A stretch of 64,000 nt of DNA from Actinomycetota bacterium (GTDB taxonomy: Bacteria > Actinomycetota > Acidimicrobiia > Acidimicrobiales > Ilumatobacteraceae), in the NCBI GenBank assembly GCA_009702045.1, contig WLIV01000017.1, positions 1-64,000 on the forward strand, read 5' to 3'. Each line of letters opens with the position of its first letter. Position 1 is the stretch's first letter. Below the pieces are notes generated by a model. That model was not told the DNA's origin. It ran no database searches and worked only from the letters and a program-made list of their open reading frames with translations. Shown here piece after piece: positions 1 to 64,000 of this stretch. The translations under genes were made by a program, and so were the position numbers.

Positions 1-18
1 GCCACTACCGTTCCTCAC

Positions 19-75
19 GTCGGAGGCCTCCTTGTCTGCAGATGTCGCAATCCACAGAATGTCGAGGCCTCCGAC
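19..75. repeat. 12-bp perfect inverted repeat (stem-loop)
   Basis: Positions 19-30 and 64-75 are exact reverse complements (GTCGGAGGCCTC / GAGGCCTCCGAC) separated by a 33-nt loop. Each arm contains the palindrome GAGGCCTC. It lies upstream of the histidine kinase gene and could be the terminator of a gene to the left or an operator. There is no T-tract after it. The stretch 76-168 holds no recognisable gene. Confidence 0.6.
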
Positions 76-168
76 ACACAACGCGGACCCCTATCCCAGG
101 GGCACCCCCATCACACGCCCCCAGCGTTCAACGCGTAGAGCCGCTTTCAATCGTGACGTCACAGAGCT

Positions 169-1626
169 GTGACCGAAGCGTCCGCTGAGCCTCTGCACCT
201 GCTCGGTCAGCTCGATGCCAGCGTTGCCTTGCTTCGCCCGCTGATGAGCGAGTCGAACACTGTCGTCGATGCCCATGTGGTGTGGGCCAACGCGAAGGCC
301 GAGTCGGTGTGGGGGAGTCGCGTCGGAGCGCTGGCCAGCGCCGTGTGCCCCGACTTCGACGAGTGGATTGCTGCTGCGAATACTGCGTGGCGTGGCACAT
401 CGGTGAGGCGCTTGATCGAAACTGATCATGGTCGGGTTGGGTGGACGCGTGCGGTGTCCAGTGTGAGCCGAATCGACGGTCATCTCGCCGAGGTCACCAC
501 GGATCGTTCGGCCGACCAGGAACTGATCGATCGCCTCGCGGCGTTGGACCGTCACTATCGGAACCTCCTCGCCGAACTGCCGGTCACCGTGGTGGTTGCT
601 CGGCCTGATCGCGACGAGTTCGAGTTTCTCAGCCCCAACGCAACGGAGTTGACCGGTCGGCCGATGGGTGACATCGATCGGCGTTCAACGTTTCGAGCAC
701 TCCTTCACCCTGACGATCGGCCCCACTTGGATACGGTCGCCTCGTTGCTGCCCAAGGGTGGCGAAGCCGATATTCCGGGCCGCATCATTCGCCCCGACGG
801 TTCCGAACGCCGAGTCGATGCCCGTGCCGTGCTCACTGGCACCAGCCATGACCGAGATCGTCGAATCCTGATCACCATGCTCGATGTGACGGAGCGCCAC
901 GCCACGGAGCTGAAAGCGCAGCAGAGCGAGCGGCTCGAGGGGCTGGCCCGCACGGCTGGTTTGTTCGCCCATCAGTTCAGCAGCCTGTTACAGGTCATTG
1001 GTGGCAACCTCGAACACATGGAACGCGCGACAGAGGGTCCGAACGATCCGCTCACTCAGAGTCTCGCCGCGATCGCTCGTGCGGGCTTGTTGGTGAGTGG
1101 GCTGATGGCGTTCGCCAGTGGCCAGCCGGGCGCCGTCGAACCCGTCTCGGTCCCGGACGTACTTCACGACGTGGACGCCATGTTGCGTAGCGGTCTTCCG
1201 GCAGCGGCGGGCCTCAGCATTGACATCGCCGATGGCGTTCCAGATGTGCTGATGGCTGCCGAAGCATTGCGCGTGGTGGTGTTCAAGATCATTCACAACG
1301 CTGCTGCATCACTCCCGGAGGGTGGTTCGGTGCACATCGACGTGCGCGCATGTGCGGAGGCGCGATGCCATTTGTCGCATCGACCCGAGCCGGGTCACTG
1401 GGTGCGCATCGCGGTTACCGACAACGGCTACGGGATCACTGCCGACCGCCTCAACCAGGTGTGGGAGCCGTTCAACACCTCACTCGTCGGCACCGATGCG
1501 CTCGGCGCTGGCCTCGGTCTGTCGATTGTGCACGGCGTGCTCCACCAATACGACGGGCACCTCACCCTGGACAGCAGTCCGAGCGGTACCACTGTCTCGC
1601 TGTACCTGCCTGCCGCCGACGGCTGA
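169..1626 (+). CDS. PAS-domain sensor histidine kinase (orphan)
   Basis: Predicted cytosolic sensor kinase of 485 aa that would autophosphorylate on histidine and pass phosphate to a response regulator. A variable N-terminal sensor region (about 1-125) is followed by a PAS fold (about 130-245, ending in the typical DVTER linker), an H-box around His268 (FAHQFSSLLQVIGGN), then an HATPase_c domain with an N-box Asn378, a G1 box DNGYGI and a G2 box GAGLGLSIV. No membrane segments are seen, so the signal is probably intracellular. The H-box resembles PAS hybrid kinases of the HisKA_4 kind. No response regulator gene adjoins it; the next gene is convergent. The start is GTG at 169; no strong Shine-Dalgarno sequence is visible. 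Confidence 0.85.
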   Translation: MTEASAEPLHLLGQLDASVALLRPLMSESNTVVDAHVVWANAKAESVWGSRVGALASAVCPDFDEWIAAANTAWRGTSVRRLIETDHGRVGWTRAVSSVSRIDGHLAEVTTDRSADQELIDRLAALDRHYRNLLAELPVTVVVARPDRDEFEFLSPNATELTGRPMGDIDRRSTFRALLHPDDRPHLDTVASLLPKGGEADIPGRIIRPDGSERRVDARAVLTGTSHDRDRRILITMLDVTERHATELKAQQSERLEGLARTAGLFAHQFSSLLQVIGGNLEHMERATEGPNDPLTQSLAAIARAGLLVSGLMAFASGQPGAVEPVSVPDVLHDVDAMLRSGLPAAAGLSIDIADGVPDVLMAAEALRVVVFKIIHNAAASLPEGGSVHIDVRACAEARCHLSHRPEPGHWVRIAVTDNGYGITADRLNQVWEPFNTSLVGTDALGAGLGLSIVHGVLHQYDGHLTLDSSPSGTTVSLYLPAADG

Positions 1627-1656
1627 GCGCCGCGACGCCAACCGGGTCGGCTGGGT

Positions 1657-3267
1657 TCAGAAGTAGCCGGCGACGTCGACGACGAACTGGGTGGGTGCGT
1701 TGGTGTAGAGGCACACCTTGCCGGCGGTGCCGATTTTGGCGATGACGGCGTTGGGGATGGTTTGGCCGGTGGTGTAGTTGAGGTTGGATGCGGTGGGTTG
1801 TGTGGTGCCGCAGGGGTAGATGGTGGCGAAGCCGCCGCCGGTGGGTGAGACGATGGTGACGTTGAGTACCACGGCGTTTGCTGCGGCGTCGACGCCACCG
1901 CGGCCGGTGACGACGAGTTCGGTGACTGAACCGGCTGGTCGTTGTCCGATGCCGGAGTAGGCCATGTCGATGGTTGCTTCGCCGGGGCGTGTGTCCATCA
2001 GCCGCGCCGGACTCAACGGCACATACGCCGGACCTGTTGGCGCCACTCCGGGGATGGAGAGGAGCTTGTTGGGGTCACCGCTCAACAAGCCGGTGACCGC
2101 ACCGGTCGTGGCGTTGGCGCTGAGTGCAGTCCAGATCGCCGCAGGTGTAGCTGTCGGGTTGTCCTGCAGCATCAGCGCCGCAACACCCGCCACGTGCGGG
2201 GAAGCCATTGATGTGCCGCTGCCATACGCGGCTCCAGTGTCCGACCCGAAGTACGCCGACAAGATGTTCGAGCCGGGAGCGAAGATGTCGTTACAGGACC
2301 CATAGTTTGAGTACGAAGCCCTGTTGTCGCCGCTGTCCGAGGCGGCAACCGTGATCGCTGCCGCCGCACGAGCTGGGCTGACGCCGCAGGTCGGCGCAGC
2401 GTCGTTTCCAGCTGCCACGACCACCGTGACACCATCAGCGATCAAGGCGTTGATTGCCGCATCCACAAATGACGATGCCGCCCCACCGAAGCTGATGTTG
2501 GCCACCGCCGGAATGCCCGCCACGTGGTCGGCGATCACCCAGTTGATGCCGGCAATCATGATCGAGTTGGTGCTCTGACCCGTGCAGTCACCGATCTTCA
2601 CCGGGATGATCGTCACTTCCTTGGCCACGCCGTACGTGGTGCCACCCAACGTGCCGGCGACATGGGTGCCGTGACCGTGGCAATCCGTGGCGAGGGTGCC
2701 GTCGCCGAAATCATGGTACGCGGAGCGAGGCACGCGGCCGGTGAACTCGGTGTGTGTCATCCGCAAACCGGTGTCGATCACATACGCGGTGACCCCCGCG
2801 CCGGTGGCCGTATAGGTGTAGCTCGAGTCGAGCGGCAACGCCCGTTGGTCGAGGCGATCGAGGCCCCACGAAGGGGGACTCGACTGACTCGTCGAGGCGG
2901 TGAGGATGTGGTCGGGTTCGACGGCGACGACACCGGATGTGGAGCGCAGGCGCTCGGCCCGTTGCGCATCCACCTCCACGGTCGCCACGTAGATTCCCGT
3001 CGTCGAGACGTCGTCAGTGACGACACCCTGCACGGTGAGCGCAGCAGTGCTGTGCAGCAAGCCCGCCGCCGATTGGTATTGCACGAGATACCGGCCAGCG
3101 GAATCGGCGATTGTCGACGAACCGAACGCGACTGACTCCGCACCGACGGTGCTGGGTGCTGCTGTGCGGGGTGGTTGCGCCCCCACTTCCGTCGCCGGAC
3201 TTGCGACCGCAACGAGCAACCCTGCAGCTACCAGCACCCGCAGCAGTGGCTGGAGGCGGGTTTTCAC
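1657..3267 (-). CDS. Secreted subtilisin-like serine protease (S8, proteinase K type) with C-terminal beta domain
   Basis: Predicted exported endopeptidase of 536 aa. A signal peptide (Lys-Arg start, hydrophobic 9-25) is followed by an I9 propeptide-like region (about 55-125) and a peptidase S8 domain with the full triad: Asp165 (AYVIDTGL), His199 (CHGHGTHVAG) and Ser353 (GTSMASPHVAG), with oxyanion Asn288 (AAGND). The order and motifs match the proteinase K subfamily. Residues about 415-536 form an extra domain starting PLSPARLMDTRPG and ending VVDVAGYF. This type of domain recurs at the ends of actinobacterial secreted proteins and may serve in surface retention. The gene is monocistronic, convergent with the histidine kinase gene. 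Confidence 0.93.
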   Translation of the reverse strand: MKTRLQPLLRVLVAAGLLVAVASPATEVGAQPPRTAAPSTVGAESVAFGSSTIADSAGRYLVQYQSAAGLLHSTAALTVQGVVTDDVSTTGIYVATVEVDAQRAERLRSTSGVVAVEPDHILTASTSQSSPPSWGLDRLDQRALPLDSSYTYTATGAGVTAYVIDTGLRMTHTEFTGRVPRSAYHDFGDGTLATDCHGHGTHVAGTLGGTTYGVAKEVTIIPVKIGDCTGQSTNSIMIAGINWVIADHVAGIPAVANISFGGAASSFVDAAINALIADGVTVVVAAGNDAAPTCGVSPARAAAAITVAASDSGDNRASYSNYGSCNDIFAPGSNILSAYFGSDTGAAYGSGTSMASPHVAGVAALMLQDNPTATPAAIWTALSANATTGAVTGLLSGDPNKLLSIPGVAPTGPAYVPLSPARLMDTRPGEATIDMAYSGIGQRPAGSVTELVVTGRGGVDAAANAVVLNVTIVSPTGGGFATIYPCGTTQPTASNLNYTTGQTIPNAVIAKIGTAGKVCLYTNAPTQFVVDVAGYF

Positions 3268-3332
3268 ACCATGACGCTACCTGCATCGTCCTGTGCCATG
3301 TGCGGCACGGGTTCGTGCTGTCGGCTTTCGCC

Positions 3333-3899
3333 TCAGACCTCGCGGCCGAGGAAGTTCAGCATCTTGGTCTGGGCATCGGAGCCGGCGACGGACTTCACCG
3401 CCGCACCCATCATCCCCGGCATCCGCAGCACCTCGGCGGGCAACGACTTCCAGGTGGCCATTGAGTGCTTCACGAGCGTCGGGTCGAGCCGCTCGTCAAC
3501 CTTGGCCGTGCGTGCGAGATCCCATACGTGTGGCACGAGGTCGGCAGCCATGAACCCCACCAGCGCATCCACTGGCATCGGGCCGAACTCGGGCCCGAAC
3601 GGGTTGTGCGCGATGGACTCCAGCGCGCCGGGACGATCCAGCACGTCCAACGTCTGCTCGCGCATCTTCAGCCACGCACCCAGCGGATCGGTGCCCAGCT
3701 TCGGCGTGCTCTTGGGGCCCTTGCCCGTGGCGGCGAAGCTCTTGATCATCGCCAGGTTGCCGATGCCGTGTTCGTAGACGTCCGCGCCGGTCCAGCCGTC
3801 ACACGGTGCCTTGCGCTTGAACGTGGTGGGTTTGGCCGACTTCAGCACATGCTCGAAGGCGTAGACGGCGGCCGTGTACAGACGAAGGTTGGTGCTCAT
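3333..3899 (-). CDS. DinB/mycothiol-dependent maleylpyruvate isomerase-like protein (TIGR03086-like)
   Basis: A 188-aa protein of the four-helix DinB / maleylpyruvate-isomerase N-domain fold, common in actinobacteria, where several members use mycothiol. Seen: an N-terminal helix with CDGWTGADVYEH, a mid-protein segment PVDALVGFMAADLVPHVWDLART typical of the family (His and Asp suited to metal binding), and a C-terminal PGMMGAAVK segment. The substrate is unknown. The open frame extends upstream to 4271, but those codons lie in the intergenic repeat cluster and translate as repeated peptides, so the ATG at 3899 is the real start. The neighbours do not indicate a pathway. Confidence 0.75.
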   Translation of the reverse strand: MSTNLRLYTAAVYAFEHVLKSAKPTTFKRKAPCDGWTGADVYEHGIGNLAMIKSFAATGKGPKSTPKLGTDPLGAWLKMREQTLDVLDRPGALESIAHNPFGPEFGPMPVDALVGFMAADLVPHVWDLARTAKVDERLDPTLVKHSMATWKSLPAEVLRMPGMMGAAVKSVAGSDAQTKMLNFLGREV

Positions 3900-3980
3900 G
3901 TCCAAAAGGTAGCGCAGCCAGCGAGGCCCCTCGACACGACCTTTGCCGGGCCGGGTGTCGTGACCCGGCCCGGCTCGTGT

Positions 3981-4290
3981 GGGCTCGTGTGGGCGCGATT
4001 TGTGCCGTTGCTGTCCCGGCCCGGCCCGTGTGGGCGCGATTTGTGCCGTTGCTGTCCCGGCCCGGCCCGTGTGGGCGCGATTTGTGCCGTTGCTGTCGTG
4101 TGGGCGCGCTTCGTGCCGTTCGTGCGTAGGAAGCGCGCCCGTGGGAGCTGGGCCGGTCACCGGCGGCACGAATCGCGCCCAACCAATGTCGGGGGTCAGG
4201 GGGCCGGTCACCGGCGGCACGAATCGCGCCCAACCAATGTCGGGGGTCAGGGGGTCGGTCACCGACGGCACGAATCGCGGCCAACCGGGG
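3981..4290. repeat. Intergenic repeat cluster 1 (inverted arrays of a 17-bp unit)
   Basis: This accounts for most of the 410-bp gap between 3900 and 4309. Forward units GGGCGCGATTTGTGCCG lie at 3991, 4032, 4073 (41-bp period) and a variant at 4102. Reverse units CGGCACGAATCGCGCCC lie at 4164, 4215 and, with one change, 4266 (51-bp period). Between the arrays sits a core at about 4123-4160 that is the reverse complement of the core in the two other clusters (sense version GGTGACCGGCCCAGCTCCCA, then CGGGCGCG). All open frames through it are repetitive and unlike proteins. Function unknown; the symmetry would allow a long hairpin or cruciform. Confidence 0.9.
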
Positions 4291-4309
4291 TCGGCGCGCC
4301 GGGGCTGGG

Positions 4310-5749
4310 TCAGGGGCCGGCGACGAACTCGGCGGCCAGCGCGGCGCCGCGTTCGAAGGCCTGCACGTCGAGGGCGAGCATTGCCCGATGGTTGCCCAAC
4401 GAGGCACGGATCGCGGCGAGGAACGTGTCCTTCGGGAACAGCTGGGTGACGCCTTGGAGCGCGCCCAACGCAACGATGTTCTTCACCACCGCCGAGCCAA
4501 GTTCTTTGGCCACCGCAGTGAACGGCACGCCCACCATGCGCACGCCATCAGCCCTCCCGTCGGGCACCTCAGTGATGATCGAGCTGTCGTAGATGACCAC
4601 GCCACCGGCGCGCACCGTCGGGCCGAACTTGGCCAAGCTGGGCGCGTTGAACGCCACCAGCACGTGCGGGTGCGGCGCCGCGGGCGACAGCACTTCCACC
4701 GCGGCGACGTGCACATCGGCGTACGACGTGCCGCCGCGCGACTCGGGCCCGTAGCTGGGGATGTGCGTGGAGTCGAACCCCTCGGCGATGGCCGAACGGG
4801 TGATCAACATCGCCGCGGTCTGCGCACCGTCACCGCCGGCACCGGCCAACTTGAGGCTGATGTCGTCCGGGTCGAGGTGCGCAGGGAAACCAGTGGCGTA
4901 CCGCGTCGGCTGTTCGGAGGTGGTGCCCAGCACGCTCAGGATCCGCTCGACATCGAACGACGGTGTCGGGATCGTGGGGTAGTGGGGGCCATCGGTGATG
5001 TCCTTCTTCACGCCGAGCGGGAAGACCGGCTCCATGTTGTCGCGCACCCAGTGTTCCGTCTCCTCGGGCGACAGCTTGAGATGCGTCGGGCATTCGGCCA
5101 GCACTTCGATGAACGCAAACCCGACACCGTTCACCTGCAACTCGAGCGCCTTCTTGATCGCTCGCCGCGCATGGGTGCGGTGCTTGTTGTCGTACAACGC
5201 GACACGCTCCACGAACACCGGGCCGTCGAGGCCGGCGATCATCTCGGCCACCTTCAACGGCTGGCCGGAGAACAGGGTGCGACCTTCGGGTGTCGTGGTG
5301 GTGCGTTGGCCGGTCAGCGTGGTGGGCGCCATCTGCCCGCCGGTCATGCCGTAGATCGCGTTGTTGGCGAAGATCACCGTGATCGGGATGCCCATCTGCG
5401 CGGTGCTGATGATCTCCGCGAGGCCGATCGACGCGAGATCGCCATCACCCTGGTAGCAGATGACGATCGAGTCGGGGTTGGCGGTCTTGTGGCCGAGGCC
5501 GACGGCCGGCGCGCGGCCGTGCGCGGCCTGCGTGTTCCCGACGTCGAAGTAGTAGTAGCTGAACACCGAGCAGCCAACCGGCGACACGAGGACCGTGCGG
5601 TCCTGCACCCCGAGCTCGTCGATCGCCTCGGCCAAGTACTTCTGTGCCAGGCCATGGCCGCAGCCTGGGCAGTAGGTGGTGGCGTGTGCGTGCAGCCCGG
5701 CGGCGTGATCGTGACGCTCGAACTGTCGGTAGAAGACGGACGACGGCAT
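4310..5749 (-). CDS. 2-oxoacid:ferredoxin oxidoreductase, fused beta (TPP) and gamma subunits
   Basis: Catalytic half of a pyruvate/2-oxoacid:ferredoxin oxidoreductase, which decarboxylates a 2-oxoacid to acyl-CoA and reduces ferredoxin. The 479-aa chain has a beta domain with CPGCGH (27-32), the thiamine-diphosphate/Mg motif GDGD (101-104) through NNAIYGMTGGQ (129-139), and then a gamma domain (about 296-479) opening with GAGGDGAQTAAML. It lies directly downstream of the alpha/ferredoxin subunit gene with a 1-nt gap. A GTG 21 nt upstream is possible, but the ATG at 5749 has a well placed AAGGGG. Substrate class (2-oxoglutarate, branched-chain 2-oxoacid or pyruvate) cannot be settled by eye; the short two-gene form favours Kor or Vor type. 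Confidence 0.9.
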   Translation of the reverse strand: MPSSVFYRQFERHDHAAGLHAHATTYCPGCGHGLAQKYLAEAIDELGVQDRTVLVSPVGCSVFSYYYFDVGNTQAAHGRAPAVGLGHKTANPDSIVICYQGDGDLASIGLAEIISTAQMGIPITVIFANNAIYGMTGGQMAPTTLTGQRTTTTPEGRTLFSGQPLKVAEMIAGLDGPVFVERVALYDNKHRTHARRAIKKALELQVNGVGFAFIEVLAECPTHLKLSPEETEHWVRDNMEPVFPLGVKKDITDGPHYPTIPTPSFDVERILSVLGTTSEQPTRYATGFPAHLDPDDISLKLAGAGGDGAQTAAMLITRSAIAEGFDSTHIPSYGPESRGGTSYADVHVAAVEVLSPAAPHPHVLVAFNAPSLAKFGPTVRAGGVVIYDSSIITEVPDGRADGVRMVGVPFTAVAKELGSAVVKNIVALGALQGVTQLFPKDTFLAAIRASLGNHRAMLALDVQAFERGAALAAEFVAGP

Positions 5750-5750
5750 C

Positions 5751-7184
5751 TCAGCGCACCCCTTCGACACTCAGCACGTGTTCCACAATCTCGGCCTGCG
5801 AGGGCAGCATCCCGCCCTGACGTTGTACGTGGCTCATCGGCGGCGGTTGCACTTCGGCGTGGCTCAGCGCCAAGCGCACCTCGTCCTCTAGCTGGCCGCT
5901 GCTGGCCTCCACCACCACCAGGCGGTGAGCCTGCGGCAACACCGCCCGCAGCGCGTCGATCGGGAACGGCCACAGCGTGATCGGGCGGAACAGCCCCGCC
6001 TTCACTCCCTTGGCCCGCAGCTCCTTCACCGCACCCTTGGCCGATTGCGCCGGTGTGTTGCACGCCACGAGGATCACGTCGGCGTCGTCGCAGCGGTGCA
6101 GGTCGGCGCGCTGCTCGGCGGCCGTCATCCGGTCGTACTTCGCGTCGAGCATCAGGTTGTGCGCCTCAAGGCCAACCTCGGACAGCTCGATCGAGCAGAT
6201 CAGGTTGCCGCGGTGTGAGTGATCGCCCGACACCGCCCACTCGGGGATGCCGGGCACCACCATGTGGTCCGGCAGGCGCACTTTGCCGGTCATCTGACCG
6301 AGATAGCCATCGCCGAGAATCACCACCGGGTTGCGGTACTGGAACGCCAGCTCGAAGGCCAGCATCGAGCAGTCGAGCATCTCCTGCGGAGTCGCCGGGG
6401 CGAACACGATCGCCTGCGTGTTGCCGTGGCCCAGGCCGCGACACGCGAGCTTGATGTCGGCCTGCTCGGGAGCGATGTTCCCCAGGCCCGGACCGCCACG
6501 CATGATGTTCACGAACACTGCCGGCACCTCAGCGCCGATCATGTACGAGATGCCCTCCAGCATCAGGCTGAAACCTGGCGAACTGGTGAACGTCATGCAC
6601 CGCTTCCCGGCTCCGCCCGCGCCGTACATCATGTTGACCGCGGCGACCTCGCTGACCGCCTGCACGAACACACCGTCGAGTGCTGGCTGCACCTTCGCCA
6701 TCAACTCGGCACCCTCGGTGGACGGTGTGATCGGATAGCCGTACACGTGCCGACAGCCTGCAAGCACGGCGCCAACCGCCACCGCATACGTGCCCTTCAT
6801 CACCATCGTCGACCGCTCCGGGAGCGGCACGGTGACATCGGGTCGCGGGATCGGGATCGGCGAGTCGAACGGCCGCGGGCCACACAGGTGCGTGGGGTCG
6901 ACCAGTTCGAACGCCACCTCCTCACCCTCGGGTCGCATACCGAATGGCTCGGGGCAGGCGTCAATGCACAACCCGCAGTGGTTGCACCGATCGAGGTCGA
7001 GTGTCACCGGCACCAGGCCCGTCAGCGGATTGATCTCGGTGCCGAGCGAGATGCAGCCTTTCGTGCACGAATCGATGCAGCGACCGCACCCCTTGCAGTA
7101 CTCCGGCAGCAGCGTGGGTTCGGGCTTGTTGACGTTGCTGGTCACACGAGTCTCCAATGCAGTCACCTCCAGAGCAACGGGCAT
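5751..7184 (-). CDS. 2-oxoacid:ferredoxin oxidoreductase, fused ferredoxin (delta) and alpha subunit
   Basis: Partner of the downstream beta-gamma subunit. From the ATG at 7184 it has 477 aa: an N-terminal double [4Fe-4S] ferredoxin domain with CKGCGRCIDSC (30-40) and CNHCGLCIDAC (67-77), then an alpha-subunit domain (about 125-477) with YPITPSTEGAE and the MRGGPGLGN segment. The ferredoxin part would carry electrons from the TPP site to free ferredoxin. Start is uncertain: a strong GGAGG at 7166-7170 sits 8 nt before a TTG at 7157, which would remove nine residues without touching a domain. The gene is divergent from the VOC gene at 7367; 7185-7366 should hold both promoters. Confidence 0.9.
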   Translation of the reverse strand: MPVALEVTALETRVTSNVNKPEPTLLPEYCKGCGRCIDSCTKGCISLGTEINPLTGLVPVTLDLDRCNHCGLCIDACPEPFGMRPEGEEVAFELVDPTHLCGPRPFDSPIPIPRPDVTVPLPERSTMVMKGTYAVAVGAVLAGCRHVYGYPITPSTEGAELMAKVQPALDGVFVQAVSEVAAVNMMYGAGGAGKRCMTFTSSPGFSLMLEGISYMIGAEVPAVFVNIMRGGPGLGNIAPEQADIKLACRGLGHGNTQAIVFAPATPQEMLDCSMLAFELAFQYRNPVVILGDGYLGQMTGKVRLPDHMVVPGIPEWAVSGDHSHRGNLICSIELSEVGLEAHNLMLDAKYDRMTAAEQRADLHRCDDADVILVACNTPAQSAKGAVKELRAKGVKAGLFRPITLWPFPIDALRAVLPQAHRLVVVEASSGQLEDEVRLALSHAEVQPPPMSHVQRQGGMLPSQAEIVEHVLSVEGVR

Positions 7185-7366
7185 CGTTGACACCGCTTCC
7201 AAACGCGGGCATGTGGTTCCGTGCCCTGATCATCTGCCGCCGTGGTGGCGCGTGAATAGAGACTCTCGGACGCCGGAGCTTGTGCCTTTGTGCCCTTTCC
7301 GGCGTGCCAGTTGCGCCGCCGTCGCTGCGGTCGATCGGATCGACAGACTTCTGCCAGAGTGGTGTC

Positions 7367-7726
7367 GTGCAGCCCTTGGGAATCCACCACGTCTCGATCA
7401 ATGTGCAGGACACGGCCGCCGCGATCGAGTTCTACACCGAGGTGCTGGGCTTCACTCAACGCGACGACCGTCCCGACTTTCGCTTCGGCGGAGCGTGGCT
7501 CGACGTTGCCAGCCAGCAGGTGCATCTGATCGAGATGCCCGGCCCGGAAGCCTGCGGTCAGCACTACGCGATCGGGGTAGCCGACCTCGACGCCGCGGTG
7601 CGCGAGATCCGCGCACGTGGCATCGAGATCAGCAACCCCAAGCCGGTGGGCAGCGGCCGCCAGGCATTTCTTCACGACCCCTCGGGCAACATGGTCGAGT
7701 TGAACGAGCCGGCTCGCTCGCAATAG
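7367..7726 (+). CDS. VOC (glyoxalase/bleomycin-resistance) superfamily protein
   Basis: A 119-aa single-module vicinal-oxygen-chelate protein. It begins GIHHVSINVQDTAAAIEFYT, where the first His is a usual metal ligand, continues with VLGF and QVHLIEM, and ends with the family signature HDPSGNMVELNE, whose Glu is another ligand position. Members are dioxygenases, glyoxalases or resistance proteins; nothing nearby fixes the substrate. The frame is open further upstream but without homologous sequence, so the GTG at 7367 is preferred. Confidence 0.85.
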   Translation: MQPLGIHHVSINVQDTAAAIEFYTEVLGFTQRDDRPDFRFGGAWLDVASQQVHLIEMPGPEACGQHYAIGVADLDAAVREIRARGIEISNPKPVGSGRQAFLHDPSGNMVELNEPARSQ

Positions 7727-7975
7727 CGACTCAGTCGGTGAGGTCGAATCGGTAGCTGCCAAGCCAGGTTGTTGTTCGCGATCTCGCCGATATGTTCCGT
7801 AACACGACCCCTTGGTGTGGCGTCGGATCGGCCCGGGTGGCCCTGCAGCAATGGTGGCGGTGGACGGCGCGAGTTGTCGACCCGCCCCTCGTCCAAGGAG
7901 ATCCGATATGTACCTCTCTGTGTTCTTGTCGCGTTCCCACGCGGTCCCCGCCACAGCGATCGAGGGGGTGGCGTA

Positions 7976-8305
7976 ATGGCCGCGTGCCACCTCTGCGGCA
8001 CCGAGATGAGCACGGGCGCTTCGTGCACGCTCGAAGTGCTCCACCGTCACGGCCAGCCGTTCCCGATGGCCCGCTACGGCAACGAACCAAGCCGGCCCGC
8101 GGCGGTCGGGCGGTGCGGCGATTGTGGTGTCGCCCCCGGTGCGTTCCACCATCCCGGCTGCGATCTGCAGGACTGCCCCGCGTGTGGCGGGCAACTGCTG
8201 TCGTGTGGGTGCAGCTTCGACGAAGATGGGTTCGAGCAGGACGATGACGAGGACGAGGAGGACGTCGAGTTCGACCTCGACGGGCGTCAGGGAAACGGCT
8301 GGTAA
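7976..8305 (+). CDS. Small cysteine-rich protein with acidic C-terminal tail
   Basis: A 109-aa protein I do not recognise. It has paired cysteines suited to zinc: CHLCG near residue 4, CGDC near 48, CDLQDCPACGG near 64-74 and CGC near 80. A run of about 25 mostly Asp/Glu residues follows, then a short basic end. Glycine- and histidine-rich segments lie between the pairs. The ATG at 7976 follows GAGGGGG at good spacing. It lies 10 nt before the AbrB antitoxin gene, so the three genes to 8959 may be co-transcribed. It could be a zinc-ribbon nucleic-acid or protein-binding factor. The preceding gap 7727-7975 holds nothing I recognise. Confidence 0.7.
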   Translation: MAACHLCGTEMSTGASCTLEVLHRHGQPFPMARYGNEPSRPAAVGRCGDCGVAPGAFHHPGCDLQDCPACGGQLLSCGCSFDEDGFEQDDDEDEEDVEFDLDGRQGNGW

Positions 8306-8315
8306 TGTAATCCCT

Positions 8316-8552
8316 GTGGAAGCCACCATCGACAGTGTCGGCCGTATCGTTCTCCCGAAGGCGTTGCGCGACCAGTTGGGGTTCACCCCTGGCACCGTGG
8401 TCGACGTCACTCAATACGGCGACGGGTTGCACGTGGCTCCAGGCGGTCGCACGGCCCGCTTGGAGCGCCGCGACGGGTTGCTCGTCGCCATCTCCGACAC
8501 GCCGATCGGCGACGGCGACGTCTTCTCATTACTGGAATCGATCCGCCGGTGA
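8316..8552 (+). CDS. AbrB/SpoVT-family antitoxin (VapB type)
   Basis: A 78-aa protein with an N-terminal swapped-hairpin AbrB DNA-binding domain (VEATIDSVGRIVLPKALRDQ, GFTPGTVVDV). It is expected to bind and neutralise the PIN toxin encoded next and to repress the operon. Its stop overlaps the toxin start (GTGA at 8549-8552), the usual vapBC arrangement. The GTG at 8316 is chosen because the AbrB fold begins right after it and the upstream frame has no related sequence. A weak GGAAACGGC precedes it. Confidence 0.85.
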   Translation: MEATIDSVGRIVLPKALRDQLGFTPGTVVDVTQYGDGLHVAPGGRTARLERRDGLLVAISDTPIGDGDVFSLLESIRR

Positions 8553-8959
8553 CCAGATGGTTGGCGGACTCCAGCGTGGCGGTACCAATGGTGCAGGCGT
8601 CACACGCCGCCCATCAGCGAGTACGTGAGGTAGTGGGCAAGCGCAGTGTCGGCCTGCCGGCGCACGCTGCGGTGGAGACGTATTCCGTCCTCACCCGGTT
8701 GCCGGGCGACGCCCGCCTTGCCCCGGGCGACGCCGCAACGCTGCTGGCATCACGATTCCCGAAGCGGCTGGCGCTCGACGCAGACACCCAGGCGCGGTTG
8801 GTGGACGACCTGGCAGCGGCTCATGTTGCTGGTGGTGCCGTCTACGACGCGATCATCGCCCTGACCGCTCGGCATCACCGGTCAACCCTGCTCACACGTG
8901 ACAGCCGAGCGGCCGCCACCTACCGGGCGCTCGGGGTGGAGTTCGAGTTGGTCCTCTGA
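8549..8959 (+). CDS. PIN-domain ribonuclease toxin (VapC type)
   Basis: A 136-aa PIN-fold toxin, predicted Mg-dependent endoribonuclease that cuts tRNA or rRNA when its antitoxin is lost. The acidic residues are in place: Asp7 (LADSSVAV), Glu43 (AVETYS), Asp100 (AVYDAIIALTA) and Asp118 (LLTRDSRA). GTG start, translationally coupled to the AbrB antitoxin gene by a 4-nt overlap. All key residues are present, so it looks active. Confidence 0.9.
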   Translation: MTRWLADSSVAVPMVQASHAAHQRVREVVGKRSVGLPAHAAVETYSVLTRLPGDARLAPGDAATLLASRFPKRLALDADTQARLVDDLAAAHVAGGAVYDAIIALTARHHRSTLLTRDSRAAATYRALGVEFELVL

Positions 8960-9013
8960 GGACACTCGGCACCGCCGTCGCCACTGGACGTGCGGCCCGT
9001 GGAAAAACCGCAC

Positions 9014-9285
9014 ATGTCTGGTCCAGTTGATTTCGTCACCGTCTCGACCGAGGGTCTCCAGTCGTCGCCGGTGGCAGCTGCCCTCGCCGGTCTGCGTGCC
9101 AACGAGGCTCGATATTTCAAGAACAAGTACGACCACGTCTTCACTAACGAGGCAGCCAGCACCAAGTCGGCGACGGCATGGACATCCCTGGCGAACTGGC
9201 CGAGCGGTTCAAGTTCGCTCGCCAGAAGTCGAAGCTCGCGGGCACCATTCGCGGTTCCTACTTCGTGATCAAGGGCACATACTGA
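9014..9285 (+). pseudogene. Frameshifted small gene of unknown family
   Basis: Two frames give protein-like sequence that joins well. From the ATG at 9014 the first frame reads MSGPVDFVTV, then AAALAGLRANEARYFKNKYD and HVFTNEAASTK. From about 9170 another frame continues GDGMDIPGELAERFKFARQK and ends IRGSYFVIKGTY before TGA at 9283-9285. Restoring one base after the AAG codon near 9166-9168 (giving Lys-Val-Gly-Asp-Gly-Met) would fuse them into one protein of about 90 aa. I do not recognise the family. It may be a recent single-base deletion, a sequencing error or, less likely, programmed frameshifting. It fills the 331-bp gap between the PIN toxin and the next VOC gene. Confidence 0.6.
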
Positions 9286-9290
9286 CTCGC

Positions 9291-9680
9291 ATGCAGCAAC
9301 CATCCGCCGTCACGGTGATCGAACTCGACCATCTGGTGCTCAAGTGCGCAGATGTGGAGACGACACTTCGCTGGTACCACGAACGCCTCGGACTCGAGAC
9401 GGTGCGTGTCGAAGAGTGGCGTGCGGGCCGGGTGCCATTCCCCTCGGTCCGAGTCAACGCTGCCACGATCATCGACCTGATCGCCGGCGCCCGCGACGAC
9501 GGCCGACTCGACCACTTCTGTCTGGTCGTCACCCCCACCAATCTTGCCGCGCTCGCTGCCAACGGCGAGTTCGAGGTGCTCGAAGGGCCCGTCACCCGCT
9601 TCGGCGCCCGCGGCAACGGCACCTCGCTGTACGTGCGCGATCCCGACGGGGCGACAGTGGAGCTCCGCTGCTACGCGTAG
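9291..9680 (+). CDS. VOC (glyoxalase-like) superfamily protein
   Basis: A 129-aa vicinal-oxygen-chelate protein distinct from the one at 7367. It opens VIELDHLVLKCADVETTLRW with the usual His, has LDHFCLVV in the middle (second His) and ends YVRDPDGATVELRCY with the Glu ligand position. The FEVLEGPVTRFGARGNG stretch fits subgroups related to fosfomycin-resistance and virulence-protein-like VOC members. Substrate unknown. It starts 5 nt after the broken gene at 9014-9285 and precedes repeat cluster 2. Confidence 0.85.
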   Translation: MQQPSAVTVIELDHLVLKCADVETTLRWYHERLGLETVRVEEWRAGRVPFPSVRVNAATIIDLIAGARDDGRLDHFCLVVTPTNLAALAANGEFEVLEGPVTRFGARGNGTSLYVRDPDGATVELRCYA

Positions 9681-9788
9681 CGCAACGCTCAGCTCGGTGG
9701 GTTGTGACTCGCCTGAGCCGAAACGGGTGACGCACTGAGCCAGTTGTTCGCCACCCGCCGACCCCGCCGTGCCCACCCCACCCAGGTT

Positions 9789-9908
9789 GGGCGCGATTTG
9801 TGCCGGTGGTGACTCGGCCGTTCAGGGTTGGGCGCGATTTGTGCCGTTGGTGACCGGCCCAGCTCCCACGGGCGCGGTTCATGCGCAGCAACGGCACGAA
9901 CCGCGCCC
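9789..9908. repeat. Intergenic repeat cluster 2
   Basis: Forward units GGGCGCGATTTGTGCCG at 9789 and 9830 show the same 41-bp period as cluster 1. The core at about 9849-9890 (GGTGACCGGCCCAGCTCCCA, then CGGGCGCGGTTCATGCGCAG) is followed by one reverse unit CGGCACGAACCGCGCCC at 9892-9908. The cluster lies between convergent genes ending at 9680 and 9964, where a bidirectional terminator would be expected, but the related cluster 3 lies between divergent genes. Nothing else is recognised in 9681-9963. Confidence 0.9.
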
Positions 9909-9963
9909 ATTGAACCGGGCGCGCCGCAGCGGGCCAGCACGCCGCAGCGGGCACGGGCGCGCA

Positions 9964-12297
9964 TCACTGCGTGCTGAGGCTGGCCTTGAACAGACCTTCG
10001 GCCATCGCGGCCTTCACTGCGGCGCCCGGTTCGCTGCGCCGCTCGAGCGTGACCCCGACGATCGACCCGGTGAAGTCCACTTCGTGACCGTACGGGCCGA
10101 CGGGTGAGCCGGTGTCGGTGCCAACATCGAACGTCTCGCCGCTCATCGAGAACACGAGTGGCACTGTGCGCGGAATCCGTGCGTGGTCTGTGGCCCGGCC
10201 GTCGACGATGAGCACCAACTCGCCACCGGTGCCGAAGCCGCCGTCGTGGTCGTACACCGCCTCGATCGTGTGCCGCCCGGCGAGCAGCACGCTGCCGCGC
10301 ACGAACGTGAGGTCGTGGCCGAAGCAGTTGTAGAGGAACACGGGTTGCCCGTGTTCGAAGTACATGCTCCACCCGGCCATGTTGCCGCCTTGGCAGGCAA
10401 CGACACCCGACGCGGGTGCGTCCGGCAGCAGCACCTCGCCGGCGATGCGCCACGAACAGTTCTTCAGGTTCACCACCGAACTCTCGGGCATCCGTGTGTG
10501 CGCGGTGGTGTAGGTCATCGTCTGCACATCGCCCAATGTGTTCGGCACCGAGAACTCGCCGTGGCGTGGCGAACCGGCATCGCGCAACGGGTACACCCCA
10601 TGACGCAGTGCTTCCTCGTGGAACAACTGCTGCAGCTCGGCCAACTTCTCGGGATACCGCGTCGCAAGGTCGACCGACTGGGAGAAGTCGTTGGCTACGT
10701 CGTACAGCTCCCACACCTCCTGAGGCCCGTCGAACTCCAAACCCTGCAGACGGATCCAGGGCAGGCGACCGTGGAAGCACGACGCGATCCAGCCGTCGTG
10801 ATAAATCGCCCGGTTGCCGAGGATCTCGAAGTACTGCGTGGTGCGGCGGCTGGGGCCGTCGGTGTCGAACGTGTACGTCATCGAAGTGCCGTGGATCGGC
10901 ATCTGTTCGATGCCGTTCACCTGCTCGGGCGGCGTGATTCCCGCGGCTTCGTAGACGGTGGATGCGATGTCGACGACGTGATGGAACTGCGAACGCAGCC
11001 CGCCGGCATCGGCGATGCCTCGCGGCCACGAGACCGCCAGCGCGTTGCGTGTGCCGCCGAAGTGCGAGGCCACCTGCTTCATCCACTGGAAGGGCGCGTC
11101 GAGTGCCCACGCCCAGCCGATGTTGAAGTGGTTCTCGCAACGCTCGGTGCCGAAGTCGGCGATCCGTTCGAGCAGCCACTCCGGGTCTTCCGGTACGCCG
11201 TTCTGGAACGATGGCGCACTCCACGCGCCATGGATCGTTCCCTCCGCAGACGCTCCGTTGTCGCCGCTGAGATAGATCACCAGCGTGTTGTCGGCTACGC
11301 CCAGGGCCTCGAGTTCATCGATCACGCGACCGATGTGATGGTCGGTGTGCGCAAGGAACCCGGCGAAGCATTCCATCAACCGCGTCGCAATCGGGCGGAA
11401 GCGCTCGGGGTAGTCGTCCCATGCCGGGATCTGCTCGGGCCGCGCCGTCAGCGCGGTGCCCGGTGGGATGACACCGAGCTCGAGTTGGCGTTGGTAGATG
11501 TGCTCGCGCAGCGCGTCCCACCCGTCGTCGAACGCCCCGGCAAAGCGGTCGATCCACTCGCTCGGGGCATGGTGCGGTGCGTGCACTGCCGGCGTGGCGA
11601 AGTAGCTGAAGAACGGGCGGTCGGGTGCCGACGCGACGTGACGGCGCATCCAGGTGATCGCCTGATCGGCGAGATCCTCGGTGAGGTGGTAGCCGGGCTT
11701 CCGTAGGTGCGGGTTGATCGGTGTGGTCTGGTCGTACACCGGCGGTTCCCACTGCGAGGCCTCGGCACCGATGATGCCGTAGAAGCGGTCGAAGCCCATG
11801 CCAGTCGGCCAGCGATCGAACGGACCGGCCGGCCCTTGTTCCCACGAGGGCGCGAGGTGCCACTTGCCGAAACACGAGGTGGCGTAACCCGACATGCGCA
11901 ACACCTGCGCAATCGTCGCCGCTTCGGGGGGGATCGCCGAGTCGTAGCCGGGGAACGAGTTGGCGATCTCGGTGATCCCGCCCATGTGCACCGAGTGGTG
12001 CTGGCGACCTGTCAACAGGGTGGCCCGCGTGGGCGAGCACAGCGCTGTGGTGTGGAACTGGTTGTATCGCAGACCGCGATCGGCCACCTTCTGGAACGCG
12101 GGCGCCAGCACCGGCCCGCCGAACGTGTCGAACGAACCGAAGCCGACATCGTCGAGCATGATCAGCAACACGTTCGGGGCACCATCGGGTGCGCCGCCGC
12201 GGGTGAGCCGACGCGGCGTCGATTCGGAGATGAGCCGTCCGATGCTGCCATCGAAGCGTGGTGTGCCGTGGGGGAGCGAAGTCGGCTCCACGGTCAC
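9964..12297 (-). CDS. Arylsulfatase (type I, formylglycine-dependent)
   Basis: A 777-aa type I sulfatase hydrolysing sulfate esters with a cysteine-derived formylglycine. Seen: metal ligands Asp49-Asp50 (LLIMLDDVGFG), the core signature Cys87-Ser-Pro-Thr-Arg then ATLLTGR, FGKWHL, and LSGDNGAS further on. The extra C-terminal 200 residues include a beta-rich part found in large arylsulfatases. No signal peptide is seen, so it is probably cytoplasmic. The GTG at 12297 overlaps the stop of the upstream alkylsulfatase-like gene by 4 nt, so the two are co-translated and likely share a sulfated substrate. The formylglycine-generating enzyme is not in this window. An upstream in-frame stretch to 12447 lies inside the other gene and is not used. 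Confidence 0.93.
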   Translation of the reverse strand: MTVEPTSLPHGTPRFDGSIGRLISESTPRRLTRGGAPDGAPNVLLIMLDDVGFGSFDTFGGPVLAPAFQKVADRGLRYNQFHTTALCSPTRATLLTGRQHHSVHMGGITEIANSFPGYDSAIPPEAATIAQVLRMSGYATSCFGKWHLAPSWEQGPAGPFDRWPTGMGFDRFYGIIGAEASQWEPPVYDQTTPINPHLRKPGYHLTEDLADQAITWMRRHVASAPDRPFFSYFATPAVHAPHHAPSEWIDRFAGAFDDGWDALREHIYQRQLELGVIPPGTALTARPEQIPAWDDYPERFRPIATRLMECFAGFLAHTDHHIGRVIDELEALGVADNTLVIYLSGDNGASAEGTIHGAWSAPSFQNGVPEDPEWLLERIADFGTERCENHFNIGWAWALDAPFQWMKQVASHFGGTRNALAVSWPRGIADAGGLRSQFHHVVDIASTVYEAAGITPPEQVNGIEQMPIHGTSMTYTFDTDGPSRRTTQYFEILGNRAIYHDGWIASCFHGRLPWIRLQGLEFDGPQEVWELYDVANDFSQSVDLATRYPEKLAELQQLFHEEALRHGVYPLRDAGSPRHGEFSVPNTLGDVQTMTYTTAHTRMPESSVVNLKNCSWRIAGEVLLPDAPASGVVACQGGNMAGWSMYFEHGQPVFLYNCFGHDLTFVRGSVLLAGRHTIEAVYDHDGGFGTGGELVLIVDGRATDHARIPRTVPLVFSMSGETFDVGTDTGSPVGPYGHEVDFTGSIVGVTLERRSEPGAAVKAAMAEGLFKASLSTQ

Positions 12298-14018
12298 AGA
12301 GCATCCGTGGTGAACGACGGGTGGTCGAGGCATGCGAACGCACGCACGACCTGATCGCGGCAATCGGCGGGTTCGCACACGACCGACCCAGTTGCGAGCA
12401 ACGAACTCAACGACACGTCGGCGCCGCCAGCGAGCAGCGCCGCCCACATCGCCTTGCTGCAGCGCAACGTGACGTGAGCGCCGTCGCCGTTGGAGGTGGC
12501 CGCGATGTGATGGCGGAAGTGCAGTCCCGCGCGTTCGCCGTCCAGCTCCACTGCGACGTGTAGATCGATACCTTCAGCGCGGTCTGGGTCGAGCAGGACG
12601 CGCAGCACATGCACCGCGAGTTCGGTCGGCCAGCGCAGCACCTGTTGGCGCTGGAAGCGATGCTGATCGAGACGGCTCGTGTCGATCGCGCCATCGGCCG
12701 CGAGCGCCCGCGTGAGACACCAGTTGCGGATGTTCGCCGATGTGCTGCGCTGCGCCACCAACCGCAGCGCGGCTGCGAGCAGTGTCCGATCGTCGTTGTC
12801 GGCGTCGGTGCGCTTGGCGAGCAGGCCCGCCAGTTCCAGCGCCCAGCGAAGGTCATTGACGAGCGCGCCACGGCAGCGATCGCGAACCGCGTCGACACCG
12901 CCCATCGCATCGATGAACCGATCAGCGCGCGCATCCGGGGCATGCGGGAACAGGTGCTGCGGGTCGCCGTCGAAGAAGCCGAACAGACCTGATCGCACCT
13001 GCCGTGTGTGGTGCTCCACCACGCCGTACAACTCGGTGGTCATCCAGTCGTCCTGGTACACGTCGGGCATGACGACCCGGTGCGCCAGTTCTTCACTGCT
13101 CGCCCCGCGGTTCGTCCACCGGACGGTCTGATCCCAGACGAACTGAATCGAGTCGCGGTACAGCGTCACGCGTTCGGTGATCTCATCGGCGCCACGCATC
13201 GGCGGGCCATGTGTGGCGATCAGGTGGTGCGCCCCGAGCGAACGCAGATGGTCCAGCCCGCGCAGCAGCACCCGCGGGTCGCGATACTCCTCGCCGCGAA
13301 TGGCGAAGATGTTGAACAGCGCCGGCCAGACGATGTTGTGGACCGCGAGGCCGAGCGCTGGGAACCAGAACGTCACCGAGTCGTCGGCGTCGGATGGTGC
13401 GGGCTGGACGTGCACGTCCAGCCCGGCGACGCGGATGACGGTGGGGCCGTCGAACGTTTCGGTCGGTGGCACATGCCCGAGTGTGAACGGGGCATGCTCG
13501 CCCAAGCGGTACGCCAGCCCGAGGCCCACGTTCACCAAGCCATCGGGCCCGTCGAGGGGTAACTGCAGCGCGAACTGTTCGATCAGACCGCGGGCGTACG
13601 CGGGTGCGACCTCGGTGGCGGCGCGCAGCAAGTTGCCTTCCAGTCGGGTGTGCCCCCAGATCGGGAGGTCAGCGCCGCCCCGTTCGTCGATCACGGCGCG
13701 TGTGCCCTGCACATAGTGGAAGTGCGTGTAGAGCACCGCGACGATCGGCTCGCGCGTCACCGTGCGCAGCGCGGCGATCGCCGCACGCATCTCCTCCACG
13801 CTCTCACCGCTGTCGATGGCGATGATGCCCTCGGGGCCGCGCACGAATGTCTGGTTGGACAAGCCGTTGCCAACGAGGCACCACGCGTCGGTGCCGACAT
13901 GGTGGAGCGCGCGAACGAGCCGGTCGCTGTGCGCGAGATGCTCCTCGTGGCCGACCTGTCCGCGCGGCCCTGTCACAGTGCGCGACGAGTCGCGCTCGAA
14001 GCTTCTCGGTTCCAACAT
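12294..14018 (-). CDS. Alkylsulfatase-like metallo-beta-lactamase protein with altered metal motif
   Basis: A 574-aa protein with the layout of SdsA1-type type III alkylsulfatases: an N-terminal metallo-beta-lactamase domain (about 35-290), a helical dimerisation domain (about 300-430) and an SCP2-like C-terminal domain (about 450-574). The usual THxHxDH metal motif reads T98-H99-F-H101-Y-V103-Q104, so the Asp and last His of the family are replaced, while IATHGPP further on keeps a His. It may use one metal or a modified site. It is the first gene of an operon with the arylsulfatase, suggesting breakdown of sulfate esters. The upstream region 14019-14308 holds repeat cluster 3. Confidence 0.85.
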   Translation of the reverse strand: MLEPRSFERDSSRTVTGPRGQVGHEEHLAHSDRLVRALHHVGTDAWCLVGNGLSNQTFVRGPEGIIAIDSGESVEEMRAAIAALRTVTREPIVAVLYTHFHYVQGTRAVIDERGGADLPIWGHTRLEGNLLRAATEVAPAYARGLIEQFALQLPLDGPDGLVNVGLGLAYRLGEHAPFTLGHVPPTETFDGPTVIRVAGLDVHVQPAPSDADDSVTFWFPALGLAVHNIVWPALFNIFAIRGEEYRDPRVLLRGLDHLRSLGAHHLIATHGPPMRGADEITERVTLYRDSIQFVWDQTVRWTNRGASSEELAHRVVMPDVYQDDWMTTELYGVVEHHTRQVRSGLFGFFDGDPQHLFPHAPDARADRFIDAMGGVDAVRDRCRGALVNDLRWALELAGLLAKRTDADNDDRTLLAAALRLVAQRSTSANIRNWCLTRALAADGAIDTSRLDQHRFQRQQVLRWPTELAVHVLRVLLDPDRAEGIDLHVAVELDGERAGLHFRHHIAATSNGDGAHVTLRCSKAMWAALLAGGADVSLSSLLATGSVVCEPADCRDQVVRAFACLDHPSFTTDAL

Positions 14019-14066
14019 GCGGCGATGCTAGGTGACCTCCTCGGGCGCGCTCCCCACGCAAGGGTC

Positions 14067-14235
14067 GGGCGCGCTTCGTGCCAAGTGTCGTGGGCGCGAT
14101 TCGTGCCGCTGGTGACCGAGCCAGCTCCCACGGGCGCGCTTCTTGCGCAGCGCCGGCACGAAGCGCGCCCATGCGACAGCAACGGCACGAATCGCGCCCA
14201 CGCGACAGACGACAGCAACGGCACGAATCGCGCCC
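14067..14235. repeat. Intergenic repeat cluster 3
   Basis: Forward units begin at 14067 (variant GGGCGCGCTTCGTGCC) and 14092 (GGGCGCGATTCGTGCCG). The core at about 14111-14152 matches that of clusters 1 and 2 (GGTGACCG, CCAGCTCCCACGGGCGCG, TTGCGCAG). Reverse units begin at 14154, 14183 and 14219; the last two are exact CGGCACGAATCGCGCCC. It fills the 290-bp gap between divergent gene starts at 14018 and 14309, so it may lie in or next to both promoters. Confidence 0.9.
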
Positions 14236-14308
14236 ACGCGACACGGCTCGCCGCGCCGCGCGGGCCACGCAAGGCTCCGCGGTTGAACGGCTCGTTAGTG
14301 TCGACCGC

Positions 14309-16129
14309 ATGAGTTGGGCTGAACGTTGGGTGCGGGCGATGGGTGCACCGCGGCTGCTGGTGGTGGGTGGCGCATCGCTGGACCTCATCCACATCGACGG
14401 CGAGCCCGTGGCAACGCCCGGTGGTGCCGGCCTGTACACCGCGCTCGCCGCAGTGCGTGCCGGCGTGCAGGTGACGATGCTCGCGCCCGTACCCGACCCG
14501 ATGCCGCCCGAACTCGAGCCCGCGCGGCGGTTGCTGAATTGGGTCGGCCCGATCGTGCCTGTCGCCGAGCTGCCGCGCTTCGAGATCGCCTACGACGACG
14601 GTGGCGCGATCACCCTGTTCCGCGAGTACCTCGGGGCCGAGCCGGAGATGACGCCTGCGCTGCTCGACCTGATTGCCGACATGCCATCGTGCGCGTACTG
14701 CGTGCCGTTCATGGACGCCGGATTGCAGCGCAAGTTCGTCGACGCGCTGCGCGAGCGCGGCTGCCTCACCGTCGGCTCCACCTACGGCAAAGCCGCACAA
14801 CTGGAGACCGCCCTGGTGCGCGCCACACTGTCGACCACCGACCTGTCGTTCTGCAACGCCGCCGAGCAGAGCCTGCTGTTCGGCGATACCGCATCCTCCG
14901 CGCCCGCACCCGGGCAACTGCGTTTCGTCACCCGTGGGGCCAGCGGGGTCAGCGTGTTCCAGGGCGACCACCGCACCGACCTCACCGGCCACCCGGTCGC
15001 GGTCGTCGACCCGACAGGCGCAGGTGACACGTTCTGCGGCACCACCGTGGCTCGCCTGCTGTTGGGCGACCACCCGGTGGAGGCGGCGCGTCGCGGCAAC
15101 GCCGCCGCGGCCGAGATGGTGACGGCCCTCGGCCCGACGATGCTGTGGCAACCCGGTCCGCCGCCGTTGCCTCACGCTGATCATCGGGCGCGTGTCAACA
15201 CCGACGTGGTCGACCGTATGGCAGAGCTCGTCGCCGAGATGGCCGACCTGCGTGGCTTCGACTTCACCGGCGATCTGTTTCCCGCGGTCGGCGACCCCGC
15301 GACGATCGACTGGTTCGCCGCGGCGACGCTGCAGCAGTTCGGGTTCTGGTACTCGGCCGACGACCACTGGGACCGGTCGATGATCGACGCCATCGACGGC
15401 ACGACGCGCAAGGGCAGCGACTATCTGTGGGCCGTGTATCGGCGCTGGGCGACGGCCGACCCGAACGCGATGTCGGCCGCCGGCCAGGCCGCAGTCACCG
15501 CCGACACGTGGCATGCGCTCGCTGCGGCCGACGACGGCAGCGACCCGTTCCCCGAACCCAACCTGTGCGCGGAACTGGCAGCCGCCTACGGAACCACGAT
15601 GCAGCATCTGGGCCTCACCCCGACCGAACTCATCAGCGTGGCCGCCGCCACCGCACACCCGATGCGTTCGCTGCTCACACTGCTCGACCATGTCGGTGGT
15701 TACCGCGAAGACCCGCTGCGTAAGAAGTCAGCGCTGCTGGGCGTGATCCTGCGCCAACGCCCCGAGCGGCTGTTGCCCGCTGCGGAGCGCGACGATGCTC
15801 CGCCGATCGTCGACTACCACGTGCAGCGCAGTTGCCTGCGCACGGGCATGGTCGCCATCGACGACGCGCAACTGGCGGCAAAGGTGCAGGCTCGCACCGT
15901 GCTCGACGAGGACGAGGAGGCGGCCATTCGCCGAGCCACGTTCTACGCTGTCGCTCGCCTCTGCGAACGCAGCGGACGCACGATGGGTGCCGTCGACTGG
16001 TTCTTGTTCCAGATGCGCCACCGCTGCCCGGAAGTTGCCACCCCGGTGTGCGCCGACTGCCCGGCCGACCCGCAGTGCAGTCACCTCGTGCAACTGTTCC
16101 AACCGGTGCGCCGCACCACCTTCTACTGA
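14309..16129 (+). CDS. PfkB-family kinase fused to a queuosine-salvage (Qng1/DUF2419)-like glycosylase domain
   Basis: A 606-aa fusion. Residues 14-290 are a PfkB/ribokinase-type kinase: PGGAGLYTA (38-45) near the sugar site and the anion-hole motif DPTGAGD (234-240) with catalytic Asp240. Residues about 298-570 resemble the queuosine 5'-phosphate N-glycosylase family, which is related to helix-hairpin-helix DNA glycosylases: IDWFAAATLQQFGFW, GSDYLWAVYRR, VDYHVQRSCLRTGMV and EDEEAAIRRATFYAVARL in family order. The tail has Cys573, Cys581, Cys584 and Cys590 (C-x7-C-x2-C-x5-C), close to the endonuclease III iron-sulfur loop. Inference: a nucleoside kinase and a nucleotide glycosylase in one chain for salvage of a modified nucleoside. 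Single gene with repeat cluster 3 upstream. The kinase call is firm; the second domain is moderately sure. Confidence 0.7.
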   Translation: MSWAERWVRAMGAPRLLVVGGASLDLIHIDGEPVATPGGAGLYTALAAVRAGVQVTMLAPVPDPMPPELEPARRLLNWVGPIVPVAELPRFEIAYDDGGAITLFREYLGAEPEMTPALLDLIADMPSCAYCVPFMDAGLQRKFVDALRERGCLTVGSTYGKAAQLETALVRATLSTTDLSFCNAAEQSLLFGDTASSAPAPGQLRFVTRGASGVSVFQGDHRTDLTGHPVAVVDPTGAGDTFCGTTVARLLLGDHPVEAARRGNAAAAEMVTALGPTMLWQPGPPPLPHADHRARVNTDVVDRMAELVAEMADLRGFDFTGDLFPAVGDPATIDWFAAATLQQFGFWYSADDHWDRSMIDAIDGTTRKGSDYLWAVYRRWATADPNAMSAAGQAAVTADTWHALAAADDGSDPFPEPNLCAELAAAYGTTMQHLGLTPTELISVAAATAHPMRSLLTLLDHVGGYREDPLRKKSALLGVILRQRPERLLPAAERDDAPPIVDYHVQRSCLRTGMVAIDDAQLAAKVQARTVLDEDEEAAIRRATFYAVARLCERSGRTMGAVDWFLFQMRHRCPEVATPVCADCPADPQCSHLVQLFQPVRRTTFY

Positions 16130-16178
16130 CCGGCCGCGCGTGACTGGGCTGCGCCGGCGAGCCGCCGCAGCCCGAACC

Positions 16179-16610
16179 TCAGGTGGTGTGGTCGGGGTGC
16201 GGAATCGCCACGACGCGGAGTTCGTTGATGGCCGTGAAGTCCGCAGGATTCACCGTGTACAGGGTGAGGTCGTTCGCGACTGCCACGGCAGCGATGAGCG
16301 CGTCGTAGGCGCGGGCCGCGGGCTTGCGGCCACTGGTGCGCAAGTCGGCGGCCACGCGTCCGAATGCGCGGGCAGCAGCAGCATCGAATGGCAACGCGTC
16401 GAAATCGGCTTCGGCCTGCTGCAGTTGTGCCTGGCATGCGGCCCGTACCGCGGGGTCGGCAGCTACCAGTGGGCCGACCGAGAGCTCGGCCAGCGTGATT
16501 GAACAGATCAGCGGGTGTTCGGGCAGTTGCTCAGGGTCGCTGAGACGCGGCAGCAGGATGACGGTGTTGGTGTCGAGCAGCCCTGCATGATCGCGGGCGC
16601 CTGAGCTCAC
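16179..16610 (-). CDS. PIN-domain toxin (VapC type)
   Basis: A 143-aa PIN-fold ribonuclease toxin. It has GLLDTNTVILL (Asp13), ITLAELSVG (Glu near 42), and AYDALIAAVAVAN followed by LYTVNPADF, which give the remaining acidic residues. The GTG start overlaps the antitoxin stop (GTGA at 16607-16610). A member of the VapC class common in actinobacteria; it appears intact. Confidence 0.88.
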   Translation of the reverse strand: MSSGARDHAGLLDTNTVILLPRLSDPEQLPEHPLICSITLAELSVGPLVAADPAVRAACQAQLQQAEADFDALPFDAAAARAFGRVAADLRTSGRKPAARAYDALIAAVAVANDLTLYTVNPADFTAINELRVVAIPHPDHTT

Positions 16611-16843
16611 AGTGGGAAGTCCAAGATTGCGTCGAGGTCGTGGAACAGCAACGCGGCATCGACGGTCGGCACTCGGCGCCAGCGTTCAAGTAGGGCTGCC
16701 GCTTCGAGGCCGCGCCTCGGCAGCGGTCGCAACTCGGCGACTGGCGTCCCTGCGCGCGTGATGACGACTGACTCGCCGTGTTCGACGCGGTCGACCACTT
16801 CGCCACCGTGGTTGCGCAGGTCGCGGATCGTCACCGATGACAT
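16607..16843 (-). CDS. Phd/YefM-family antitoxin (VapB type)
   Basis: A 78-aa antitoxin. The N-terminal SSVTIRDLRNHGGEVVDRVE and VITRAGTPVAELRPLPR match the Phd/YefM fold, which binds operator DNA. The acidic, Leu-rich C-terminus (LLFHDLDAILDFPL) would wrap the PIN toxin. It is first in a two-gene operon. A TGATAC element about 10-15 nt upstream of the ATG at 16843 could be a -10 box, giving a very short leader. Confidence 0.88.
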   Translation of the reverse strand: MSSVTIRDLRNHGGEVVDRVEHGESVVITRAGTPVAELRPLPRRGLEAAALLERWRRVPTVDAALLFHDLDAILDFPL

Positions 16844-16901
16844 GGTGCGACTGTATCACCGGTGAGACTTGGGAGGTTCGCGGCCGCGCGTGACCGGGGT
16901 G

Positions 16902-18062
16902 TCAGCCCAGCGGGTGACCGCTCGGCGGCGGCAACGGCCAGTTCGGATGCGTGCTGGCTGGGCGAGCGCTCGGCGGCTGGGCGCTGGGGGGTTGGCTGAG
17001 CACCGGACCGGGGTCGACCGGGCCACGGCCGTCCGGGTCGAGTCCCTCGTAGCGGCGCAGCACGGCGATGCGATCGGCCAGCGGCGGGTGCGAATCGAAC
17101 AGGCGACCCACACTGCCGATGAACCCCTGCTCCTTCGACCGCTCGAGCGGTGATTCGATCCAGAGGTGAGCGGTCGTGGTGGACATCGCCTTCACCACTG
17201 TCGTGTCAGCTTCCAGCTTCTCCAACGCCGAGCGAATACCCGACGGGTTGCGGGTCAACTCGACGGCAGTTGCATCGGCCATCACTTCGCGCCGGCGCGA
17301 CAGCGCAGCCTTCAACAACATCGCTGACGGCACGGCGATGACGAACCCGATCAGGCCGATGGCCAGCAGCGCCAGCCCGATGGCCGCACCTGAGTCGTTG
17401 TTGTCGCGGCTACTGCGCCGGTTGCCGCCCATGAAGATCGTGGCGTAGTAGCCGATACGCACGAGCAACGACGACAGCACCATGATCGCCCCCACCGTCA
17501 ACACCACGAGCGTCATGAACGATGTGTCGCGGTTGCGGATGTGTCCGAGCTCGTGCGCCAACACGCCTTCGAGTTCGCGGCGCGACATCTTCGCCAACAG
17601 GCCGGTGGTGACTGCCACGGCCGCCTTCTCCGGCTTGAGGCCGGTGGCGAACGCATTCGGTGCCGGATCGTCCACGACGTACACCGCAGGCACCGGGATA
17701 CCGGCGGCAATTGCCAGCCCCTCGACCACGTTGCGCAGCTGTAGGTACTCCGGACCGTCGGCGGGCTTCGCCTTGGTGATCGACAACGCAGCCTTCGCCG
17801 ATGACAGGTACGCGACCCACAGATACCCGGCCACCACCGCTGCGGTCGCAACCAATGTGATCGGGTTCCAGTACCAGGTAGTGCCGCATGACACGGTGCT
17901 GTCGTATGTGCACGCGGTCGTCTTCTGGTAGCCGCCGAACACGGCCACGATCAGATTGATGAAGCCATAGAGCACCACGAACGACGCGGCCATCAGGACC
18001 AGTGAGCGGCGATGGTTCGAACGGATCTGCTCGAAGAAGTTGGGCGGTTCGAATGTGTTCAT
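16902..18062 (-). CDS. htpX: HtpX-like M48 membrane zinc metalloprotease
   Basis: A 386-aa integral-membrane M48 protease, likely degrading damaged membrane proteins. Two N-terminal membrane segments (about 20-42 and 66-86) precede the zinc motif HELGH (170-174, in [12 protein letters not shown]). Further hydrophobic segments (about 183-200 and 226-250) follow, then [11 protein letters not shown], where Glu259 is the third zinc ligand. The C-terminal 40 residues are Pro/Ser-rich and probably disordered, an extension beyond the usual HtpX length. The ATG at 18062 is divergent from selO; the 91-bp gap should hold both promoters. Confidence 0.9.
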
Positions 18063-18153
18063 GGCAGTTTCCCCATTGTGTCACTGCTGGGCCCTTTCCG
18101 GTGGGGTGGGTGCCGCCGAGGTCGTCGCACGTTCTTTGGCGTTCCGTACGCTC

Positions 18154-19659
18154 ATGGCCATGACCCACCCAGAGGGCGCCCCGCTGTTCGCGTTCGAGCA
18201 CACCTATGTACGCGACCTCGAAGGCCTGTTCACGCCATGGCAAGCCGCTACCGCTCCCGCGCCGCGATTGTTGGCGTTGAACACGACGCTTGCGGTCGAG
18301 CTCGGCATCGACCCCGACGCGCTGCGCACACCCGCAGGTGTGGCCACATTGGTGGGTAACTCCACAGAGCCCGGCAGTACGCCCGTGGCGCAGGCCTACT
18401 CAGGCCATCAGTTCGGCGGTTACTCGCCAAGGCTCGGCGATGGCCGCGCGTTACTGCTCGGCGAAGTGCTCGACGCTCGCGGCGAGCGACGCGATGTGCA
18501 TCTGAAAGGCTCGGGACGCACCCCGTTCGCTCGCGGTGGCGACGGCAAGGCCGCAGTAGGGCCGATGCTGCGCGAGTTTGTGATCAGCGAAGCGATGCAC
18601 GCGATGGGTGTCCCCACGACCCGTTCACTGGCGGTGACGGCGACCGGCGAGATGATCGCCCGCGACACCACGGTGCCCGGGGCCGTTCTCACCCGCGTGG
18701 CCGCCAGCCACGTGCGCGTCGGCACGTTCCAGTACGCCGCGGCGCTTGACGACCCCACCGTGCTGCCTCGTTTGGCCGACTATGTGATCGCCCGCCATCA
18801 CCCCGCAGCGGCGCAGTCCGATGCGCCGTACCTGGGGCTGCTGCAGGCGGTCATCGACGTGCAGGCTGCGCTGATCGCCCGCTGGATGCTGGTGGGTTTC
18901 GTCCACGGCGTGATGAACACGGACAACATGACCGTGTCGGGTGAGACCATCGACTATGGGCCATGCGCGTTCATGGATGCCTACGACCCGAGCACGGTGT
19001 TCAGCTCCATCGACCAGCACGGCCGCTATGCGTTCGGCAATCAGCCCGATATCGCAATCTGGAACCTCGCCCGTTTCGCCGAGACGTTGCTGCCGTTGAT
19101 CGCCACCGACCCGCACGATGCGGTCGGTCCCGCGATGGAACTGCTGGGCACGTTCGACACCCGCTATCGCCAGCACTGGAACGACGGTATGCGCGCCAAG
19201 CTCGGCCTGCCCGACGGGCTCGTCGATGAAGCTGCTGCTGGTGACGAGTCGCTCGTCACCGATCTGCTGCACCAGTTGCAGGAACAACGCATCGACTACA
19301 CGATGTTCCTGCGTTCGCTGTCGTCGGCCGTGCGCGGCGATGCCACGGCGTCGCGCTCACTGTTCGCACAGCCCGAGATGTTTGACACGTGGTGCGAACG
19401 CTGGCTCGTTCGTGTGCTGGCCCAGGGTCGCGACCCGCATGCCGTCGCCGCGGCCATGGACGCGGTGAACCCCGTGTACATCGCCCGCAACCATCAGGTG
19501 GAGGCCGCGCTCGCAGCCGCCACTGCTGGCGACCTCGGCCCATTCGACCGCCTGGTCGAGGTCGTGACGCAGCCGTTCACCGAACGCCCTGGGCTGGCGG
19601 ACTACGCCACGCCAGCACCTGCCAGCTTCGGCAACTACCGCACGTTCTGTGGCACCTGA
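18154..19659 (+). CDS. selO: Protein adenylyltransferase SelO (YdiU family)
   Basis: A 501-aa pseudokinase-fold enzyme that transfers AMP from ATP to protein Ser/Thr/Tyr and is linked to oxidative-stress responses in other bacteria. Family motifs: [62 protein letters not shown] (251-259, catalytic Asp257) and IDYGP (266-270, metal Asp267). It ends NYRTFCGT, with a Cys at the place where eukaryotic and some bacterial members have selenocysteine. The start could be ATG 18154 or 18160. The open frame begins further upstream without similarity. Confidence 0.95.
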
Positions 19660-19702
19660 GCCTGCACACCGGCGGTGAGCCCCAGTAGCGGTTCGGGAAG
19701 TT

Positions 19703-19730
19703 CCAATCCGGCGCAGCGTCGGCTCCGAAC
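19703..19730 (+). promoter_or_regulatory. Candidate SigK-type promoter of the fasciclin gene
   Basis: CCAATCC at 19703-19709 and CGAAC at 19726-19730 are separated by 16 nt. Mycobacterial SigK promoters are described as CCATCC / CGAAT-like, so this is a near match with one extra A and one change. It would start transcription about 45 nt before the fasciclin ATG. Based on resemblance only. Confidence 0.4.
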
Positions 19731-19780
19731 GTCGGGTATGAGCCCCAACGTGGGGCCGTGAACCCCCCAGGAGAATTTCG

Positions 19781-20371
19781 ATGAAGCAGCGCTATGTATT
19801 GGCCTCGTTGGTCGCCGTCTCGGTGTTCGCTGTTGCGTGCAGCGACGACAAGAACGATGCAACCACCACCACCGCCGCGACGACGGTGCCCGAAGCCATG
19901 ACCACGGACCCGATGGCTCCTACCACTGACGCGATGGCACCTGGCGACATCGTCGCCGTCGCCAGCGGCAACGCCGACTTCTCCACGCTCGTCGCTGCGG
20001 TGAAGGCCGCCGGCCTGGTGGAGACGCTGCAGGGTGCTGGCCCGTTCACGGTGTTCGCTCCCACCAACGCAGCGTTCGCCGCCCTCCCGGCCGGCCTGGT
20101 CGACAAGCTGCTGTTGCCGGCGAACAAGGCCGTTCTCGTGCAGATCCTCACCTACCACGTGGTGGGTGCGAAGGTGATGGCCGCCGATGTGAAGGCTGGA
20201 GACGCCACCAGCGTCGAGGGCTCGCCGATCGCCATCACCATCGAGGGTGGCACCGTCATGCTGAACGGTTCGGCCAAGGTGGTCGCCGCTGACGTCGCCG
20301 CCTCCAACGGCGTCATCCACGTGATCGACCAGGTGATCCTTCCCCCCGGTCTCGACGTGTCGAAGCTCTGA
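19781..20371 (+). CDS. Fasciclin-domain (FAS1) lipoprotein, MPT70/MPT83-like
   Basis: A 196-aa exported protein: a signal peptide ending in a lipobox with Cys20 (VFAVAC), a Thr/Ala/Met-rich linker (about 25-54) and one FAS1 domain (about 55-196). FAS1 hallmarks are [17 protein letters not shown] (H1), LTYHVV (mid box) and [14 protein letters not shown] (H2). FAS1 domains mediate cell-surface adhesion. The gene precedes sigK and rskA, as mpt70/mpt83 lie next to sigK-rskA in mycobacteria, where SigK drives them. A GGAGA lies 6 nt before the ATG, and a strong hairpin follows the gene. Confidence 0.93.
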
Positions 20372-20414
20372 CCTCAGGCTCCTCCCCTGTCAGAGTCGCC
20401 ACGAAGCGGGCAGC

Positions 20415-20448
20415 ACGACCCGAGTCCCTTCCCAGGGGCTCGGGTCGT
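20415..20448 (+). terminator. Intrinsic-type terminator after the fasciclin gene
   Basis: Arms ACGACCCGAG (20415-20424) and CTCGGGTCGT (20439-20448) pair perfectly, and TCCC/GGGG inside extends the stem to 14 bp with a 6-nt loop. There is no long T-tract, as is common in high-GC actinobacteria. It separates the fasciclin gene from sigK. A second hairpin, ACCGCCG/CGGCGGT at 20480-20498, lies in the sigK leader. Confidence 0.75.
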
Positions 20449-20532
20449 TGCGCGTGAGCCAGTCGGTGCGTCGGGAATGACCGCCGCTGCTCGGCGGTTG
20501 AAGTTCCCCGTGAATGAAGGAACGTCTGGCCA

Positions 20533-21192
20533 ATGAACACGGAGGGAACATTTCGCTTCCGGCGGCGCAATCCGAACGGCGGTCCGCAACGAACCTCTGA
20601 CGTGCTCAACGTTGCCACGACCTCGAATCAGTCGGCCGAGGGCCCGACGGTCGATGCCGCGGCGGCCCTGGTGCAGCGAGTGGCGCAGGGCGACGAGGCT
20701 TCCTTCGCCGCTCTCTACGACCACCTCGCCGCCATGGTGTACGGCGTCGTGTTGAGGGTGTTGCGCGATCCTGCGCAGTCCGAAGAGGTAGCGCAGGAAG
20801 TGTTCTTGGAGCTGTGGCGCTCCGCAACACGCTTCGATCGATCGAAGGCGTCGGTACGAACCTGGGCCTCCACCGTGGCGCATCGCCGGGCGGTCGACCG
20901 TGTGCGCAGCGAACAGGCCAGCCGCGAACGCGATGATCGCGAAGCGGCTCATGTGGCCACGCCGGCTGACACAGTGGGCGCCGAGGTGGAGTCGTCGATC
21001 GATCAACTGCGCGTTCGCAAGGCATTGGCAGCCTTGACCGAGTCGCAACGACAAGCCGTGGAACTGGCGTACTTCGGTGGCAACACCTACCGTGAGGTGG
21101 CCGCGCTGCTGGGAGTTCCCGAAGGCACCGTGAAGACCCGCATTCGGGATGGCATGATCAAACTCAGGGACGAACTGGGAGGTGGCGAATGA
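20533..21192 (+). CDS. sigK: ECF RNA polymerase sigma factor, SigK-like
   Basis: A 219-aa extracytoplasmic-function sigma factor. Region 2 spans about 55-105 (SFAALYDHLAAMVYGVVLRV, EEVAQEVFLELWR) and region 4 about 160-215 (LTESQRQAVELAYFGGNTYR, LLGVPEGTVKTRIRDGM). The N-terminal 40 residues are not conserved, so a start slightly downstream is possible. Its stop overlaps the anti-sigma start (ATGA at 21189-21192). Coupling with RskA and proximity to a fasciclin lipoprotein gene support the SigK assignment over SigL, SigM and others. Confidence 0.88.
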   Translation: MNTEGTFRFRRRNPNGGPQRTSDVLNVATTSNQSAEGPTVDAAAALVQRVAQGDEASFAALYDHLAAMVYGVVLRVLRDPAQSEEVAQEVFLELWRSATRFDRSKASVRTWASTVAHRRAVDRVRSEQASRERDDREAAHVATPADTVGAEVESSIDQLRVRKALAALTESQRQAVELAYFGGNTYREVAALLGVPEGTVKTRIRDGMIKLRDELGGGE

Positions 21193-21926
21193 TCGATCAC
21201 GACCTCCACCATCTTGCGGCGTCCTACGCCCTGGACGCCCTCGACCCGGACGAGCGCGAGGCGTTCGAATCTCACCTCGCAGAGTGTGAGGTGTGCCACA
21301 TCGACGTGGCCCAGCTCCGCACAGCCGCCACCGGTTTGGCCGAGGCACAGTCCGTCGCTCCGCCGCCCGCGCTGCGTGCCCGAGTGCTCGACGAAATCAC
21401 CCGCACCCGTCAACAGTCGCCGCTTGCCACACGGCCGACGCCAGTAACTCACCCGGTGCAGCCGGCGTCCCCCGTCCGGCGCATCTGGATGATCAGCACG
21501 CTGGCGGCTGCCGCCGCGATGGCCCTGTTAGTCGTCGCGATCTCCGTGTTCGGCGACCACGACCGTACTGACTCCTTCGCCGGCGAGTTGGCGAAGGTGA
21601 TGGAACAGCCCGACGCGCAGATGCTGGAACTGGACGCGCAACCCGGTGGCGCCGGTCAGTTCAAGGTGGCCTGGTCGAACTCGCTGCACCGCGCGGTGCT
21701 GATCGGCGAGGGTTTGGCCCCCGCCCCGGCCGGGAAGGCCTACGAGTTGTGGCTGATCACTGCTGAGCAGTCGATGGCGATGCATGTGCTCGACCGGGCC
21801 GCCGACGGCAACGTGCACGTCACGCTCGACGCACCGCAGATGCCAGCCAAGTGGGCAATCACGGTGGAGCCAGCAGCAGGAGCCGAAGTGGCCACGGGCG
21901 ACGTCATCTTCATCGCCTCGGTGTGA
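21189..21926 (+). CDS. rskA: Membrane anti-sigma-K factor RskA-like
   Basis: A 245-aa single-pass membrane protein that would hold SigK until proteolysed. The cytoplasmic anti-sigma domain (1-95) has the zinc-finger signature His29-x3-Cys33-x2-Cys36 (HLAECEVC). A membrane helix follows at about 99-121, then an extracytoplasmic C-terminal RskA domain (about 125-245) with SNSLHRAVLIGEGL and AYELWLIT. Translation is coupled to sigK by the ATGA overlap. Confidence 0.92.
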   Translation: MIDHDLHHLAASYALDALDPDEREAFESHLAECEVCHIDVAQLRTAATGLAEAQSVAPPPALRARVLDEITRTRQQSPLATRPTPVTHPVQPASPVRRIWMISTLAAAAAMALLVVAISVFGDHDRTDSFAGELAKVMEQPDAQMLELDAQPGGAGQFKVAWSNSLHRAVLIGEGLAPAPAGKAYELWLITAEQSMAMHVLDRAADGNVHVTLDAPQMPAKWAITVEPAAGAEVATGDVIFIASV

Positions 21927-22038
21927 GTCTGGGAACCACGCTGGCACGGGCCACCGCTAGGGTGGACGTTGAGTCACCGCCTTACGCGCCGGTACGTCGT
22001 CGCCGCATCCCGCGAGCGTCGAACGAGAGGAGAGCACC

Positions 22039-22155
22039 ATGGCTGGGAAGACACCACAAAAGGCCGCCGCCAAGAAGTCGGGCAAGTCGCTGAAAGAGAA
22101 GCGCGCCGTCAAGAAGGAGAAGAAGGACCACCGCGGTGGTTCCGGTCTTCTCTGA
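22039..22155 (+). CDS. 38-aa lysine-rich small protein
   Basis: A very short ORF with a clear Shine-Dalgarno sequence (AGGAGAG, 4-5 nt before the ATG). The peptide starts MAGKTPQKAAAKKSGKSLKE and ends in a GGSGLL tail; 14 of 38 residues are Lys or Arg. Strong coding periodicity and the RBS support a real gene. Small basic proteins of this look occur in actinobacterial genomes without known function; nucleic-acid or ribosome binding is only a guess. Confidence 0.65.
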   Translation: MAGKTPQKAAAKKSGKSLKEKRAVKKEKKDHRGGSGLL

Positions 22156-22216
22156 CCGCCACTGACACAAGTTGGCGTTCAGCCGGGCCGGTACCCCGTC
22201 TCATCGCCGACATTGG

Positions 22217-22402
22217 CTAGGGGCAACCGAGGCCGTGGAGCGTGGCGCACGTGGGGCACAACCGCGCCGCGCCATCGCGCGTTCCCCACATCCGCGCGTG
22301 GGGGCCGCCACACGACATGCAGGCACCCTTGGCAGTGAGTCGTTCGAGACCGGGCACCTGCCCGATCGGCGTCTGCTGCGTGTCGGGGGACGAGTCGCTC
22401 AC
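22217..22402 (-). CDS. 61-aa zinc-ribbon protein coupled to xthA
   Basis: Small protein starting at GTG 22402, which overlaps the xthA stop (GTGA at 22399-22402). Its second half has CMSCGG and, about 20 residues later, CPTC, a four-cysteine zinc ribbon (CxxC-x18-CxxC). The N-terminal 25 residues look disordered. Overlap with exonuclease III implies co-translation, but I do not recognise a specific partner function. The frame continues upstream to 22531 without meaningful sequence. Confidence 0.65.
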   Translation of the reverse strand: MSDSSPDTQQTPIGQVPGLERLTAKGACMSCGGPHARMWGTRDGAARLCPTCATLHGLGCP

Positions 22403-23238
22403 CAGCGGTACTCGACCACGACAGGTGCATGGTCGCTCCAGCGTTCGGCGTACGTGGGGGCGCGGTCGACGGTGTGCGACTGGGCGAGTGCAGCCAATTC
22501 CGGCGAAGCAATGTGGTAGTCGATGCGCCAACCCGAGTCGATGTCGAAGGCCTTACCGCGCCACGACCACCACGAGTACGGGCCGGCAACCTCGCCGGTG
22601 AGGCGGCGACCGATGTCGACCCAGCCCAACTCGTCGAACCAGCGGTCGAAGCGGGCCCGTTCGTTCGGATGGAAGCCGGCCTTGCCGCGGTTGCCCTTCC
22701 AGTTCTTGATGTCGAGTTCGCGGTGGCCCACATTGAGGTCGCCGGTCAACAACGTGTGTCGGCCGGTGGCACGCAGGGCTTCCAGGCGAGCGGTCGCCGC
22801 GTCGAGGAAGGCCAACTTCTCGGCCATACGAGCTTCGTCGTCGGCATCACCGGTGTGCACGTAGGCCGACACCACCGTGAGGCCACGGCCGTCGGGTGTG
22901 TCGATCTCGGCCTCGATCCAGCGACCCGAATCGTCGTACGGCAGCGCTCGCTTGCCCTTGCCGGGAAGACCCGAGCGGTGCGCAGTGATCGGCAGTCGGC
23001 TGGCCACTGCCACGCCGGCGCGACCCTTGGCGACCGCTTGTGAATGGGCCACGTGCCAGCCTGCGCCGCCGGCCTGCTCCACGAGTGCTGGCACCAGTTC
23101 ATCCGGCGCACGCACTTCTTGCATCGTGATCACATCGGGTTTGCGACCTGTCACCCAGTCGGCAATCCCGTTGGTGACCGCCGCCCGCAATCCGTTCACG
23201 TTCACCGAGGCAATGGTGAGTGAACGGCGACTGGGCAT
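22399..23238 (-). CDS. xthA: Exodeoxyribonuclease III (AP endonuclease)
   Basis: A 279-aa EEP-superfamily nuclease that cuts at abasic sites and trims 3' ends in base excision repair. Motifs in order: IASVNVNGLRAA, VITMQEVRAP (catalytic Glu), YVHTGD, LLTGDLNVGHRELDIKN, IDYHIASPEL and the C-terminal WSDHAPVVVEY with the catalytic Asp-His. Start ATG at 23238; a GTG at 23262 adds eight residues and has no Shine-Dalgarno sequence. Confidence 0.95.
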   Translation of the reverse strand: MPSRRSLTIASVNVNGLRAAVTNGIADWVTGRKPDVITMQEVRAPDELVPALVEQAGGAGWHVAHSQAVAKGRAGVAVASRLPITAHRSGLPGKGKRALPYDDSGRWIEAEIDTPDGRGLTVVSAYVHTGDADDEARMAEKLAFLDAATARLEALRATGRHTLLTGDLNVGHRELDIKNWKGNRGKAGFHPNERARFDRWFDELGWVDIGRRLTGEVAGPYSWWSWRGKAFDIDSGWRIDYHIASPELAALAQSHTVDRAPTYAERWSDHAPVVVEYRW

Positions 23239-23315
23239 GGGCGGCGAGCATAACCCTCTCACCGGTCTGCGGGAAGAGCTCGATTTACCCGGATTCTCGC
23301 TGCCGGAACTGTGTC

Positions 23316-23831
23316 TCAGCTGACGACGTCGATGTCGACCATCAGCCGATCGGCCAGCGCTTCCAGACGCGAGCGAACTGCGCTGACGGTGACGCCGACG
23401 GGTAGTACCACTGCGATCGTGGCCTCGAACAGCACCCCGCCCGACATGGGCGCATCGCTGGTCGCCGTGTCGAGTTCTTCGATGCTGGCACCGATCTCGG
23501 CCAGCGCCGACGACACCGAGTGCACCAGGCCGGGGCGATCGGTGCCCACCAGCGACAGCACGAAGCGTGCGCCTGGGGCATCGGGCGCGGCGCCCGCCGG
23601 GTCGATTCGTACCTGCAGCAACCCGCCGTCGCTCAACGTGGCCAGTTCTGCTTGCAAGGCAGCGGCGGCGGCGTTGGGAACGTTGACCTGCACAACGCCG
23701 GCGAACTTGCCACCGAGGCGGGCCATCTGGCTGCGCTCCCAGTTGCCGCCGTGCGCGGCCACTGCCGCGGCCAGTGAATCGACCAGACCGGGTCGGTCGT
23801 CACCGAGCACAGTGAGCACAAAAGAGACCAT
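23316..23831 (-). CDS. Two-ACT-domain regulatory protein (GcvR-like)
   Basis: A 171-aa protein made of two ACT domains: residues 1-80 (FVLTVLGDDRPGLVDSLAAA) and 88-171 (RFVLSLVGTDRPGLVHSVSS). Both carry the DRPGLV loop that binds amino acids or mediates dimers. This is the architecture of the glycine-cleavage repressor GcvR and related ACT proteins. It likely senses an amino acid and acts through a partner; no partner is adjacent. The 246-bp gap 23832-24077 holds no gene I can support. Confidence 0.85.
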   Translation of the reverse strand: MVSFVLTVLGDDRPGLVDSLAAAVAAHGGNWERSQMARLGGKFAGVVQVNVPNAAAAALQAELATLSDGGLLQVRIDPAGAAPDAPGARFVLSLVGTDRPGLVHSVSSALAEIGASIEELDTATSDAPMSGGVLFEATIAVVLPVGVTVSAVRSRLEALADRLMVDIDVVS

Positions 23832-24077
23832 GTGGCCACGCTAGCCATGCCGCCCCGTCGCAGGAGTGGCTCACGGGTGCGGTTTCGGGGCACAGGTCGC
23901 GCATTTCTGCCGTTCAACGTCGGACTGAGTCGGCAGGCGCCAGATTTTCGCATGCATTCAAGGGATTCGGCGGCGTGTGTGCCGGTCGGCCACACAGAAT
24001 CGGTTTCCTGCGGGTACCGTGATTAGCCCACATCGCGAGCCACTAGTGCAGCGCCCACAGGGCGGAAGGGGGCACCG

Positions 24078-24335
24078 ATGAGTGTCGTTCGAGTTCAAAA
24101 GCGTCAGCTCGAGAAGGCCAAGCAAGAAAAGGCAGCTGCCAAGCGGGAGCGCCGCCAGTCGCGCGAGCCGCTCGGCGAGGCGTCCGGCGAGGCCGTTGGC
24201 GCCCCGGAACATGCCCAGGACAAGGTGCTGGCCGACCTGGCTGCACTACACCAGCGGTACGCCGACGAGCAGTTGAGCCTCGAAGATTTCGAGGAACAGC
24301 GTGCCGAATTGGTTTCTCGGCTGCGAGTCGACTAA
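24078..24335 (+). CDS. Small basic coiled protein with SHOCT-like C-terminus
   Basis: An 85-aa hypothetical protein. Residues 5-35 are Lys/Arg/Glu/Gln-rich and likely a charged helix. Residues about 50-83 ([33 protein letters not shown]) resemble the short SHOCT module (helix, turn with L-x-x-E-E-F-E, helix). A purine-rich GGAAGGGGG precedes the ATG at 24078. No operon partner; the cold-shock gene follows after 110 nt. Function unknown. Confidence 0.7.
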
Positions 24336-24445
24336 GAGCACCTTTCGACTTCCTGCATTTCGCGGGAGGAACGGTGCGCGATTGCTACTACCGTCATGCC
24401 ATCGGGTATGCCAAGAGGGCTGCCCGGATTGAGAGTAGAGACATC

Positions 24446-24643
24446 ATGCAAGGCACCGTTAAATTCTTCAACAACGAGAAGGGCTTCGGCTTCATCTCAC
24501 GCGAGGGTGGCAGCGACGTGTTCGTTCACCACACCAACATTGCGGGCACCGGCTACAAGTCGTTGAACGAGGGTCAGCTCGTCGAGTTCGATGTGGCCCC
24601 CGGCCGCAAGGGCGACGAGGCCCAGAACGTCCGCGCCATCTGA
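24446..24643 (+). CDS. Cold-shock protein (CspA family)
   Basis: A 65-aa single cold-shock domain protein, an RNA/ssDNA chaperone. RNP1 KGFGFI and RNP2 VFVHH are intact, and the chain starts [17 protein letters not shown]. The ATG at 24446 is chosen because the CSD begins there; the frame is open to 24374 but unrelated. The 110-nt leader may hold the promoter (TTGCTA, then TATGCC about 18 nt on) and temperature-responsive structure; neither is proven. An excellent terminator follows. Confidence 0.97.
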
Positions 24644-24656
24644 CGCAGGTTCGTAG

Positions 24657-24690
24657 AACGCCGCCGTTCCTTCGGGAACGGCGGCGTTCG
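24657..24690 (+). terminator. Rho-independent terminator of the cold-shock gene
   Basis: A perfect 15-bp stem, GAACGCCGCCGTTCC (24657-24671) with GGAACGGCGGCGTTC (24676-24690), closed by a TTCG tetraloop and followed by GTCGTTTT. This is the clearest terminator in the window. Confidence 0.95.
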
Positions 24691-24810
24691 TCGTTTTCGG
24701 GTCAGCGTTCAATGTGAACTCTGCTTGACTGCGGAGATACAGTCGGCTCACCAAAGACCGTGACCTCCGTCGGTGGATCTGCCACCGACAGAGCAGTGAA
24801 GGAGACACTC

Positions 24811-25941
24811 ATGCCGCTGCAGGACGATGTTCAGATCGTGTCGGTCGACGATCACGTGATCGAATCCCCGAACGTGTTCAAAGACCGCCTGCCGGCCAAG
24901 TTCGTCGACCGTGGCCCGCAGATGACCCGCACTGATCAGGGCCACGACGTGTGGGTCTACGACGGTGTGCCGCACCCCACCATCGGCCTCAACGCCGTCG
25001 CCGGCAAGGATCGCCACGACTACGGCATGGAGCCCACCGCCTACACCGACATGCGCCTGGGTTGCTACAGCGTGAAGGAACGTCTGCAGGACATGGACAC
25101 CGAGGGTGTGCATGCGCAGTTGTGCTTCCCCAGCTTCCCGGGTTTCGCAGGCAGCACGTTCTACCGTGCGCCCGACAAGGAACTGGCCGTCGCCTGCGTC
25201 AGCGCCTGGAACGACTGGGCCATCGACGAGTGGTGCGGTGGCATGCCTGGCCGCCAGATCCCGCTGGCCATCCTTCCCTACTGGGACATCGACGCCACCG
25301 TGGCCGAGGCCGAGCGCACCATCGCCAAGGGCGTCCGCACCTTCTCGTTCTGCGAGGCCCCGCACGCCATCGGCGAGCCGTCGTTCCACACCGATCACTG
25401 GGATCCCTTCCTGGCGTTGTGCAACGAGGCCAGCGTGCCGCTCTCGATCCACTTCGGTTCGGGCGGCGCACCTGCGGTGGCCCCCGGTGCCCCGTTCACC
25501 GCAGCGATCTCGCTGTATGGCCTGAACTCGCAGATGGCAATGATCGACCTCGTCAACACGCGCCTGTTCGAGAAGTTCCCCAACCTGAAGTTCGCCCTCT
25601 CCGAAGGTGGCATCGGCTGGATGCCCTACATGCTCGAGCGCGCCGACTACACGTGGGACCGCCACCGCTACTACACCGGCATGGACACTGCGAAGAAGCC
25701 GAGCGAGATCTTCAAGGATCACATCTTCGGCTGTTTCATCTACGACGATGCCGGCATCCGCAACATCGACCTGATCGGTGAGGACAACGTGATGTTCGAG
25801 AGCGACTACCCGCACTCGGACAGCAACTGGCCGCACACGCGCAAGATGCTCGCCGAGTCGCTGGCTGGTGTGTCCGACGAGGTCGCCCGCAAGGTGGCCG
25901 AGGGCAACGCCCGCAAGTTGTACAACTTCCCGCGCAGCTAA
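24811..25941 (+). CDS. Amidohydrolase-family metal-dependent hydrolase (COG2159-like)
   Basis: A 376-aa TIM-barrel amidohydrolase. It has the N-terminal metal motif SVDDHVIE (Asp-x-His), YWDIDA mid-chain, SIHFGSGG and the C-terminal FESDYPHSDS with the barrel-end Asp. The family includes 2-amino-3-carboxymuconate-semialdehyde-type decarboxylases and many uncharacterised actinobacterial enzymes; the substrate is not evident. The ATG at 24811 follows GAAGGAG by 6 nt, which settles the start over the longer frame from 24760. It is followed by a kinase and a PLP enzyme on the same strand. Confidence 0.88.
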   Translation: MPLQDDVQIVSVDDHVIESPNVFKDRLPAKFVDRGPQMTRTDQGHDVWVYDGVPHPTIGLNAVAGKDRHDYGMEPTAYTDMRLGCYSVKERLQDMDTEGVHAQLCFPSFPGFAGSTFYRAPDKELAVACVSAWNDWAIDEWCGGMPGRQIPLAILPYWDIDATVAEAERTIAKGVRTFSFCEAPHAIGEPSFHTDHWDPFLALCNEASVPLSIHFGSGGAPAVAPGAPFTAAISLYGLNSQMAMIDLVNTRLFEKFPNLKFALSEGGIGWMPYMLERADYTWDRHRYYTGMDTAKKPSEIFKDHIFGCFIYDDAGIRNIDLIGEDNVMFESDYPHSDSNWPHTRKMLAESLAGVSDEVARKVAEGNARKLYNFPRS

Positions 25942-26009
25942 GTTCGGCTCGGGCGACGGCCACACCGCCGCCTGAAGCCCGACGCAAGCACGAGAGGTAC
26001 CGTGGCGCA

Positions 26010-27641
26010 ATGTCCCCACAGGGCGGTCGCCACATCCTCACCATCGATTTGGGCACCAGTGGCCCGAAGGCGGCCGTCGTGAGTAGCGACGGCCGCGTGG
26101 TGGGGGCTGGCCAACACAAGGTGACCACTTCGTTCCCCAGCGCGGCTGCGGCCGAGCAGGACCCTGATGAGATCTGGCGTGCCACCGTCAGCAGTTGCCG
26201 CAGCGCGATCAAGCAAGCAGGTGCCGCCGGCGTGCAGGCGCGTGACGTCGTTGCGGTCATCGTCTCCAGCCAGTACTCGTCGATCGTCCCGGTCGATGCC
26301 GACGGGCGGCACCTGCACCCGATGATGCTGTGGATGGATCAACGCGGCGGGCCCAAGCGGGTGAAGCGGCTGGCCGGGTTCCCCAAAGGGGCCGACAGCC
26401 CGCTCGACCTGTGGCGCGTGTTGCGCATGCACGGCGTGCCGCCGATCGACGGCGGTCTGTCGCAGACCCACATGCGCTGGATCAAGTTCGCCCGCCCCGA
26501 CATCTACGAGCGCACGGCAGCGTTCCTCGAGCCGATGGACTACCTGACGATGCGCCTGTGCGGCCGCGCCACCGCCAACCAGTGCACCGCCTTCATGTCG
26601 CTCACCGTCGACAACCGCACGCTCGGCGCCACCGGGTACCACCCGAAACTGGTCGAGCTGTCGCTGATCGACGCCGACAAGCTGCCGCCGCTGGTCGCCG
26701 TCGGCGAGCAGCTCGGCCCGGTGCTGCCCGCGGTGGCGGCTGAACTGGGCCTGGCGAACGGCACTGTCGTGCTCAGCGGGTGCAACGACACACAGGCCGG
26801 GGCGATCGCCGCCGGTGCCTTTCAGGGTGGGCATGTCGGCATTTCGTTGGGCACCACGGGTGTGATCGTCACCCACCTCGCCACGCGCAAGACCGACCCG
26901 CGCACCTCCATCTTCACGGTGCCCAGCCCGATGGGTGGCTGCCATCTGCTGTCAGCGGAGAACGGTGTCGCCGGCGTGGGGGTCGACCACTTCCTGCGCA
27001 CGATCGTCTACGGCGACGACCCGTTCCGCACGAACGAATCGACGGTCGACGCGTACGACGCGTTCAACGAAGCGGCGGCCGTGTCACCGGCGGGCGCCCG
27101 CGGCGTGATGTACCTGCCGTGGCTGCGCGGCTCGATCGCCCCCAAGGCCGACGGCCGCATGCGTGGCGGCTTCGTCAACATCGGCCTCGACACCGATCGC
27201 CACGACATGGCCCGCGCCGTGCTCGAAGGGGTGGCGCTCAACTTCCGCTGGCTGCACGGCAGCGTGGAGAAGTTCGTGAAGCGAAAGTCCAGTCACGTCG
27301 TGTTCTACGGCGGTGGGGCGATGTCGCCGCTGTGGTCGCAGATCATGGCCGACGCGCTGGAACTTCCTGTGCACCGCCTCGCCGACTCGCGCCACGCCAA
27401 CAGCCTCGGCACGGGATTGCTGGCGTTGGAACGGATGGGCCTGATCGGCCACGACGACGTGCTGCGTATTCCCACGGTGAGCGCCGTCTTCGAGCCGAAC
27501 GCGGCCAACCGTGAGCTGTACCGCGACCGGGCCGAATACTTGCAACAGGCGTTCACCAAGAACCGCCCGATGTTCCGCGAACTCAACCACCCGCGCCGCC
27601 CTGCCGGCGAACGACCCTCCACAGAACGACCAGAGGACTGA
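26010..27641 (+). CDS. FGGY-family carbohydrate kinase (xylulokinase-like)
   Basis: A 543-aa sugar kinase. The N-terminal FGGY domain (about 8-260) begins ILTIDLGTSGPKAAVV, the ATP phosphate-binding loop, and contains MLWMDQRGG with the catalytic-region Asp. The C-terminal domain (about 265-510) has GISLGTTGVI and VFYGGGAMSPLWSQIMAD, the adenosine motif. The sugar or polyol substrate is not clear. The last 25 residues are polar and variable. The stop is 2 nt before the next ATG, so the two genes are one operon; the amidohydrolase 68 nt upstream may belong to it. Confidence 0.9.
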   Translation: MSPQGGRHILTIDLGTSGPKAAVVSSDGRVVGAGQHKVTTSFPSAAAAEQDPDEIWRATVSSCRSAIKQAGAAGVQARDVVAVIVSSQYSSIVPVDADGRHLHPMMLWMDQRGGPKRVKRLAGFPKGADSPLDLWRVLRMHGVPPIDGGLSQTHMRWIKFARPDIYERTAAFLEPMDYLTMRLCGRATANQCTAFMSLTVDNRTLGATGYHPKLVELSLIDADKLPPLVAVGEQLGPVLPAVAAELGLANGTVVLSGCNDTQAGAIAAGAFQGGHVGISLGTTGVIVTHLATRKTDPRTSIFTVPSPMGGCHLLSAENGVAGVGVDHFLRTIVYGDDPFRTNESTVDAYDAFNEAAAVSPAGARGVMYLPWLRGSIAPKADGRMRGGFVNIGLDTDRHDMARAVLEGVALNFRWLHGSVEKFVKRKSSHVVFYGGGAMSPLWSQIMADALELPVHRLADSRHANSLGTGLLALERMGLIGHDDVLRIPTVSAVFEPNAANRELYRDRAEYLQQAFTKNRPMFRELNHPRRPAGERPSTERPED

Positions 27642-27643
27642 CC

Positions 27644-29056
27644 ATGGCCAACTCCATCTTCCCCTACACCGACCGTTTCGGCGTGCTCGAGGGGCTGCCG
27701 GCCGAGCCGATGGCCGATGCCGACATCCTCGCGCTGCTCGCCGACCTCGCGTCGAAGGAGGACCAGCGGTGGGAGGGTGGCAAGTGCTCGGGCACCACCT
27801 ATGGCGGCGACCACGAGCATTACGCCGTTGTCGCCGAGGCCTACTCGCATTTCCTGCACGTCAACACGCTGCAGCGCGACCTGTGCCCGAGCATGAGCCA
27901 CATGGAGTACGAGATCATCACGATGACCTCCGACCTGCTGCACGGCGAGGCGGTCACGCAGCTCGACCCGAACCAGAAAGTGTGCGGTGTGATCGGGGCC
28001 GGTGGCACCGAGAGCATCCTCAACGCCGTGCTCGGCTACCGCAACTGGGCGCAGTCGCGCGGCATCGAGCACCCGCAGATGATCCTGCCCGACACTGCTC
28101 ATCCGGCGTTCCTCAAGGGCGCCCACCTGTTCGGGCTGGAGCTCGTGGTGGTGCCCACCGATCCGGTGTCCACGCTCGTCGACCCGCAGGCCGTGCGCGC
28201 CGCGATCACGCCGCGCACCGCCGTCATCGTCGGCTCGGCCGGTAACTACGCGTACGGCACGATCGACCCGATCGAAGCGCTCTCCGCGATCGCGGTCGAG
28301 ACGGGTGTCGGGCTGCACGTCGATGGTTGCCTCGGCGGCTGGATCCTGCCGTGGGGGCAGCGCCTCGGCTACACCAACATCCCGGTGTTCGACTTCCGGC
28401 TGCCGGGTGTCACCTCGATCTCGGCCGACACCCACAAGTACGGCTACGGCCCCAAGGGTGTGTCGGTGCTGCTGTGGCGCGACGCCAGCTACCGCCGCCA
28501 CCACTACTTCGTCGAGCCCGACTGGAATGGTGGTATCTACGCCTCGGCGGCGCTGCTGGGCAGCCGCTCGGGCGGTGTGATCGCCGGCACCTGGGCCGGT
28601 ATGCGCCGCCTCGGCACGCCGGGCTATCTGCGCAAGGCGAAGGCGATCTTCGAGGCTGCGTTCGCGATGCAGGAACACGTGCGCTCGCACCCCGAGCTGA
28701 CGATCATGGGCGACCCGTCGTTCTGCTTCGCGTTCCGTTCCGACGAGTTCGACGTGTACCACGTGAACGACCGGATGAAGACGAATGGCTGGCGGTTCAA
28801 CGGCCTACAGCACCCGTCGGCACTGCACTTCTGCGTCACCGGCCCGCAGACGCAACCGGGCCTCGTGGACGCATGGGCGGCAGAACTGCAGGACGGTGTT
28901 GCCTACGCGCGTGAGCACATCGGTGAACAGCCGCGCAGCGGTTCGATGTACGGCGGCGCGGGACTATCGCCCGCGGAGCTCGCCTCGGCACGTAGCGAAT
29001 CGATCCGTGGCATCGGCATGTTCATCGACCTGATCACCGACGGCCCGCCATCGTGA
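27644..29056 (+). CDS. PLP-dependent decarboxylase / sphingosine-1-phosphate-lyase-like enzyme
   Basis: A 470-aa fold-type I PLP enzyme of the group-II decarboxylase superfamily. The cofactor lysine is Lys265 in SISADTHKYGYGPKGVSVLL, preceded by GLHVDGCLGGW (Asp contacting the pyridine N) and GAGGTESILNAVLGYR. The DTHKYGYGPKG form and overall length are closest to sphingosine-1-phosphate lyases, which split phosphorylated sphingoid bases, rather than glutamate decarboxylases. With the upstream kinase gene, phosphorylation followed by aldehyde-releasing cleavage is a possible scheme (inference). The end overlaps the convergent glycosyltransferase gene by 23 bp. Confidence 0.85.
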   Translation: MANSIFPYTDRFGVLEGLPAEPMADADILALLADLASKEDQRWEGGKCSGTTYGGDHEHYAVVAEAYSHFLHVNTLQRDLCPSMSHMEYEIITMTSDLLHGEAVTQLDPNQKVCGVIGAGGTESILNAVLGYRNWAQSRGIEHPQMILPDTAHPAFLKGAHLFGLELVVVPTDPVSTLVDPQAVRAAITPRTAVIVGSAGNYAYGTIDPIEALSAIAVETGVGLHVDGCLGGWILPWGQRLGYTNIPVFDFRLPGVTSISADTHKYGYGPKGVSVLLWRDASYRRHHYFVEPDWNGGIYASAALLGSRSGGVIAGTWAGMRRLGTPGYLRKAKAIFEAAFAMQEHVRSHPELTIMGDPSFCFAFRSDEFDVYHVNDRMKTNGWRFNGLQHPSALHFCVTGPQTQPGLVDAWAAELQDGVAYAREHIGEQPRSGSMYGGAGLSPAELASARSESIRGIGMFIDLITDGPPS

Positions 29057-29891
29057 TGTCGCGCAGCGCCACTCGGCACAGCTGGCCATACGCACGGCGG
29101 CGCACGGTGTCTCGTCGCGCGAGTTGCATGCACCAGCGCAGCGCCGCGTCGGTGGCGACATAGATGCGGTAGGCAACGAGCGACTCACCCTGCAGGCCGT
29201 GGAAGCGGCAGGCCGAGTCGTACGACCAGCGCAGCGACTGGGCGAAGCGCGGAGATGTCGAGTGCGCGCCTGCATGGCCGACCGTCCAACCCGACGCCAG
29301 GTGGGTGGGAATGCCGGAGCGGTTGGCGCGCAGGCAGTACTCGATGTCCTCGTAGAACAGGAAGAACCCTTCGTCGAACTCGCCGATGTGCAGATGGTCG
29401 TCGCGATGCACCAGCAGCGCGGCGCCACTGACGAACCCGGCGCCATCGGGTGCCGGGCCCCATCGCCGGAACCAACTACGAGTGAGTTCGTCGATGATGC
29501 GGTAGCGCACTCCGCGATGCGATTCGCTGCGCGCCCCACCCACGGCCTCCGGGCCGAGCACGGCCCGCGCCGACGGCTCGCAATCGGCAAAGGGCCAGGT
29601 GGCGATCACGGCATCGGGGTTGAGGAACAACACCCACTGCGCGTTGGAGGTGCGGGCCAGCGCATTGCATGCGGTGCCGAAGCCAGGGTTCGTCGGGTCG
29701 TGCTGCGCGCGGAAGGCAACACCCAGCTCGTCGGCCAGTGTGCGAGCACGATCGATCGTGTTCGTGCCGGGGCCGTTCTCCTGCACCGCGACCGATGCGC
29801 CGGGTATGTGTGCGGCCACGCTGCGGATTGCCGCCAGCAGGTCGTCGCCGCTGTCGTACGACACGAGACAGACGTCGATCGAGGCACTCAC
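29034..29891 (-). CDS. Glycosyltransferase family 2 (rhamnosyltransferase-like)
   Basis: A 285-aa GT-A fold glycosyltransferase. It has DVCLVSYDSGDDLLAAIRSV at the N-terminus, NPGFGTACNALA, FLNPDAVI (a DxD-like position), FVSGAALLVHRDD and FDEGFFLFYEDIEYCLRA, the acceptor-side motif of rhamnosyl- and galactofuranosyltransferases. No membrane helix. GTG start at 29891; the longer frame to 30140 is not related. First gene of the surface-polysaccharide locus, divergent from the next glycosyltransferase. Confidence 0.88.
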   Translation of the reverse strand: MSASIDVCLVSYDSGDDLLAAIRSVAAHIPGASVAVQENGPGTNTIDRARTLADELGVAFRAQHDPTNPGFGTACNALARTSNAQWVLFLNPDAVIATWPFADCEPSARAVLGPEAVGGARSESHRGVRYRIIDELTRSWFRRWGPAPDGAGFVSGAALLVHRDDHLHIGEFDEGFFLFYEDIEYCLRANRSGIPTHLASGWTVGHAGAHSTSPRFAQSLRWSYDSACRFHGLQGESLVAYRIYVATDAALRWCMQLARRDTVRRRAYGQLCRVALRDITMAGRR

Positions 29892-29962
29892 CCCAGGGAA
29901 TGTAGCGCCCGCCTCGTCGCCACTGCGGGTGTGCGAACGGTGTGTCTGGCAGAGTGTTCGCC

Positions 29963-30988
29963 GTGAGCCCGCGTATCCAGGTCGTGGTGCCGTACGGCGC
30001 AGCCAACGCGTCGGTACGTGCACGAGCACTGCACTGGCTCGACCGTTGGTCCACCGAGACCGGTATCGATCGTGGCCAACTGGCCACCATCGCCGGTCCC
30101 GGCTTCGCTGGCCGCGCAACTGCGCAGGCGCTGCCGACACTGCTGCTGCGCAACGCGCACAAGTTCAGCCGAGGGCGCACCGAACAGCGTCTGCTGCGCG
30201 CCGGGGCGCCCGGTGTGTACGACCTCGACGACGGGTTGCCGTGGGACGACGGCACGCTGCCCGGGTTGGGCCACTGGTGGAAGCGACCGTGGCCGCGTTC
30301 GCTGATCGCGGCCCGCGCTACATCGGCCGCCGACCGAGTGGTGGTGGGCAACGAGGTGCTGGCCGACTGGGCATCCGCGTTGTGCGCCGACGTACGCATC
30401 GTGCCCACGTGTGTCGAACCCGATTCGTATGCACGCAAGCAGACCTATGAAGTTGGCAACGTGCCGATGCTCGGCTGGGTCGGTTCGCCGGCGACCGAGC
30501 ACTACCTGGTGGCTATCGCCCCGGCGCTGGCGCAGATCCATCAGCGCTGCGGCGCTCGGCTGCAGATGATCTCCGGCGTCGGCCCGGTGCCGCCGGCATT
30601 GGCGCCGTTCACCGACAAGCTTGTGTGGAGTGAGGCAGTCGTCAGCGAGACGCTGGCCGGATGGGACATCGGCCTGATGCCGCTGGCCGACGGTGTGTAC
30701 GAACGGGCCAAGTGCGGCTACAAACTGTTGCAGTACGGCTCGGCCGGGTTGCCGGTGATCGCCAGCCCCGTCGGCGTCAACGAACGGCTGGTGGCCGACA
30801 TGGCCGGTCTGGCCCCACGAACGAACGACGAGTGGATCGACGGTGTGGCTCAACTGCTCGACGCGTCGGCCGCCGACCGGGCCGTGCGTGGTGTCGCCGC
30901 CCGCCGCGTCGCCGAGCAACACGGATACTCCGTATGGGAAGCGCGCTGGCGCTCAGCGGTCGGTCTCGGTGAAGGCGCTGAGCGATGA
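29963..30988 (+). CDS. Glycosyltransferase family 4-like
   Basis: A 341-aa GT-B fold transferase. The Rossmann-type C-terminal half shows MLGWVGSPATEHYLVAI (donor loop), GLMPLADGVYERAKCGYKLL and QYGSAGLPVIASPVGVN. The N-terminal half has VYDLDDGLPWDD, seen in a glycosyltransferase subgroup of capsule loci. GTG at 29963 chosen; a GTG at 29942 is also possible. The stop overlaps the next glycosyltransferase start (ATGA at 30985). Confidence 0.85.
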   Translation: MSPRIQVVVPYGAANASVRARALHWLDRWSTETGIDRGQLATIAGPGFAGRATAQALPTLLLRNAHKFSRGRTEQRLLRAGAPGVYDLDDGLPWDDGTLPGLGHWWKRPWPRSLIAARATSAADRVVVGNEVLADWASALCADVRIVPTCVEPDSYARKQTYEVGNVPMLGWVGSPATEHYLVAIAPALAQIHQRCGARLQMISGVGPVPPALAPFTDKLVWSEAVVSETLAGWDIGLMPLADGVYERAKCGYKLLQYGSAGLPVIASPVGVNERLVADMAGLAPRTNDEWIDGVAQLLDASAADRAVRGVAARRVAEQHGYSVWEARWRSAVGLGEGAER

Positions 30989-32097
30989 AGGTGATGCACA
31001 TCGTCACCAAGGCCGATGTCGGCGGGGCGCAGACCTATGTGTTGGAACTGGCGACCGCACAACTCGGCGACGGCCACGAGGTGGTCATCGTCGCCGGCAC
31101 GTTGGGAGCGATGGCGGACGAGGCGCGGCGCCGCGGGATCACCGTGATGGAGGAGTCCGCGCTGCGTCGTGAAGTGGGTGGTCTGTCCGAGTTCCGCGCG
31201 GCACGCCGGTTGCGAGAGCGGATCACCGGGTTCGGTCCCGACATCGTGCACGCGCATTCGTCCAAGGCCGGAGTGCTGGCGCGGTTGGCGGGTCGCTCGG
31301 CGCGAGTGCCCACCGTGTACACCGCTCACGGGTGGCCGTTCCAGGCCGGTGCTGCGGTGCCGCAGCGCATCGTCTCGTGGTTGGGCGAGACCGCGATGGG
31401 GCACTGGTGGGGTCACGTCATCTGCCTCACCGAGGCTGAAGCGACCCTCGCCCATCGTTGGGGGGTCGTGCGTCGTCGCCGCCTACACGTGGTGCCCAAC
31501 GGACTGCCCGATGTGCCCGCCGCGGTGCGGGCTGCCACAGCCAGCAGTTCCGTCACCATCGTGATGGTCGCCCGCTTCGCGCCGCCCAAGGCGCAGCGCG
31601 ACGTGCTGCAGGCCGTTGGTCTGATGCCCGCCGGCGACTGGGTGGTGCAGTTCGTGGGTGACGGCCCAGAGTTCGAGGCGGTGCGCAACAGCCCTGAGGC
31701 CGCGGCTGCTGGCGGCCGGGTGCAGTTCCTCGGTCATCGCGACGACATCGGCGAGATCCTTGCCGCGGCCGACGTGGGCCTGCTGTGGTCGCGCTACGAG
31801 GGCATGCCGCTGGCCCTGATGGAAGCCATGCGCGCCGGCCTGGTGTGTGTCGCCAACGACCTGCCAGGAGTGCATGCGCTGCTGGGCGCCGATGCGGGAA
31901 TGATTCTGGACTTCCGACCCGAGGTCCTGGCCGATGCACTCGCCGCGCTGATCGCCGACTCCGCCCGTCGAGCCGAACTCGGCGCCGCTGCCCGTCGCCG
32001 CTTCGAGCACGAGTTCTCCATGGACCGTCACCTCACGCGAGTGCTCGCGGTGTACGACGCGGCCACGGCCGATCTCGGGGTGCGTTCGGATCGGTGA
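30985..32097 (+). CDS. Glycosyltransferase family 4
   Basis: A 370-aa GT-B glycosyltransferase. N-terminal MKVMHIVTKADVGGAQTYVL is the typical acceptor-domain start, followed by DIVHAHSSKAGVLARLAGR and TAHGWPF. The donor domain has VVPNGLPD, VMVARFAPPKAQRD and RYEGMPLALMEAMRAGL, with the EX7E pair in that last segment. It probably adds a sugar to a lipid-linked intermediate in the cytoplasm. Coupled to the preceding gene by a 4-nt overlap. Confidence 0.92.
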   Translation: MKVMHIVTKADVGGAQTYVLELATAQLGDGHEVVIVAGTLGAMADEARRRGITVMEESALRREVGGLSEFRAARRLRERITGFGPDIVHAHSSKAGVLARLAGRSARVPTVYTAHGWPFQAGAAVPQRIVSWLGETAMGHWWGHVICLTEAEATLAHRWGVVRRRRLHVVPNGLPDVPAAVRAATASSSVTIVMVARFAPPKAQRDVLQAVGLMPAGDWVVQFVGDGPEFEAVRNSPEAAAAGGRVQFLGHRDDIGEILAAADVGLLWSRYEGMPLALMEAMRAGLVCVANDLPGVHALLGADAGMILDFRPEVLADALAALIADSARRAELGAAARRRFEHEFSMDRHLTRVLAVYDAATADLGVRSDR

Positions 32098-32163
32098 CGA
32101 GCCCATCTGGGCCAGCGTTGGCGCCTGCTCGCTACGCATGCCCGTGCAGTACCTTTGGGGGCG

Positions 32164-33336
32164 ATGAGCGAGTTCAGCACTGACGAGGGTGAGCACCAAC
32201 CGGAACCCAAGAAACTGATCTCGTACGCGCAGAACTTCGAGGACATCGTGCTGTGGCGAGCGCTGTCCGACGTCGGGGTCGGCACGTACATTGATATCGG
32301 CGCGGCATGGCCAACGGCCGATTCGGTAACGGCCCTGTTCTACGAGCGTGGCTGGACCGGCGTCAACGTCGACCCGAATCCGCAGATGTACGACGGCCTC
32401 GTGCAGCATCGTCCGCTCGACACCAACCTGCGTGCCGCCGTGGCCGACCGCACCGGAACGATGGAGTTCAGCGTGGTGGGCACTACCGGTCTGTCAACGC
32501 TCGACAGCTCCGCCGCGCAGCAGTATGCGGAGGCTGGCCACGAGGTGACCGCGATCGAGACGAACGTGCTCACGCTGCGCGATGTGTGGCGTGACCACAT
32601 CGCCGACGGCAGGGAGGTGCACTTCCTGAAGATTGATGTGGAAGGTGCCGAGGAAGCAGTTATTCGTGGCGCCGACTGGGGCACCAACAGGCCGTGGATC
32701 CTGGTCATCGAAGCCACAGTTCCCGGTACGCAGATCGAGGCCTTCGCAAGTTGGGACCCGTTGGTGACCTCTGCCGGCTACGAGTTCGTGTACACGGACG
32801 GCCTGAACCGCTACTACCTGGCCCACGAACACGCCGACCTGGCTCCGGCGTTCCGACACCCGCCGAACGTGTTCGACGCGTTCATCACTGCCGACCATGC
32901 GCAGGCGCTCGCCGAGTTGGACGCGACACGGGACGACCTGGCCCGATTGCAGCTTGAGTTCGACCGAGTCGATGCACTCCTGGGTCAACGCCTGTCGGTG
33001 AAGTTGTTCCGGTTGCTGCCGTCACCTGTTCGCCGTGTACTGAAGGTCGCGGTGCGGGCGCTGCGGCACCCGGGTCGGTACCTGCGCGAGGTTCGGCGTC
33101 GGGTCAAGGGGCGCATCGATGCTCGCCGTTACGCGAGCCGCTCGCGGCCCACTGTTGTTGCTCGGCTCGTGCGGTTCGCGCAGCGGCGCCGTGTATGCCG
33201 CGGCTTGGTCGCGTTGCTCGATCGTGTGACGCCGGCGATAGCCGACCGGATACACCGTGTTGCCGCCCGGCAAGGGTCGGCTACATTGCCGGACTCCGCT
33301 CGCGGGTACCTGCGGCTGTTCGACGAAACGAAGTGA
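32164..33336 (+). CDS. FkbM-family methyltransferase
   Basis: A 390-aa protein whose first 235 residues are an FkbM-type SAM methyltransferase: SYAQNFEDIVLWRAL, TYIDIGAAWPTADS (SAM loop) and HFLKIDVEGAEEAVIRG (family signature). It likely O-methylates a sugar of the surface glycan. The remaining 150 residues are a coiled stretch (about 240-275), then a strongly basic, Arg-rich region without a known domain. ATG at 32164; it lies 21 nt before the next gene and is probably co-transcribed with it. Confidence 0.88.
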   Translation: MSEFSTDEGEHQPEPKKLISYAQNFEDIVLWRALSDVGVGTYIDIGAAWPTADSVTALFYERGWTGVNVDPNPQMYDGLVQHRPLDTNLRAAVADRTGTMEFSVVGTTGLSTLDSSAAQQYAEAGHEVTAIETNVLTLRDVWRDHIADGREVHFLKIDVEGAEEAVIRGADWGTNRPWILVIEATVPGTQIEAFASWDPLVTSAGYEFVYTDGLNRYYLAHEHADLAPAFRHPPNVFDAFITADHAQALAELDATRDDLARLQLEFDRVDALLGQRLSVKLFRLLPSPVRRVLKVAVRALRHPGRYLREVRRRVKGRIDARRYASRSRPTVVARLVRFAQRRRVCRGLVALLDRVTPAIADRIHRVAARQGSATLPDSARGYLRLFDETK

Positions 33337-33357
33337 CGTGACGTTCGACGGAGGGGC

Positions 33358-36282
33358 GTGGCGGTGAAGGTTCTCATCGACGTGCAGGGTGCACAGTCGT
33401 CCAGCGCGCTGCGTGGAATCGGCCGTTACGCGTCCGCGCTGACCGAAGGCATCATTCGTCAGAGTGCGGGAGACGACATCCACGTGTTGCTCAATGAGGC
33501 CTTTCCCGAGACGGCAATCGCTCTGCGTGCCCGGTTCGGTGAGTTGCTGGGTGCCGACCATGTGCATTCGTTCAGCCCAGTCCTTGGAAACTCCATCCCG
33601 TATGGGCACGACTCGCGGGCGTGGCGAGCAACCGCAAATGAAGCCCTGCGCGATGCGGCCATTTCGCGTATCGCCCCTGATGTCGTGCTGGTCACCAGCC
33701 TGTTCGAGGGGCGCACGGACGACGCTGTGGTCTCCGCGGCCGGGCACGGGCGGTGGGCCACCGCAGTGGTGCTCTACGACCTGATCCCGTGCGTCTTCCC
33801 AGACACGTATCTCGTGGACCCCGGGCTCACCACGTGGTATCGCCGGCGTGTGGAGCAGTTGCGCGAGGCCGACCTGCTGCTCGCCATCTCCGAACACTCG
33901 CGCAGCGATGCCATCGAACACCTCGGCGCGCTATCGGATCAGGTGGTGAATATCTCCGGTGCGGTCGACCCGGCCCTGTTCGGCGCGCACGACGAGCCAG
34001 CGCAGGTGGACGATGTGCGCCGCCGCTTCCAGTTGGACAAGCCGTACCTCATGTACACGGGCGGCTCAGATTACCGAAAGAACCTCGACCGCCTGATCAA
34101 GTCGTACGCGCACCTGCCGTCCGAGGTGCGTGCCGACCATCAGCTAGTGATCGTGTGCGCGATGACGAGCGAGGTTCGTCAGATCTTCGTCAAACTGGTG
34201 CAGGCGTGCGGACTTGGCGATTCGGAGGTCGTGCTCACGGGGTTCGTCAGCGAGCAGGATCTGGTCACGCTGTATCGCGAATGCAAGGCCTTCGTGTTCC
34301 CGTCGTGGTACGAAGGTTTCGGCCTGCCCGTGTTGGAGGCGATGGTCGCCGGACGAGCGGTGATCGGTTCCGCCACCTCCAGCATCCCCGAGGTCATCGG
34401 TCGCGACGATGCGCTCTTCGACCCGAACGATGTGGCCTCGATTTCAGCGGCGATACAACGGGTGCTCACCGACGACGAGTTCCGATCCGACCTTGAACAG
34501 TGGGCCGCGTTACGTGCCCCCGAGTTCTCGTGGGACAACACGGCCGATGTCGCGCTCGCCGCAATGCGGGCCCTCCCGCCCTGCGCGGAGCACGGCACGC
34601 CGGCATCGTCACAGCGCGACGCGCTGCCTCGGTTGGCGTACCTGTCGCCGCTGCCGCCCGGCGCCAGCGGTATCGCCGACTACAGCGCCGAACTGCTGCC
34701 GGAGTTGGCGAAGTTCTACGACATCACGCTGGTGCTGGCCGATGCGCATCCGCCGGTGGTCGACCTCGGGTTCCCTGTCGCCTCTGTCCAGTGGTTCCGC
34801 GCCAACCACCGCCAGTTCGATCGGGTGCTGTATCAGTTCGGCAACTCCGACTTCCACGTCCACATGTTCGGGTTGCTCGACGAGATTCCCGGTGTCGTGG
34901 TGTTGCACGACTTCTTCCTGTCAGGCATCATCGCCCACCTCGACCGCTCGGGCACATCGCCCGGAGAGTGGACACGTTCGTTGTATCGCTCGCACGGCTA
35001 CCACGCAGCGCACGATCTGGCACAGGCCAAGGGCGGCGATGAGATGGTGTTCGCCTATCCGACAAACCTGCGCGTGTTGCAAGCCGCCGACGGTGTGATC
35101 GTCCATTCGCAGCACTCGCAGCAGTTGGCGCAGCAGTGGTACGGCGGCGAAGCGGCTGCCGACTGGCACGTGATTCCGCTGCTCCGCGAGCCGATGGCGA
35201 CGTCCATCGAAGCGCGTGCTGCGGCCCGGCAGTCCTTGGGCATTGGTCCCGACGAGTTCGTGGTGAGCACGTTCGGTCACGCAGCCCCCACGAAGCTGGT
35301 CGACCGTGTGGTGGCCGGCTTCGCCGCCAGCACACTCGCTACCCGCCCGCACGCTCGCTTGGTGGTGGCGGGCGAACCGGTGCCAGGACCGTTCGGCGAG
35401 GGTGTGGTTGCGGCGGTGGAGCGGCTGGGTGCCGATCGCGGCAAGGTCACCGGACGGCTTTCGGCGCAGGACTACCGAAACCATCTGCTGGCGTGCGATG
35501 TGGCGGTGCAGTTGCGCACGAACAGCCGCGGAGAAACCTCGGCAGCGGTGTTGGACTGTATGAATGCCGGCGTGCCGACGATCGTCAACGCACACGGCTC
35601 GGCGGCCGATCTGCCGACGGGCTGCGTGAGCATGCTGCCCGACGAGTTCACTGACCAAGAGTTGGCGCAGGCGCTCGATTCACTGGCGGACGACGCTGGT
35701 CGCCGTGCAGCTGTTGGCTTGGCCGGGCAGGAGCTCGTGCACAGCGCCCACAGCCCGGCTGTGTGCGCAGCTCAGTACGCGAACGTCGTCGAGAGTGTCG
35801 CCAGCGAGTTACACCATCGCTCTGGTGTCCGTGCCCATCTCTCCGCGTCGGCGCAAGGGGCGCGAACGCGTTCCGACTTGGAGGATCTGGCAGTCGCCCT
35901 GGCCCGATCGTTGCCACCCAGGCCAAGAGATGCGCAGTGGCTGGTGGATATCGGCGGCGATTCCGCCGGGCGGAGCCGAGCCAATCTGGCAGCTGGTTCG
36001 ACGGCGGTGCTGCGGGAACTGTTGCTGAACCCACCTGCGGGCGTGCGCGTCGAGCCGGTGTATGCGACGCCCAAGCATGGTCTGCGCTACGCGCGCAGCT
36101 TCACCGCGCGACTCTTGGGTATCAGCCTGTGGGGTGTCGCCGACGACCCGGTCGAGTTCGCCGCTGGCGATGTGTTCGGCTGGCTCGACGGCGTCGGTCG
36201 AGTCGGTTCGGCGGGCGATGAGTGGATGACGACGCTGCGTGCCGCCGGGGTAGAGATCAGGGACTCACTCGTTCCAGAGTGA
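33358..36282 (+). CDS. Multidomain glycosyltransferase (two GT4 modules plus truncated third)
   Basis: A 974-aa protein. Module 1 (1-405) is a GT4 with KVLIDVQGAQ, GIGRYASAL, YTGGSDYRKNLDRLI and the EX7E pair Glu319/Glu327 (YEGFGLPVLEAMVAG). Module 2 (about 424-815) starts LAYLSPLPPGASGIADYSAE and has FGHAAPTKLVDRV and SRGETSAAVLDCMNAGVPT. Residues about 830-974 (WLVDIGGDSAGRSRANLAAG, PAGVRVEPVYATP, LRYARSFTARLLG, AAGDVFGWLD) look like the first 140 residues of another GT4 module of the type found in LPS and capsule clusters, which then stops. GTG start with GGAGGGG upstream. Its 3' end overlaps the convergent membrane-protein gene by 26 bp. Confidence 0.88.
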   Translation: MAVKVLIDVQGAQSSSALRGIGRYASALTEGIIRQSAGDDIHVLLNEAFPETAIALRARFGELLGADHVHSFSPVLGNSIPYGHDSRAWRATANEALRDAAISRIAPDVVLVTSLFEGRTDDAVVSAAGHGRWATAVVLYDLIPCVFPDTYLVDPGLTTWYRRRVEQLREADLLLAISEHSRSDAIEHLGALSDQVVNISGAVDPALFGAHDEPAQVDDVRRRFQLDKPYLMYTGGSDYRKNLDRLIKSYAHLPSEVRADHQLVIVCAMTSEVRQIFVKLVQACGLGDSEVVLTGFVSEQDLVTLYRECKAFVFPSWYEGFGLPVLEAMVAGRAVIGSATSSIPEVIGRDDALFDPNDVASISAAIQRVLTDDEFRSDLEQWAALRAPEFSWDNTADVALAAMRALPPCAEHGTPASSQRDALPRLAYLSPLPPGASGIADYSAELLPELAKFYDITLVLADAHPPVVDLGFPVASVQWFRANHRQFDRVLYQFGNSDFHVHMFGLLDEIPGVVVLHDFFLSGIIAHLDRSGTSPGEWTRSLYRSHGYHAAHDLAQAKGGDEMVFAYPTNLRVLQAADGVIVHSQHSQQLAQQWYGGEAAADWHVIPLLREPMATSIEARAAARQSLGIGPDEFVVSTFGHAAPTKLVDRVVAGFAASTLATRPHARLVVAGEPVPGPFGEGVVAAVERLGADRGKVTGRLSAQDYRNHLLACDVAVQLRTNSRGETSAAVLDCMNAGVPTIVNAHGSAADLPTGCVSMLPDEFTDQELAQALDSLADDAGRRAAVGLAGQELVHSAHSPAVCAAQYANVVESVASELHHRSGVRAHLSASAQGARTRSDLEDLAVALARSLPPRPRDAQWLVDIGGDSAGRSRANLAAGSTAVLRELLLNPPAGVRVEPVYATPKHGLRYARSFTARLLGISLWGVADDPVEFAAGDVFGWLDGVGRVGSAGDEWMTTLRAAGVEIRDSLVPE

Positions 36283-38407
36283 TCGACTCCACGGTCAACG
36301 CGCTGCGCACGTCGCGCGATGTGCGGAACTCCCACACCGTTGTGGCATCGACGGTGAAGTCGATGGTCAGGGAACGTGACTCGCCGCCGGTGCCGACGAT
36401 TGGCGCCTCGCGCACCGAGCCGAGCACGGGCGACGACACGTCGAACGTGCCGATCGCCGCCGTTGAAGCGTCAGACGCCGAGTACTGCAGCGTGACTCGG
36501 TAGTGGCCGGGTTCGAGCGGAATGTACGGCCCGTAGCTGAAGATGCCGGTTCTGTCACCGCGCTCGGCAACGGCGTACGTCTCTGGCGCAGTGCCGACCA
36601 ACAATGGCAACTGGTTGCCTTGCCAGGTGAGCGGGAACAGGTCGTGAGGCATTGCCGAGAGCACCACGAGACGGAAACCGAGGCCTCCCGCGTGCGTGTT
36701 GTCGAGCACGGGCGGACCGAAGGTGGTTTGGAGCTCGAACTGCTCGGCGAGCAATCCGACGTCGTCGGGGGGGCCGTAGAGCGCGATCACCAGGGGAACG
36801 CCGCCCGGGTGCCCGGTGAGCGCCCGCTGGATCATCGTGGCGGTCCCGGAGGCGGGGTCGAGGAGGCGCCCGTCGATGTGTGGCGCGTAGACCCCGCTGA
36901 CAGTGCTCGCAGGGAAGGACAGCGGTGCGAACGACGCGTAGGCGTCGTTCGGCACGGTGTCCATCTGCCGTTCGAACCACACGATCTCGTCGAGTGTTCG
37001 CTCACCCAGGTTGCCGGCCTGCCGGTACAGAAGGTCGTACCGCGGTGAGACGTTGTACGGGTGATAGGCGGACGGGTCGTAGTCCGGCGGTGCGAGATGC
37101 ACCCATGCGACCAGACCCAACACGATCGCCGCGCCGGCTGGAGCCGAGCGCACGCCGACCACGACTGCGGCACCGACCACGGCTGCTGCCAGGAGGAAGA
37201 ACCACGCGCCGTCGGGCAGGCGCAACGAGTCGGGCACGCCGAACGCGAGCAACGCGATCCACAGTCCGGTGATGAGCACGGCCACTCGTGAACGTTGGCC
37301 GGCGGTGGCGCGCGTGACGCCGATGACGAGCAGTACACCGAAGGTCGGGTAGATGTACGACCAGTAATAGGAGATCTCGAGACCGTCGCCGTTGCGAACG
37401 AACTGGTCGAACCACTGGTACGCATACTGGAACGCACACAGGCCGAGCGCCGTGATCTCCGTGCGGTCGAGACGCACACGCCGAACTCGAGCGAAGCCGA
37501 CGTATGCGACCATCACGATCGGCGGACCGTACAGCCAGGTGAACTTCCACAGCCACTCGTGTCGTGTCGATCGCAGGGAGTCGGGGCCCGGCGGGTGGCG
37601 CATGAAATCGATCGTGGGCTGGTACACGTTGGGGATGCCGTAGCGCCAGCGGAACAGGACCAGCCCTGCCACCACTATCGCCACGGCAGCGGTCACGGCG
37701 CCGGCTGCGATTGCGGCGCGGCCCCGGTAGGTGCTGGCCCCGAACCAGATGGCCACCGCCACGGGGGCGGCGACCACCGTGATCGTCACGGGGTTGGCGA
37801 TCAGCAACAGGCCGGTCAGGACGCCGATTGCACCGACCGACCACGGCGATTGTCGAGCACGTAGGCACAGGAGGACCAGCAGCAGGCCGTAGGCGACCAC
37901 CGCGTACTCGCTGTAGTCGGTGAAGAACGCGCGCACGAACATCGGCGTCGTCACCAACACGGTGCCGGCGAGTACCTCTTGCGCAAGAGACCACTTCCAT
38001 CGACGACCGAATCGCCAGGTGGCGGTGAGAATCCCTGTGGACAGCACGAGACGCACCACGAGTCGGCCGACGATCGGCCCGAACACCCGAGTGGCGGCGT
38101 AGTTGGGCAGGTATAGCGACCACCGCGTGATGAAGTAGTGGGTCTGGCCGACACCGTGGATCAGGTCGTCGAAGTTGGTGGCGTAGCCCGTGTAGAAGAT
38201 CGGGTCGAGTCCGTTCGGGGTGAGTCCGTAGTTCTCGGGCCGAAGGACCACATACAACGCCAGCGACAGGAGCGCAGCCCGAAAGGCCATCGCTGCGACG
38301 CTGCCCGAGGCGAGCCGCCGAATGTGGCGCGAGAAGTGCATCGATCTGCGCTCGAGCGCGCGGCCGGTCTGTACTTCGGTCGACGAATCGGGGGTGGCCT
38401 CAGCCAC
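36257..38407 (-). CDS. Large polytopic membrane protein (GT-C glycosyltransferase-like)
   Basis: A 716-aa membrane protein. About ten hydrophobic helices fall between residues 35 and 435, with the first long loop carrying GLDPIFYTGYATNFDDLIHG. This acidic loop right after helix 1 is typical of GT-C lipid-sugar-dependent transferases. The soluble C-terminal part (about 440-716) is beta-rich and probably extracytoplasmic. The GTG start at 38407 overlaps the end of the methyltransferase gene by 8 nt. A role in glycan transfer or modification at the outer face is inferred. An internal ATG (Met23, MHFSRHIRR) is a possible alternative start. Confidence 0.7.
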   Translation of the reverse strand: MAEATPDSSTEVQTGRALERRSMHFSRHIRRLASGSVAAMAFRAALLSLALYVVLRPENYGLTPNGLDPIFYTGYATNFDDLIHGVGQTHYFITRWSLYLPNYAATRVFGPIVGRLVVRLVLSTGILTATWRFGRRWKWSLAQEVLAGTVLVTTPMFVRAFFTDYSEYAVVAYGLLLVLLCLRARQSPWSVGAIGVLTGLLLIANPVTITVVAAPVAVAIWFGASTYRGRAAIAAGAVTAAVAIVVAGLVLFRWRYGIPNVYQPTIDFMRHPPGPDSLRSTRHEWLWKFTWLYGPPIVMVAYVGFARVRRVRLDRTEITALGLCAFQYAYQWFDQFVRNGDGLEISYYWSYIYPTFGVLLVIGVTRATAGQRSRVAVLITGLWIALLAFGVPDSLRLPDGAWFFLLAAAVVGAAVVVGVRSAPAGAAIVLGLVAWVHLAPPDYDPSAYHPYNVSPRYDLLYRQAGNLGERTLDEIVWFERQMDTVPNDAYASFAPLSFPASTVSGVYAPHIDGRLLDPASGTATMIQRALTGHPGGVPLVIALYGPPDDVGLLAEQFELQTTFGPPVLDNTHAGGLGFRLVVLSAMPHDLFPLTWQGNQLPLLVGTAPETYAVAERGDRTGIFSYGPYIPLEPGHYRVTLQYSASDASTAAIGTFDVSSPVLGSVREAPIVGTGGESRSLTIDFTVDATTVWEFRTSRDVRSALTVESITLERVSP

Positions 38408-39020
38408 GGACGACCACTTGCACGCAGTGCGTGTACGGGAACTTATAGACGTCGTGCCAGATCTGCTGGGTGACGACTCCGTTGCAACGCTCCACCAGAC
38501 GACGGTAGTCCTCGGGGTGACGCACGTATCTGCCGCGGTCCATCGCCATCAGCACCCTCGCCAGCGACGCCTGTTCCGGGTGGAAGCACGGGTCCATGGT
38601 GATCAGACGACCCTGCGGCGTGAGCTGCTGCAGCACGGCAGTCACGGCAGTCTCGGCGACCTCGTCGGAGAGGTGGTGCAACACGCCCAGGGAGACGACG
38701 ACATCGAACTCGCCGAACCCGAGGGAGGGAAGATCTTTCACGTCGGCACACACGAAGCGCACCTGGTCGGAGCCGTGCGTGGCGGTCGCCTGTTCGATGT
38801 ACGACGGGTTGTTGTCCACACCGACGTAGTCGAGATTCGGCAGGAACGGAACGAGCCGACCGTTGCCGCACCCGAAGTCCAACATCCGTGTGCCCTCGGT
38901 GGGCCGGACCACGTCGCCGACCAGCCGTCGCATCTCGTTGGAGGCACCGATCGTGCGTCGGGAGAGGTCGTACAGGCGAGCACCATGCAAAACACGATCA
39001 AGTACTGCCACGCGGCGCAC
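38400..39020 (-). CDS. Class I SAM-dependent methyltransferase
   Basis: A 206-aa methyltransferase. SAM-binding motif I is MLDFGCGNGRLVPFL, followed by YVGVDNNPSYI (motif II acid), FVCADVKDLPSL and FDVVVSLGVLHHLSD. Motif order fits methyltransferase types 11/12 acting on sugars or small molecules. Start is uncertain: GTG at 39020 gives the RRVAVLDRVLHGARLYDLSR N-terminus; the frame is open to 39095, inside the epimerase gene. The stop overlaps the next start by 8 nt. Same operon as the epimerase and GT2 genes upstream. Confidence 0.85.
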   Translation of the reverse strand: MRRVAVLDRVLHGARLYDLSRRTIGASNEMRRLVGDVVRPTEGTRMLDFGCGNGRLVPFLPNLDYVGVDNNPSYIEQATATHGSDQVRFVCADVKDLPSLGFGEFDVVVSLGVLHHLSDEVAETAVTAVLQQLTPQGRLITMDPCFHPEQASLARVLMAMDRGRYVRHPEDYRRLVERCNGVVTQQIWHDVYKFPYTHCVQVVVRG

Positions 39021-39048
39021 GCTACCAGTGATGACCTGAGCGAGCCGC

Positions 39049-39960
39049 CTACGGCAGGTGCAGCCCGGCCCGCCCGTAACCCCGCAACATCGCATCCCAG
39101 GTCTGCTTTGCGCCGACCTCGAGCACCCGGGCGGGGGCCAGATCGACCTCCGGCATGGTGACCGAACGGAAGCGCAGGTACCGCGGTTGCAGAGCGCTGG
39201 TCACGGTGATGCGGCGGATGAGCCGAGGCTCGATTCCAGTGACTGCGTGTACGACCCGGAACACCTTGGACAAGGTGACGGGCCGGCCGGAGACCAGCAA
39301 CTTCACCGCAGGTTGGTGAGCAGTGCCTTGCTGCAGCCAGGCGGCGATGCGGCGGGCGGCGTCATCAGTGAAGATGAAGTCCCGCTGCGTCTCCTCCGGC
39401 ACGGACACGATGATCGGGCGTCGCAAGATGCATCTGGCCATTGCTTGCGAGACCAATCCTTGCGGCTTCGCCAAGGCCTGCCCTGGGCCGTAAAGGTTGG
39501 AGATCCGACCGATGAGCAACGTGTGTCCCGTCTCGCCGGCCCAACTGACCGCGAGCTCCTCCTGACGCACTTTGTTGCGCCCATAGTCGGAGATGGGCGC
39601 GCACGGTGTCGACTCGTCGATGTAGGCCGGCGTGCCGGCGCCGTGCACACCGCCTGCAGAGCTGGCGAGGAAGAACCGGCCTGGCCCGTGAGCCGTCCGC
39701 ATCGCGTCGAGGACTGTTTCCAGGTACCTCGTCTCGCGTCGTAGATGCTCGGCTGCCGTGCCCACCACGCCAGCGCCTGCGCACCACGCCACGGACCATG
39801 ACTCGTGCTCCCGAACGTGCTGCCGCACGGCCGTTGCGAGCAGTTCGTGTGTCGCCCGCTCGTCCTGCCAGTGTGCTCCGTTCAGCGGCACAGCAGAGGC
39901 ACCCAAGGCGCCGACGACCGCGTTGCCGAGCAACCCGCGGCCGACGACGAGGGTGGTCAC
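39049..39960 (-). CDS. NAD-dependent epimerase/dehydratase family protein
   Basis: A 303-aa short-chain dehydrogenase-type protein. N-terminal TTLVVGRGLLGNAVVGALGA is the Rossmann loop, ASSAGGVHG holds the Ser position, and the catalytic Tyr-x3-Lys is YGRNK (SDYGRNKVRQE). FIFTDDAARRIAAWL follows. It likely makes or modifies a nucleotide sugar, although the GRGLLG loop differs from the usual GxxGxxG. GTG start at 39960, overlapping the GT2 stop by 4 nt; the frame running on to 40971 is a shadow of the GT2 gene. Confidence 0.88.
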   Translation of the reverse strand: MTTLVVGRGLLGNAVVGALGASAVPLNGAHWQDERATHELLATAVRQHVREHESWSVAWCAGAGVVGTAAEHLRRETRYLETVLDAMRTAHGPGRFFLASSAGGVHGAGTPAYIDESTPCAPISDYGRNKVRQEELAVSWAGETGHTLLIGRISNLYGPGQALAKPQGLVSQAMARCILRRPIIVSVPEETQRDFIFTDDAARRIAAWLQQGTAHQPAVKLLVSGRPVTLSKVFRVVHAVTGIEPRLIRRITVTSALQPRYLRFRSVTMPEVDLAPARVLEVGAKQTWDAMLRGYGRAGLHLP

Positions 39961-40931
39961 GTCGGTGGCCGGTCGGACATCGGCCCACTCTGGGGGTCGT
40001 CGACGACGATGTACAGGGGGCGGCCCTGGGCTGCGCGTAACAGCGCGCCCAAATACTCGGCGACGACACCGAGCGCCAGCAACATCAACCCGCCGAGCAC
40101 CAGCAACGTCACCATGACCGATGCCCAGCCGGCCACCTGGTAGTCGCCGACAACAGCCCGCACAGACACCACTCCCGCGAACACGAAGCCGGCGAACGAG
40201 ACGAGCACCCCAATGGAAGCGATGATGCGCAGCGGCCTCGTCCCGCTGCTCAACACCAGTGACCAGAAGTGCGACAGGAGCTTGCTGAGGTTGTATCCCG
40301 AACCCTCGCGCCACTCGGGCCGAGTGCTGACTGTGACCTCGCCGGTGCGGTCGATGGCCCAGCGCAACGCGACGTCGAGGTAGATCCGAGGGCCGCAATA
40401 CGCCGCGATGCTGCGCCCGTGTGAGCCGAGCATCAGGCGAAAACTGGTGTGAGTGCCGATCTCGGCACCGCCGATCAGGCGCGCAACCCACTTCGCGGCG
40501 CTGCTGGTGGCATTGCGCCACCACGCGTGCGGAGCTGCCGACTGGTGACAGCCGTACACCAACTGCAACTGCTCGTCGATGGCCTGGTCGAGGAGCAGGG
40601 CGATGTCTGCCGGGGCGTGCTGTCCGTCCTCGTCGAGCGTGGCCACCCATTCGCTGGACGTGTTGCCGATGCCGGCCAGCGTCGCTGCATGCTGTCCGAA
40701 ATTGCGAGAGAGCCAGACCGGAGTGACGTGCGGGTGTGCCTTGGCGAGCGCCCGGATCACCTCGTCGGAGCGGTCGGGCCCGCAGTCGTGCACCAGCACG
40801 ACTTCGTCGACACGGAACACGTGGCCTCGAGGCGTGGACGTCGGCTGGAGGAGCGGCTCGATCTCGGCCATGAGCGCGGACAGCGTGGACTCGCCTCGGT
40901 AGACGGGCACGACGATCGCCACTGAGTGCAC
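39957..40931 (-). CDS. Polyprenyl-phosphate glycosyltransferase (GT2, ArnC/GtrB-like)
   Basis: A 324-aa GT2 enzyme that would charge undecaprenyl phosphate with a sugar. N-terminal VAIVVPVYRGESTLSALM, VVLVHDCGPDRSDEV, WLSRNFGQHAATLAGI and TLDEDGQHAPADIALLL (DxD) are family motifs. Two C-terminal membrane helices (about 225-255 and 262-290) match the GtrB/ArnC topology. It could supply the lipid-linked sugar used by the GT-C-like protein downstream. GTG at 40931 puts the GT2 fold at residue 3 and has GGCGGTGG upstream; GTG 40952 is an alternative. Confidence 0.88.
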   Translation of the reverse strand: MHSVAIVVPVYRGESTLSALMAEIEPLLQPTSTPRGHVFRVDEVVLVHDCGPDRSDEVIRALAKAHPHVTPVWLSRNFGQHAATLAGIGNTSSEWVATLDEDGQHAPADIALLLDQAIDEQLQLVYGCHQSAAPHAWWRNATSSAAKWVARLIGGAEIGTHTSFRLMLGSHGRSIAAYCGPRIYLDVALRWAIDRTGEVTVSTRPEWREGSGYNLSKLLSHFWSLVLSSGTRPLRIIASIGVLVSFAGFVFAGVVSVRAVVGDYQVAGWASVMVTLLVLGGLMLLALGVVAEYLGALLRAAQGRPLYIVVDDPQSGPMSDRPPT

Positions 40932-41012
40932 GTAACCACCGCCTGATTCCACGGTCTGACGATAGCGCCACCGCTTCACATGCGAGTTCACCGGCAGCGG
41001 TAGCCTCGCCCC

Positions 41013-42782
41013 ATGATTCGGGCAGTGGTGGGCGGTACGGCTGACGCGCTGCTGGAGGCGCTTCGTGCCGATGTGCCCCACGGCGACGCCGCCGTGCTGT
41101 GGACCACCGTGCCGTGCGACGACTCGTTGCTGGCCGCGGCCGCCGAGGCGGCGTTGGTGGGCACGGTGTCGCCGATGCCGGTGGCCGATGCGTCGGCCGC
41201 TCTCGTCACGTACGAGTTGCACGCTGCATTGCCGCCGGCGCCACTGCTGCCGCGGCCGTGTGCTTCCGTGGTGTTGTTCAGCGCCGAAGCGGTGGAGTTG
41301 CTGCGTCGCGATCTGCCGGCCACTGCCACCGACGCGGCGACGCTGATTGCTGACCTCGGTGCCCGCCTCACCCGCCTCGGCTATCAGCACGTGGCAGCAC
41401 CGGGCGTCGCGCTGCGGTGGTCGCCCATCGACGGCACCGGAAATGTGCCTGCCACCGACTACGACCGTGCGCTCGACTCGTCGGCCAACTCATCGCTTGC
41501 CGCCCATCGGCTGTGGGCCGCCACCCGCTTGCGCCCGATCCGCGTGGTGCTCGACGGTGCCTGCATGACCGGCGATGTGCACACCGGCACACAGCGCGTG
41601 GTGTTGGAAGTCTCCCGCTCCCTCGCAGCCACTCGGGCCGGCGCGCAGGTCGCCGTTGCAGTGGGTGCCGAGTTCGTCGCGTCCACTCGCGAGGCCATGC
41701 GTGGTTCGGGTGTCGACGTCGTCGAACGGTCCGCATCGGCGACGCCCTTCGATGTCGTGTATCGCCCGTACCAAATGCTGCGTGCGCAGGAACTGCGGTG
41801 GTGTCACGACGTGGCCGACCGGATGCTGGTGAGCCAACTCGACATGATCGGGTTCTCCAACCCCACGTACCACCCGTCGAGCGACCTGTTCTTCCTGGCT
41901 CGCAACCTGCAGCGGACGATGATGTTGCAGGCTGATGGCGTCACCTTCATCAGCGAGTTCGGTCGCCGCTCGGCGATGACCGAGGTGGCCGAACTGGACG
42001 AAGCGCGCACCACCGTGGTGTCGTGCGGCTCGGACACGGAACCGTTGCCGGGCACTCGCCCCGCCGCCGCACCCGACGCTCCGTTCGTGTTGGTGCTGTC
42101 GGCCACGTTCACGCACAAGAATCGCGGTCAGGCCATTGCCGCCTTCGCCGACGCAGTGCAGCGACACGGCATCGAGGGCAACCTGCTAGTTGCCGGGCCC
42201 GAGCCGTTCTACGGACGCTCCACCGACGACGACGCCCGCTTGGTGCAGTCATTCGGCACGGACGTGGCCCGTCGTGTCGTGCACCTCGGCCAAGTGTCCG
42301 ACGCGGAGAAGTGGTGGCTGCTACGCAACGCATCGGCGGTGCTGTACCCCAGCACGGTGGAAGGGTTCGGGTTGATCCCGTTCGAGGCCGCGTCGGTGGA
42401 CACGCCGTGCCTCGCGTTCCGTGGCACTGCGCTGGGCGAGATCCTGGGTGAAGGCCCGGCCACGATCGTCGGTTGGCGAGCGAGCGACTGGGCCGATGCG
42501 CTCGCCGGCGTCATGACCGATCCAGCCGCGGCCGCCGCAGCCCTCGCCCACGTACGCGATGCCGCCCACCGGCACACGTGGCAGGAATCTGCTCGGCTCA
42601 CCTGGCAGGCCATTGACGGCGCGATCGCGATGCCAGCGCGAGTGCGGGTGGCGCACGAGGGTTCCTTCGCCGCCGCGGTCCAACCGACCCGCAGGGTGGC
42701 GCCATTCATCGCTGCGCGGGCGTTCTACCTGCGCCTCGGGCCGTTCCTGCAGCGCCGCCTGCGCCGCTTGTTGCGCCGCTAG
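41013..42782 (+). CDS. Glycosyltransferase family 4, large
   Basis: A 589-aa GT-B protein. Residues about 170-520 are the catalytic part: RPIRVVLDGACMTGDVHTGT then QRVVLEVSRSL (acceptor side), FVLVLSATFTHKNRGQAIAA, LVAGPEPFYGRS and VEGFGLIPFEAASVDTPCLA (EX7E). The first 165 residues, Ala/Leu-rich, are not a recognised domain. The C-terminus ends in an Arg-rich helix (LRRRLRRLLRR-like) that may sit on the membrane. It is divergent from the GT2 operon, across an 81-bp gap. Confidence 0.85.
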   Translation: MIRAVVGGTADALLEALRADVPHGDAAVLWTTVPCDDSLLAAAAEAALVGTVSPMPVADASAALVTYELHAALPPAPLLPRPCASVVLFSAEAVELLRRDLPATATDAATLIADLGARLTRLGYQHVAAPGVALRWSPIDGTGNVPATDYDRALDSSANSSLAAHRLWAATRLRPIRVVLDGACMTGDVHTGTQRVVLEVSRSLAATRAGAQVAVAVGAEFVASTREAMRGSGVDVVERSASATPFDVVYRPYQMLRAQELRWCHDVADRMLVSQLDMIGFSNPTYHPSSDLFFLARNLQRTMMLQADGVTFISEFGRRSAMTEVAELDEARTTVVSCGSDTEPLPGTRPAAAPDAPFVLVLSATFTHKNRGQAIAAFADAVQRHGIEGNLLVAGPEPFYGRSTDDDARLVQSFGTDVARRVVHLGQVSDAEKWWLLRNASAVLYPSTVEGFGLIPFEAASVDTPCLAFRGTALGEILGEGPATIVGWRASDWADALAGVMTDPAAAAAALAHVRDAAHRHTWQESARLTWQAIDGAIAMPARVRVAHEGSFAAAVQPTRRVAPFIAARAFYLRLGPFLQRRLRRLLRR

Positions 42783-42809
42783 CGCTCAGCGTCACGACGC
42801 AGGCAGGTT

Positions 42810-42841
42810 CGCCACTCGCCACTCGCCACTCGCCACTCGCC
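42810..42841. repeat. 7-bp tandem repeat (CGCCACT x4)
   Basis: Four exact head-to-tail copies of CGCCACT start at 42810, 42817, 42824 and 42831, followed by a partial fifth. They lie in the 64-bp gap between convergent genes (glycosyltransferase and VapC). A 7-bp unit could vary in number by slippage; being non-coding, it has no clear phase-variation role. Confidence 0.9.
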
Positions 42842-42846
42842 GAACG

Positions 42847-43245
42847 TCAGCGGAGCGATTCGGGATGGACTCGCACGTCGGTGTGTCGTGCGAGCGTCGT
42901 GAAGTCCGCATCCGCGTGGAGGATCTCCACGTCGGCCCGTACGGCGACAGCCGCGATCAGGCAATCGATCAGCTTGCGGACGGTCTCGCCGCGCACGCGG
43001 CACGCTCGGTACATCGCCGCCGCCAACTCGAAGTCGGCGGGTGACGTCGGCAACATCGTCGTACGCGCGAGCAAACCCCTGAGCTGCGTCAGTTGTCGCT
43101 CGTCGCGAGCGCCGGCGAGGAGCTCCATCGAGATCGCATCACATGAGGCAAGGTCGCTACCGAGTAGCCGATCGACGGCTTCGCACACCGGCGAATCGGT
43201 TCCTCGAAGGAACTCCACCCATGCGGATGTATCGACCAGGATCAC
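42847..43245 (-). CDS. vapC: PIN-domain toxin VapC
   Basis: A 132-aa PIN toxin. [19 protein letters not shown] gives Asp5, SMELLAG the conserved Glu, [12 protein letters not shown] the third acid and LHADADF the fourth. Length and motifs match the VapC group partnered by short RHH/VapB2-type antitoxins. GTG start at 43245 overlaps the antitoxin stop (GTGA). It looks intact. Confidence 0.92.
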
Positions 43246-43442
43246 GTCCGACTCGATCGCATCTCGTCGAGGTCGCCCTCCCAGCCCGTTCCCCGCAGCG
43301 ACCGGGCGTCGTCCACATCGAGCGGCTCGCCGGCGAGATGGCGGAGCGCCAGGTTCACCGCGTCCCGCTTCGTTGAGAGATGGAAGCGGTCCATCACCTG
43401 CCGACAGAGTTCGTCATCGATGTCGATGTTGGTGCGAGACAT
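43242..43442 (-). CDS. vapB: VapB antitoxin (RHH type)
   Basis: A 66-aa antitoxin. [20 protein letters not shown], then [16 protein letters not shown], is the ribbon-helix-helix DNA-binding form of the VapB2/DUF2191 group; the acidic C-terminus binds VapC. The ATG at 43442 is preferred over an upstream GTG. Two direct repeats of TGGTGTAT lie at the start codon, likely its own operator, and imply a very short or absent leader. Confidence 0.88.
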
Positions 43443-43459
43443 ACACCAACGATACACCA
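43441..43459 (-). promoter_or_regulatory. Direct-repeat operator candidate of vapBC
   Basis: ATACACCA occurs at 43441-43448 and 43452-43459 (TGGTGTAT on the coding strand), 11 bp apart, i.e. one helical turn. The first copy overlaps the vapB ATG. RHH antitoxins bind such short phased repeats, so autoregulation here is plausible. Confidence 0.45.
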
Positions 43460-43599
43460 GTTGGGCCAGGTGTCATCCGGCAGCGCTCCCAGGTGGTGAT
43501 CACCTGGGAGTACAGGCCAATGACGGCGACCGATAGGATCGGCACAGTTATGCCGCAGCCCCCCGTCCACCGACGCGCGTCCATTTGGGCTGGTCACGT

Positions 43600-44814
43600 A
43601 TGAGCACCTCCAACGGCGAGGCAGCCATCACCGCCGAGAACGTCTGGAAGACATTCCGCGTCTTCACCGACCGCAGCACCACGCTGAAACAGGTGATTGT
43701 GAAGAAGGGGAAGGGCAACAAGTTCGAAGAGTTCTGGGCCCTGAAGGATGTCAGCTTCGAAGTGCCCAAGGGCACCACGTTCGGCATCATCGGCGGCAAC
43801 GGCGCGGGCAAGAGCACGATGCTGAAAGTGCTCAGCCGCATCCTCGTTCCCGACAAGGGCACGGTCGTCACCCGCGGCAAGATGTCGTCGCTGCTGGAGT
43901 TGGGCGCAGGCTTTCATCCCGAGCTCACCGGCCGCGAGAACGTGTTCCTCAACGGCTCGATCCTGGGGATGTCGAAAGCGACACTGAAGGCCCGCTTCGA
44001 CGACATCCTCGCCTTCTCCGGGATGGAGAAGTTCATCGACAATCCGGTGAAGACCTACTCCTCGGGTATGTACGCACGCCTCGGGTTCTCCGTTGCCGTG
44101 CACGTCGATCCTGAAATCCTGCTGGTCGACGAAGTGCTGGCCGTCGGCGACGAGCAGTTCCAGCGTCGGTGCCACGAGAAGATGGCCGAAATTCGCGCCG
44201 ACGGTCGCACGGTCGTCTTCGTCAGCCACGGCCTCGGCCATGTGCAGAACCTCTGCGACGAGGCGATGTGGCTCGACCACGGCCAGGTACAGGCGATCGG
44301 CGGTGTCTCCGACGTGGTCGATCAGTACTTGGCCAGCGTCGAGTCGCAGTACCGGGTCGACGGCACCGGTCGCAAGCGGTCGGGCAGCGGCGAGGCCGAA
44401 GTCGTCGCTCGGCTGGAGCATGGCGGTAGTGGCCATTCGCTGGTCACCGGGCAGCCGGTGGACGTGCGGTTCAAGTGGGTCGCGCACGAGCCGATCGACG
44501 ATGCGCTGTTCAGCTGTTTCATCACCAGCGTCGAAGGCCACACCATCTCTGGTGCAGTCAGTACCTTCCAACTCCCTGTGCAGCGTCTCGAGGGCGAGGG
44601 TGAACTCGTATACCGAATCCCAGCGCTGCCACTGTTACCCGGCACATATCACCTCGCGGCAGCGCTCGGCGCCCGACACTCGGGGCACGTCTACGACTCC
44701 AGCCCCGACATGGCCGTCTTCGACGTGGTGCCCGGCGCACATCACCGTGGCGACTGGGGCCACGTCACCTTGAACGGCACCTGGCATGTCGAGCCGAAGG
44801 GCGATGCCTCGTGA
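43600..44814 (+). CDS. Polysaccharide ABC exporter ATP-binding protein (Wzt/TagH-like)
   Basis: A 404-aa ATPase of a polysaccharide exporter. Walker A GGNGAGKST (65-73), signature YSSGM (153-157) and Walker B LLVDE (174-178) are intact. SSLLELGAGFHPELTGREN is the capsule/O-antigen/teichoic-acid subtype signature. The C-terminal 150 residues (about 255-404) form a beta-rich domain, as in Wzt proteins that recognise the glycan's terminal cap. A methyl group from the FkbM or other methyltransferase nearby is a plausible cap (inference). The stop overlaps the permease start (GTGA). Confidence 0.93.
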   Translation: MSTSNGEAAITAENVWKTFRVFTDRSTTLKQVIVKKGKGNKFEEFWALKDVSFEVPKGTTFGIIGGNGAGKSTMLKVLSRILVPDKGTVVTRGKMSSLLELGAGFHPELTGRENVFLNGSILGMSKATLKARFDDILAFSGMEKFIDNPVKTYSSGMYARLGFSVAVHVDPEILLVDEVLAVGDEQFQRRCHEKMAEIRADGRTVVFVSHGLGHVQNLCDEAMWLDHGQVQAIGGVSDVVDQYLASVESQYRVDGTGRKRSGSGEAEVVARLEHGGSGHSLVTGQPVDVRFKWVAHEPIDDALFSCFITSVEGHTISGAVSTFQLPVQRLEGEGELVYRIPALPLLPGTYHLAAALGARHSGHVYDSSPDMAVFDVVPGAHHRGDWGHVTLNGTWHVEPKGDAS

Positions 44815-45650
44815 AGCGCACACCTCGACAGGCCATCCGCGAGTGCCTCGAGTACCGCGAGCTGCTCATCAACCTGGCCAAGCGTGAGCTGAGCAGCCGC
44901 TACCGGCGCAGCTTCCTCGGCTGGGGCTGGTCGTTGTTGCAGCCGATCATGATGACCGCTGTCTACGCGATCATGTTGGGCACGTTCTTCAAGGTCAAGC
45001 CGGCACCGGGCGACCCCAGCGGGATGACGTTCTTTGCGTTCTTCCTGCTCGCCGGCGTGCTGCCCTGGAACCTGTTCTCCAGCTCGTTGACGGGCGCGAT
45101 GGGGGCCGTGGCCAACGGCGGCAGCCTGATCACCAAGGTGTGGTTCCCGCGCGAACTGATCCCCGCGTCCACGATCCTCGCTCTGGCGTTCTCCACGTGC
45201 ATCGAGTTCTCGGTGCTGTCCACGGCCATCCTGCTCGTCACCGGGCACGTCATGTTGCAGTACATCCCGATGCTGGTGGTGGTGCTCGCGCTACAGGTCT
45301 TGTTCACGTCTGGCGTGGCCTTCTGGTTGGCCGCGTGCAACGTGAAGTTCAAGGACGTGGAGTACATCACGTCGGTGTTGCTGCTGGCGTACTTCTACCT
45401 CACGCCGGTGATCTACTCGCCCAGCTTCGTTCCAGATCGGACGGTGTTCGGCACCTCGATCACCATGCGCGACCTGTCGCTGGCGAACCCGATGGCGCGG
45501 TTCATGATGGCGTACCGCAACATCTTCTGGGACATCCGCATGCCGGGCCTGAACACGATGCTGTGGCTCGTGTGTTCGTCGCTGATCGTGTTCTACGTCG
45601 GCTTCCGCTTCTACGTGCGCCGCTCGGATCGCTTCGCCGAATCGATGTGA
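44811..45650 (+). CDS. Polysaccharide ABC exporter permease (Wzm/TagG-like)
   Basis: A 279-aa ABC-2 type permease with six predicted helices. The N-terminal amphipathic segment LINLAKRELSSRYRRSFLGW and the following helix LLQPIMMTAVYAIMLGTFF are typical of Wzm/TagG exporters, as are the FFAFFLLAGVLPWNLFSSSL re-entrant segment and the YFYLTPVIYSP motif. It forms the channel with the Wzt-like ATPase and moves the lipid-linked glycan across the membrane. GTG start overlapping the upstream stop. Confidence 0.93.
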   Translation: MKRTPRQAIRECLEYRELLINLAKRELSSRYRRSFLGWGWSLLQPIMMTAVYAIMLGTFFKVKPAPGDPSGMTFFAFFLLAGVLPWNLFSSSLTGAMGAVANGGSLITKVWFPRELIPASTILALAFSTCIEFSVLSTAILLVTGHVMLQYIPMLVVVLALQVLFTSGVAFWLAACNVKFKDVEYITSVLLLAYFYLTPVIYSPSFVPDRTVFGTSITMRDLSLANPMARFMMAYRNIFWDIRMPGLNTMLWLVCSSLIVFYVGFRFYVRRSDRFAESM

Positions 45651-45662
45651 ACGGCGGGGCGT

Positions 45663-46967
45663 TCAGCGTCCGCCGGCGAACAGCACCTGCGTGATCGTGC
45701 GCTTGATGATCTTCAGGTCGAGCACCAGCGATTGGTGACGGATGTAATACAGGTCGTGCTGCAGCTTCTCGCGAGCGTCGAGCTCGGAGGCCGAGTAGCG
45801 GAACTTCACCTGTGCCCAGCCGGTGATGCCCGGCTTCACCACGTGGCGTGACGCGTAGTACGGCAGCGCCTTCTCGAGCTGCTGGACATAGTGCGGCTGC
45901 TCGGGCCGCGGACCCACCAGGCTGAGCGTGCCGCGCAGGACATCGAGCATCTGTGGCAGTTCGTCGAGGTGGGTGCGGCGCAGCACCGCACCGAAGCGGG
46001 TGATGCGCGGATCGTCCTCTGCAGTCCACTTCGACACTTCGCCCTCGGCCGCCGGCAACATCGTGCGGAACTTGTGGATCTTGAACACTTGACCGTTGAG
46101 ACCGACGCGGGGTTGGTTGTAGAGCAGCGGGCCACGGTTGCCGAACAGGTTGCCGATGAACACGAAGGGAGTGGCGATCGCCAGCGGCAACAGCCCGAGC
46201 GTGGCGAACACGACATCGACCATTCGCTTGGTGGAAGCGAACCCTTGCGCATGGATGGTGCTGACGTCGGTGAGCAGCGCCGAGCGAGCAAGGTTCGACA
46301 GCGGCAGCTTGCCCAGCCACTGCTCGTAGAACTGCTCCATCGTGCGCACCCGCACACCGTGGCGGTGGTGCTGCTCGACCGCGGCCAGCACTTCGTCGGC
46401 CAACTGCGCGCTCGAACCGAGCACGATGAGTGTGACCTCGTGCTCGCGGACGAGACGGTCGACCTCCGCGGGGTCGGCGCTGTTGACGTCGATGACGCCG
46501 ACCAGGCTGTACGCCAGTTCGTCGGTGGGGAAGCCGCGCTCGGCATCGGCGCGCAGCGTGGCCAGCTCGTCGACGTCGGCGATCGCCAGCACTCGCATCG
46601 CTTTGCGTGAGCGCTGATGCCCGCGGTCGGCGAGCCACCAACACACCACGTACCACGGGATGAATGCCACCACCGAGGCGACGAGCACGAAGCGCGGCAA
46701 CGAGTTGGGGAAGAAGACGAGCCAGATGGAGGTGATGCCGTCGGCCAGAGCGCAGGTGAGCGCGGCGGTGGCCGCTGCCGCCACCCACGTGCCTTGGGCG
46801 TACGGCAGACCCACGGCGATCGCGACGAGCGCCGTCAGCAGGCCGAAGGCGACGAACTGCCAGAAGCCCTCAACCGGGCCGCGCTGAGCGACGTGGTACT
46901 CGCGAAGTCCGAGTGCGATCGCCACGGAGCCCAGGACGAGCAGGGGGCGGGCGAGTCGGTGCAGCAT
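45663..46967 (-). CDS. Polyprenyl glycosylphosphotransferase (WbaP/initiating sugar transferase)
   Basis: A 434-aa membrane phosphoglycosyltransferase that starts glycan synthesis by moving a sugar-phosphate onto undecaprenyl phosphate. About four N-terminal helices (10-110) and a nucleotide-binding-like cytosolic region (125-235, [13 protein letters not shown]) precede the catalytic module. That module has a membrane helix (about 247-272), [47 protein letters not shown] and [14 protein letters not shown]. Motifs of the long-form monotopic enzymes are present. Its end is 12 bp from the end of the convergent permease gene. Confidence 0.93.
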
Positions 46968-47042
46968 CCGAGGAGAGGGTGAAGTCGTGGCCCGCTGGCA
47001 GGTGCCGGTGTGGCACCGACCGTGGCCGATTCGCCCGTCAGC

Positions 47043-48638
47043 CTAGTCGGTCGCCTGCAGCAGCTGACCGGAGGTGGACTCGGCGGGCGCGTCGTGCGCG
47101 GTGGCGCCGATGCGCAGCAGCAGCCAGCCACTGGCCAGCGCATGCAGCACGAGGAACAGCGACGGGTGCAGTGGGGCGTTCCAGTTCGTCCACTTCCACG
47201 GGTAGACCGTGCCGTCGACACCCGAACCCCAACGACGCATCGCCGCGTAGAACGCCGCGTTCCACACCGCCCACACTGCACCGTGGACCGTGCGCCGAGC
47301 GCGGCGCGCTGCCACCTCATCCTTGGGCGCTCGCATCGCGAGGATCATCGGCAACCCGACGATCAGCGGCATCGTGTAGCGACCCTGCCAGTAGGTGCCC
47401 GATGTGTCTCCCGTGCCCAACTCCAGTACCCAGGCCATGACGATCCCCGCGCCAAGCGTTCCGGCGGCGACGGCGACCAGACGCGGGGCGGTCAACAACG
47501 CCACCATGGCCATCGCCCCCAACACCACCCACCACAACAACAACGCGGATTCGGGTATGGGAGTGTCCAGCCAGCCGAGCACGCCGACGAGTTGACGCAG
47601 GTGGCGGCCGGTGAGGTTGACGACGCGACCGGTCATGTCGAGATCGACACCACCTGGCCGCAAGACGTTCGCGGCTGCCACGGCGACGGCGGCCACGCCC
47701 AGGCCGCCGAGGGCAACGACGATCGGGCGAGGCGGGCGCAGGCCTGCTGCTCGCCAGCGACGCACGATGATCTCACCCACCGGCAGCACCACGAGCACCA
47801 CCGGCAGCATCGTGTTCAACTTGTCGTAGCCGTTCATCAGCGTTGGCAGCAGCGTGAGCGGCAGCGACACACCGATCATGATCTGGCCAGCGCGACCGGC
47901 GCGGCGCCACAGGTCGGACGGCAGGCGATCGGTGGCGAGGCACGCGAAGACGATGATCAACGTGGCCCACACCGGCCCGTCGCGGCGCGGTAACAGCGTC
48001 GCCGCCCAGGCGGCGGCCAGCAGCATGTCGGTGTTCCGCCGGGGGTCGGTGAGCGTTGCCGCCCACAGCGCAGCGCCACCGGCGATGGCCAACGCGGAGG
48101 GGCTGACGATACCCATGATGAACCAGGCGATCGGGGTCAACCCGACGAGCAGACCCGTTGACAGCCACGCACTGGTGTGCCGACGGCAGCGCATCAGCGC
48201 GCCGACGAGCAAGGCAACGGGGAGCAGCGCGTTCAACAGCCGCGCGAGGTACGCGTACAGCGATGCGCTCGGCACGAACGAGGCCAGACCGGGCAGCAGG
48301 TGACCCCAGATCGGGTACCCGTTCGAGGTGGTCTGCCGTCCGGTCGGCGAGGTGTCGTCCGGTGGGGTGCCTTCGCAGGCGGCGGCAGTGTCGGGGTGGA
48401 ACGCGAAACAGCCGGGGTTCGGTTCGCCCACCATCGCCGGCACCTGGAACTCGTCGGCCTGATAGTCCACGCCGACCGCGACGCCATCCGTCTGGCCGCG
48501 CACCAGGGCGGCGGAGGCGACGCTGTGGCTGGGTTCATCGGGGCCAGCGTTGCGTGGTGTGGCCAGCAGCCAGCAGGCGATGACTCCCGCAACGCCGATC
48601 AGCGTGGCGCGAACGGCAGCGGAGTTCGATGAGCGCAC
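47043..48638 (-). CDS. Polytopic membrane protein (DUF2142-like)
   Basis: A 531-aa protein with about eleven hydrophobic segments. Helix 1 is followed by RNAGPDEPSHSVASAALVRG, the PDEP-x-H loop of DUF2142 proteins found in polysaccharide loci and related to GT-C transferases. Cysteines near 77 and 88 sit in the first large outer loop. It might transfer a sugar or help polymerisation outside the membrane, but no activity is established. It lies upstream of the initiating transferase on the same strand, 75 nt away. Confidence 0.75.
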   Translation of the reverse strand: MRSSNSAAVRATLIGVAGVIACWLLATPRNAGPDEPSHSVASAALVRGQTDGVAVGVDYQADEFQVPAMVGEPNPGCFAFHPDTAAACEGTPPDDTSPTGRQTTSNGYPIWGHLLPGLASFVPSASLYAYLARLLNALLPVALLVGALMRCRRHTSAWLSTGLLVGLTPIAWFIMGIVSPSALAIAGGAALWAATLTDPRRNTDMLLAAAWAATLLPRRDGPVWATLIIVFACLATDRLPSDLWRRAGRAGQIMIGVSLPLTLLPTLMNGYDKLNTMLPVVLVVLPVGEIIVRRWRAAGLRPPRPIVVALGGLGVAAVAVAAANVLRPGGVDLDMTGRVVNLTGRHLRQLVGVLGWLDTPIPESALLLWWVVLGAMAMVALLTAPRLVAVAAGTLGAGIVMAWVLELGTGDTSGTYWQGRYTMPLIVGLPMILAMRAPKDEVAARRARRTVHGAVWAVWNAAFYAAMRRWGSGVDGTVYPWKWTNWNAPLHPSLFLVLHALASGWLLLRIGATAHDAPAESTSGQLLQATD

Positions 48639-48745
48639 CGGGCAAGGCTAGCTGTGGCGTGCCAACCGGGGTTCTGATCCGTACAGCGTGAGCCCTCTGT
48701 CATGCCGTGGGGGCCCCGTCTCGGAAGTTGCCTGTGGTGTCGAAC

Positions 48746-48763
48746 TGATACCATTGATACATG
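48746..48763 (+). promoter_or_regulatory. Direct repeats at the RHH/Doc operon start
   Basis: TGATACCAT (48746-48754) and TGATACATG (48755-48763) are tandem 9-bp near-copies, the second containing the ATG at 48761. TGATAC at 48746-48751 resembles a -10 box and would start transcription close to the ATG, giving a leaderless mRNA. The repeats may also bind the RHH antitoxin. Confidence 0.4.
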
Positions 48764-48964
48764 GCTATGACCCTCCGCCTCACTGACACCGAGCAGGCAG
48801 CGCTGCGAGAGCGTGCCGAGGCAGAGGGCATCTCCATGCAGGAGGCCGCCCGTCGAGCCGTTCGGGAGTTCGTCAGCCGCGGTCAACACCGCGACCGGGT
48901 GAATACTGCGGCACGACTGATTCTGAACACGCACGCCGACGCCCTGCGCCGCCTTGGCGAATGA
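48761..48964 (+). CDS. Ribbon-helix-helix antitoxin of a Doc toxin
   Basis: A 67-aa protein. MTLRLTDTEQAALRERAEAE, then GISMQEAARRAVREFVSR, is an RHH DNA-binding domain; the C-terminal helix (about 48-66) would bind the toxin. A second ATG at 48767 gives a form two residues shorter. The stop overlaps the Doc start (ATGA at 48961-48964). Confidence 0.85.
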   Translation: MAMTLRLTDTEQAALRERAEAEGISMQEAARRAVREFVSRGQHRDRVNTAARLILNTHADALRRLGE

Positions 48965-49362
48965 GCGAACCGATCGAGTTCCTCGACCTCGACGATCTTG
49001 TCGAGTTGGCTCGCAGGTTGCTCGGCGACCCGCCACCGATCCGCGACATCGGCCTTCTCGGCTCCGCCGCAGCACGACCCCAGACCGCTGCCTTTGGTGA
49101 GGACGCGTACCCCGACCTGGTCACCAAGGCGGCGGCCCTCCTGCAATCGATCGTCAACAACCACGCACTCGTGGACGGCAACAAACGACTCGGTTGGCTG
49201 GCCACGGCAGTGTTCCTCGAACTCAATGGAATCAAGGCGTCACGCGCCTCGAACGATGACGTCTACGAGCTCGTCGTGTGGATCGCGGCATCCAACCCGG
49301 ACCTCGACGACATTGTCACCCGCCTCCGCCGTGTGATCCAGCCTGCAGGCCCTCGAAAGTAG
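48961..49362 (+). CDS. doc: Fic/DOC-family toxin (death-on-curing)
   Basis: A 133-aa Doc-type toxin. The active-site motif HALVDGNKR (68-76) fits HxFx(D/N)GNKR, with Leu at the usual Phe place and catalytic His68. Doc kinases phosphorylate EF-Tu and block translation; Fic proteins AMPylate. The short length and RHH partner favour Doc. The start codon is coupled to the antitoxin gene. Upstream LLGDPPPIRDIGLLGSAAAR is the usual flexible N-terminal segment. Confidence 0.9.
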   Translation: MSEPIEFLDLDDLVELARRLLGDPPPIRDIGLLGSAAARPQTAAFGEDAYPDLVTKAAALLQSIVNNHALVDGNKRLGWLATAVFLELNGIKASRASNDDVYELVVWIAASNPDLDDIVTRLRRVIQPAGPRK

Positions 49363-49396
49363 GAATGCACTCCGGCCCGCACAGAGTGCGGCAGTT

Positions 49397-49473
49397 CTGG
49401 ACAGGTCCAGTTCCGGATTCCGGGACGGATCCTTCCCGGAAGCCGATTTGGGACGGATCCTTCCCAGAAGCCG
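49397..49473 (+). promoter_or_regulatory. Cluster of palindromes upstream of the ole operon
   Basis: Within 77 bp lie CTGGACAGGTCCAG (49397-49410, arms of 6), CCGGATTCCGG (49413-49423, arms of 5) and two copies of GGGACGGATCCTTCCC (49422-49437 and 49450-49465), a near-perfect 16-bp dyad centred on GGATCC. The last two belong to 24-bp direct repeats (49422-49445, 49450-49473; one mismatch) spaced 28 bp. This arrangement suggests repeated binding of a dimeric regulator. It lies 94-170 bp before oleA in a 204-bp gap. Confidence 0.6.
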
Positions 49474-49566
49474 GGACCGGGCAGGGGGCCTGTTATGTGC
49501 CCCCTTCGTCAAGCGAAATGGGACACACGCACTTAGCCTTGAAGCGACGACGACAGGAAGCCGAAC

Positions 49567-50592
49567 ATGACCGGAAACTCGGTGTTCAGTCACCAACACA
49601 GTGGGGTGCTGAGCATCGCAGCGATCGAAGCTCCGGTGGTCATCACCTCCGATTGGCTCGATGAACAGCTCGCCGAGACGTATCACCGCAACGGTATGCG
49701 GGCCGGTTTGTTGGCCAGTGTCGCCGGAATCGAGGAGCGCCGTTGGTGGGGTGAGGACATCACGTTTGCCGACGCCGCAGCGATGGCCGGCAAAGCCGCG
49801 ATCGAGAAGGCCGGTATCGACCCCAGCCAGATCGGCGTCCTCATGTCCACCTCGGTGTGCAAGTCGCACCTCGAGCCCTCGATGGCCTGCGATGTGCACC
49901 ACCAGCTCGGGCTGCCCTCTTCGTGTCTCAACTTCGACATCGGCAATGCCTGTCTGGGGTTCATGAACGCGATGCATGTCGCCTCGGCGATGCTCGATGC
50001 CGGAATGATCGAGTACGCCCTCATCGTCGACGGTGAAGGCAGTCGCTACACCCAGGAAGTCACACTGGAACGCCTGCGTCGCCCCGACGCCACCGCCGCC
50101 GATGTGTTCGCCGAGTTCGCCTCGCTCACCCTCGGGTCGGGCGCTGCGGCGATGGTGCTGTCCCGCACCGACAAGCACCCCGAAGCGCACCGCATCGTCG
50201 GTGGCATCGCCCGTGCCGCGTCGCAGCACAACCTGCTGTGCGTGGGCAGCCTCGATCGCATGACCACCGACACGGCGGGCCTGCTCTCCGCTGGCCTCGA
50301 TCTTGCCGAGGCCGCATGGATCGACGCGCTGAAGAGCTTCGACTGGTCGGCCGGCGCCGACTGGTACATCCTCCACCAGGTCAGCAAGGTGCACACGACG
50401 ATGTTGTGCGCCCGATTGGGCATCGATCCGGCCAAGGCGCCGTTGACGTTCCCGCACTACGGCAACGTCGGCCCGGCTGCGGTGCCGATCACGCTGGCCA
50501 GCGTGCAAGATCAGATCGTGCGCGGACAACGGGTGTTCTGCATGGGTATCGGCTCGGGCCTCAACACCAGCCTCACGGAGATCGTCTGGTGA
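49567..50592 (+). CDS. oleA: OleA, acyl-CoA head-to-head condensing enzyme
   Basis: A 341-aa thiolase-superfamily (FabH-like) enzyme that condenses two fatty acyl-CoAs to a beta-keto acid, the first step of long-chain olefin synthesis. Catalytic residues are in place: Cys129 (DIGNACLGFMNAM), His270 (WYILHQVSKVH) and Asn300 (HYGNVGPAAVP). Glu103 in SHLEPSMACD fits the OleA-specific glutamate that reaches the partner subunit's active site and distinguishes OleA from FabH. ATG at 49567 with AGGAAG upstream. The stop overlaps the oleBC start (GTGA at 50589-50592). Confidence 0.93.
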   Translation: MTGNSVFSHQHSGVLSIAAIEAPVVITSDWLDEQLAETYHRNGMRAGLLASVAGIEERRWWGEDITFADAAAMAGKAAIEKAGIDPSQIGVLMSTSVCKSHLEPSMACDVHHQLGLPSSCLNFDIGNACLGFMNAMHVASAMLDAGMIEYALIVDGEGSRYTQEVTLERLRRPDATAADVFAEFASLTLGSGAAAMVLSRTDKHPEAHRIVGGIARAASQHNLLCVGSLDRMTTDTAGLLSAGLDLAEAAWIDALKSFDWSAGADWYILHQVSKVHTTMLCARLGIDPAKAPLTFPHYGNVGPAAVPITLASVQDQIVRGQRVFCMGIGSGLNTSLTEIVW

Positions 50593-53084
50593 ACCCCGCG
50601 GTCCCGTCCGCTGCCGACCTCGCGGCGTTCGGGCTGGATCCGTCGTGGTCGCGCACCATCGAGGTGCCGGGACACGACGGAACGACGCGCCGCTGGCACG
50701 TGCTGGATCGACCCGGACGTTCGGCTACTGCCCCGACAGTGCTGTGTCTGCACGGCAACCCGACGTGGTCGTTCCTGTGGTCGCGGCTGCTGCGCGAACT
50801 CGACCCTGCGTGCCGGGTGATCGCCCCCGATCAACTGTCGATGGGGTACTCGGCGCACGTCGGCGCTCGCCGATACGTCGACCGGGTGGCCGATGTGCAC
50901 GATCTGGTGCAGGCGCTCGGTCTTGACGGGCCGGTCTGGCTGGTGGCACAGGACTGGGGTGGCGCGATCGCGATGGGGTTCGCCGTGGCGCATCCCGAGT
51001 TGGTTGCCGGACTGGTGCTGTCGAACACGGGAATCGCTGTTCCGCAGGGCCGGCACGCGCCGTGGCTGATCCGGTTGGCGGCCTCGCACGGGGTGCATCG
51101 GTGGGCGACGAGGTCGACACCGTTGTTCGTGCGCGGCACGCCGTTCTTGCCCGGTATGGCGCTCACCCGGGTGCAGCGCACGGCGCTCGCTGCCCCGTAT
51201 CGCTCGGCCGACCGTCGCGAGGGTGTGGCGGGGTTTGTTGCCGACGTCCCCTTCACGGATCTCCACGTGACGAAATGCGAGTTGGATCGGGTGGCGCAGG
51301 GGTTGGGTGCGTTGCGGGTGCCGGTGCGCCTGGTGTGGGGTTCCAAGGATCCGGTGTTCAACGACGACTTCGCCGAAGATCTGCGCGGACGGTTCCACGA
51401 TGTCGAACTGCACCGCATCGCCGCCGCCGGTCACCTGTGCGTCCTGGAGACCTCGATCGCTCCGTTCGTCGAGGCCGCGATCGCCGATGCCGTGGCCCCG
51501 GCCGGCACGACCAACGATGACACGGTCGACATCGAGCCTCTGTGGTCGCGCATCGTCGCGTCCGAGAGTTCGAACAGCGAGATCGCGATCAGCGATGCGG
51601 CCGCCGACGAGGCCATCACGCACGCCGGGTTCGCCGAACGGGTCGGCACATTCGCTGCAGCGATGCGCGCCGAGGGTGTGCAGCGCGGCGACCGTGTGGC
51701 CGTGCTGGTGCCCCCGGGCATCGATCTCATCGCAGTCGTCTACGCGTGCTGGCGCATCGGTGCCGTCACCGTCGTCGCCGATGGCGGGCTGGGCCTGCGC
51801 GGCCTCGGTCGGGCCGTGCGCTCGGCGCGAGTGAAGTTCGTCGTCGGCCCGCGCCAAGCAACGGTCGCCGCTCGCACGTTGCGGTGGGCACCCACGGCGA
51901 CCTCGATCCACCTCGGGTCGTTGCGCAGGGCCCCCACCTGGCAACTGGGCGCGCTGGCTATCGTGCCGCCCGCACCCGACGACCCGGCCGCCGTGGTGTT
52001 CACCTCGGGCGCCACCGGCCCGTCCAAAGGTGTGCGCTACACACATCGGCAGTTGTGTGCGCAGCGCGATGCATTGCAGTCGCTCTACGACATCACGCCC
52101 GGCGACCGCTTCGTTGCCGCCTTCGCCCCGTTCGCCGTGTTCGGCCCGGCACTGGGCATCGTCACCGGACTCGCCGACATGGACGTGACCGCACCGGCGA
52201 CGCTCACCGCCGCAGCGCTCGACGACGCCTGTGCGCGAATCGGGGCGACGATGGTGTTCGCCTCGCCCGCGGCGCTGGCCAACGTGCTGCACACAGCAGC
52301 CGGTCTGCTGCCCTCGTTGGCGAACGTGCGACTGGTGATGTCGGCCGGTGCGCCCGTGCCGATCGAGACACTGCGCGGTCTCAGCCGGTTATGCCCGGCT
52401 GCCGAACTGTGCACCCCGTATGGCATGACCGAGGTCTTGCCGGTGGCCGACATCACGCTCACCGGTCGAGCAGCAGTGGGTGAAGGCCGCGGTGTGTGCG
52501 TGGGACTGCCCGTGCCTGGTTGTGACGTGCTGATCGCCGACACCGACGCGGGGGCGGCGCTGACCGCCGTGCCCACCGGCATCACCGGGGAAGTCGTCGT
52601 GCACACGCCGTGGATGTCCAGTGGCTACGACCGTCTGTGGCTCACACAGCAGGCGGCGCGCCCCACGCTGGACGGCCGCATCTGGCACCGCACGGGCGAC
52701 GTGGGCCATCTCGACAGCGAGGGCCGGTTGTGGATCGAGGGCCGGGTCGTGCACCTGATCCACACGACCGACGGCGCGGTCACACCGGTGCCGTTGGAGG
52801 TCGCCGCCGAGTCGGTCGCCGGGGTTGCCCGCGCTGCTGCCGTCGGGATTGGGCCGCTCGGTGTGCAACAGGTCGTGGTGGTGCTCGAGACCACCGGCGA
52901 TCGTGTCGACGGTGCGGCCACGCCCGAACTCGCGGCCGCGGTCCGCGCCGCCGCTTCCCCGCAGGCGATCGCCGCGGTCTGGACCACGAAGCAGCTGCCG
53001 GTCGACATCCGCCACAACGCGAAGATCGACCGCACGGCACTCGGACGCACGATGGAGCACGTGCTGTCGGGGAGTTCCCGGTGA
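50589..53084 (+). CDS. oleBC: OleB-OleC fusion: beta-lactone decarboxylase and beta-lactone synthetase
   Basis: An 831-aa fusion. Residues 1-305 are OleB, an alpha/beta hydrolase of the haloalkane-dehalogenase type, with HGNPTW (55-60), nucleophile Asp122 (VAQDWGG) and His282 (AAGHLCVLE); it splits CO2 from the beta-lactone to yield the cis-alkene. Residues about 315-831 are OleC, an adenylate-forming enzyme that closes the beta-hydroxy acid to the lactone, with the P-loop FTSGATGPSKG (471-481), TPYGMTE and HRTGDVGHLDSEGRLWIEGR. Fused OleBC proteins are known from actinobacteria. The GTG at 50589 is coupled to oleA; the longer frame lies inside oleA. The oleD start overlaps its stop. Confidence 0.92.
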   Translation: MNPAVPSAADLAAFGLDPSWSRTIEVPGHDGTTRRWHVLDRPGRSATAPTVLCLHGNPTWSFLWSRLLRELDPACRVIAPDQLSMGYSAHVGARRYVDRVADVHDLVQALGLDGPVWLVAQDWGGAIAMGFAVAHPELVAGLVLSNTGIAVPQGRHAPWLIRLAASHGVHRWATRSTPLFVRGTPFLPGMALTRVQRTALAAPYRSADRREGVAGFVADVPFTDLHVTKCELDRVAQGLGALRVPVRLVWGSKDPVFNDDFAEDLRGRFHDVELHRIAAAGHLCVLETSIAPFVEAAIADAVAPAGTTNDDTVDIEPLWSRIVASESSNSEIAISDAAADEAITHAGFAERVGTFAAAMRAEGVQRGDRVAVLVPPGIDLIAVVYACWRIGAVTVVADGGLGLRGLGRAVRSARVKFVVGPRQATVAARTLRWAPTATSIHLGSLRRAPTWQLGALAIVPPAPDDPAAVVFTSGATGPSKGVRYTHRQLCAQRDALQSLYDITPGDRFVAAFAPFAVFGPALGIVTGLADMDVTAPATLTAAALDDACARIGATMVFASPAALANVLHTAAGLLPSLANVRLVMSAGAPVPIETLRGLSRLCPAAELCTPYGMTEVLPVADITLTGRAAVGEGRGVCVGLPVPGCDVLIADTDAGAALTAVPTGITGEVVVHTPWMSSGYDRLWLTQQAARPTLDGRIWHRTGDVGHLDSEGRLWIEGRVVHLIHTTDGAVTPVPLEVAAESVAGVARAAAVGIGPLGVQQVVVVLETTGDRVDGAATPELAAAVRAAASPQAIAAVWTTKQLPVDIRHNAKIDRTALGRTMEHVLSGSSR

Positions 53085-54064
53085 AGGTGCTCGTCACCGG
53101 CGCCGGCAGCCTGCTGCTCGGCGGTGTGGCAGCAACCCTGGCGGCACGCGGTGACGACGTGGTGTGTCTGCAACGGCGCATGCTGGCGCTGCCCGAAGGT
53201 GTTCACCAGGTGCAGGGCGATGTACGCGATGCCGATGTCGTGCGTGCCGCGGCAGAAGGGTGCGACGCGATCCTGCACGGTGCCGCGCGGGTTGGTGTGC
53301 TGGGTACGTGGGACGACTTCCGCAGTGTCAATGTTGACGGCACCACCAACGTGCTGTCCGCCGCCCGCGCGAATGGCATCGCTCGCGTCGTGCACGTTTC
53401 CACCCCCTCGGTCGCGCACTCTGGCCACTCGCTCGTGGGTGTTGGCGCCGACGCTGCCGTCATCGGCAGAAAGGGCGCGTTCTACGCCGAGTCGAAGGCA
53501 CTCGCCGAACAGATCGCACTCGCCGCGAACGACGACACACTCGCCGTCGTAGCCATCCGCCCGCACCTCGTGTGGGGTCCGGGCGACACCCAATTGGTGG
53601 GTCGCATCGTGGAGCGCGCGACCGCAGGTCGTCTGCTCATGGTGGGGGATGGCAGTGCGCTCGTGGACACCACCTACATCGACAACGCAATCAGCGCGCA
53701 TGTCGCGGCGCTCGACGGTGTGCGCCCAGACGCTCGCTGCGCCGGCCGCGCCTACGTGGTGGCCAACGGTGAACCGCGCACGGTGCGCGAGTTGGTCGAG
53801 GGCATCTGCCTCGCTGCTGGGGTGCCCTTCGCCCCGCGGCATGTGCCGGTGGGTGTGGCGATGCGCGTCGGCGCGGTGGTGGAGAAGCTGTGGCCGAGGT
53901 TCCGCGACGGCGAGCCGCCGATCACGCGTTTCGTTGCTGAACAGTTGAGCACCGCGCACTGGTTCGACCCGCGGCCGATGCGCGACGACCTTGGCTGGTC
54001 GCCGACCGTGTCGCTCGATGAGGGCTTCGCACGGTTGCGGGACTGGTTCGCGAGCGCTCGCTGA
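53081..54064 (+). CDS. oleD: OleD, NADPH-dependent beta-keto acid reductase
   Basis: A 327-aa extended short-chain dehydrogenase that reduces the OleA product to the beta-hydroxy acid. VKVLVTGAGSLLLGGVAATL is the Rossmann loop, HVSTPSVAHSG gives the Ser region, and the catalytic pair is Tyr-x3-Lys in FYAESKALAEQ. RPHLVWGPGDTQLVGRI and DTTYIDNAISAHVAAL match 3-beta-HSD-like epimerases, the OleD group. GTG start coupled to oleBC. A short hairpin overlaps its stop, and the convergent MFS gene ends 10 bp away. Confidence 0.9.
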   Translation: MKVLVTGAGSLLLGGVAATLAARGDDVVCLQRRMLALPEGVHQVQGDVRDADVVRAAAEGCDAILHGAARVGVLGTWDDFRSVNVDGTTNVLSAARANGIARVVHVSTPSVAHSGHSLVGVGADAAVIGRKGAFYAESKALAEQIALAANDDTLAVVAIRPHLVWGPGDTQLVGRIVERATAGRLLMVGDGSALVDTTYIDNAISAHVAALDGVRPDARCAGRAYVVANGEPRTVRELVEGICLAAGVPFAPRHVPVGVAMRVGAVVEKLWPRFRDGEPPITRFVAEQLSTAHWFDPRPMRDDLGWSPTVSLDEGFARLRDWFASAR

Positions 54065-54071
54065 CGCGAGC
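54056..54071 (+). terminator. Short hairpin at the end of the ole operon
   Basis: GCTCGC (54056-54061) and GCGAGC (54066-54071) pair perfectly around a TGAC loop that contains the oleD stop codon. It could act for both convergent genes. The stem is short and no T-run follows, so this is tentative. Confidence 0.35.
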
Positions 54072-54073
54072 CG

Positions 54074-55342
54074 TCAATGGCCTTGGCTCTTGTCGTGCCC
54101 GTGGGTTCCCCACAGCACGAAGAACGCAGCAAGGCCCATGAACACCAGGAAGTAGATCGCGAACGGACGCACCGTGCCATCGAACGCGTTGCAGGCCAGG
54201 CCGCCCAGCAACGCGCCGCCGGCCGACGTGAGGGTGGCGATGATCGACGACGCCGTGCCTGCGACGTGTGGCAACGGTGTCATCGCGATGGCATTGCTGG
54301 TGGGTTGGAGGCCTTGCACCAGTGGGATGGCGATGCACAGCACGATGGTGAACAACCAGAAGTTCGGAATGCCACCACCGGTGAACGCCACTGCGGTCAT
54401 TGCCACGGTGACGCCGATTCCGATCAGCGACACGCGCCGCACCAGGGACACCGCGCCGTAGCGACCGACCAGGCGAGCATTCATCAGCGAGTTCGTCGCC
54501 AGCAGCACTGCGATCGCCCCGAAGAACAGCGGAAACCACTGGCCGTACCCGAACACCTCCTGCAGGATCACCTCGCTGCCGGCGAGGTACGCAGTCATGA
54601 TCGCCGACATGAACGTCATCGCGATCGTGAGCGCCATCGTCTGTCGATGTGTGACGACTTCCTTGCCCGCTTGGCCGACGGCGCGCCACGTGAATGGGCG
54701 GCGATTGTCGCGGTGCAACGTCTCAGGCAGACGCCGTGACCAGATCATCAGCAGCACCGAGACGACGGCCGGCAACCAGAACACGGCGCGCCACGGCAGG
54801 AAGGCGATCAGGCCGGCGCCCACCGCCGGAGCCAGCACCGGCACCAACATGAACACGGCCATGATCATCGACATCAGCCGAGCCATGGTGTTGCCGTCGT
54901 GGCGGTCGCGAATCATGGCGATGCTCAACGAGCGCGGTCCAGCAGCACCGACACCCCACACGAAGCGGGCAATCACCACCAGTTGCCAGGTCGGTGCCAT
55001 CGCCGCAACCGCAGCTGCCACCCCGTAGAGCGCGAGCCCCGCGAGCAGCGGTGGGCGACGACCGAAGCGGTCGGAGGCCGGGCCATACAACCAGGGTCCG
55101 GCGGCCATGCCGAGGAAGTAGGCGGTGACGATCCAGGTCACCTGCGTGGAGTCCGCGGCCATCCCGAACTGCTGGCGCATCTCGGGGAATGCGGGCAGCA
55201 TCAGATCGATGCCAAGTGCGGTCGTGGCCATCAGGGCGGTCACCAGCGCGATGAACTCGCGTCCTGTGGCCTCACCCCTCACACGAGGACTGGTATCGAC
55301 ATGGGCACCGGTATCTGCTGCTGCATCAATCTCGGTGGCCAC
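54074..55342 (-). CDS. MFS multidrug efflux transporter (Bcr/CflA family)
   Basis: A 422-aa major facilitator with about twelve helices. The N-terminal half has LVTALMATTALGIDLMLPAF and GPWLYGPASDRFGRRPPLLA, the loop 2-3 motif, and VIARFVWGVGAAGPRSLSIA. This combination is that of the Bcr/CflA drug-resistance subfamily, which exports small molecules with proton antiport. GTG start at 55342 by frame. Divergent from sbcD (130-bp gap), convergent with oleD. A link to the olefin pathway is not implied by strand or spacing. Confidence 0.88.
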   Translation of the reverse strand: MATEIDAAADTGAHVDTSPRVRGEATGREFIALVTALMATTALGIDLMLPAFPEMRQQFGMAADSTQVTWIVTAYFLGMAAGPWLYGPASDRFGRRPPLLAGLALYGVAAAVAAMAPTWQLVVIARFVWGVGAAGPRSLSIAMIRDRHDGNTMARLMSMIMAVFMLVPVLAPAVGAGLIAFLPWRAVFWLPAVVSVLLMIWSRRLPETLHRDNRRPFTWRAVGQAGKEVVTHRQTMALTIAMTFMSAIMTAYLAGSEVILQEVFGYGQWFPLFFGAIAVLLATNSLMNARLVGRYGAVSLVRRVSLIGIGVTVAMTAVAFTGGGIPNFWLFTIVLCIAIPLVQGLQPTSNAIAMTPLPHVAGTASSIIATLTSAGGALLGGLACNAFDGTVRPFAIYFLVFMGLAAFFVLWGTHGHDKSQGH

Positions 55343-55472
55343 ACCCCGAGGCTAGAGGCGACCGCCTCGGTGCGGTTGATCCCGACGATGTCACACCCAT
55401 GTGGTGTGATTGCGTTCCAGATATCGGGCATTCTCGCCCCACCCGTTTCGGCCGACCTCAGGGGTTCACCTC

Positions 55473-56648
55473 GTGCGCATCCTCCACACCAGCGACTGGC
55501 ACCTCGGCCGCAGCTTCGGGCCGATCTCGCTTGCCGACGACCAACAGGCGTTCATCGAATGGCTGATCCAGTTGTGCGGCGACGAGCGCATTGATCTTGT
55601 CGTCATCGCCGGCGACCTGTACGACCGGGCGATCGCACCCACCGAGGCAGTGGTGATGTTCCGCCAGGCATTGGTGCGCCTCCAGGCCGCCGGGCACACC
55701 GTGGCCGCCATCACCGGCAACCACGACGGTGCCGACCGCGTGGCCGCGTACGACGAACTGATGGATTCCAGCCGCGTCTACGTGCGCGGCGGCTATGCGA
55801 AGGTCGGTGAGGTCATCTCGCTGCAGTTCGCCGACGGCCCGCTCGATCTCGTGCTGCTGCCCTTCCTGGATCCGCAGGCTGCGCCCGACGATCTCGTCGA
55901 CACCAGCGTCATCGCCGACGACGACGACGGTGCCGACGCGTTCGAACGGCGTATCCGCCGCACGCATCACTCAGTGCTCGCGGCCGCCATCCACGCCGCG
56001 CAGCCTCATCTGTCGGCACCGCGGTCGCTGGCCGTCAGCCATGCCTTCGTCACTGGCGGCACAGCCAGCGACTCCGAGCGGCAACTGGCAGTGGGTGGCA
56101 CCACCACGGTAGATCTCGCGCTGTTCGACGGGTTCTCGTACACCGCGCTGGGCCACCTGCACCGGCCGCAGCCGCTCGCTCCCACCGTGCGTTACTCGGG
56201 GACACCGCTGGCGTACTCCTTCTCGGAAGAACACCCCAAGAGCGTCACCATCATCGAGATGGGTTCCACGGGCGTCTGCAGCATCGCCGAGGTGGCAATT
56301 CCTGTCGGCCGTGCGGTGTGCACGGTGCAGGGCACGATGGACGAACTGCTCGCCGCCCCACTGGCGCTCTCGAACACGTTGGTGCGGGCCATCATCACCG
56401 ACCCCGGTGTGGTGCTCGATGCCAAACAGCGCCTGGCGGCGGTCTACCCGTTCGTGGTCGAGATCGTGCTGGCCCCGCCCGTTGCCGAGGGGGTGGGCGC
56501 GTCGGGCGCGGTGCTCGATCGGCGGGTGGTGTCGGCCACCGAGGCCGCAGATGCCTTCTGGCGGGAAAGTATCGGCGAGCCACCCACGCCGTCGCAGCAG
56601 GCGCTCCTTCATGTCGCCATCACCGATGCGGAAGCAAAGGTGGCCTGA
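55473..56648 (+). CDS. sbcD: Nuclease SbcCD subunit D (Mre11-like)
   Basis: A 391-aa metallophosphoesterase nuclease that with SbcC cuts hairpins and protein-blocked DNA ends. Mre11 motifs: RILHTSDWHLGRSF (I), VIAGDLYDRA (II), ITGNHDGADRV (III), a later LAVSHAFVTGG and FSYTALGHLHRPQ (IV/V). The C-terminal cap includes RYSGTPLAYSFSE. GTG at 55473 has AGGGG 8 nt upstream and places motif I at residue 2. Its TGA overlaps the sbcC ATG (TGATG). Confidence 0.94.
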   Translation: MRILHTSDWHLGRSFGPISLADDQQAFIEWLIQLCGDERIDLVVIAGDLYDRAIAPTEAVVMFRQALVRLQAAGHTVAAITGNHDGADRVAAYDELMDSSRVYVRGGYAKVGEVISLQFADGPLDLVLLPFLDPQAAPDDLVDTSVIADDDDGADAFERRIRRTHHSVLAAAIHAAQPHLSAPRSLAVSHAFVTGGTASDSERQLAVGGTTTVDLALFDGFSYTALGHLHRPQPLAPTVRYSGTPLAYSFSEEHPKSVTIIEMGSTGVCSIAEVAIPVGRAVCTVQGTMDELLAAPLALSNTLVRAIITDPGVVLDAKQRLAAVYPFVVEIVLAPPVAEGVGASGAVLDRRVVSATEAADAFWRESIGEPPTPSQQALLHVAITDAEAKVA

Positions 56649-59590
56649 TGCGCCCGCTGTATTTGGAGTTCCAGGCGTTCGGCTCGTACCCGGGCAAACA
56701 GGTCGTCGACTTTGAGGCGCTCGGCGCCCGGGGGCTGTTCGTCGTTACCGGCCCCACCGGAACGGGCAAGACCACCGTCTTCGACGCGATGGTCTATGCG
56801 CTGTTCGGTGTGCTGCCGGGCGGACGCTCGGCCGACGGCGACCCCCGTTCACATTTCGCGGATTCGACCACGGAAACGTACGCGCGGCTCGACTTCGAGG
56901 TCGACGGCGAGCGGTATCGGGTGCACCGCAGTCCGAAACAGGACCGCCCGCGCAAGACCGGTCAAGGGCTCGTGTCGGCAGGCCCGTCGGCCACCATCGT
57001 CAAGCTGGTCGGTGGCACCGACGAGGTGGTGGAGACCCAGGCCAGCCGTTGCGCGAAGAAGTGTGAGGAACTCGTCGGTCTCGACGCCAAACAGTTCCAG
57101 CGAGTCGTGCTGTTGCCACAGGGCAAGTTCACCGACTTCCTCATCGCCACCGACGAGGACCGCGAGAAACTGCTGCGCCAACTGTTCGGCGGCGAGGTGT
57201 TCGAGACTGCGACGCGCCTGCTGAAGGACCGCATGCTGGAGCTCGACCGGCAGGTGGAGGGGGTCGACCGCGAGGTCGAACGCCACCGCAAGAACGCCGA
57301 CGATGCATATCGCTCGGTGCACGCGGTCTGGGCCGAGGACCCGGGGGAGGTGCCACCGGTGGAGGAATGGAGCGAGGCCGAGCTGAACGTTGCGCTGGCC
57401 GCGCTGCAACCGGCCCGCGACTTGCAGCGCGCGGCGCTCGCCCTCGTGCAGTCGGCGGCCGACGATGCCGCGGCCCAACGGGCCACCGCCGAGGATCGGG
57501 CCAAGCTGTTCGACGACGCGGCTGCGGCTGCGGCCACGCTTGCGGCGCTGGAGGCGGAGCGCGACACCATCGCCGAAGTTGTCACCGCAGTGGAGGTCAG
57601 TGTTCGTGCGCGCCCTGTCGTCGCGCAGCACCACAAGGTGCTGGCTGCCGGGGTCGCAGCCGCAAACGCCACTGCCGCGATCGCCAGCGTGTATGTCGGT
57701 GTCGAGGCCGGTTTCGCCGCGCTCGGGCAACCGGCGCCGGCGGCCGAGGCTGCAGCAGTAGCCGCCGCGGTGCAGGCCGCGAGCAACGATCTTGCCGCCA
57801 GGCGTCAACTCTGGAACGCCGCGCAGGCGGCGGTCGCTGTCGCCCACGCAGCCGAGGTCGAACATGCGGCCTCGGTCACCCACCACACAACCCTCGTTGC
57901 GTTGGCGGGTGCGGCCGCGGCCGACGTCGTGGCACTCCAGGCCCGGCTCGCGACGCTCGAACCACTCGCCGCCGAGTTGGCCCCCCGTCAGCAGGCGCGC
58001 GACACCGCGGCCACGCAGGTGCGGCTGCGCCGCGAGTTGGGCAGCAACCTCGCGGCGGTGGCCGAGGCGACGCTCGCCGACGGCACTGCACGCAGCCAGT
58101 ACGAGACCGTCATGGCTCGCTTCGTTGCCACACAGGCCCCGCGGCTGGCAGATGAGTTGGTCGCTGGCGAACCGTGCCCGGTGTGCGGGTCGTGCGAACA
58201 CCCCGCGCCAGCGGTGCTTCACGAAGGTGCCGCCGTCGACCACCAGGCGGTGGATTCGGCTCGCTCGGTCTGGTCGAAGGCCACCGCCAAGGTGGCCGCG
58301 CTCGACGAGTCGGTGGCGTCGTTGCGTGCCTCGCTCGGCGATCTCGCCGACGCCCAGCCGGAGGTGCTGCAGCACGCGCTCGACAGCGCCGAGGCCAGCT
58401 ACGTGGCAGCCGCCGACGCGGCCGGTGAGGTGCAGTCCGTGAAGCAGTCGCTGGTGGGTGCCATCGCGGCTCACACCACCGCCGACACGAACGAACGCTC
58501 CGCCGCCACAGCACTCGCCGGTCTGGAGAACGCCGCCACGTTGCAGCGTGTCGAGGCGGATCGGCTCGCCACCCAGACCTCTCACATGCGGTCCGAGGAA
58601 CTCGACCGGGCAGCGCTCACGGTGAGCGATCTGCAGTCGGGGACGGCGTTGCTGCCCGAACTGGCGCAGGCCGCCACGATCGCCGTCACCCAACACGGGG
58701 AGGCCGAACGCGCACTCGTCGAGGTGCTCGCCAGCAGCGGCTTGGCATCAGTCGCTGCGGCACAGCACGTGGTGCTCCCCGAGCGCGACGAGCAGGTGTC
58801 GGCTGAACGTGTCGCCACATGGCAACGCGCGCACGAGCAGGTCACCGATCGCTTGCAGGTGCTGTCGCAGCAGAGCGTCCCCAGCGAACGCCCCGATGTC
58901 GCGTCCATCGCCGAAGTGGCCGAACTCGTCGCCGCCGATGCGAAGGCCGCGGCCGCGGTGTTCACCACCACCGACAACGCGTTCACTGCTGCGGCGCGCC
59001 ACCTCGCCGACGCTGCCGACGTGGCGTCGGGGTCGGCCGCGTTGCGCCAGCGCCGCGACGATGCTCGCATCGTGTTCCGCACGTGCAACGGCGAAGCCGG
59101 GATGCGCGTCAAGCTCGAGCGCTGGGTGCTCGCCGGCGAGCTGGAACGGGTCACCAACGCGGCGAACGCACACCTCGCGCGCATGACCAACCATCGCTAC
59201 CGGCTCCACCGCAGCTCCAGCTCGAAGGGTGGGCTGGGGCTAGAGGTGTTCGATGCTCACACCGGCCGCGCTCGGGCCACGGCCTCGCTCTCGGGTGGTG
59301 AGCAGTTCCAGGCGTCGCTCTCGCTGGCGCTGGGCCTGGCCGATGTCGTCAGCCACGGTGGCACCGCCAGTGGCAAACAGTTCGAAGCGTTGTTCGTCGA
59401 CGAGGGCTTCGGCTCGCTCGACCCGGATGCTCTCGACGACGCCATCGCCGCCCTGTCGCAACTGCACGCGATGGGCCGCATGGTGGGTGCCATCACCCAT
59501 GTGGAGGCGATGAAGCAACAGCTCCACGTCGGTATCGAGGTCATGCGTCTACCCGACGGCAAGGGATCCACACTGAAAGTCCACCCGTGA
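56648..59590 (+). CDS. sbcC: Nuclease SbcCD subunit C (Rad50-like SMC ATPase)
   Basis: A 980-aa ATPase that bridges and positions DNA for SbcD. N-terminal ATPase half: MRPLYLEFQAFGSYPGKQVV and Walker A GPTGTGKT (35-42), plus RVVLLPQGKFTDFLIA. A long coiled-coil section, unusually rich in Ala, holds the zinc hook CPVCGSC near 509-515. The C-terminal half has signature LSGGEQFQASL near 880 and Walker B LFVDEGFGSLD near 914. ATG at 56648 overlaps sbcD; the frame upstream of it is inside sbcD. Confidence 0.95.
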   Translation: MRPLYLEFQAFGSYPGKQVVDFEALGARGLFVVTGPTGTGKTTVFDAMVYALFGVLPGGRSADGDPRSHFADSTTETYARLDFEVDGERYRVHRSPKQDRPRKTGQGLVSAGPSATIVKLVGGTDEVVETQASRCAKKCEELVGLDAKQFQRVVLLPQGKFTDFLIATDEDREKLLRQLFGGEVFETATRLLKDRMLELDRQVEGVDREVERHRKNADDAYRSVHAVWAEDPGEVPPVEEWSEAELNVALAALQPARDLQRAALALVQSAADDAAAQRATAEDRAKLFDDAAAAAATLAALEAERDTIAEVVTAVEVSVRARPVVAQHHKVLAAGVAAANATAAIASVYVGVEAGFAALGQPAPAAEAAAVAAAVQAASNDLAARRQLWNAAQAAVAVAHAAEVEHAASVTHHTTLVALAGAAAADVVALQARLATLEPLAAELAPRQQARDTAATQVRLRRELGSNLAAVAEATLADGTARSQYETVMARFVATQAPRLADELVAGEPCPVCGSCEHPAPAVLHEGAAVDHQAVDSARSVWSKATAKVAALDESVASLRASLGDLADAQPEVLQHALDSAEASYVAAADAAGEVQSVKQSLVGAIAAHTTADTNERSAATALAGLENAATLQRVEADRLATQTSHMRSEELDRAALTVSDLQSGTALLPELAQAATIAVTQHGEAERALVEVLASSGLASVAAAQHVVLPERDEQVSAERVATWQRAHEQVTDRLQVLSQQSVPSERPDVASIAEVAELVAADAKAAAAVFTTTDNAFTAAARHLADAADVASGSAALRQRRDDARIVFRTCNGEAGMRVKLERWVLAGELERVTNAANAHLARMTNHRYRLHRSSSSKGGLGLEVFDAHTGRARATASLSGGEQFQASLSLALGLADVVSHGGTASGKQFEALFVDEGFGSLDPDALDDAIAALSQLHAMGRMVGAITHVEAMKQQLHVGIEVMRLPDGKGSTLKVHP

Positions 59591-59629
59591 CCAATCACAT
59601 CTCACCGCTCCCGTAGCGTTCACCACTAG

Positions 59630-62600
59630 ATGCTCTCTCTCCACCACGCCGACGAACTCGGCCCCCTGCTCGATGCCCTCGCCGACGTGCTTGCGCCCGC
59701 ACCCGCCGACCCGTTCACGGCCGATGTCGTGTCGGTGCCGGCGGTCGGCGTCCGCGATGCGGCGATGGTGGGCCTGGGCCACCGCCTGGGCGCCAACGCG
59801 CCGGGCAGCGGCGACGGCATCAGCGCGAACATCGAGTTCCTGTTCCCCGGTCGGTTCATGGCCCGCGCGCTCGGCGACACCGGCCTCGACTCTGATCCCG
59901 AGGGCGACCCGTGGCGTCTGCCGCGGCTCACGTGGTCCGTGCTCGATGTGTTGGCCGCCGGCACGGTGGCGGTGCCCGGTGCCGGTGGCACGGACGCGCA
60001 ACAGTGGGCCCTCGCTCGTCGTCTCGCCGACCTGTTCGACCGCTACGCCACGCAACGCCCGCGGCTGATCGAAAACTGGGCACTCGGCACCGACAGCGAC
60101 GGCACCCACCACACCGACGGCACGCCGGCGTTGCTCGATGCATCGCATCATTGGCAGGCGCAGTTGTGGCGGGCTGTGCGAGCGCACATCGGCACCCCCA
60201 GCCCGCCCGAACATCTACCCGACCTGCTGCGCTCCATCGCCACCGGTGTGGTGCAGCCGCAGTTACCGCAACGTGTGGCGGTGTTCGGTGTCGGCGGTAT
60301 CGCCCCGACGATGCTGAAAGTGCTGCGTGCGCTCGGCGAAACCCGAGACGTGCATGTGTTCGTTCGCCATCCGTCGATGGCGGCGTGGCAGTCCTCGCCG
60401 TACCGGCTGGCCGGTGGCCTCAACGTACGCTCCAACGTCGACGTCACTGGCGCAGTCACTCACCCGCTGCTCGTCTCGTGGGCCCGCCCGGCACTGGAAA
60501 CACGGGCACTCGTGCACGGCGACGCCGAGGTGCACGATGTGCCTCACGGAGCGCCGCCCGCCGGTCCTCCCACCACGTTGCTGCAGGCGTTGCAGCACGG
60601 TGTGCGCCTCGACCAGAAGCCCACGCGCAACCCAGCCATCGATGCCACCGACGGATCGTTCCAGGTGCACGCGTGTCACGGCGAGGTGCGGCAACTGGAG
60701 GTGCTCCGCGAAGTGCTGGGGCACGCGTTCGTCGCCGACTCCACGTTGCAACCGCACGAGGTGCTGGTGCTCAGCCCCGACCTCACTCGTTTCGCTCCAC
60801 TCGTGGAAGCGGTCTTCCAGCGTGGCCCACTTCCTGTGCCGGTGAAGATCGGCGACCGCTCGCTCACCACCGACGAGCCGATCATCGATGCAGTCCAGGC
60901 GTTGCTCACGTTGGTAGCCGGACGCGCCACCCTGTCCGAGGTGCTGGGGCTGGTGCAGTTCGAACCGGTGCGGCGCCGCTTCGGCTGGTCGATCGAGCAT
61001 CTCGAACAGTTCGCCGGGTGGTGCGAGACGCTGGGTGCCAGATGGGGTCTGTCGGCCGAACACCGTGCACCGTGGGGTCTGCCCGCCGATCTCACCACAG
61101 GTACGTGGCGCGTGATGGTCGATCAGTTACTCGCCGGTGTGGCGATGGCTGCACCGACGCCACGCGTCGGTCTGGGTGGTACCGCCCCGTACGACGACCT
61201 CGCCAGCGGCGACTTCGAACTGGTCGGCACAGTGGCCGACCTGCTGGCCCGGCTGATCGACCTGCACGCACTGGTGCAGAGCGAACGTCCGGTGGCCGAC
61301 TGGATCGAGTTGCTGCACCGCACGGTCGACGAGTTCTGCGCGCCAGACCCTGACGACCCCGGCCGCCGGCAGCAGGTGCACCGCGAACTCGCCGACATCG
61401 TCCGCTCGGCACGTTCTCCCCAGGACGCCGACTCCACGTGCGCCGTGCCCCTGTCGTTGGCCGATGTGCGCGCGCTGCTCACCGACTCGCTGTCCCAGCG
61501 GGCCGGACGTCTGCCGCTGCGCAGTGGTTCGGTGACGGTGAGCTCGATGGTGCCCCAGCACGGGGTGCCGGCGCGTGTGATCTGCCTGCTCGGTCTCGAT
61601 GAAGGGTCGTTGCGCGGTGGCACCTTCGATGGCGACGACATCCTCGGGTTGCACCCGTGCGTCGGTGAACGTCACCCGCGCCACGAAGGCCGTCAACTGC
61701 TGCTCGACGCGCTGCTGGCGGCGAGCGAGCGGCTCGTGATCACGTGCAATGGCGCCGATCTCACCAACAACAAGGAGCTGCCGTTCGTCGTGCCGTTGGT
61801 CGAACTGCTCGATGTCGTCGGCCATCTCGTACCACTCGCCGCGCACCAGTCGCCCGTGGTCGTGCGCCACCCGCGCCACGGGTTCAACGAGAAGGCACTG
61901 CAACCCGGGCTGCTGTCGCCGCGTTCCACCACACCGTTCACCTTCGACCCAGCGATGCTCGCCGCCGCCGAGGCCCGCCGTCGCTCGATGCTTACCTTCG
62001 ACACCATCGCCGTTTCAGCGTGGGCGCTCACTGCGATGGCGCTCGATCAGGTCGACCTCGACCAACTCACTGCGGTCGTTGCCAACCCGTCGAAGATCTA
62101 CCTGAAGTCGCGTCTCGACGTACGGGTGCCCGACGAAGAGGCCGCGCTCGACGACGGCCTGTCGGTCGGCGTCTCGCCGCTCGGTACCAGTGCACTCGGC
62201 CGTCACCTGCTGGGTGTCCGCCGCCAAGGTGGCGACCCCAACGACTGGGAGATTGCAGCCCGGCTGGATGGTGCGCTGCCTCCGGGTGAGCTCAGCACCG
62301 CGGCACTGTCGGGTGTGCGCAACGAGGTCGCGCTCCTCGAAGCAGGTGCCGACGCCTGGTCGGTGCCGTTCGCAGGTGGCACCGAGACGATGATCGACCA
62401 GACGATGTTCGTGTCGTTCGATGGCACCGATGCTGCGCCGATTCGTCTGCGCGGCACGGTGAGCAACATCGCGCAACGCACCAGTGGTCCCACCGTGGTG
62501 CGGGTCAACTTCACCAAGGAACGGCCGTCGTTCCGGTTGGCGGCCGCTGTGCAGCTCGCTGCTCTGCAGCGCCAGGAACCCGACACCGACTGGTCGGCCG

Positions 62601-63067
62601 TGGTCATCTCGCGTGGCGCGTACGGCAAGGTCGCGACGTCGGGTCTGCGACTGCGCGGCGAGGGCAACCTCCGCCTCGAGTGCGCCAATCAACTGCTCAC
62701 GATGTCGGTGCAACTGTTGGCCTGGGCGCAGTGCGACGCAGTGCCGTTCTTCGACCGAACGTCAGCCGCGTTGGCCGTGCGCGCGTACGGCGGCGTACCA
62801 GGGGCTATCGACTCCGACCTACTGGATCGTCATTGTTCGCTCTTGTGGCCGGAACTCTCGCTGGAATCGTTGCTCACCGATCCGGTGCTGGCTACCGACC
62901 CGCACGTGTTGCAGCCCGGCGACGATGCAGGCGTAACGCGTAGCCGGGCCCTGGCCGTCGCCGGGTGGGTCTGGGCCACGTACGACGCAGCGATCGAGGC
63001 GATCGACGCTGACGGTGCTGTGGTCAGTACGCCACTTGCCGACAGCGAGGGCGGTGACGCGGAATGA
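59630..63067 (+). CDS. recC: Exodeoxyribonuclease V gamma subunit RecC
   Basis: A 1145-aa RecC, the subunit that splits DNA strands and scans for the regulatory Chi-like sequence in the RecBCD helicase-nuclease. The N-terminus LHHADELGPLLDALADVLA, then DPFTADVVSVPAVGV and GDGISANIEFLFPGRFMARA, is diagnostic of RecC. Degenerate helicase folds follow, and the C-terminal part has INLIGEDNV-free, RecC-type segments such as LDEGSLRGGTFDGDDILG. The ATG at 59630 lies 39 nt after sbcC. The stop overlaps recB (ATGA at 63064-63067). Confidence 0.93.
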   Translation: MLSLHHADELGPLLDALADVLAPAPADPFTADVVSVPAVGVRDAAMVGLGHRLGANAPGSGDGISANIEFLFPGRFMARALGDTGLDSDPEGDPWRLPRLTWSVLDVLAAGTVAVPGAGGTDAQQWALARRLADLFDRYATQRPRLIENWALGTDSDGTHHTDGTPALLDASHHWQAQLWRAVRAHIGTPSPPEHLPDLLRSIATGVVQPQLPQRVAVFGVGGIAPTMLKVLRALGETRDVHVFVRHPSMAAWQSSPYRLAGGLNVRSNVDVTGAVTHPLLVSWARPALETRALVHGDAEVHDVPHGAPPAGPPTTLLQALQHGVRLDQKPTRNPAIDATDGSFQVHACHGEVRQLEVLREVLGHAFVADSTLQPHEVLVLSPDLTRFAPLVEAVFQRGPLPVPVKIGDRSLTTDEPIIDAVQALLTLVAGRATLSEVLGLVQFEPVRRRFGWSIEHLEQFAGWCETLGARWGLSAEHRAPWGLPADLTTGTWRVMVDQLLAGVAMAAPTPRVGLGGTAPYDDLASGDFELVGTVADLLARLIDLHALVQSERPVADWIELLHRTVDEFCAPDPDDPGRRQQVHRELADIVRSARSPQDADSTCAVPLSLADVRALLTDSLSQRAGRLPLRSGSVTVSSMVPQHGVPARVICLLGLDEGSLRGGTFDGDDILGLHPCVGERHPRHEGRQLLLDALLAASERLVITCNGADLTNNKELPFVVPLVELLDVVGHLVPLAAHQSPVVVRHPRHGFNEKALQPGLLSPRSTTPFTFDPAMLAAAEARRRSMLTFDTIAVSAWALTAMALDQVDLDQLTAVVANPSKIYLKSRLDVRVPDEEAALDDGLSVGVSPLGTSALGRHLLGVRRQGGDPNDWEIAARLDGALPPGELSTAALSGVRNEVALLEAGADAWSVPFAGGTETMIDQTMFVSFDGTDAAPIRLRGTVSNIAQRTSGPTVVRVNFTKERPSFRLAAAVQLAALQRQEPDTDWSAVVISRGAYGKVATSGLRLRGEGNLRLECANQLLTMSVQLLAWAQCDAVPFFDRTSAALAVRAYGGVPGAIDSDLLDRHCSLLWPELSLESLLTDPVLATDPHVLQPGDDAGVTRSRALAVAGWVWATYDAAIEAIDADGAVVSTPLADSEGGDAE

Positions 63068-64000
63068 CCGTCGAACTCGACCTCACGGCACCGCTGCCCG
63101 AGGGCCGTCTGGTCATCGAGGCCAGCGCTGGCACGGGCAAGACCTACTCGCTCAGCGCGCTCGTGGTGCGGCATGTGGCCGAGCGGGGCGTCGCGGCCTC
63201 AGCGCTGCTGGTCGTCACGTTCACAAAGGCCGCGGCCGCCGAACTCGGCGACCGCAGCCGCAAGGCGCTGGTGCAGGCACTGGCGGCGTGCGAGGACGGT
63301 GCCGCCCCCGCCGACCAACCATGGATGAGCGTCTTGCTGGAACCCGCGGCTGCGGTCCCCGAGCGCACGGCACGACTGCGTGCTGCCATCGCCACCTTCG
63401 ACGACGCCACCATCACCACGATCCACGGTTTCTGCCAACAGACACTCCGCCAGTTGGGCCTGCGGTCCGGCGTCGGGTTGAACGCCGAACTCGGCGACAG
63501 CACCGCGCAGATCGTCGACGAGGTGTGCCGCGATCTCATCGTCACCGAACTTGTCGCCAACCCTCACGTGCTCGACTGGCCGAAGAACGACGGCGGGCCG
63601 ACGAAGGTGTTGAAGGAACTGCAGCGGTCGGTCACCGCTGTGCTCGGCAACCCCGGTGCCGTCGCCGCGCCTGCCCCCGGCGCCTTCACGCCGCACAAGG
63701 ACGACACACCTGCTCGTCTCGAACGCTGGATCGAACTTGTGCACCTGGCGGTGGATGAGGTGGGCCGCCGGCGACGCGCACGCCAGGAACTCGGGTACGA
63801 CGATCTCATCACCGGTCTGCGCGATGCCGTCACCGATCCTGTCAACGGCCCGTCCGTGGTGGAGGCGTTGAACAGTCGCTACCAGTTGGTGCTCGTCGAC
63901 GAGTTCCAGGACACCGACCCAGTGCAGTGGCAGATCTTCGAGCACACGTTCACCGGCAACCTCGTCACGGTGGGCGACCCCAAGCAGGCGATCTATCGCT
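63064..64000 (+). CDS. recB: Exodeoxyribonuclease V beta subunit RecB (partial, 3' end beyond window)
   Basis: First 312 codons of a UvrD-like RecB helicase. Walker A is VIEASAGTGKTYSLSALVVR, motif Ia VTFTKAAAAEL, then ITTIHGFCQQTLRQL, Walker B LVLVDEFQDTD and the start of motif III, VGDPKQAIYR, at the right edge. The reading frame is open to the last base, so the truncation is from the window end. ATG coupled to recC by a 4-nt overlap. recD is expected downstream. Confidence 0.95.
   Translation, partial: MTVELDLTAPLPEGRLVIEASAGTGKTYSLSALVVRHVAERGVAASALLVVTFTKAAAAELGDRSRKALVQALAACEDGAAPADQPWMSVLLEPAAAVPERTARLRAAIATFDDATITTIHGFCQQTLRQLGLRSGVGLNAELGDSTAQIVDEVCRDLIVTELVANPHVLDWPKNDGGPTKVLKELQRSVTAVLGNPGAVAAPAPGAFTPHKDDTPARLERWIELVHLAVDEVGRRRRARQELGYDDLITGLRDAVTDPVNGPSVVEALNSRYQLVLVDEFQDTDPVQWQIFEHTFTGNLVTVGDPKQAIYR

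Follow-up and report, generated by a model that had tools for sequence, protein, structure and literature searches.

A PfkB-type kinase joined to a Qng1-like domain in one chain: a candidate salvage enzyme for modified nucleosides

Qng1, of the DUF2419 family, recovers the queuosine base from degraded tRNA and acts preferentially on the 5'-monophosphate of queuosine. Pseudouridine is salvaged by a kinase followed by a nucleotide glycosidase, PsuK and PsuG, and a fused eukaryotic form of this pair exists. Endonuclease III carries a four-cysteine loop with the spacing C-x6-C-x2-C-x5-C, and CNT transporters are general nucleoside importers. The available text of PMC11130926 gives the Qng1 substrate as Q or Q-MP. 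An indirect salvage, in which the nucleoside hydrolase QueK and the lyase QueL act, the q base is freed and Q is rebuilt via preQ1, is described in the available parts of PMC11570991 and PMC11130926.

Here we describe a fusion protein encoded in a 64,000-nucleotide stretch of an Ilumatobacteraceae genome; the whole stretch is referred to below as the window. A preliminary description of the locus knew of no enzyme combining its domain pair and cysteine cluster. The open-licence literature agrees: among the matches listed, no title or start of an abstract described the fusion, and the phrase 'queuosine kinase' was not found. In PMC11130926, a survey of Qng1 neighbours and transporter fusions, the word 'kinase' is absent from the main text.

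The fusion protein and its two domains

The window protein is a PfkB-type kinase joined to a Qng1-like domain in one chain. Its predicted bifunctional ORF extends on the plus strand from the ATG at 14309 to the TGA at 16129 as a single unbroken frame of 606 aa (coding part 14309–16126), and the ATG is the Met where the alignment of close relatives starts. An upstream GTG at 14078 opens a longer version of the frame. The fusion recurs in relatives, and an AF2 model of the whole 606-aa protein reached a pLDDT of 93.3 and a pTM of 0.94. The genes that flank it in the window lie on the opposite strand and are unrelated to the fusion; one encodes a protein with an alkyl-sulfatase dimerisation domain, the other a PIN-domain protein.

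The PfkB-family kinase domain occupies residues ~14–296 (14348..15196, plus strand) and matches PF00294 at E 7.1e-19. Asp25 (14381..14383, plus strand), which we take to be the position that binds sugar hydroxyls in PfkB kinases, is invariant in both kinase alignments. The DPTGAGD motif at residues 234–240 (15008..15028, plus strand), intact in the translation as originally described and recovered in the family alignment, includes Asp240, presumably the PfkB catalytic Asp. Of 50 full-length kinase domains (the window included, L044 left out), 47 have DPTGAGD and 49 fit D-x-TGAGD; only L050 departs from the latter, with DPTGAGE. The window kinase thus shows both the PfkB fold and the GAGD motif (PF00294, D-x-TGAGD, Z 31.2).

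By sequence and structure, the kinase domain is nearest to 3kd6, an entry titled nucleoside kinase. A search of PDB sequences with the kinase family profile ranked 3kd6 best at E 2.3e-26, ten orders of magnitude ahead of the runner-up at 4.5e-16. In VIA-align comparisons the Z scores were 31.2 for 3kd6, 30.4 for 2c49, 30.1 for ribokinase 1rk2 and 30.0 for BthNK, so that the best nucleoside kinase outscores ribokinase by just 1.1 Z; the pseudouridine kinases 7vva and 7c1x followed at 28.0 and 27.7. The ribokinase model TIGR02152 was matched by 51/51 family members at E ≤ 0.001. None of the NCBIfam matches listed for the window protein reached its curated cut-off, the best scoring 45.1 of 299.65 bits.

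The C-terminal domain, a Qng1-like N-glycosylase domain by AF2, Foldseek, VIA and hhalign, spans residues 297–606 (15197..16126, plus strand). Taken alone, these residues matched no Pfam or NCBIfam model. The HMM comparison with DUF2419/Qng1 proposed in the preliminary description was split: the window protein has no match to PF10343 (Q_salvage), whereas 39 of the 63 family members match at E ≤ 10, the best at 4.4e-10. Human Qng1/DUF2419 was the first PDB sequence match of residues 297–606, weak with a single sequence (E 0.089) and stronger with profiles of five members (0.0049) and of 63 members (4.2e-6). In hhalign, the fusion-family profile matched a profile of bona fide Qng1, built from nine proteins of the same phylum and aligned both locally and globally, at a local E of 8.8e-10; two of the nine rows (L117, L118) end slightly short at the C-terminus.

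AF2 modeling of the C-domain on the family alignment gave a pLDDT of 93.8 and a pTM of 0.92. In a Foldseek search of this model against the PDB, the best 11 rows were all Qng1/DUF2419, at E 8.9e-11 to 1.6e-9. VIA-align superposed it on Qng1 with Z 27.3–28.3 over 276–284 residues, the top overlay having Z 28.3 over 277 residues at 2.3 Å, and residues 255–606 of the full-length model scored Z 29.0. Second-tier matches were Pa-AGOG 1xqo (Z 15.0, 228 residues) and endonuclease III 2abk (Z 14.3, 206 residues). The closest fold of the modelled domain is therefore Qng1/DUF2419, far above the HhH DNA glycosylases. The Qng1 relationship put forward at the outset is thereby borne out by Foldseek, VIA-align (Z 28.3) and hhalign (E 8.8e-10); its three C-domain motifs are present in the same order as in Qng1, and the absence of a structural match, named as grounds for rejecting it, is countered by the overlay over 277 residues.

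Two residues stand out as candidates for catalysis. Lys472 (15722..15724, plus strand) and Asp502 (15812..15814, plus strand) align with an invariant Lys and an invariant Asp of Qng1, each conserved in 63/63 family members and 9/9 Qng1. They probably correspond to K199 and D231 of the crystallised Qng1, which the titles of PDB entries 7u5a and 7ulc name as mutated positions. This assignment follows from the Lys–Asp spacing, which is 28 residues in six of the nine Qng1 and 32 in the other three, the latter equal to the distance from 199 to 231. Across the 63 aligned C-domains (the window plus 62 loci), D502, K472, W347, R511, E537, R541 and three of the four cysteines never vary. Qng1 also shares L510-R511, E537, R541, D563, an aromatic residue at 567, R602 and Y606, all of them fully or almost fully conserved in both families. 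Lys368, Arg484, Tyr503, Arg507 and Arg570 (63/63) and His504 (62/63) differ from Qng1 yet are conserved in the family. Judged from the alignment, these family-specific residues may adjust the pocket for the base, or the cluster, and they may also indicate a base different from that of Qng1.

Near the C-terminus lies the loop C573-x7-C581-x2-C584-x5-C590 (16025..16078, plus strand), a candidate [4Fe-4S] loop of endonuclease III type. The exact C-x7-C-x2-C-x5-C spacing occurs in 61/63 C-domains, the other two being L060, with the last Cys shifted, and L068, cut at a contig end; the fourth Cys itself is present in 62/63, the remaining row being the one cut. The likeness of this tail to the endonuclease III loop had been noticed from the start, and the cysteine pattern is kept across the family; the loss of DPTGAGD and the four cysteines in orthologues, which would have counted against the proposal, did not occur, both being widely kept. 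The four-Cys pattern was absent from 9/9 bona fide Qng1. Among repair-glycosylase profiles, PF10576 (EndIII_4Fe-2S) was matched by 4/63 members (best E 0.033), and the HhH-GPD model, also suggested for comparison, drew weak matches in 4/63 (best 0.072). By analogy with endonuclease III, the C-domain may hold a [4Fe-4S] cluster of structural role.

Distribution, gene context and queuosine pathway of the hosts

A scan of species genomes, in which a locus had to fit either of two peptide patterns to be counted, recovered 62 related loci, of which 59 are fused and three (L056, L059, L066) are stand-alone C-domains with no kinase relative found within the locus. In 50 of the fused loci the kinase is full length and in frame; the other nine are cut by a contig end or broken in frame (L017, L029, L032, L039–L042, L046, L067), L046 keeping ~36 residues of the kinase end. 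According to record titles, the 62 loci come from Actinomycetota, Chloroflexota, Acidobacteriota, Gemmatimonadota, Pseudomonadota, Myxococcota, Calditrichota, Fidelibacterota and Hydrogenedentota. Because 59 of 62 loci from several phyla are fused, the pairing of the domains is not a matter of chance. Within the same class (198 genomes), a C-domain match was found in six: the source genome, four further fusions, most likely identical with four of the 62 loci (L058, L068, L069, L070), and the distant stand-alone L009. G047, the only further member of the genus among these genomes, had no C-domain relative. A C-domain tree built by a quick method resolved two fusion sets, with the three stand-alone proteins basal to one of them; a long branch connects the family to Qng1, and the rooting is unsure.

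When the 593 ORFs surrounding 59 of the 62 loci were clustered (L015, L019 and L070 were dropped, the target ORF not being called there), no family-wide neighbour emerged, the widest cluster covering seven loci, and no queuosine gene was a conserved neighbour. Rfam families, riboswitches included, were absent at gathering score from the window and from the nine of 62 loci scanned. Among 67 adjacent proteins scanned were two CNT nucleoside transporters (PF07662, best E 7.2e-74). In the Acidobacteriota locus L036 the CNT stop codon abuts the ATG of the fusion, and in L028, also of Acidobacteriota, the CNT gene lies directly upstream with a 16-base gap. The contig of L031 begins within a CNT gene, which ends ~1.2 kb upstream of the fusion with one gene between. 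L028 and L031 are basal in the family tree; L036 is placed elsewhere. That two of the Acidobacteriota fusions directly follow a CNT gene supports a role in nucleoside salvage. In the available text of PMC11130926, an Acidobacteriota transporter beside qng1 moves preQ0/preQ1, unexpectedly to its authors; a Qng1 relative freeing a preQ1-type base would explain that arrangement.

TGT, QueA, QueC and QPTR were searched for in 51 fusion genomes, i.e., the source genome and those of 50 of the 62 loci; the records are mostly metagenome assemblies, hence single absences carry little weight. TGT was found in 45, QueA in 46 and the transporter gene QPTR in 20, the source genome having no QPTR. QueC at E ≤ 1e-15 was detected in nine of the 51 (eight full length at E ≤ 1e-69, one at 2e-22); the looser E ≤ 0.001 gives 39/51, the remainder being weak and mostly short fragments. 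At the stricter threshold, 37/51 have QueA without QueC and therefore probably need an outside precursor. The source genome (99.45 percent complete) encodes TGT and QueA side by side and has no QueC match at E ≤ 1e-15; a 50-position fragment of the QueC model (6.7e-5, over the Pfam cut-off) was taken for another ATP-pyrophosphatase-type protein. The other four class members with a fusion (G007, G018, G133, G168) likewise have QueA without QueC at that threshold. This context is common throughout the class (QueA in 140/198, QueC at E ≤ 1e-15 in 18/198) and so is not specific to the fusion, which makes the co-occurrence of fusion and QueA weak evidence.

The TGT pocket could be read in 41 of the 51 genomes; six had no TGT match, and G214, G221, G226 and G247 stand outside the count, as do additional TGT-like copies, which read GGWPLD at the pocket in G231 and G235 and gave no readable motif in G220. 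The pocket is GGL[SA]VGE in 35, a near-variant (GGLSIGE, GGVAIGE, GGVSVGE) in three, and queuine-type in three; the class fusion genomes G007, G018, G133 and G168, additional to the 41, have GGL[SA]VGE. The available text of PMC3660597 connects Val233 of TGT with the use of preQ1, and Gly with that of queuine. With a preQ1-type TGT in 35/41 and QueA in 46/51, freed queuine could not go straight back into tRNA. The queuine-type enzymes belong to the Chloroflexi L022, L034 and L049, which read GGSLGK with Gly at the Val233 position (motif aligned by eye). Their genomes have a QPTR gene and no QueC at E ≤ 1e-15, and QueA is absent in G234 and weaker in G208 (5.4e-77) and G220 (6.4e-81). For queuine-salvaging TGTs, the available part of PMC11570991 gives the motif GG[LS][AS]G, which GGSLG fits only in part.

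Bona fide Qng1 was found over the cut-off in 9/296 genomes of the phylum. Two other candidates were set aside: L124 reads by eye as a glutamyl-tRNA synthetase, and L125 is the fusion of G018. The nine Qng1-bearing actinobacterial genomes comprise five of one family with a GGSLG TGT, three Acidimicrobiia with GGLSVGE and QueA, and one without a TGT match; the QueA search covered the class members among them, six lying outside the class. The source genome gave no match to bona fide Qng1, nor did the control genomes in the same search. A queuine lyase was also sought there: among 12 PF04055 hits, ten proteins were scanned with NCBIfam, which may have no queuine-lyase model, and none was so named (L145 and L150, one two-domain frame, were left out of the scan), and no queuine-lyase match was found for two PF04055 proteins compared with PDB sequences.

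Proposed salvage function and rival explanations

On balance, we lean towards a salvage role for the fusion, in which one protein processes a modified nucleoside and the queuosine (7-deazaguanine) family is the most likely source of that substrate. The folds, the residues, the fusion and the CNT genes agree in favouring phosphorylation of a nucleoside before its glycosidic bond is cleaved, and the kinship with Qng1, along with the queuosine pathways of the hosts, points to a queuosine-family substrate. From the observed fusion, folds, residue conservation and gene context we infer the following activity and order of steps. A nucleoside would be taken up, in some hosts through a CNT transporter encoded beside the fusion, or recovered from tRNA breakdown, and the N-terminal kinase would phosphorylate its 5'-OH. 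The Qng1-like domain would then bind the 5'-phosphate and cleave the N-glycosidic bond via D502, with K472 assisting, to yield the free base and ribose 5-phosphate. A single polypeptide may thus free the base of a modified nucleoside for re-use.

The released base need not be queuine, and most hosts would need preQ1. Where TGT is of the queuine type, the base could be queuine and be used directly; in hosts with a preQ1-type TGT and QueA but without QueC, it would have to be preQ1, or else queuine that a lyase turns into preQ1. More tentatively, we propose that a nucleoside kinase and a candidate Fe-S branch of Qng1 could together free a preQ1-type base or queuine for hosts that have TGT and QueA and lack de novo preQ0 synthesis. 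Of the interpretation first given to the locus, the domain pair, the Qng1 kinship, the conserved Lys/Asp couple and a cysteine loop resembling that of endonuclease III have held, and the kinase is probably of nucleoside type. Its salvage context gains from the two loci in which a CNT gene immediately precedes the fusion and from queuosine pathways mostly without QueC; its simplest form, re-use of queuine as such, fits poorly with the preQ1-type TGT in 35 of the 41 fusion genomes read and QueA in 46/51.

The enzyme might instead serve the catabolism of a non-queuosine modified nucleoside in the manner of PsuK/PsuG, disposing of an RNA-derived or imported nucleoside and recovering ribose 5-phosphate. 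Its two steps would be those of the pseudouridine pathway, pseudouridine kinases match the kinase domain (7vva Z 28.0, 7c1x 27.7), and the CNT genes near the fusion belong to general importers; conserved queuosine neighbours are absent, and several family-invariant residues are unlike Qng1. Against this, the C-domain is specifically Qng1-like, a PsuG match was not found, and most hosts use queuosine (TGT 45/51, QueA 46/51), though both genes are common. We regard this reading as rather unlikely. The order of the steps could also be reversed, the C-domain hydrolysing the free nucleoside and the kinase then phosphorylating the released ribose. The close scores of ribokinase 1rk2 (Z 30.1) and the nucleoside kinase (31.2), and the TIGR02152 matches in 51/51 members (E ≤ 0.001), fit such an order. 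It is nevertheless distinctly improbable, given that the NCBIfam matches listed for the window protein all fall below curated cut-off (best 45.1 of 299.65 bits), that the nearest solved kinase, 3kd6, is titled nucleoside kinase, and that Qng1 prefers the 5'-monophosphate. On this last point the available text of PMC11130926 has Q or Q-MP.

An Fe-S HhH-type DNA or RNA repair glycosylase with an incidental kinase fusion would account for the endonuclease III-like four-Cys loop, the second-tier HhH structures (1xqo Z 15.0, 2abk Z 14.3) and the weak HhH-GPD matches in 4/63 members (best 0.072). Qng1 is, however, ahead by ~13 Z, with 277 aligned residues versus 228 and 206, and a small-molecule kinase partner, with upstream CNT genes in some loci, is ill-suited to polynucleotide repair; we give this explanation hardly any weight. 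Just as little credible is direct eukaryote-style salvage in all hosts, with Q-5'-phosphate converted to queuine and re-inserted by TGT. It suits the three Chloroflexi with a GGSLG TGT and QPTR, no QueC (E ≤ 1e-15) and QueA absent or weaker, and the same TGT type occurs in five Qng1-bearing actinobacteria, but 35/41 TGTs are GGL[SA]VGE, with three near-variants, and Val233 is tied to preQ1 use in the part of PMC3660597 available. The more tentative proposal above, of a nucleoside kinase with an Fe-S branch of Qng1, would, if true, open one more route into queuosine, and its kinase would be the first to be assigned to a nucleoside of the queuosine family. Many hosts keep late queuosine genes without QueC, and the fusion makes their preQ1 source directly testable.

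Comparison with described systems

The PfkB nucleoside kinases of Chlorobium (3kd6), Methanocaldococcus (2c49) and Burkholderia (BthNK) have their fold in common with the window kinase, at 17–21 percent identity, and presumably the same GG and GAGD motifs; their chains lack a glycosylase. PsuK/PsuG shares the pairing of kinase and glycosidase, its PsuK structure matching the window kinase at Z 28.0, but its glycosidase is PsuG, whereas the glycosidase half of the fusion is Qng1/HhH-type. QueK/QueL, as far as described in the available texts of PMC11570991 and PMC11130926, resembles the proposed role of the fusion in releasing a base for bacteria that rebuild Q; QueK belongs to a protein family unrelated to the fusion and acts on the nucleoside, and a queuine lyase was not recognised in the source genome.

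Endonuclease III and MutY, the Fe-S HhH glycosylases, are a second-tier fold match with the cysteine loop at the same end, at far lower Z than Qng1, and the small-molecule kinase partner is a feature of the fusion family. The endonuclease III loop, to which the fusion-family profile aligns weakly, has the same cysteine order, the first spacing being one residue longer in the fusion family. Qng1/DUF2419 (PF10343; PDB 7ugk, 7uk3, 7ulc) shares the predicted fold over the whole C-domain and the motif order, at 18–21 percent identity to the window C-domain in structural alignments, while the kinase partner, the four-Cys loop (0/9 Qng1), the family-specific invariant residues and hosts with mostly preQ1-type TGT distinguish the fusion family. 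An endonuclease III-like cysteine loop inside the Qng1 family would tie base-excision repair glycosylases to micronutrient salvage, and the fusion supplies, across several phyla, a candidate queuosine-nucleoside kinase in the same chain as a Qng1 relative.

Repeat unit in the window

The 19-base unit GGCACGAATCGCGCCCACG, counted together with variants at up to three mismatches, is present in 14 copies on both strands of the window, versus 0.14 expected by chance. Three clusters of the unit were found (3988-4285, 9786-9911 and 14089-14238), the third of which lies immediately upstream of the fusion gene.

Kinase motif variant and gene neighbours in related loci

In the Anaerolineaceae fusion at locus L050 (7113-8933, + strand), DPTGAGD is replaced by DPTGAGE. 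Because Glu occupies the catalytic Asp position, the activity of this kinase may, judging from the motif, be weak or lost.

Four related Anaerolineales loci have, as the third downstream gene and on the opposite strand, one that resembles adenosine deaminase, an assessment made by eye from its N-terminus (L051, 10615-11682; L052, 3528-4598; L054, 8120-9172; L055, 10576-11628; all - strand).

Genomes G231 and G235 carry second TGT-like genes (L153 and L154, respectively) with GGWPLD at the expected place of the pocket motif; the G231 gene contains an in-frame TGA.

A possible stand-alone relative of the C-domain

The C-domain of the fusion weakly matched (E 4.4e-8) a stand-alone protein of 324 aa encoded at L009 (1324-2295, - strand) in genome G084, from the same class as the window. 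A Pfam scan of this protein returned nothing at E ≤ 0.01. It carries a cysteine-rich C-terminus of its own, with the final residues HRGGFY. The L009 protein possibly represents an additional branch of the Qng1/HhH superfamily.
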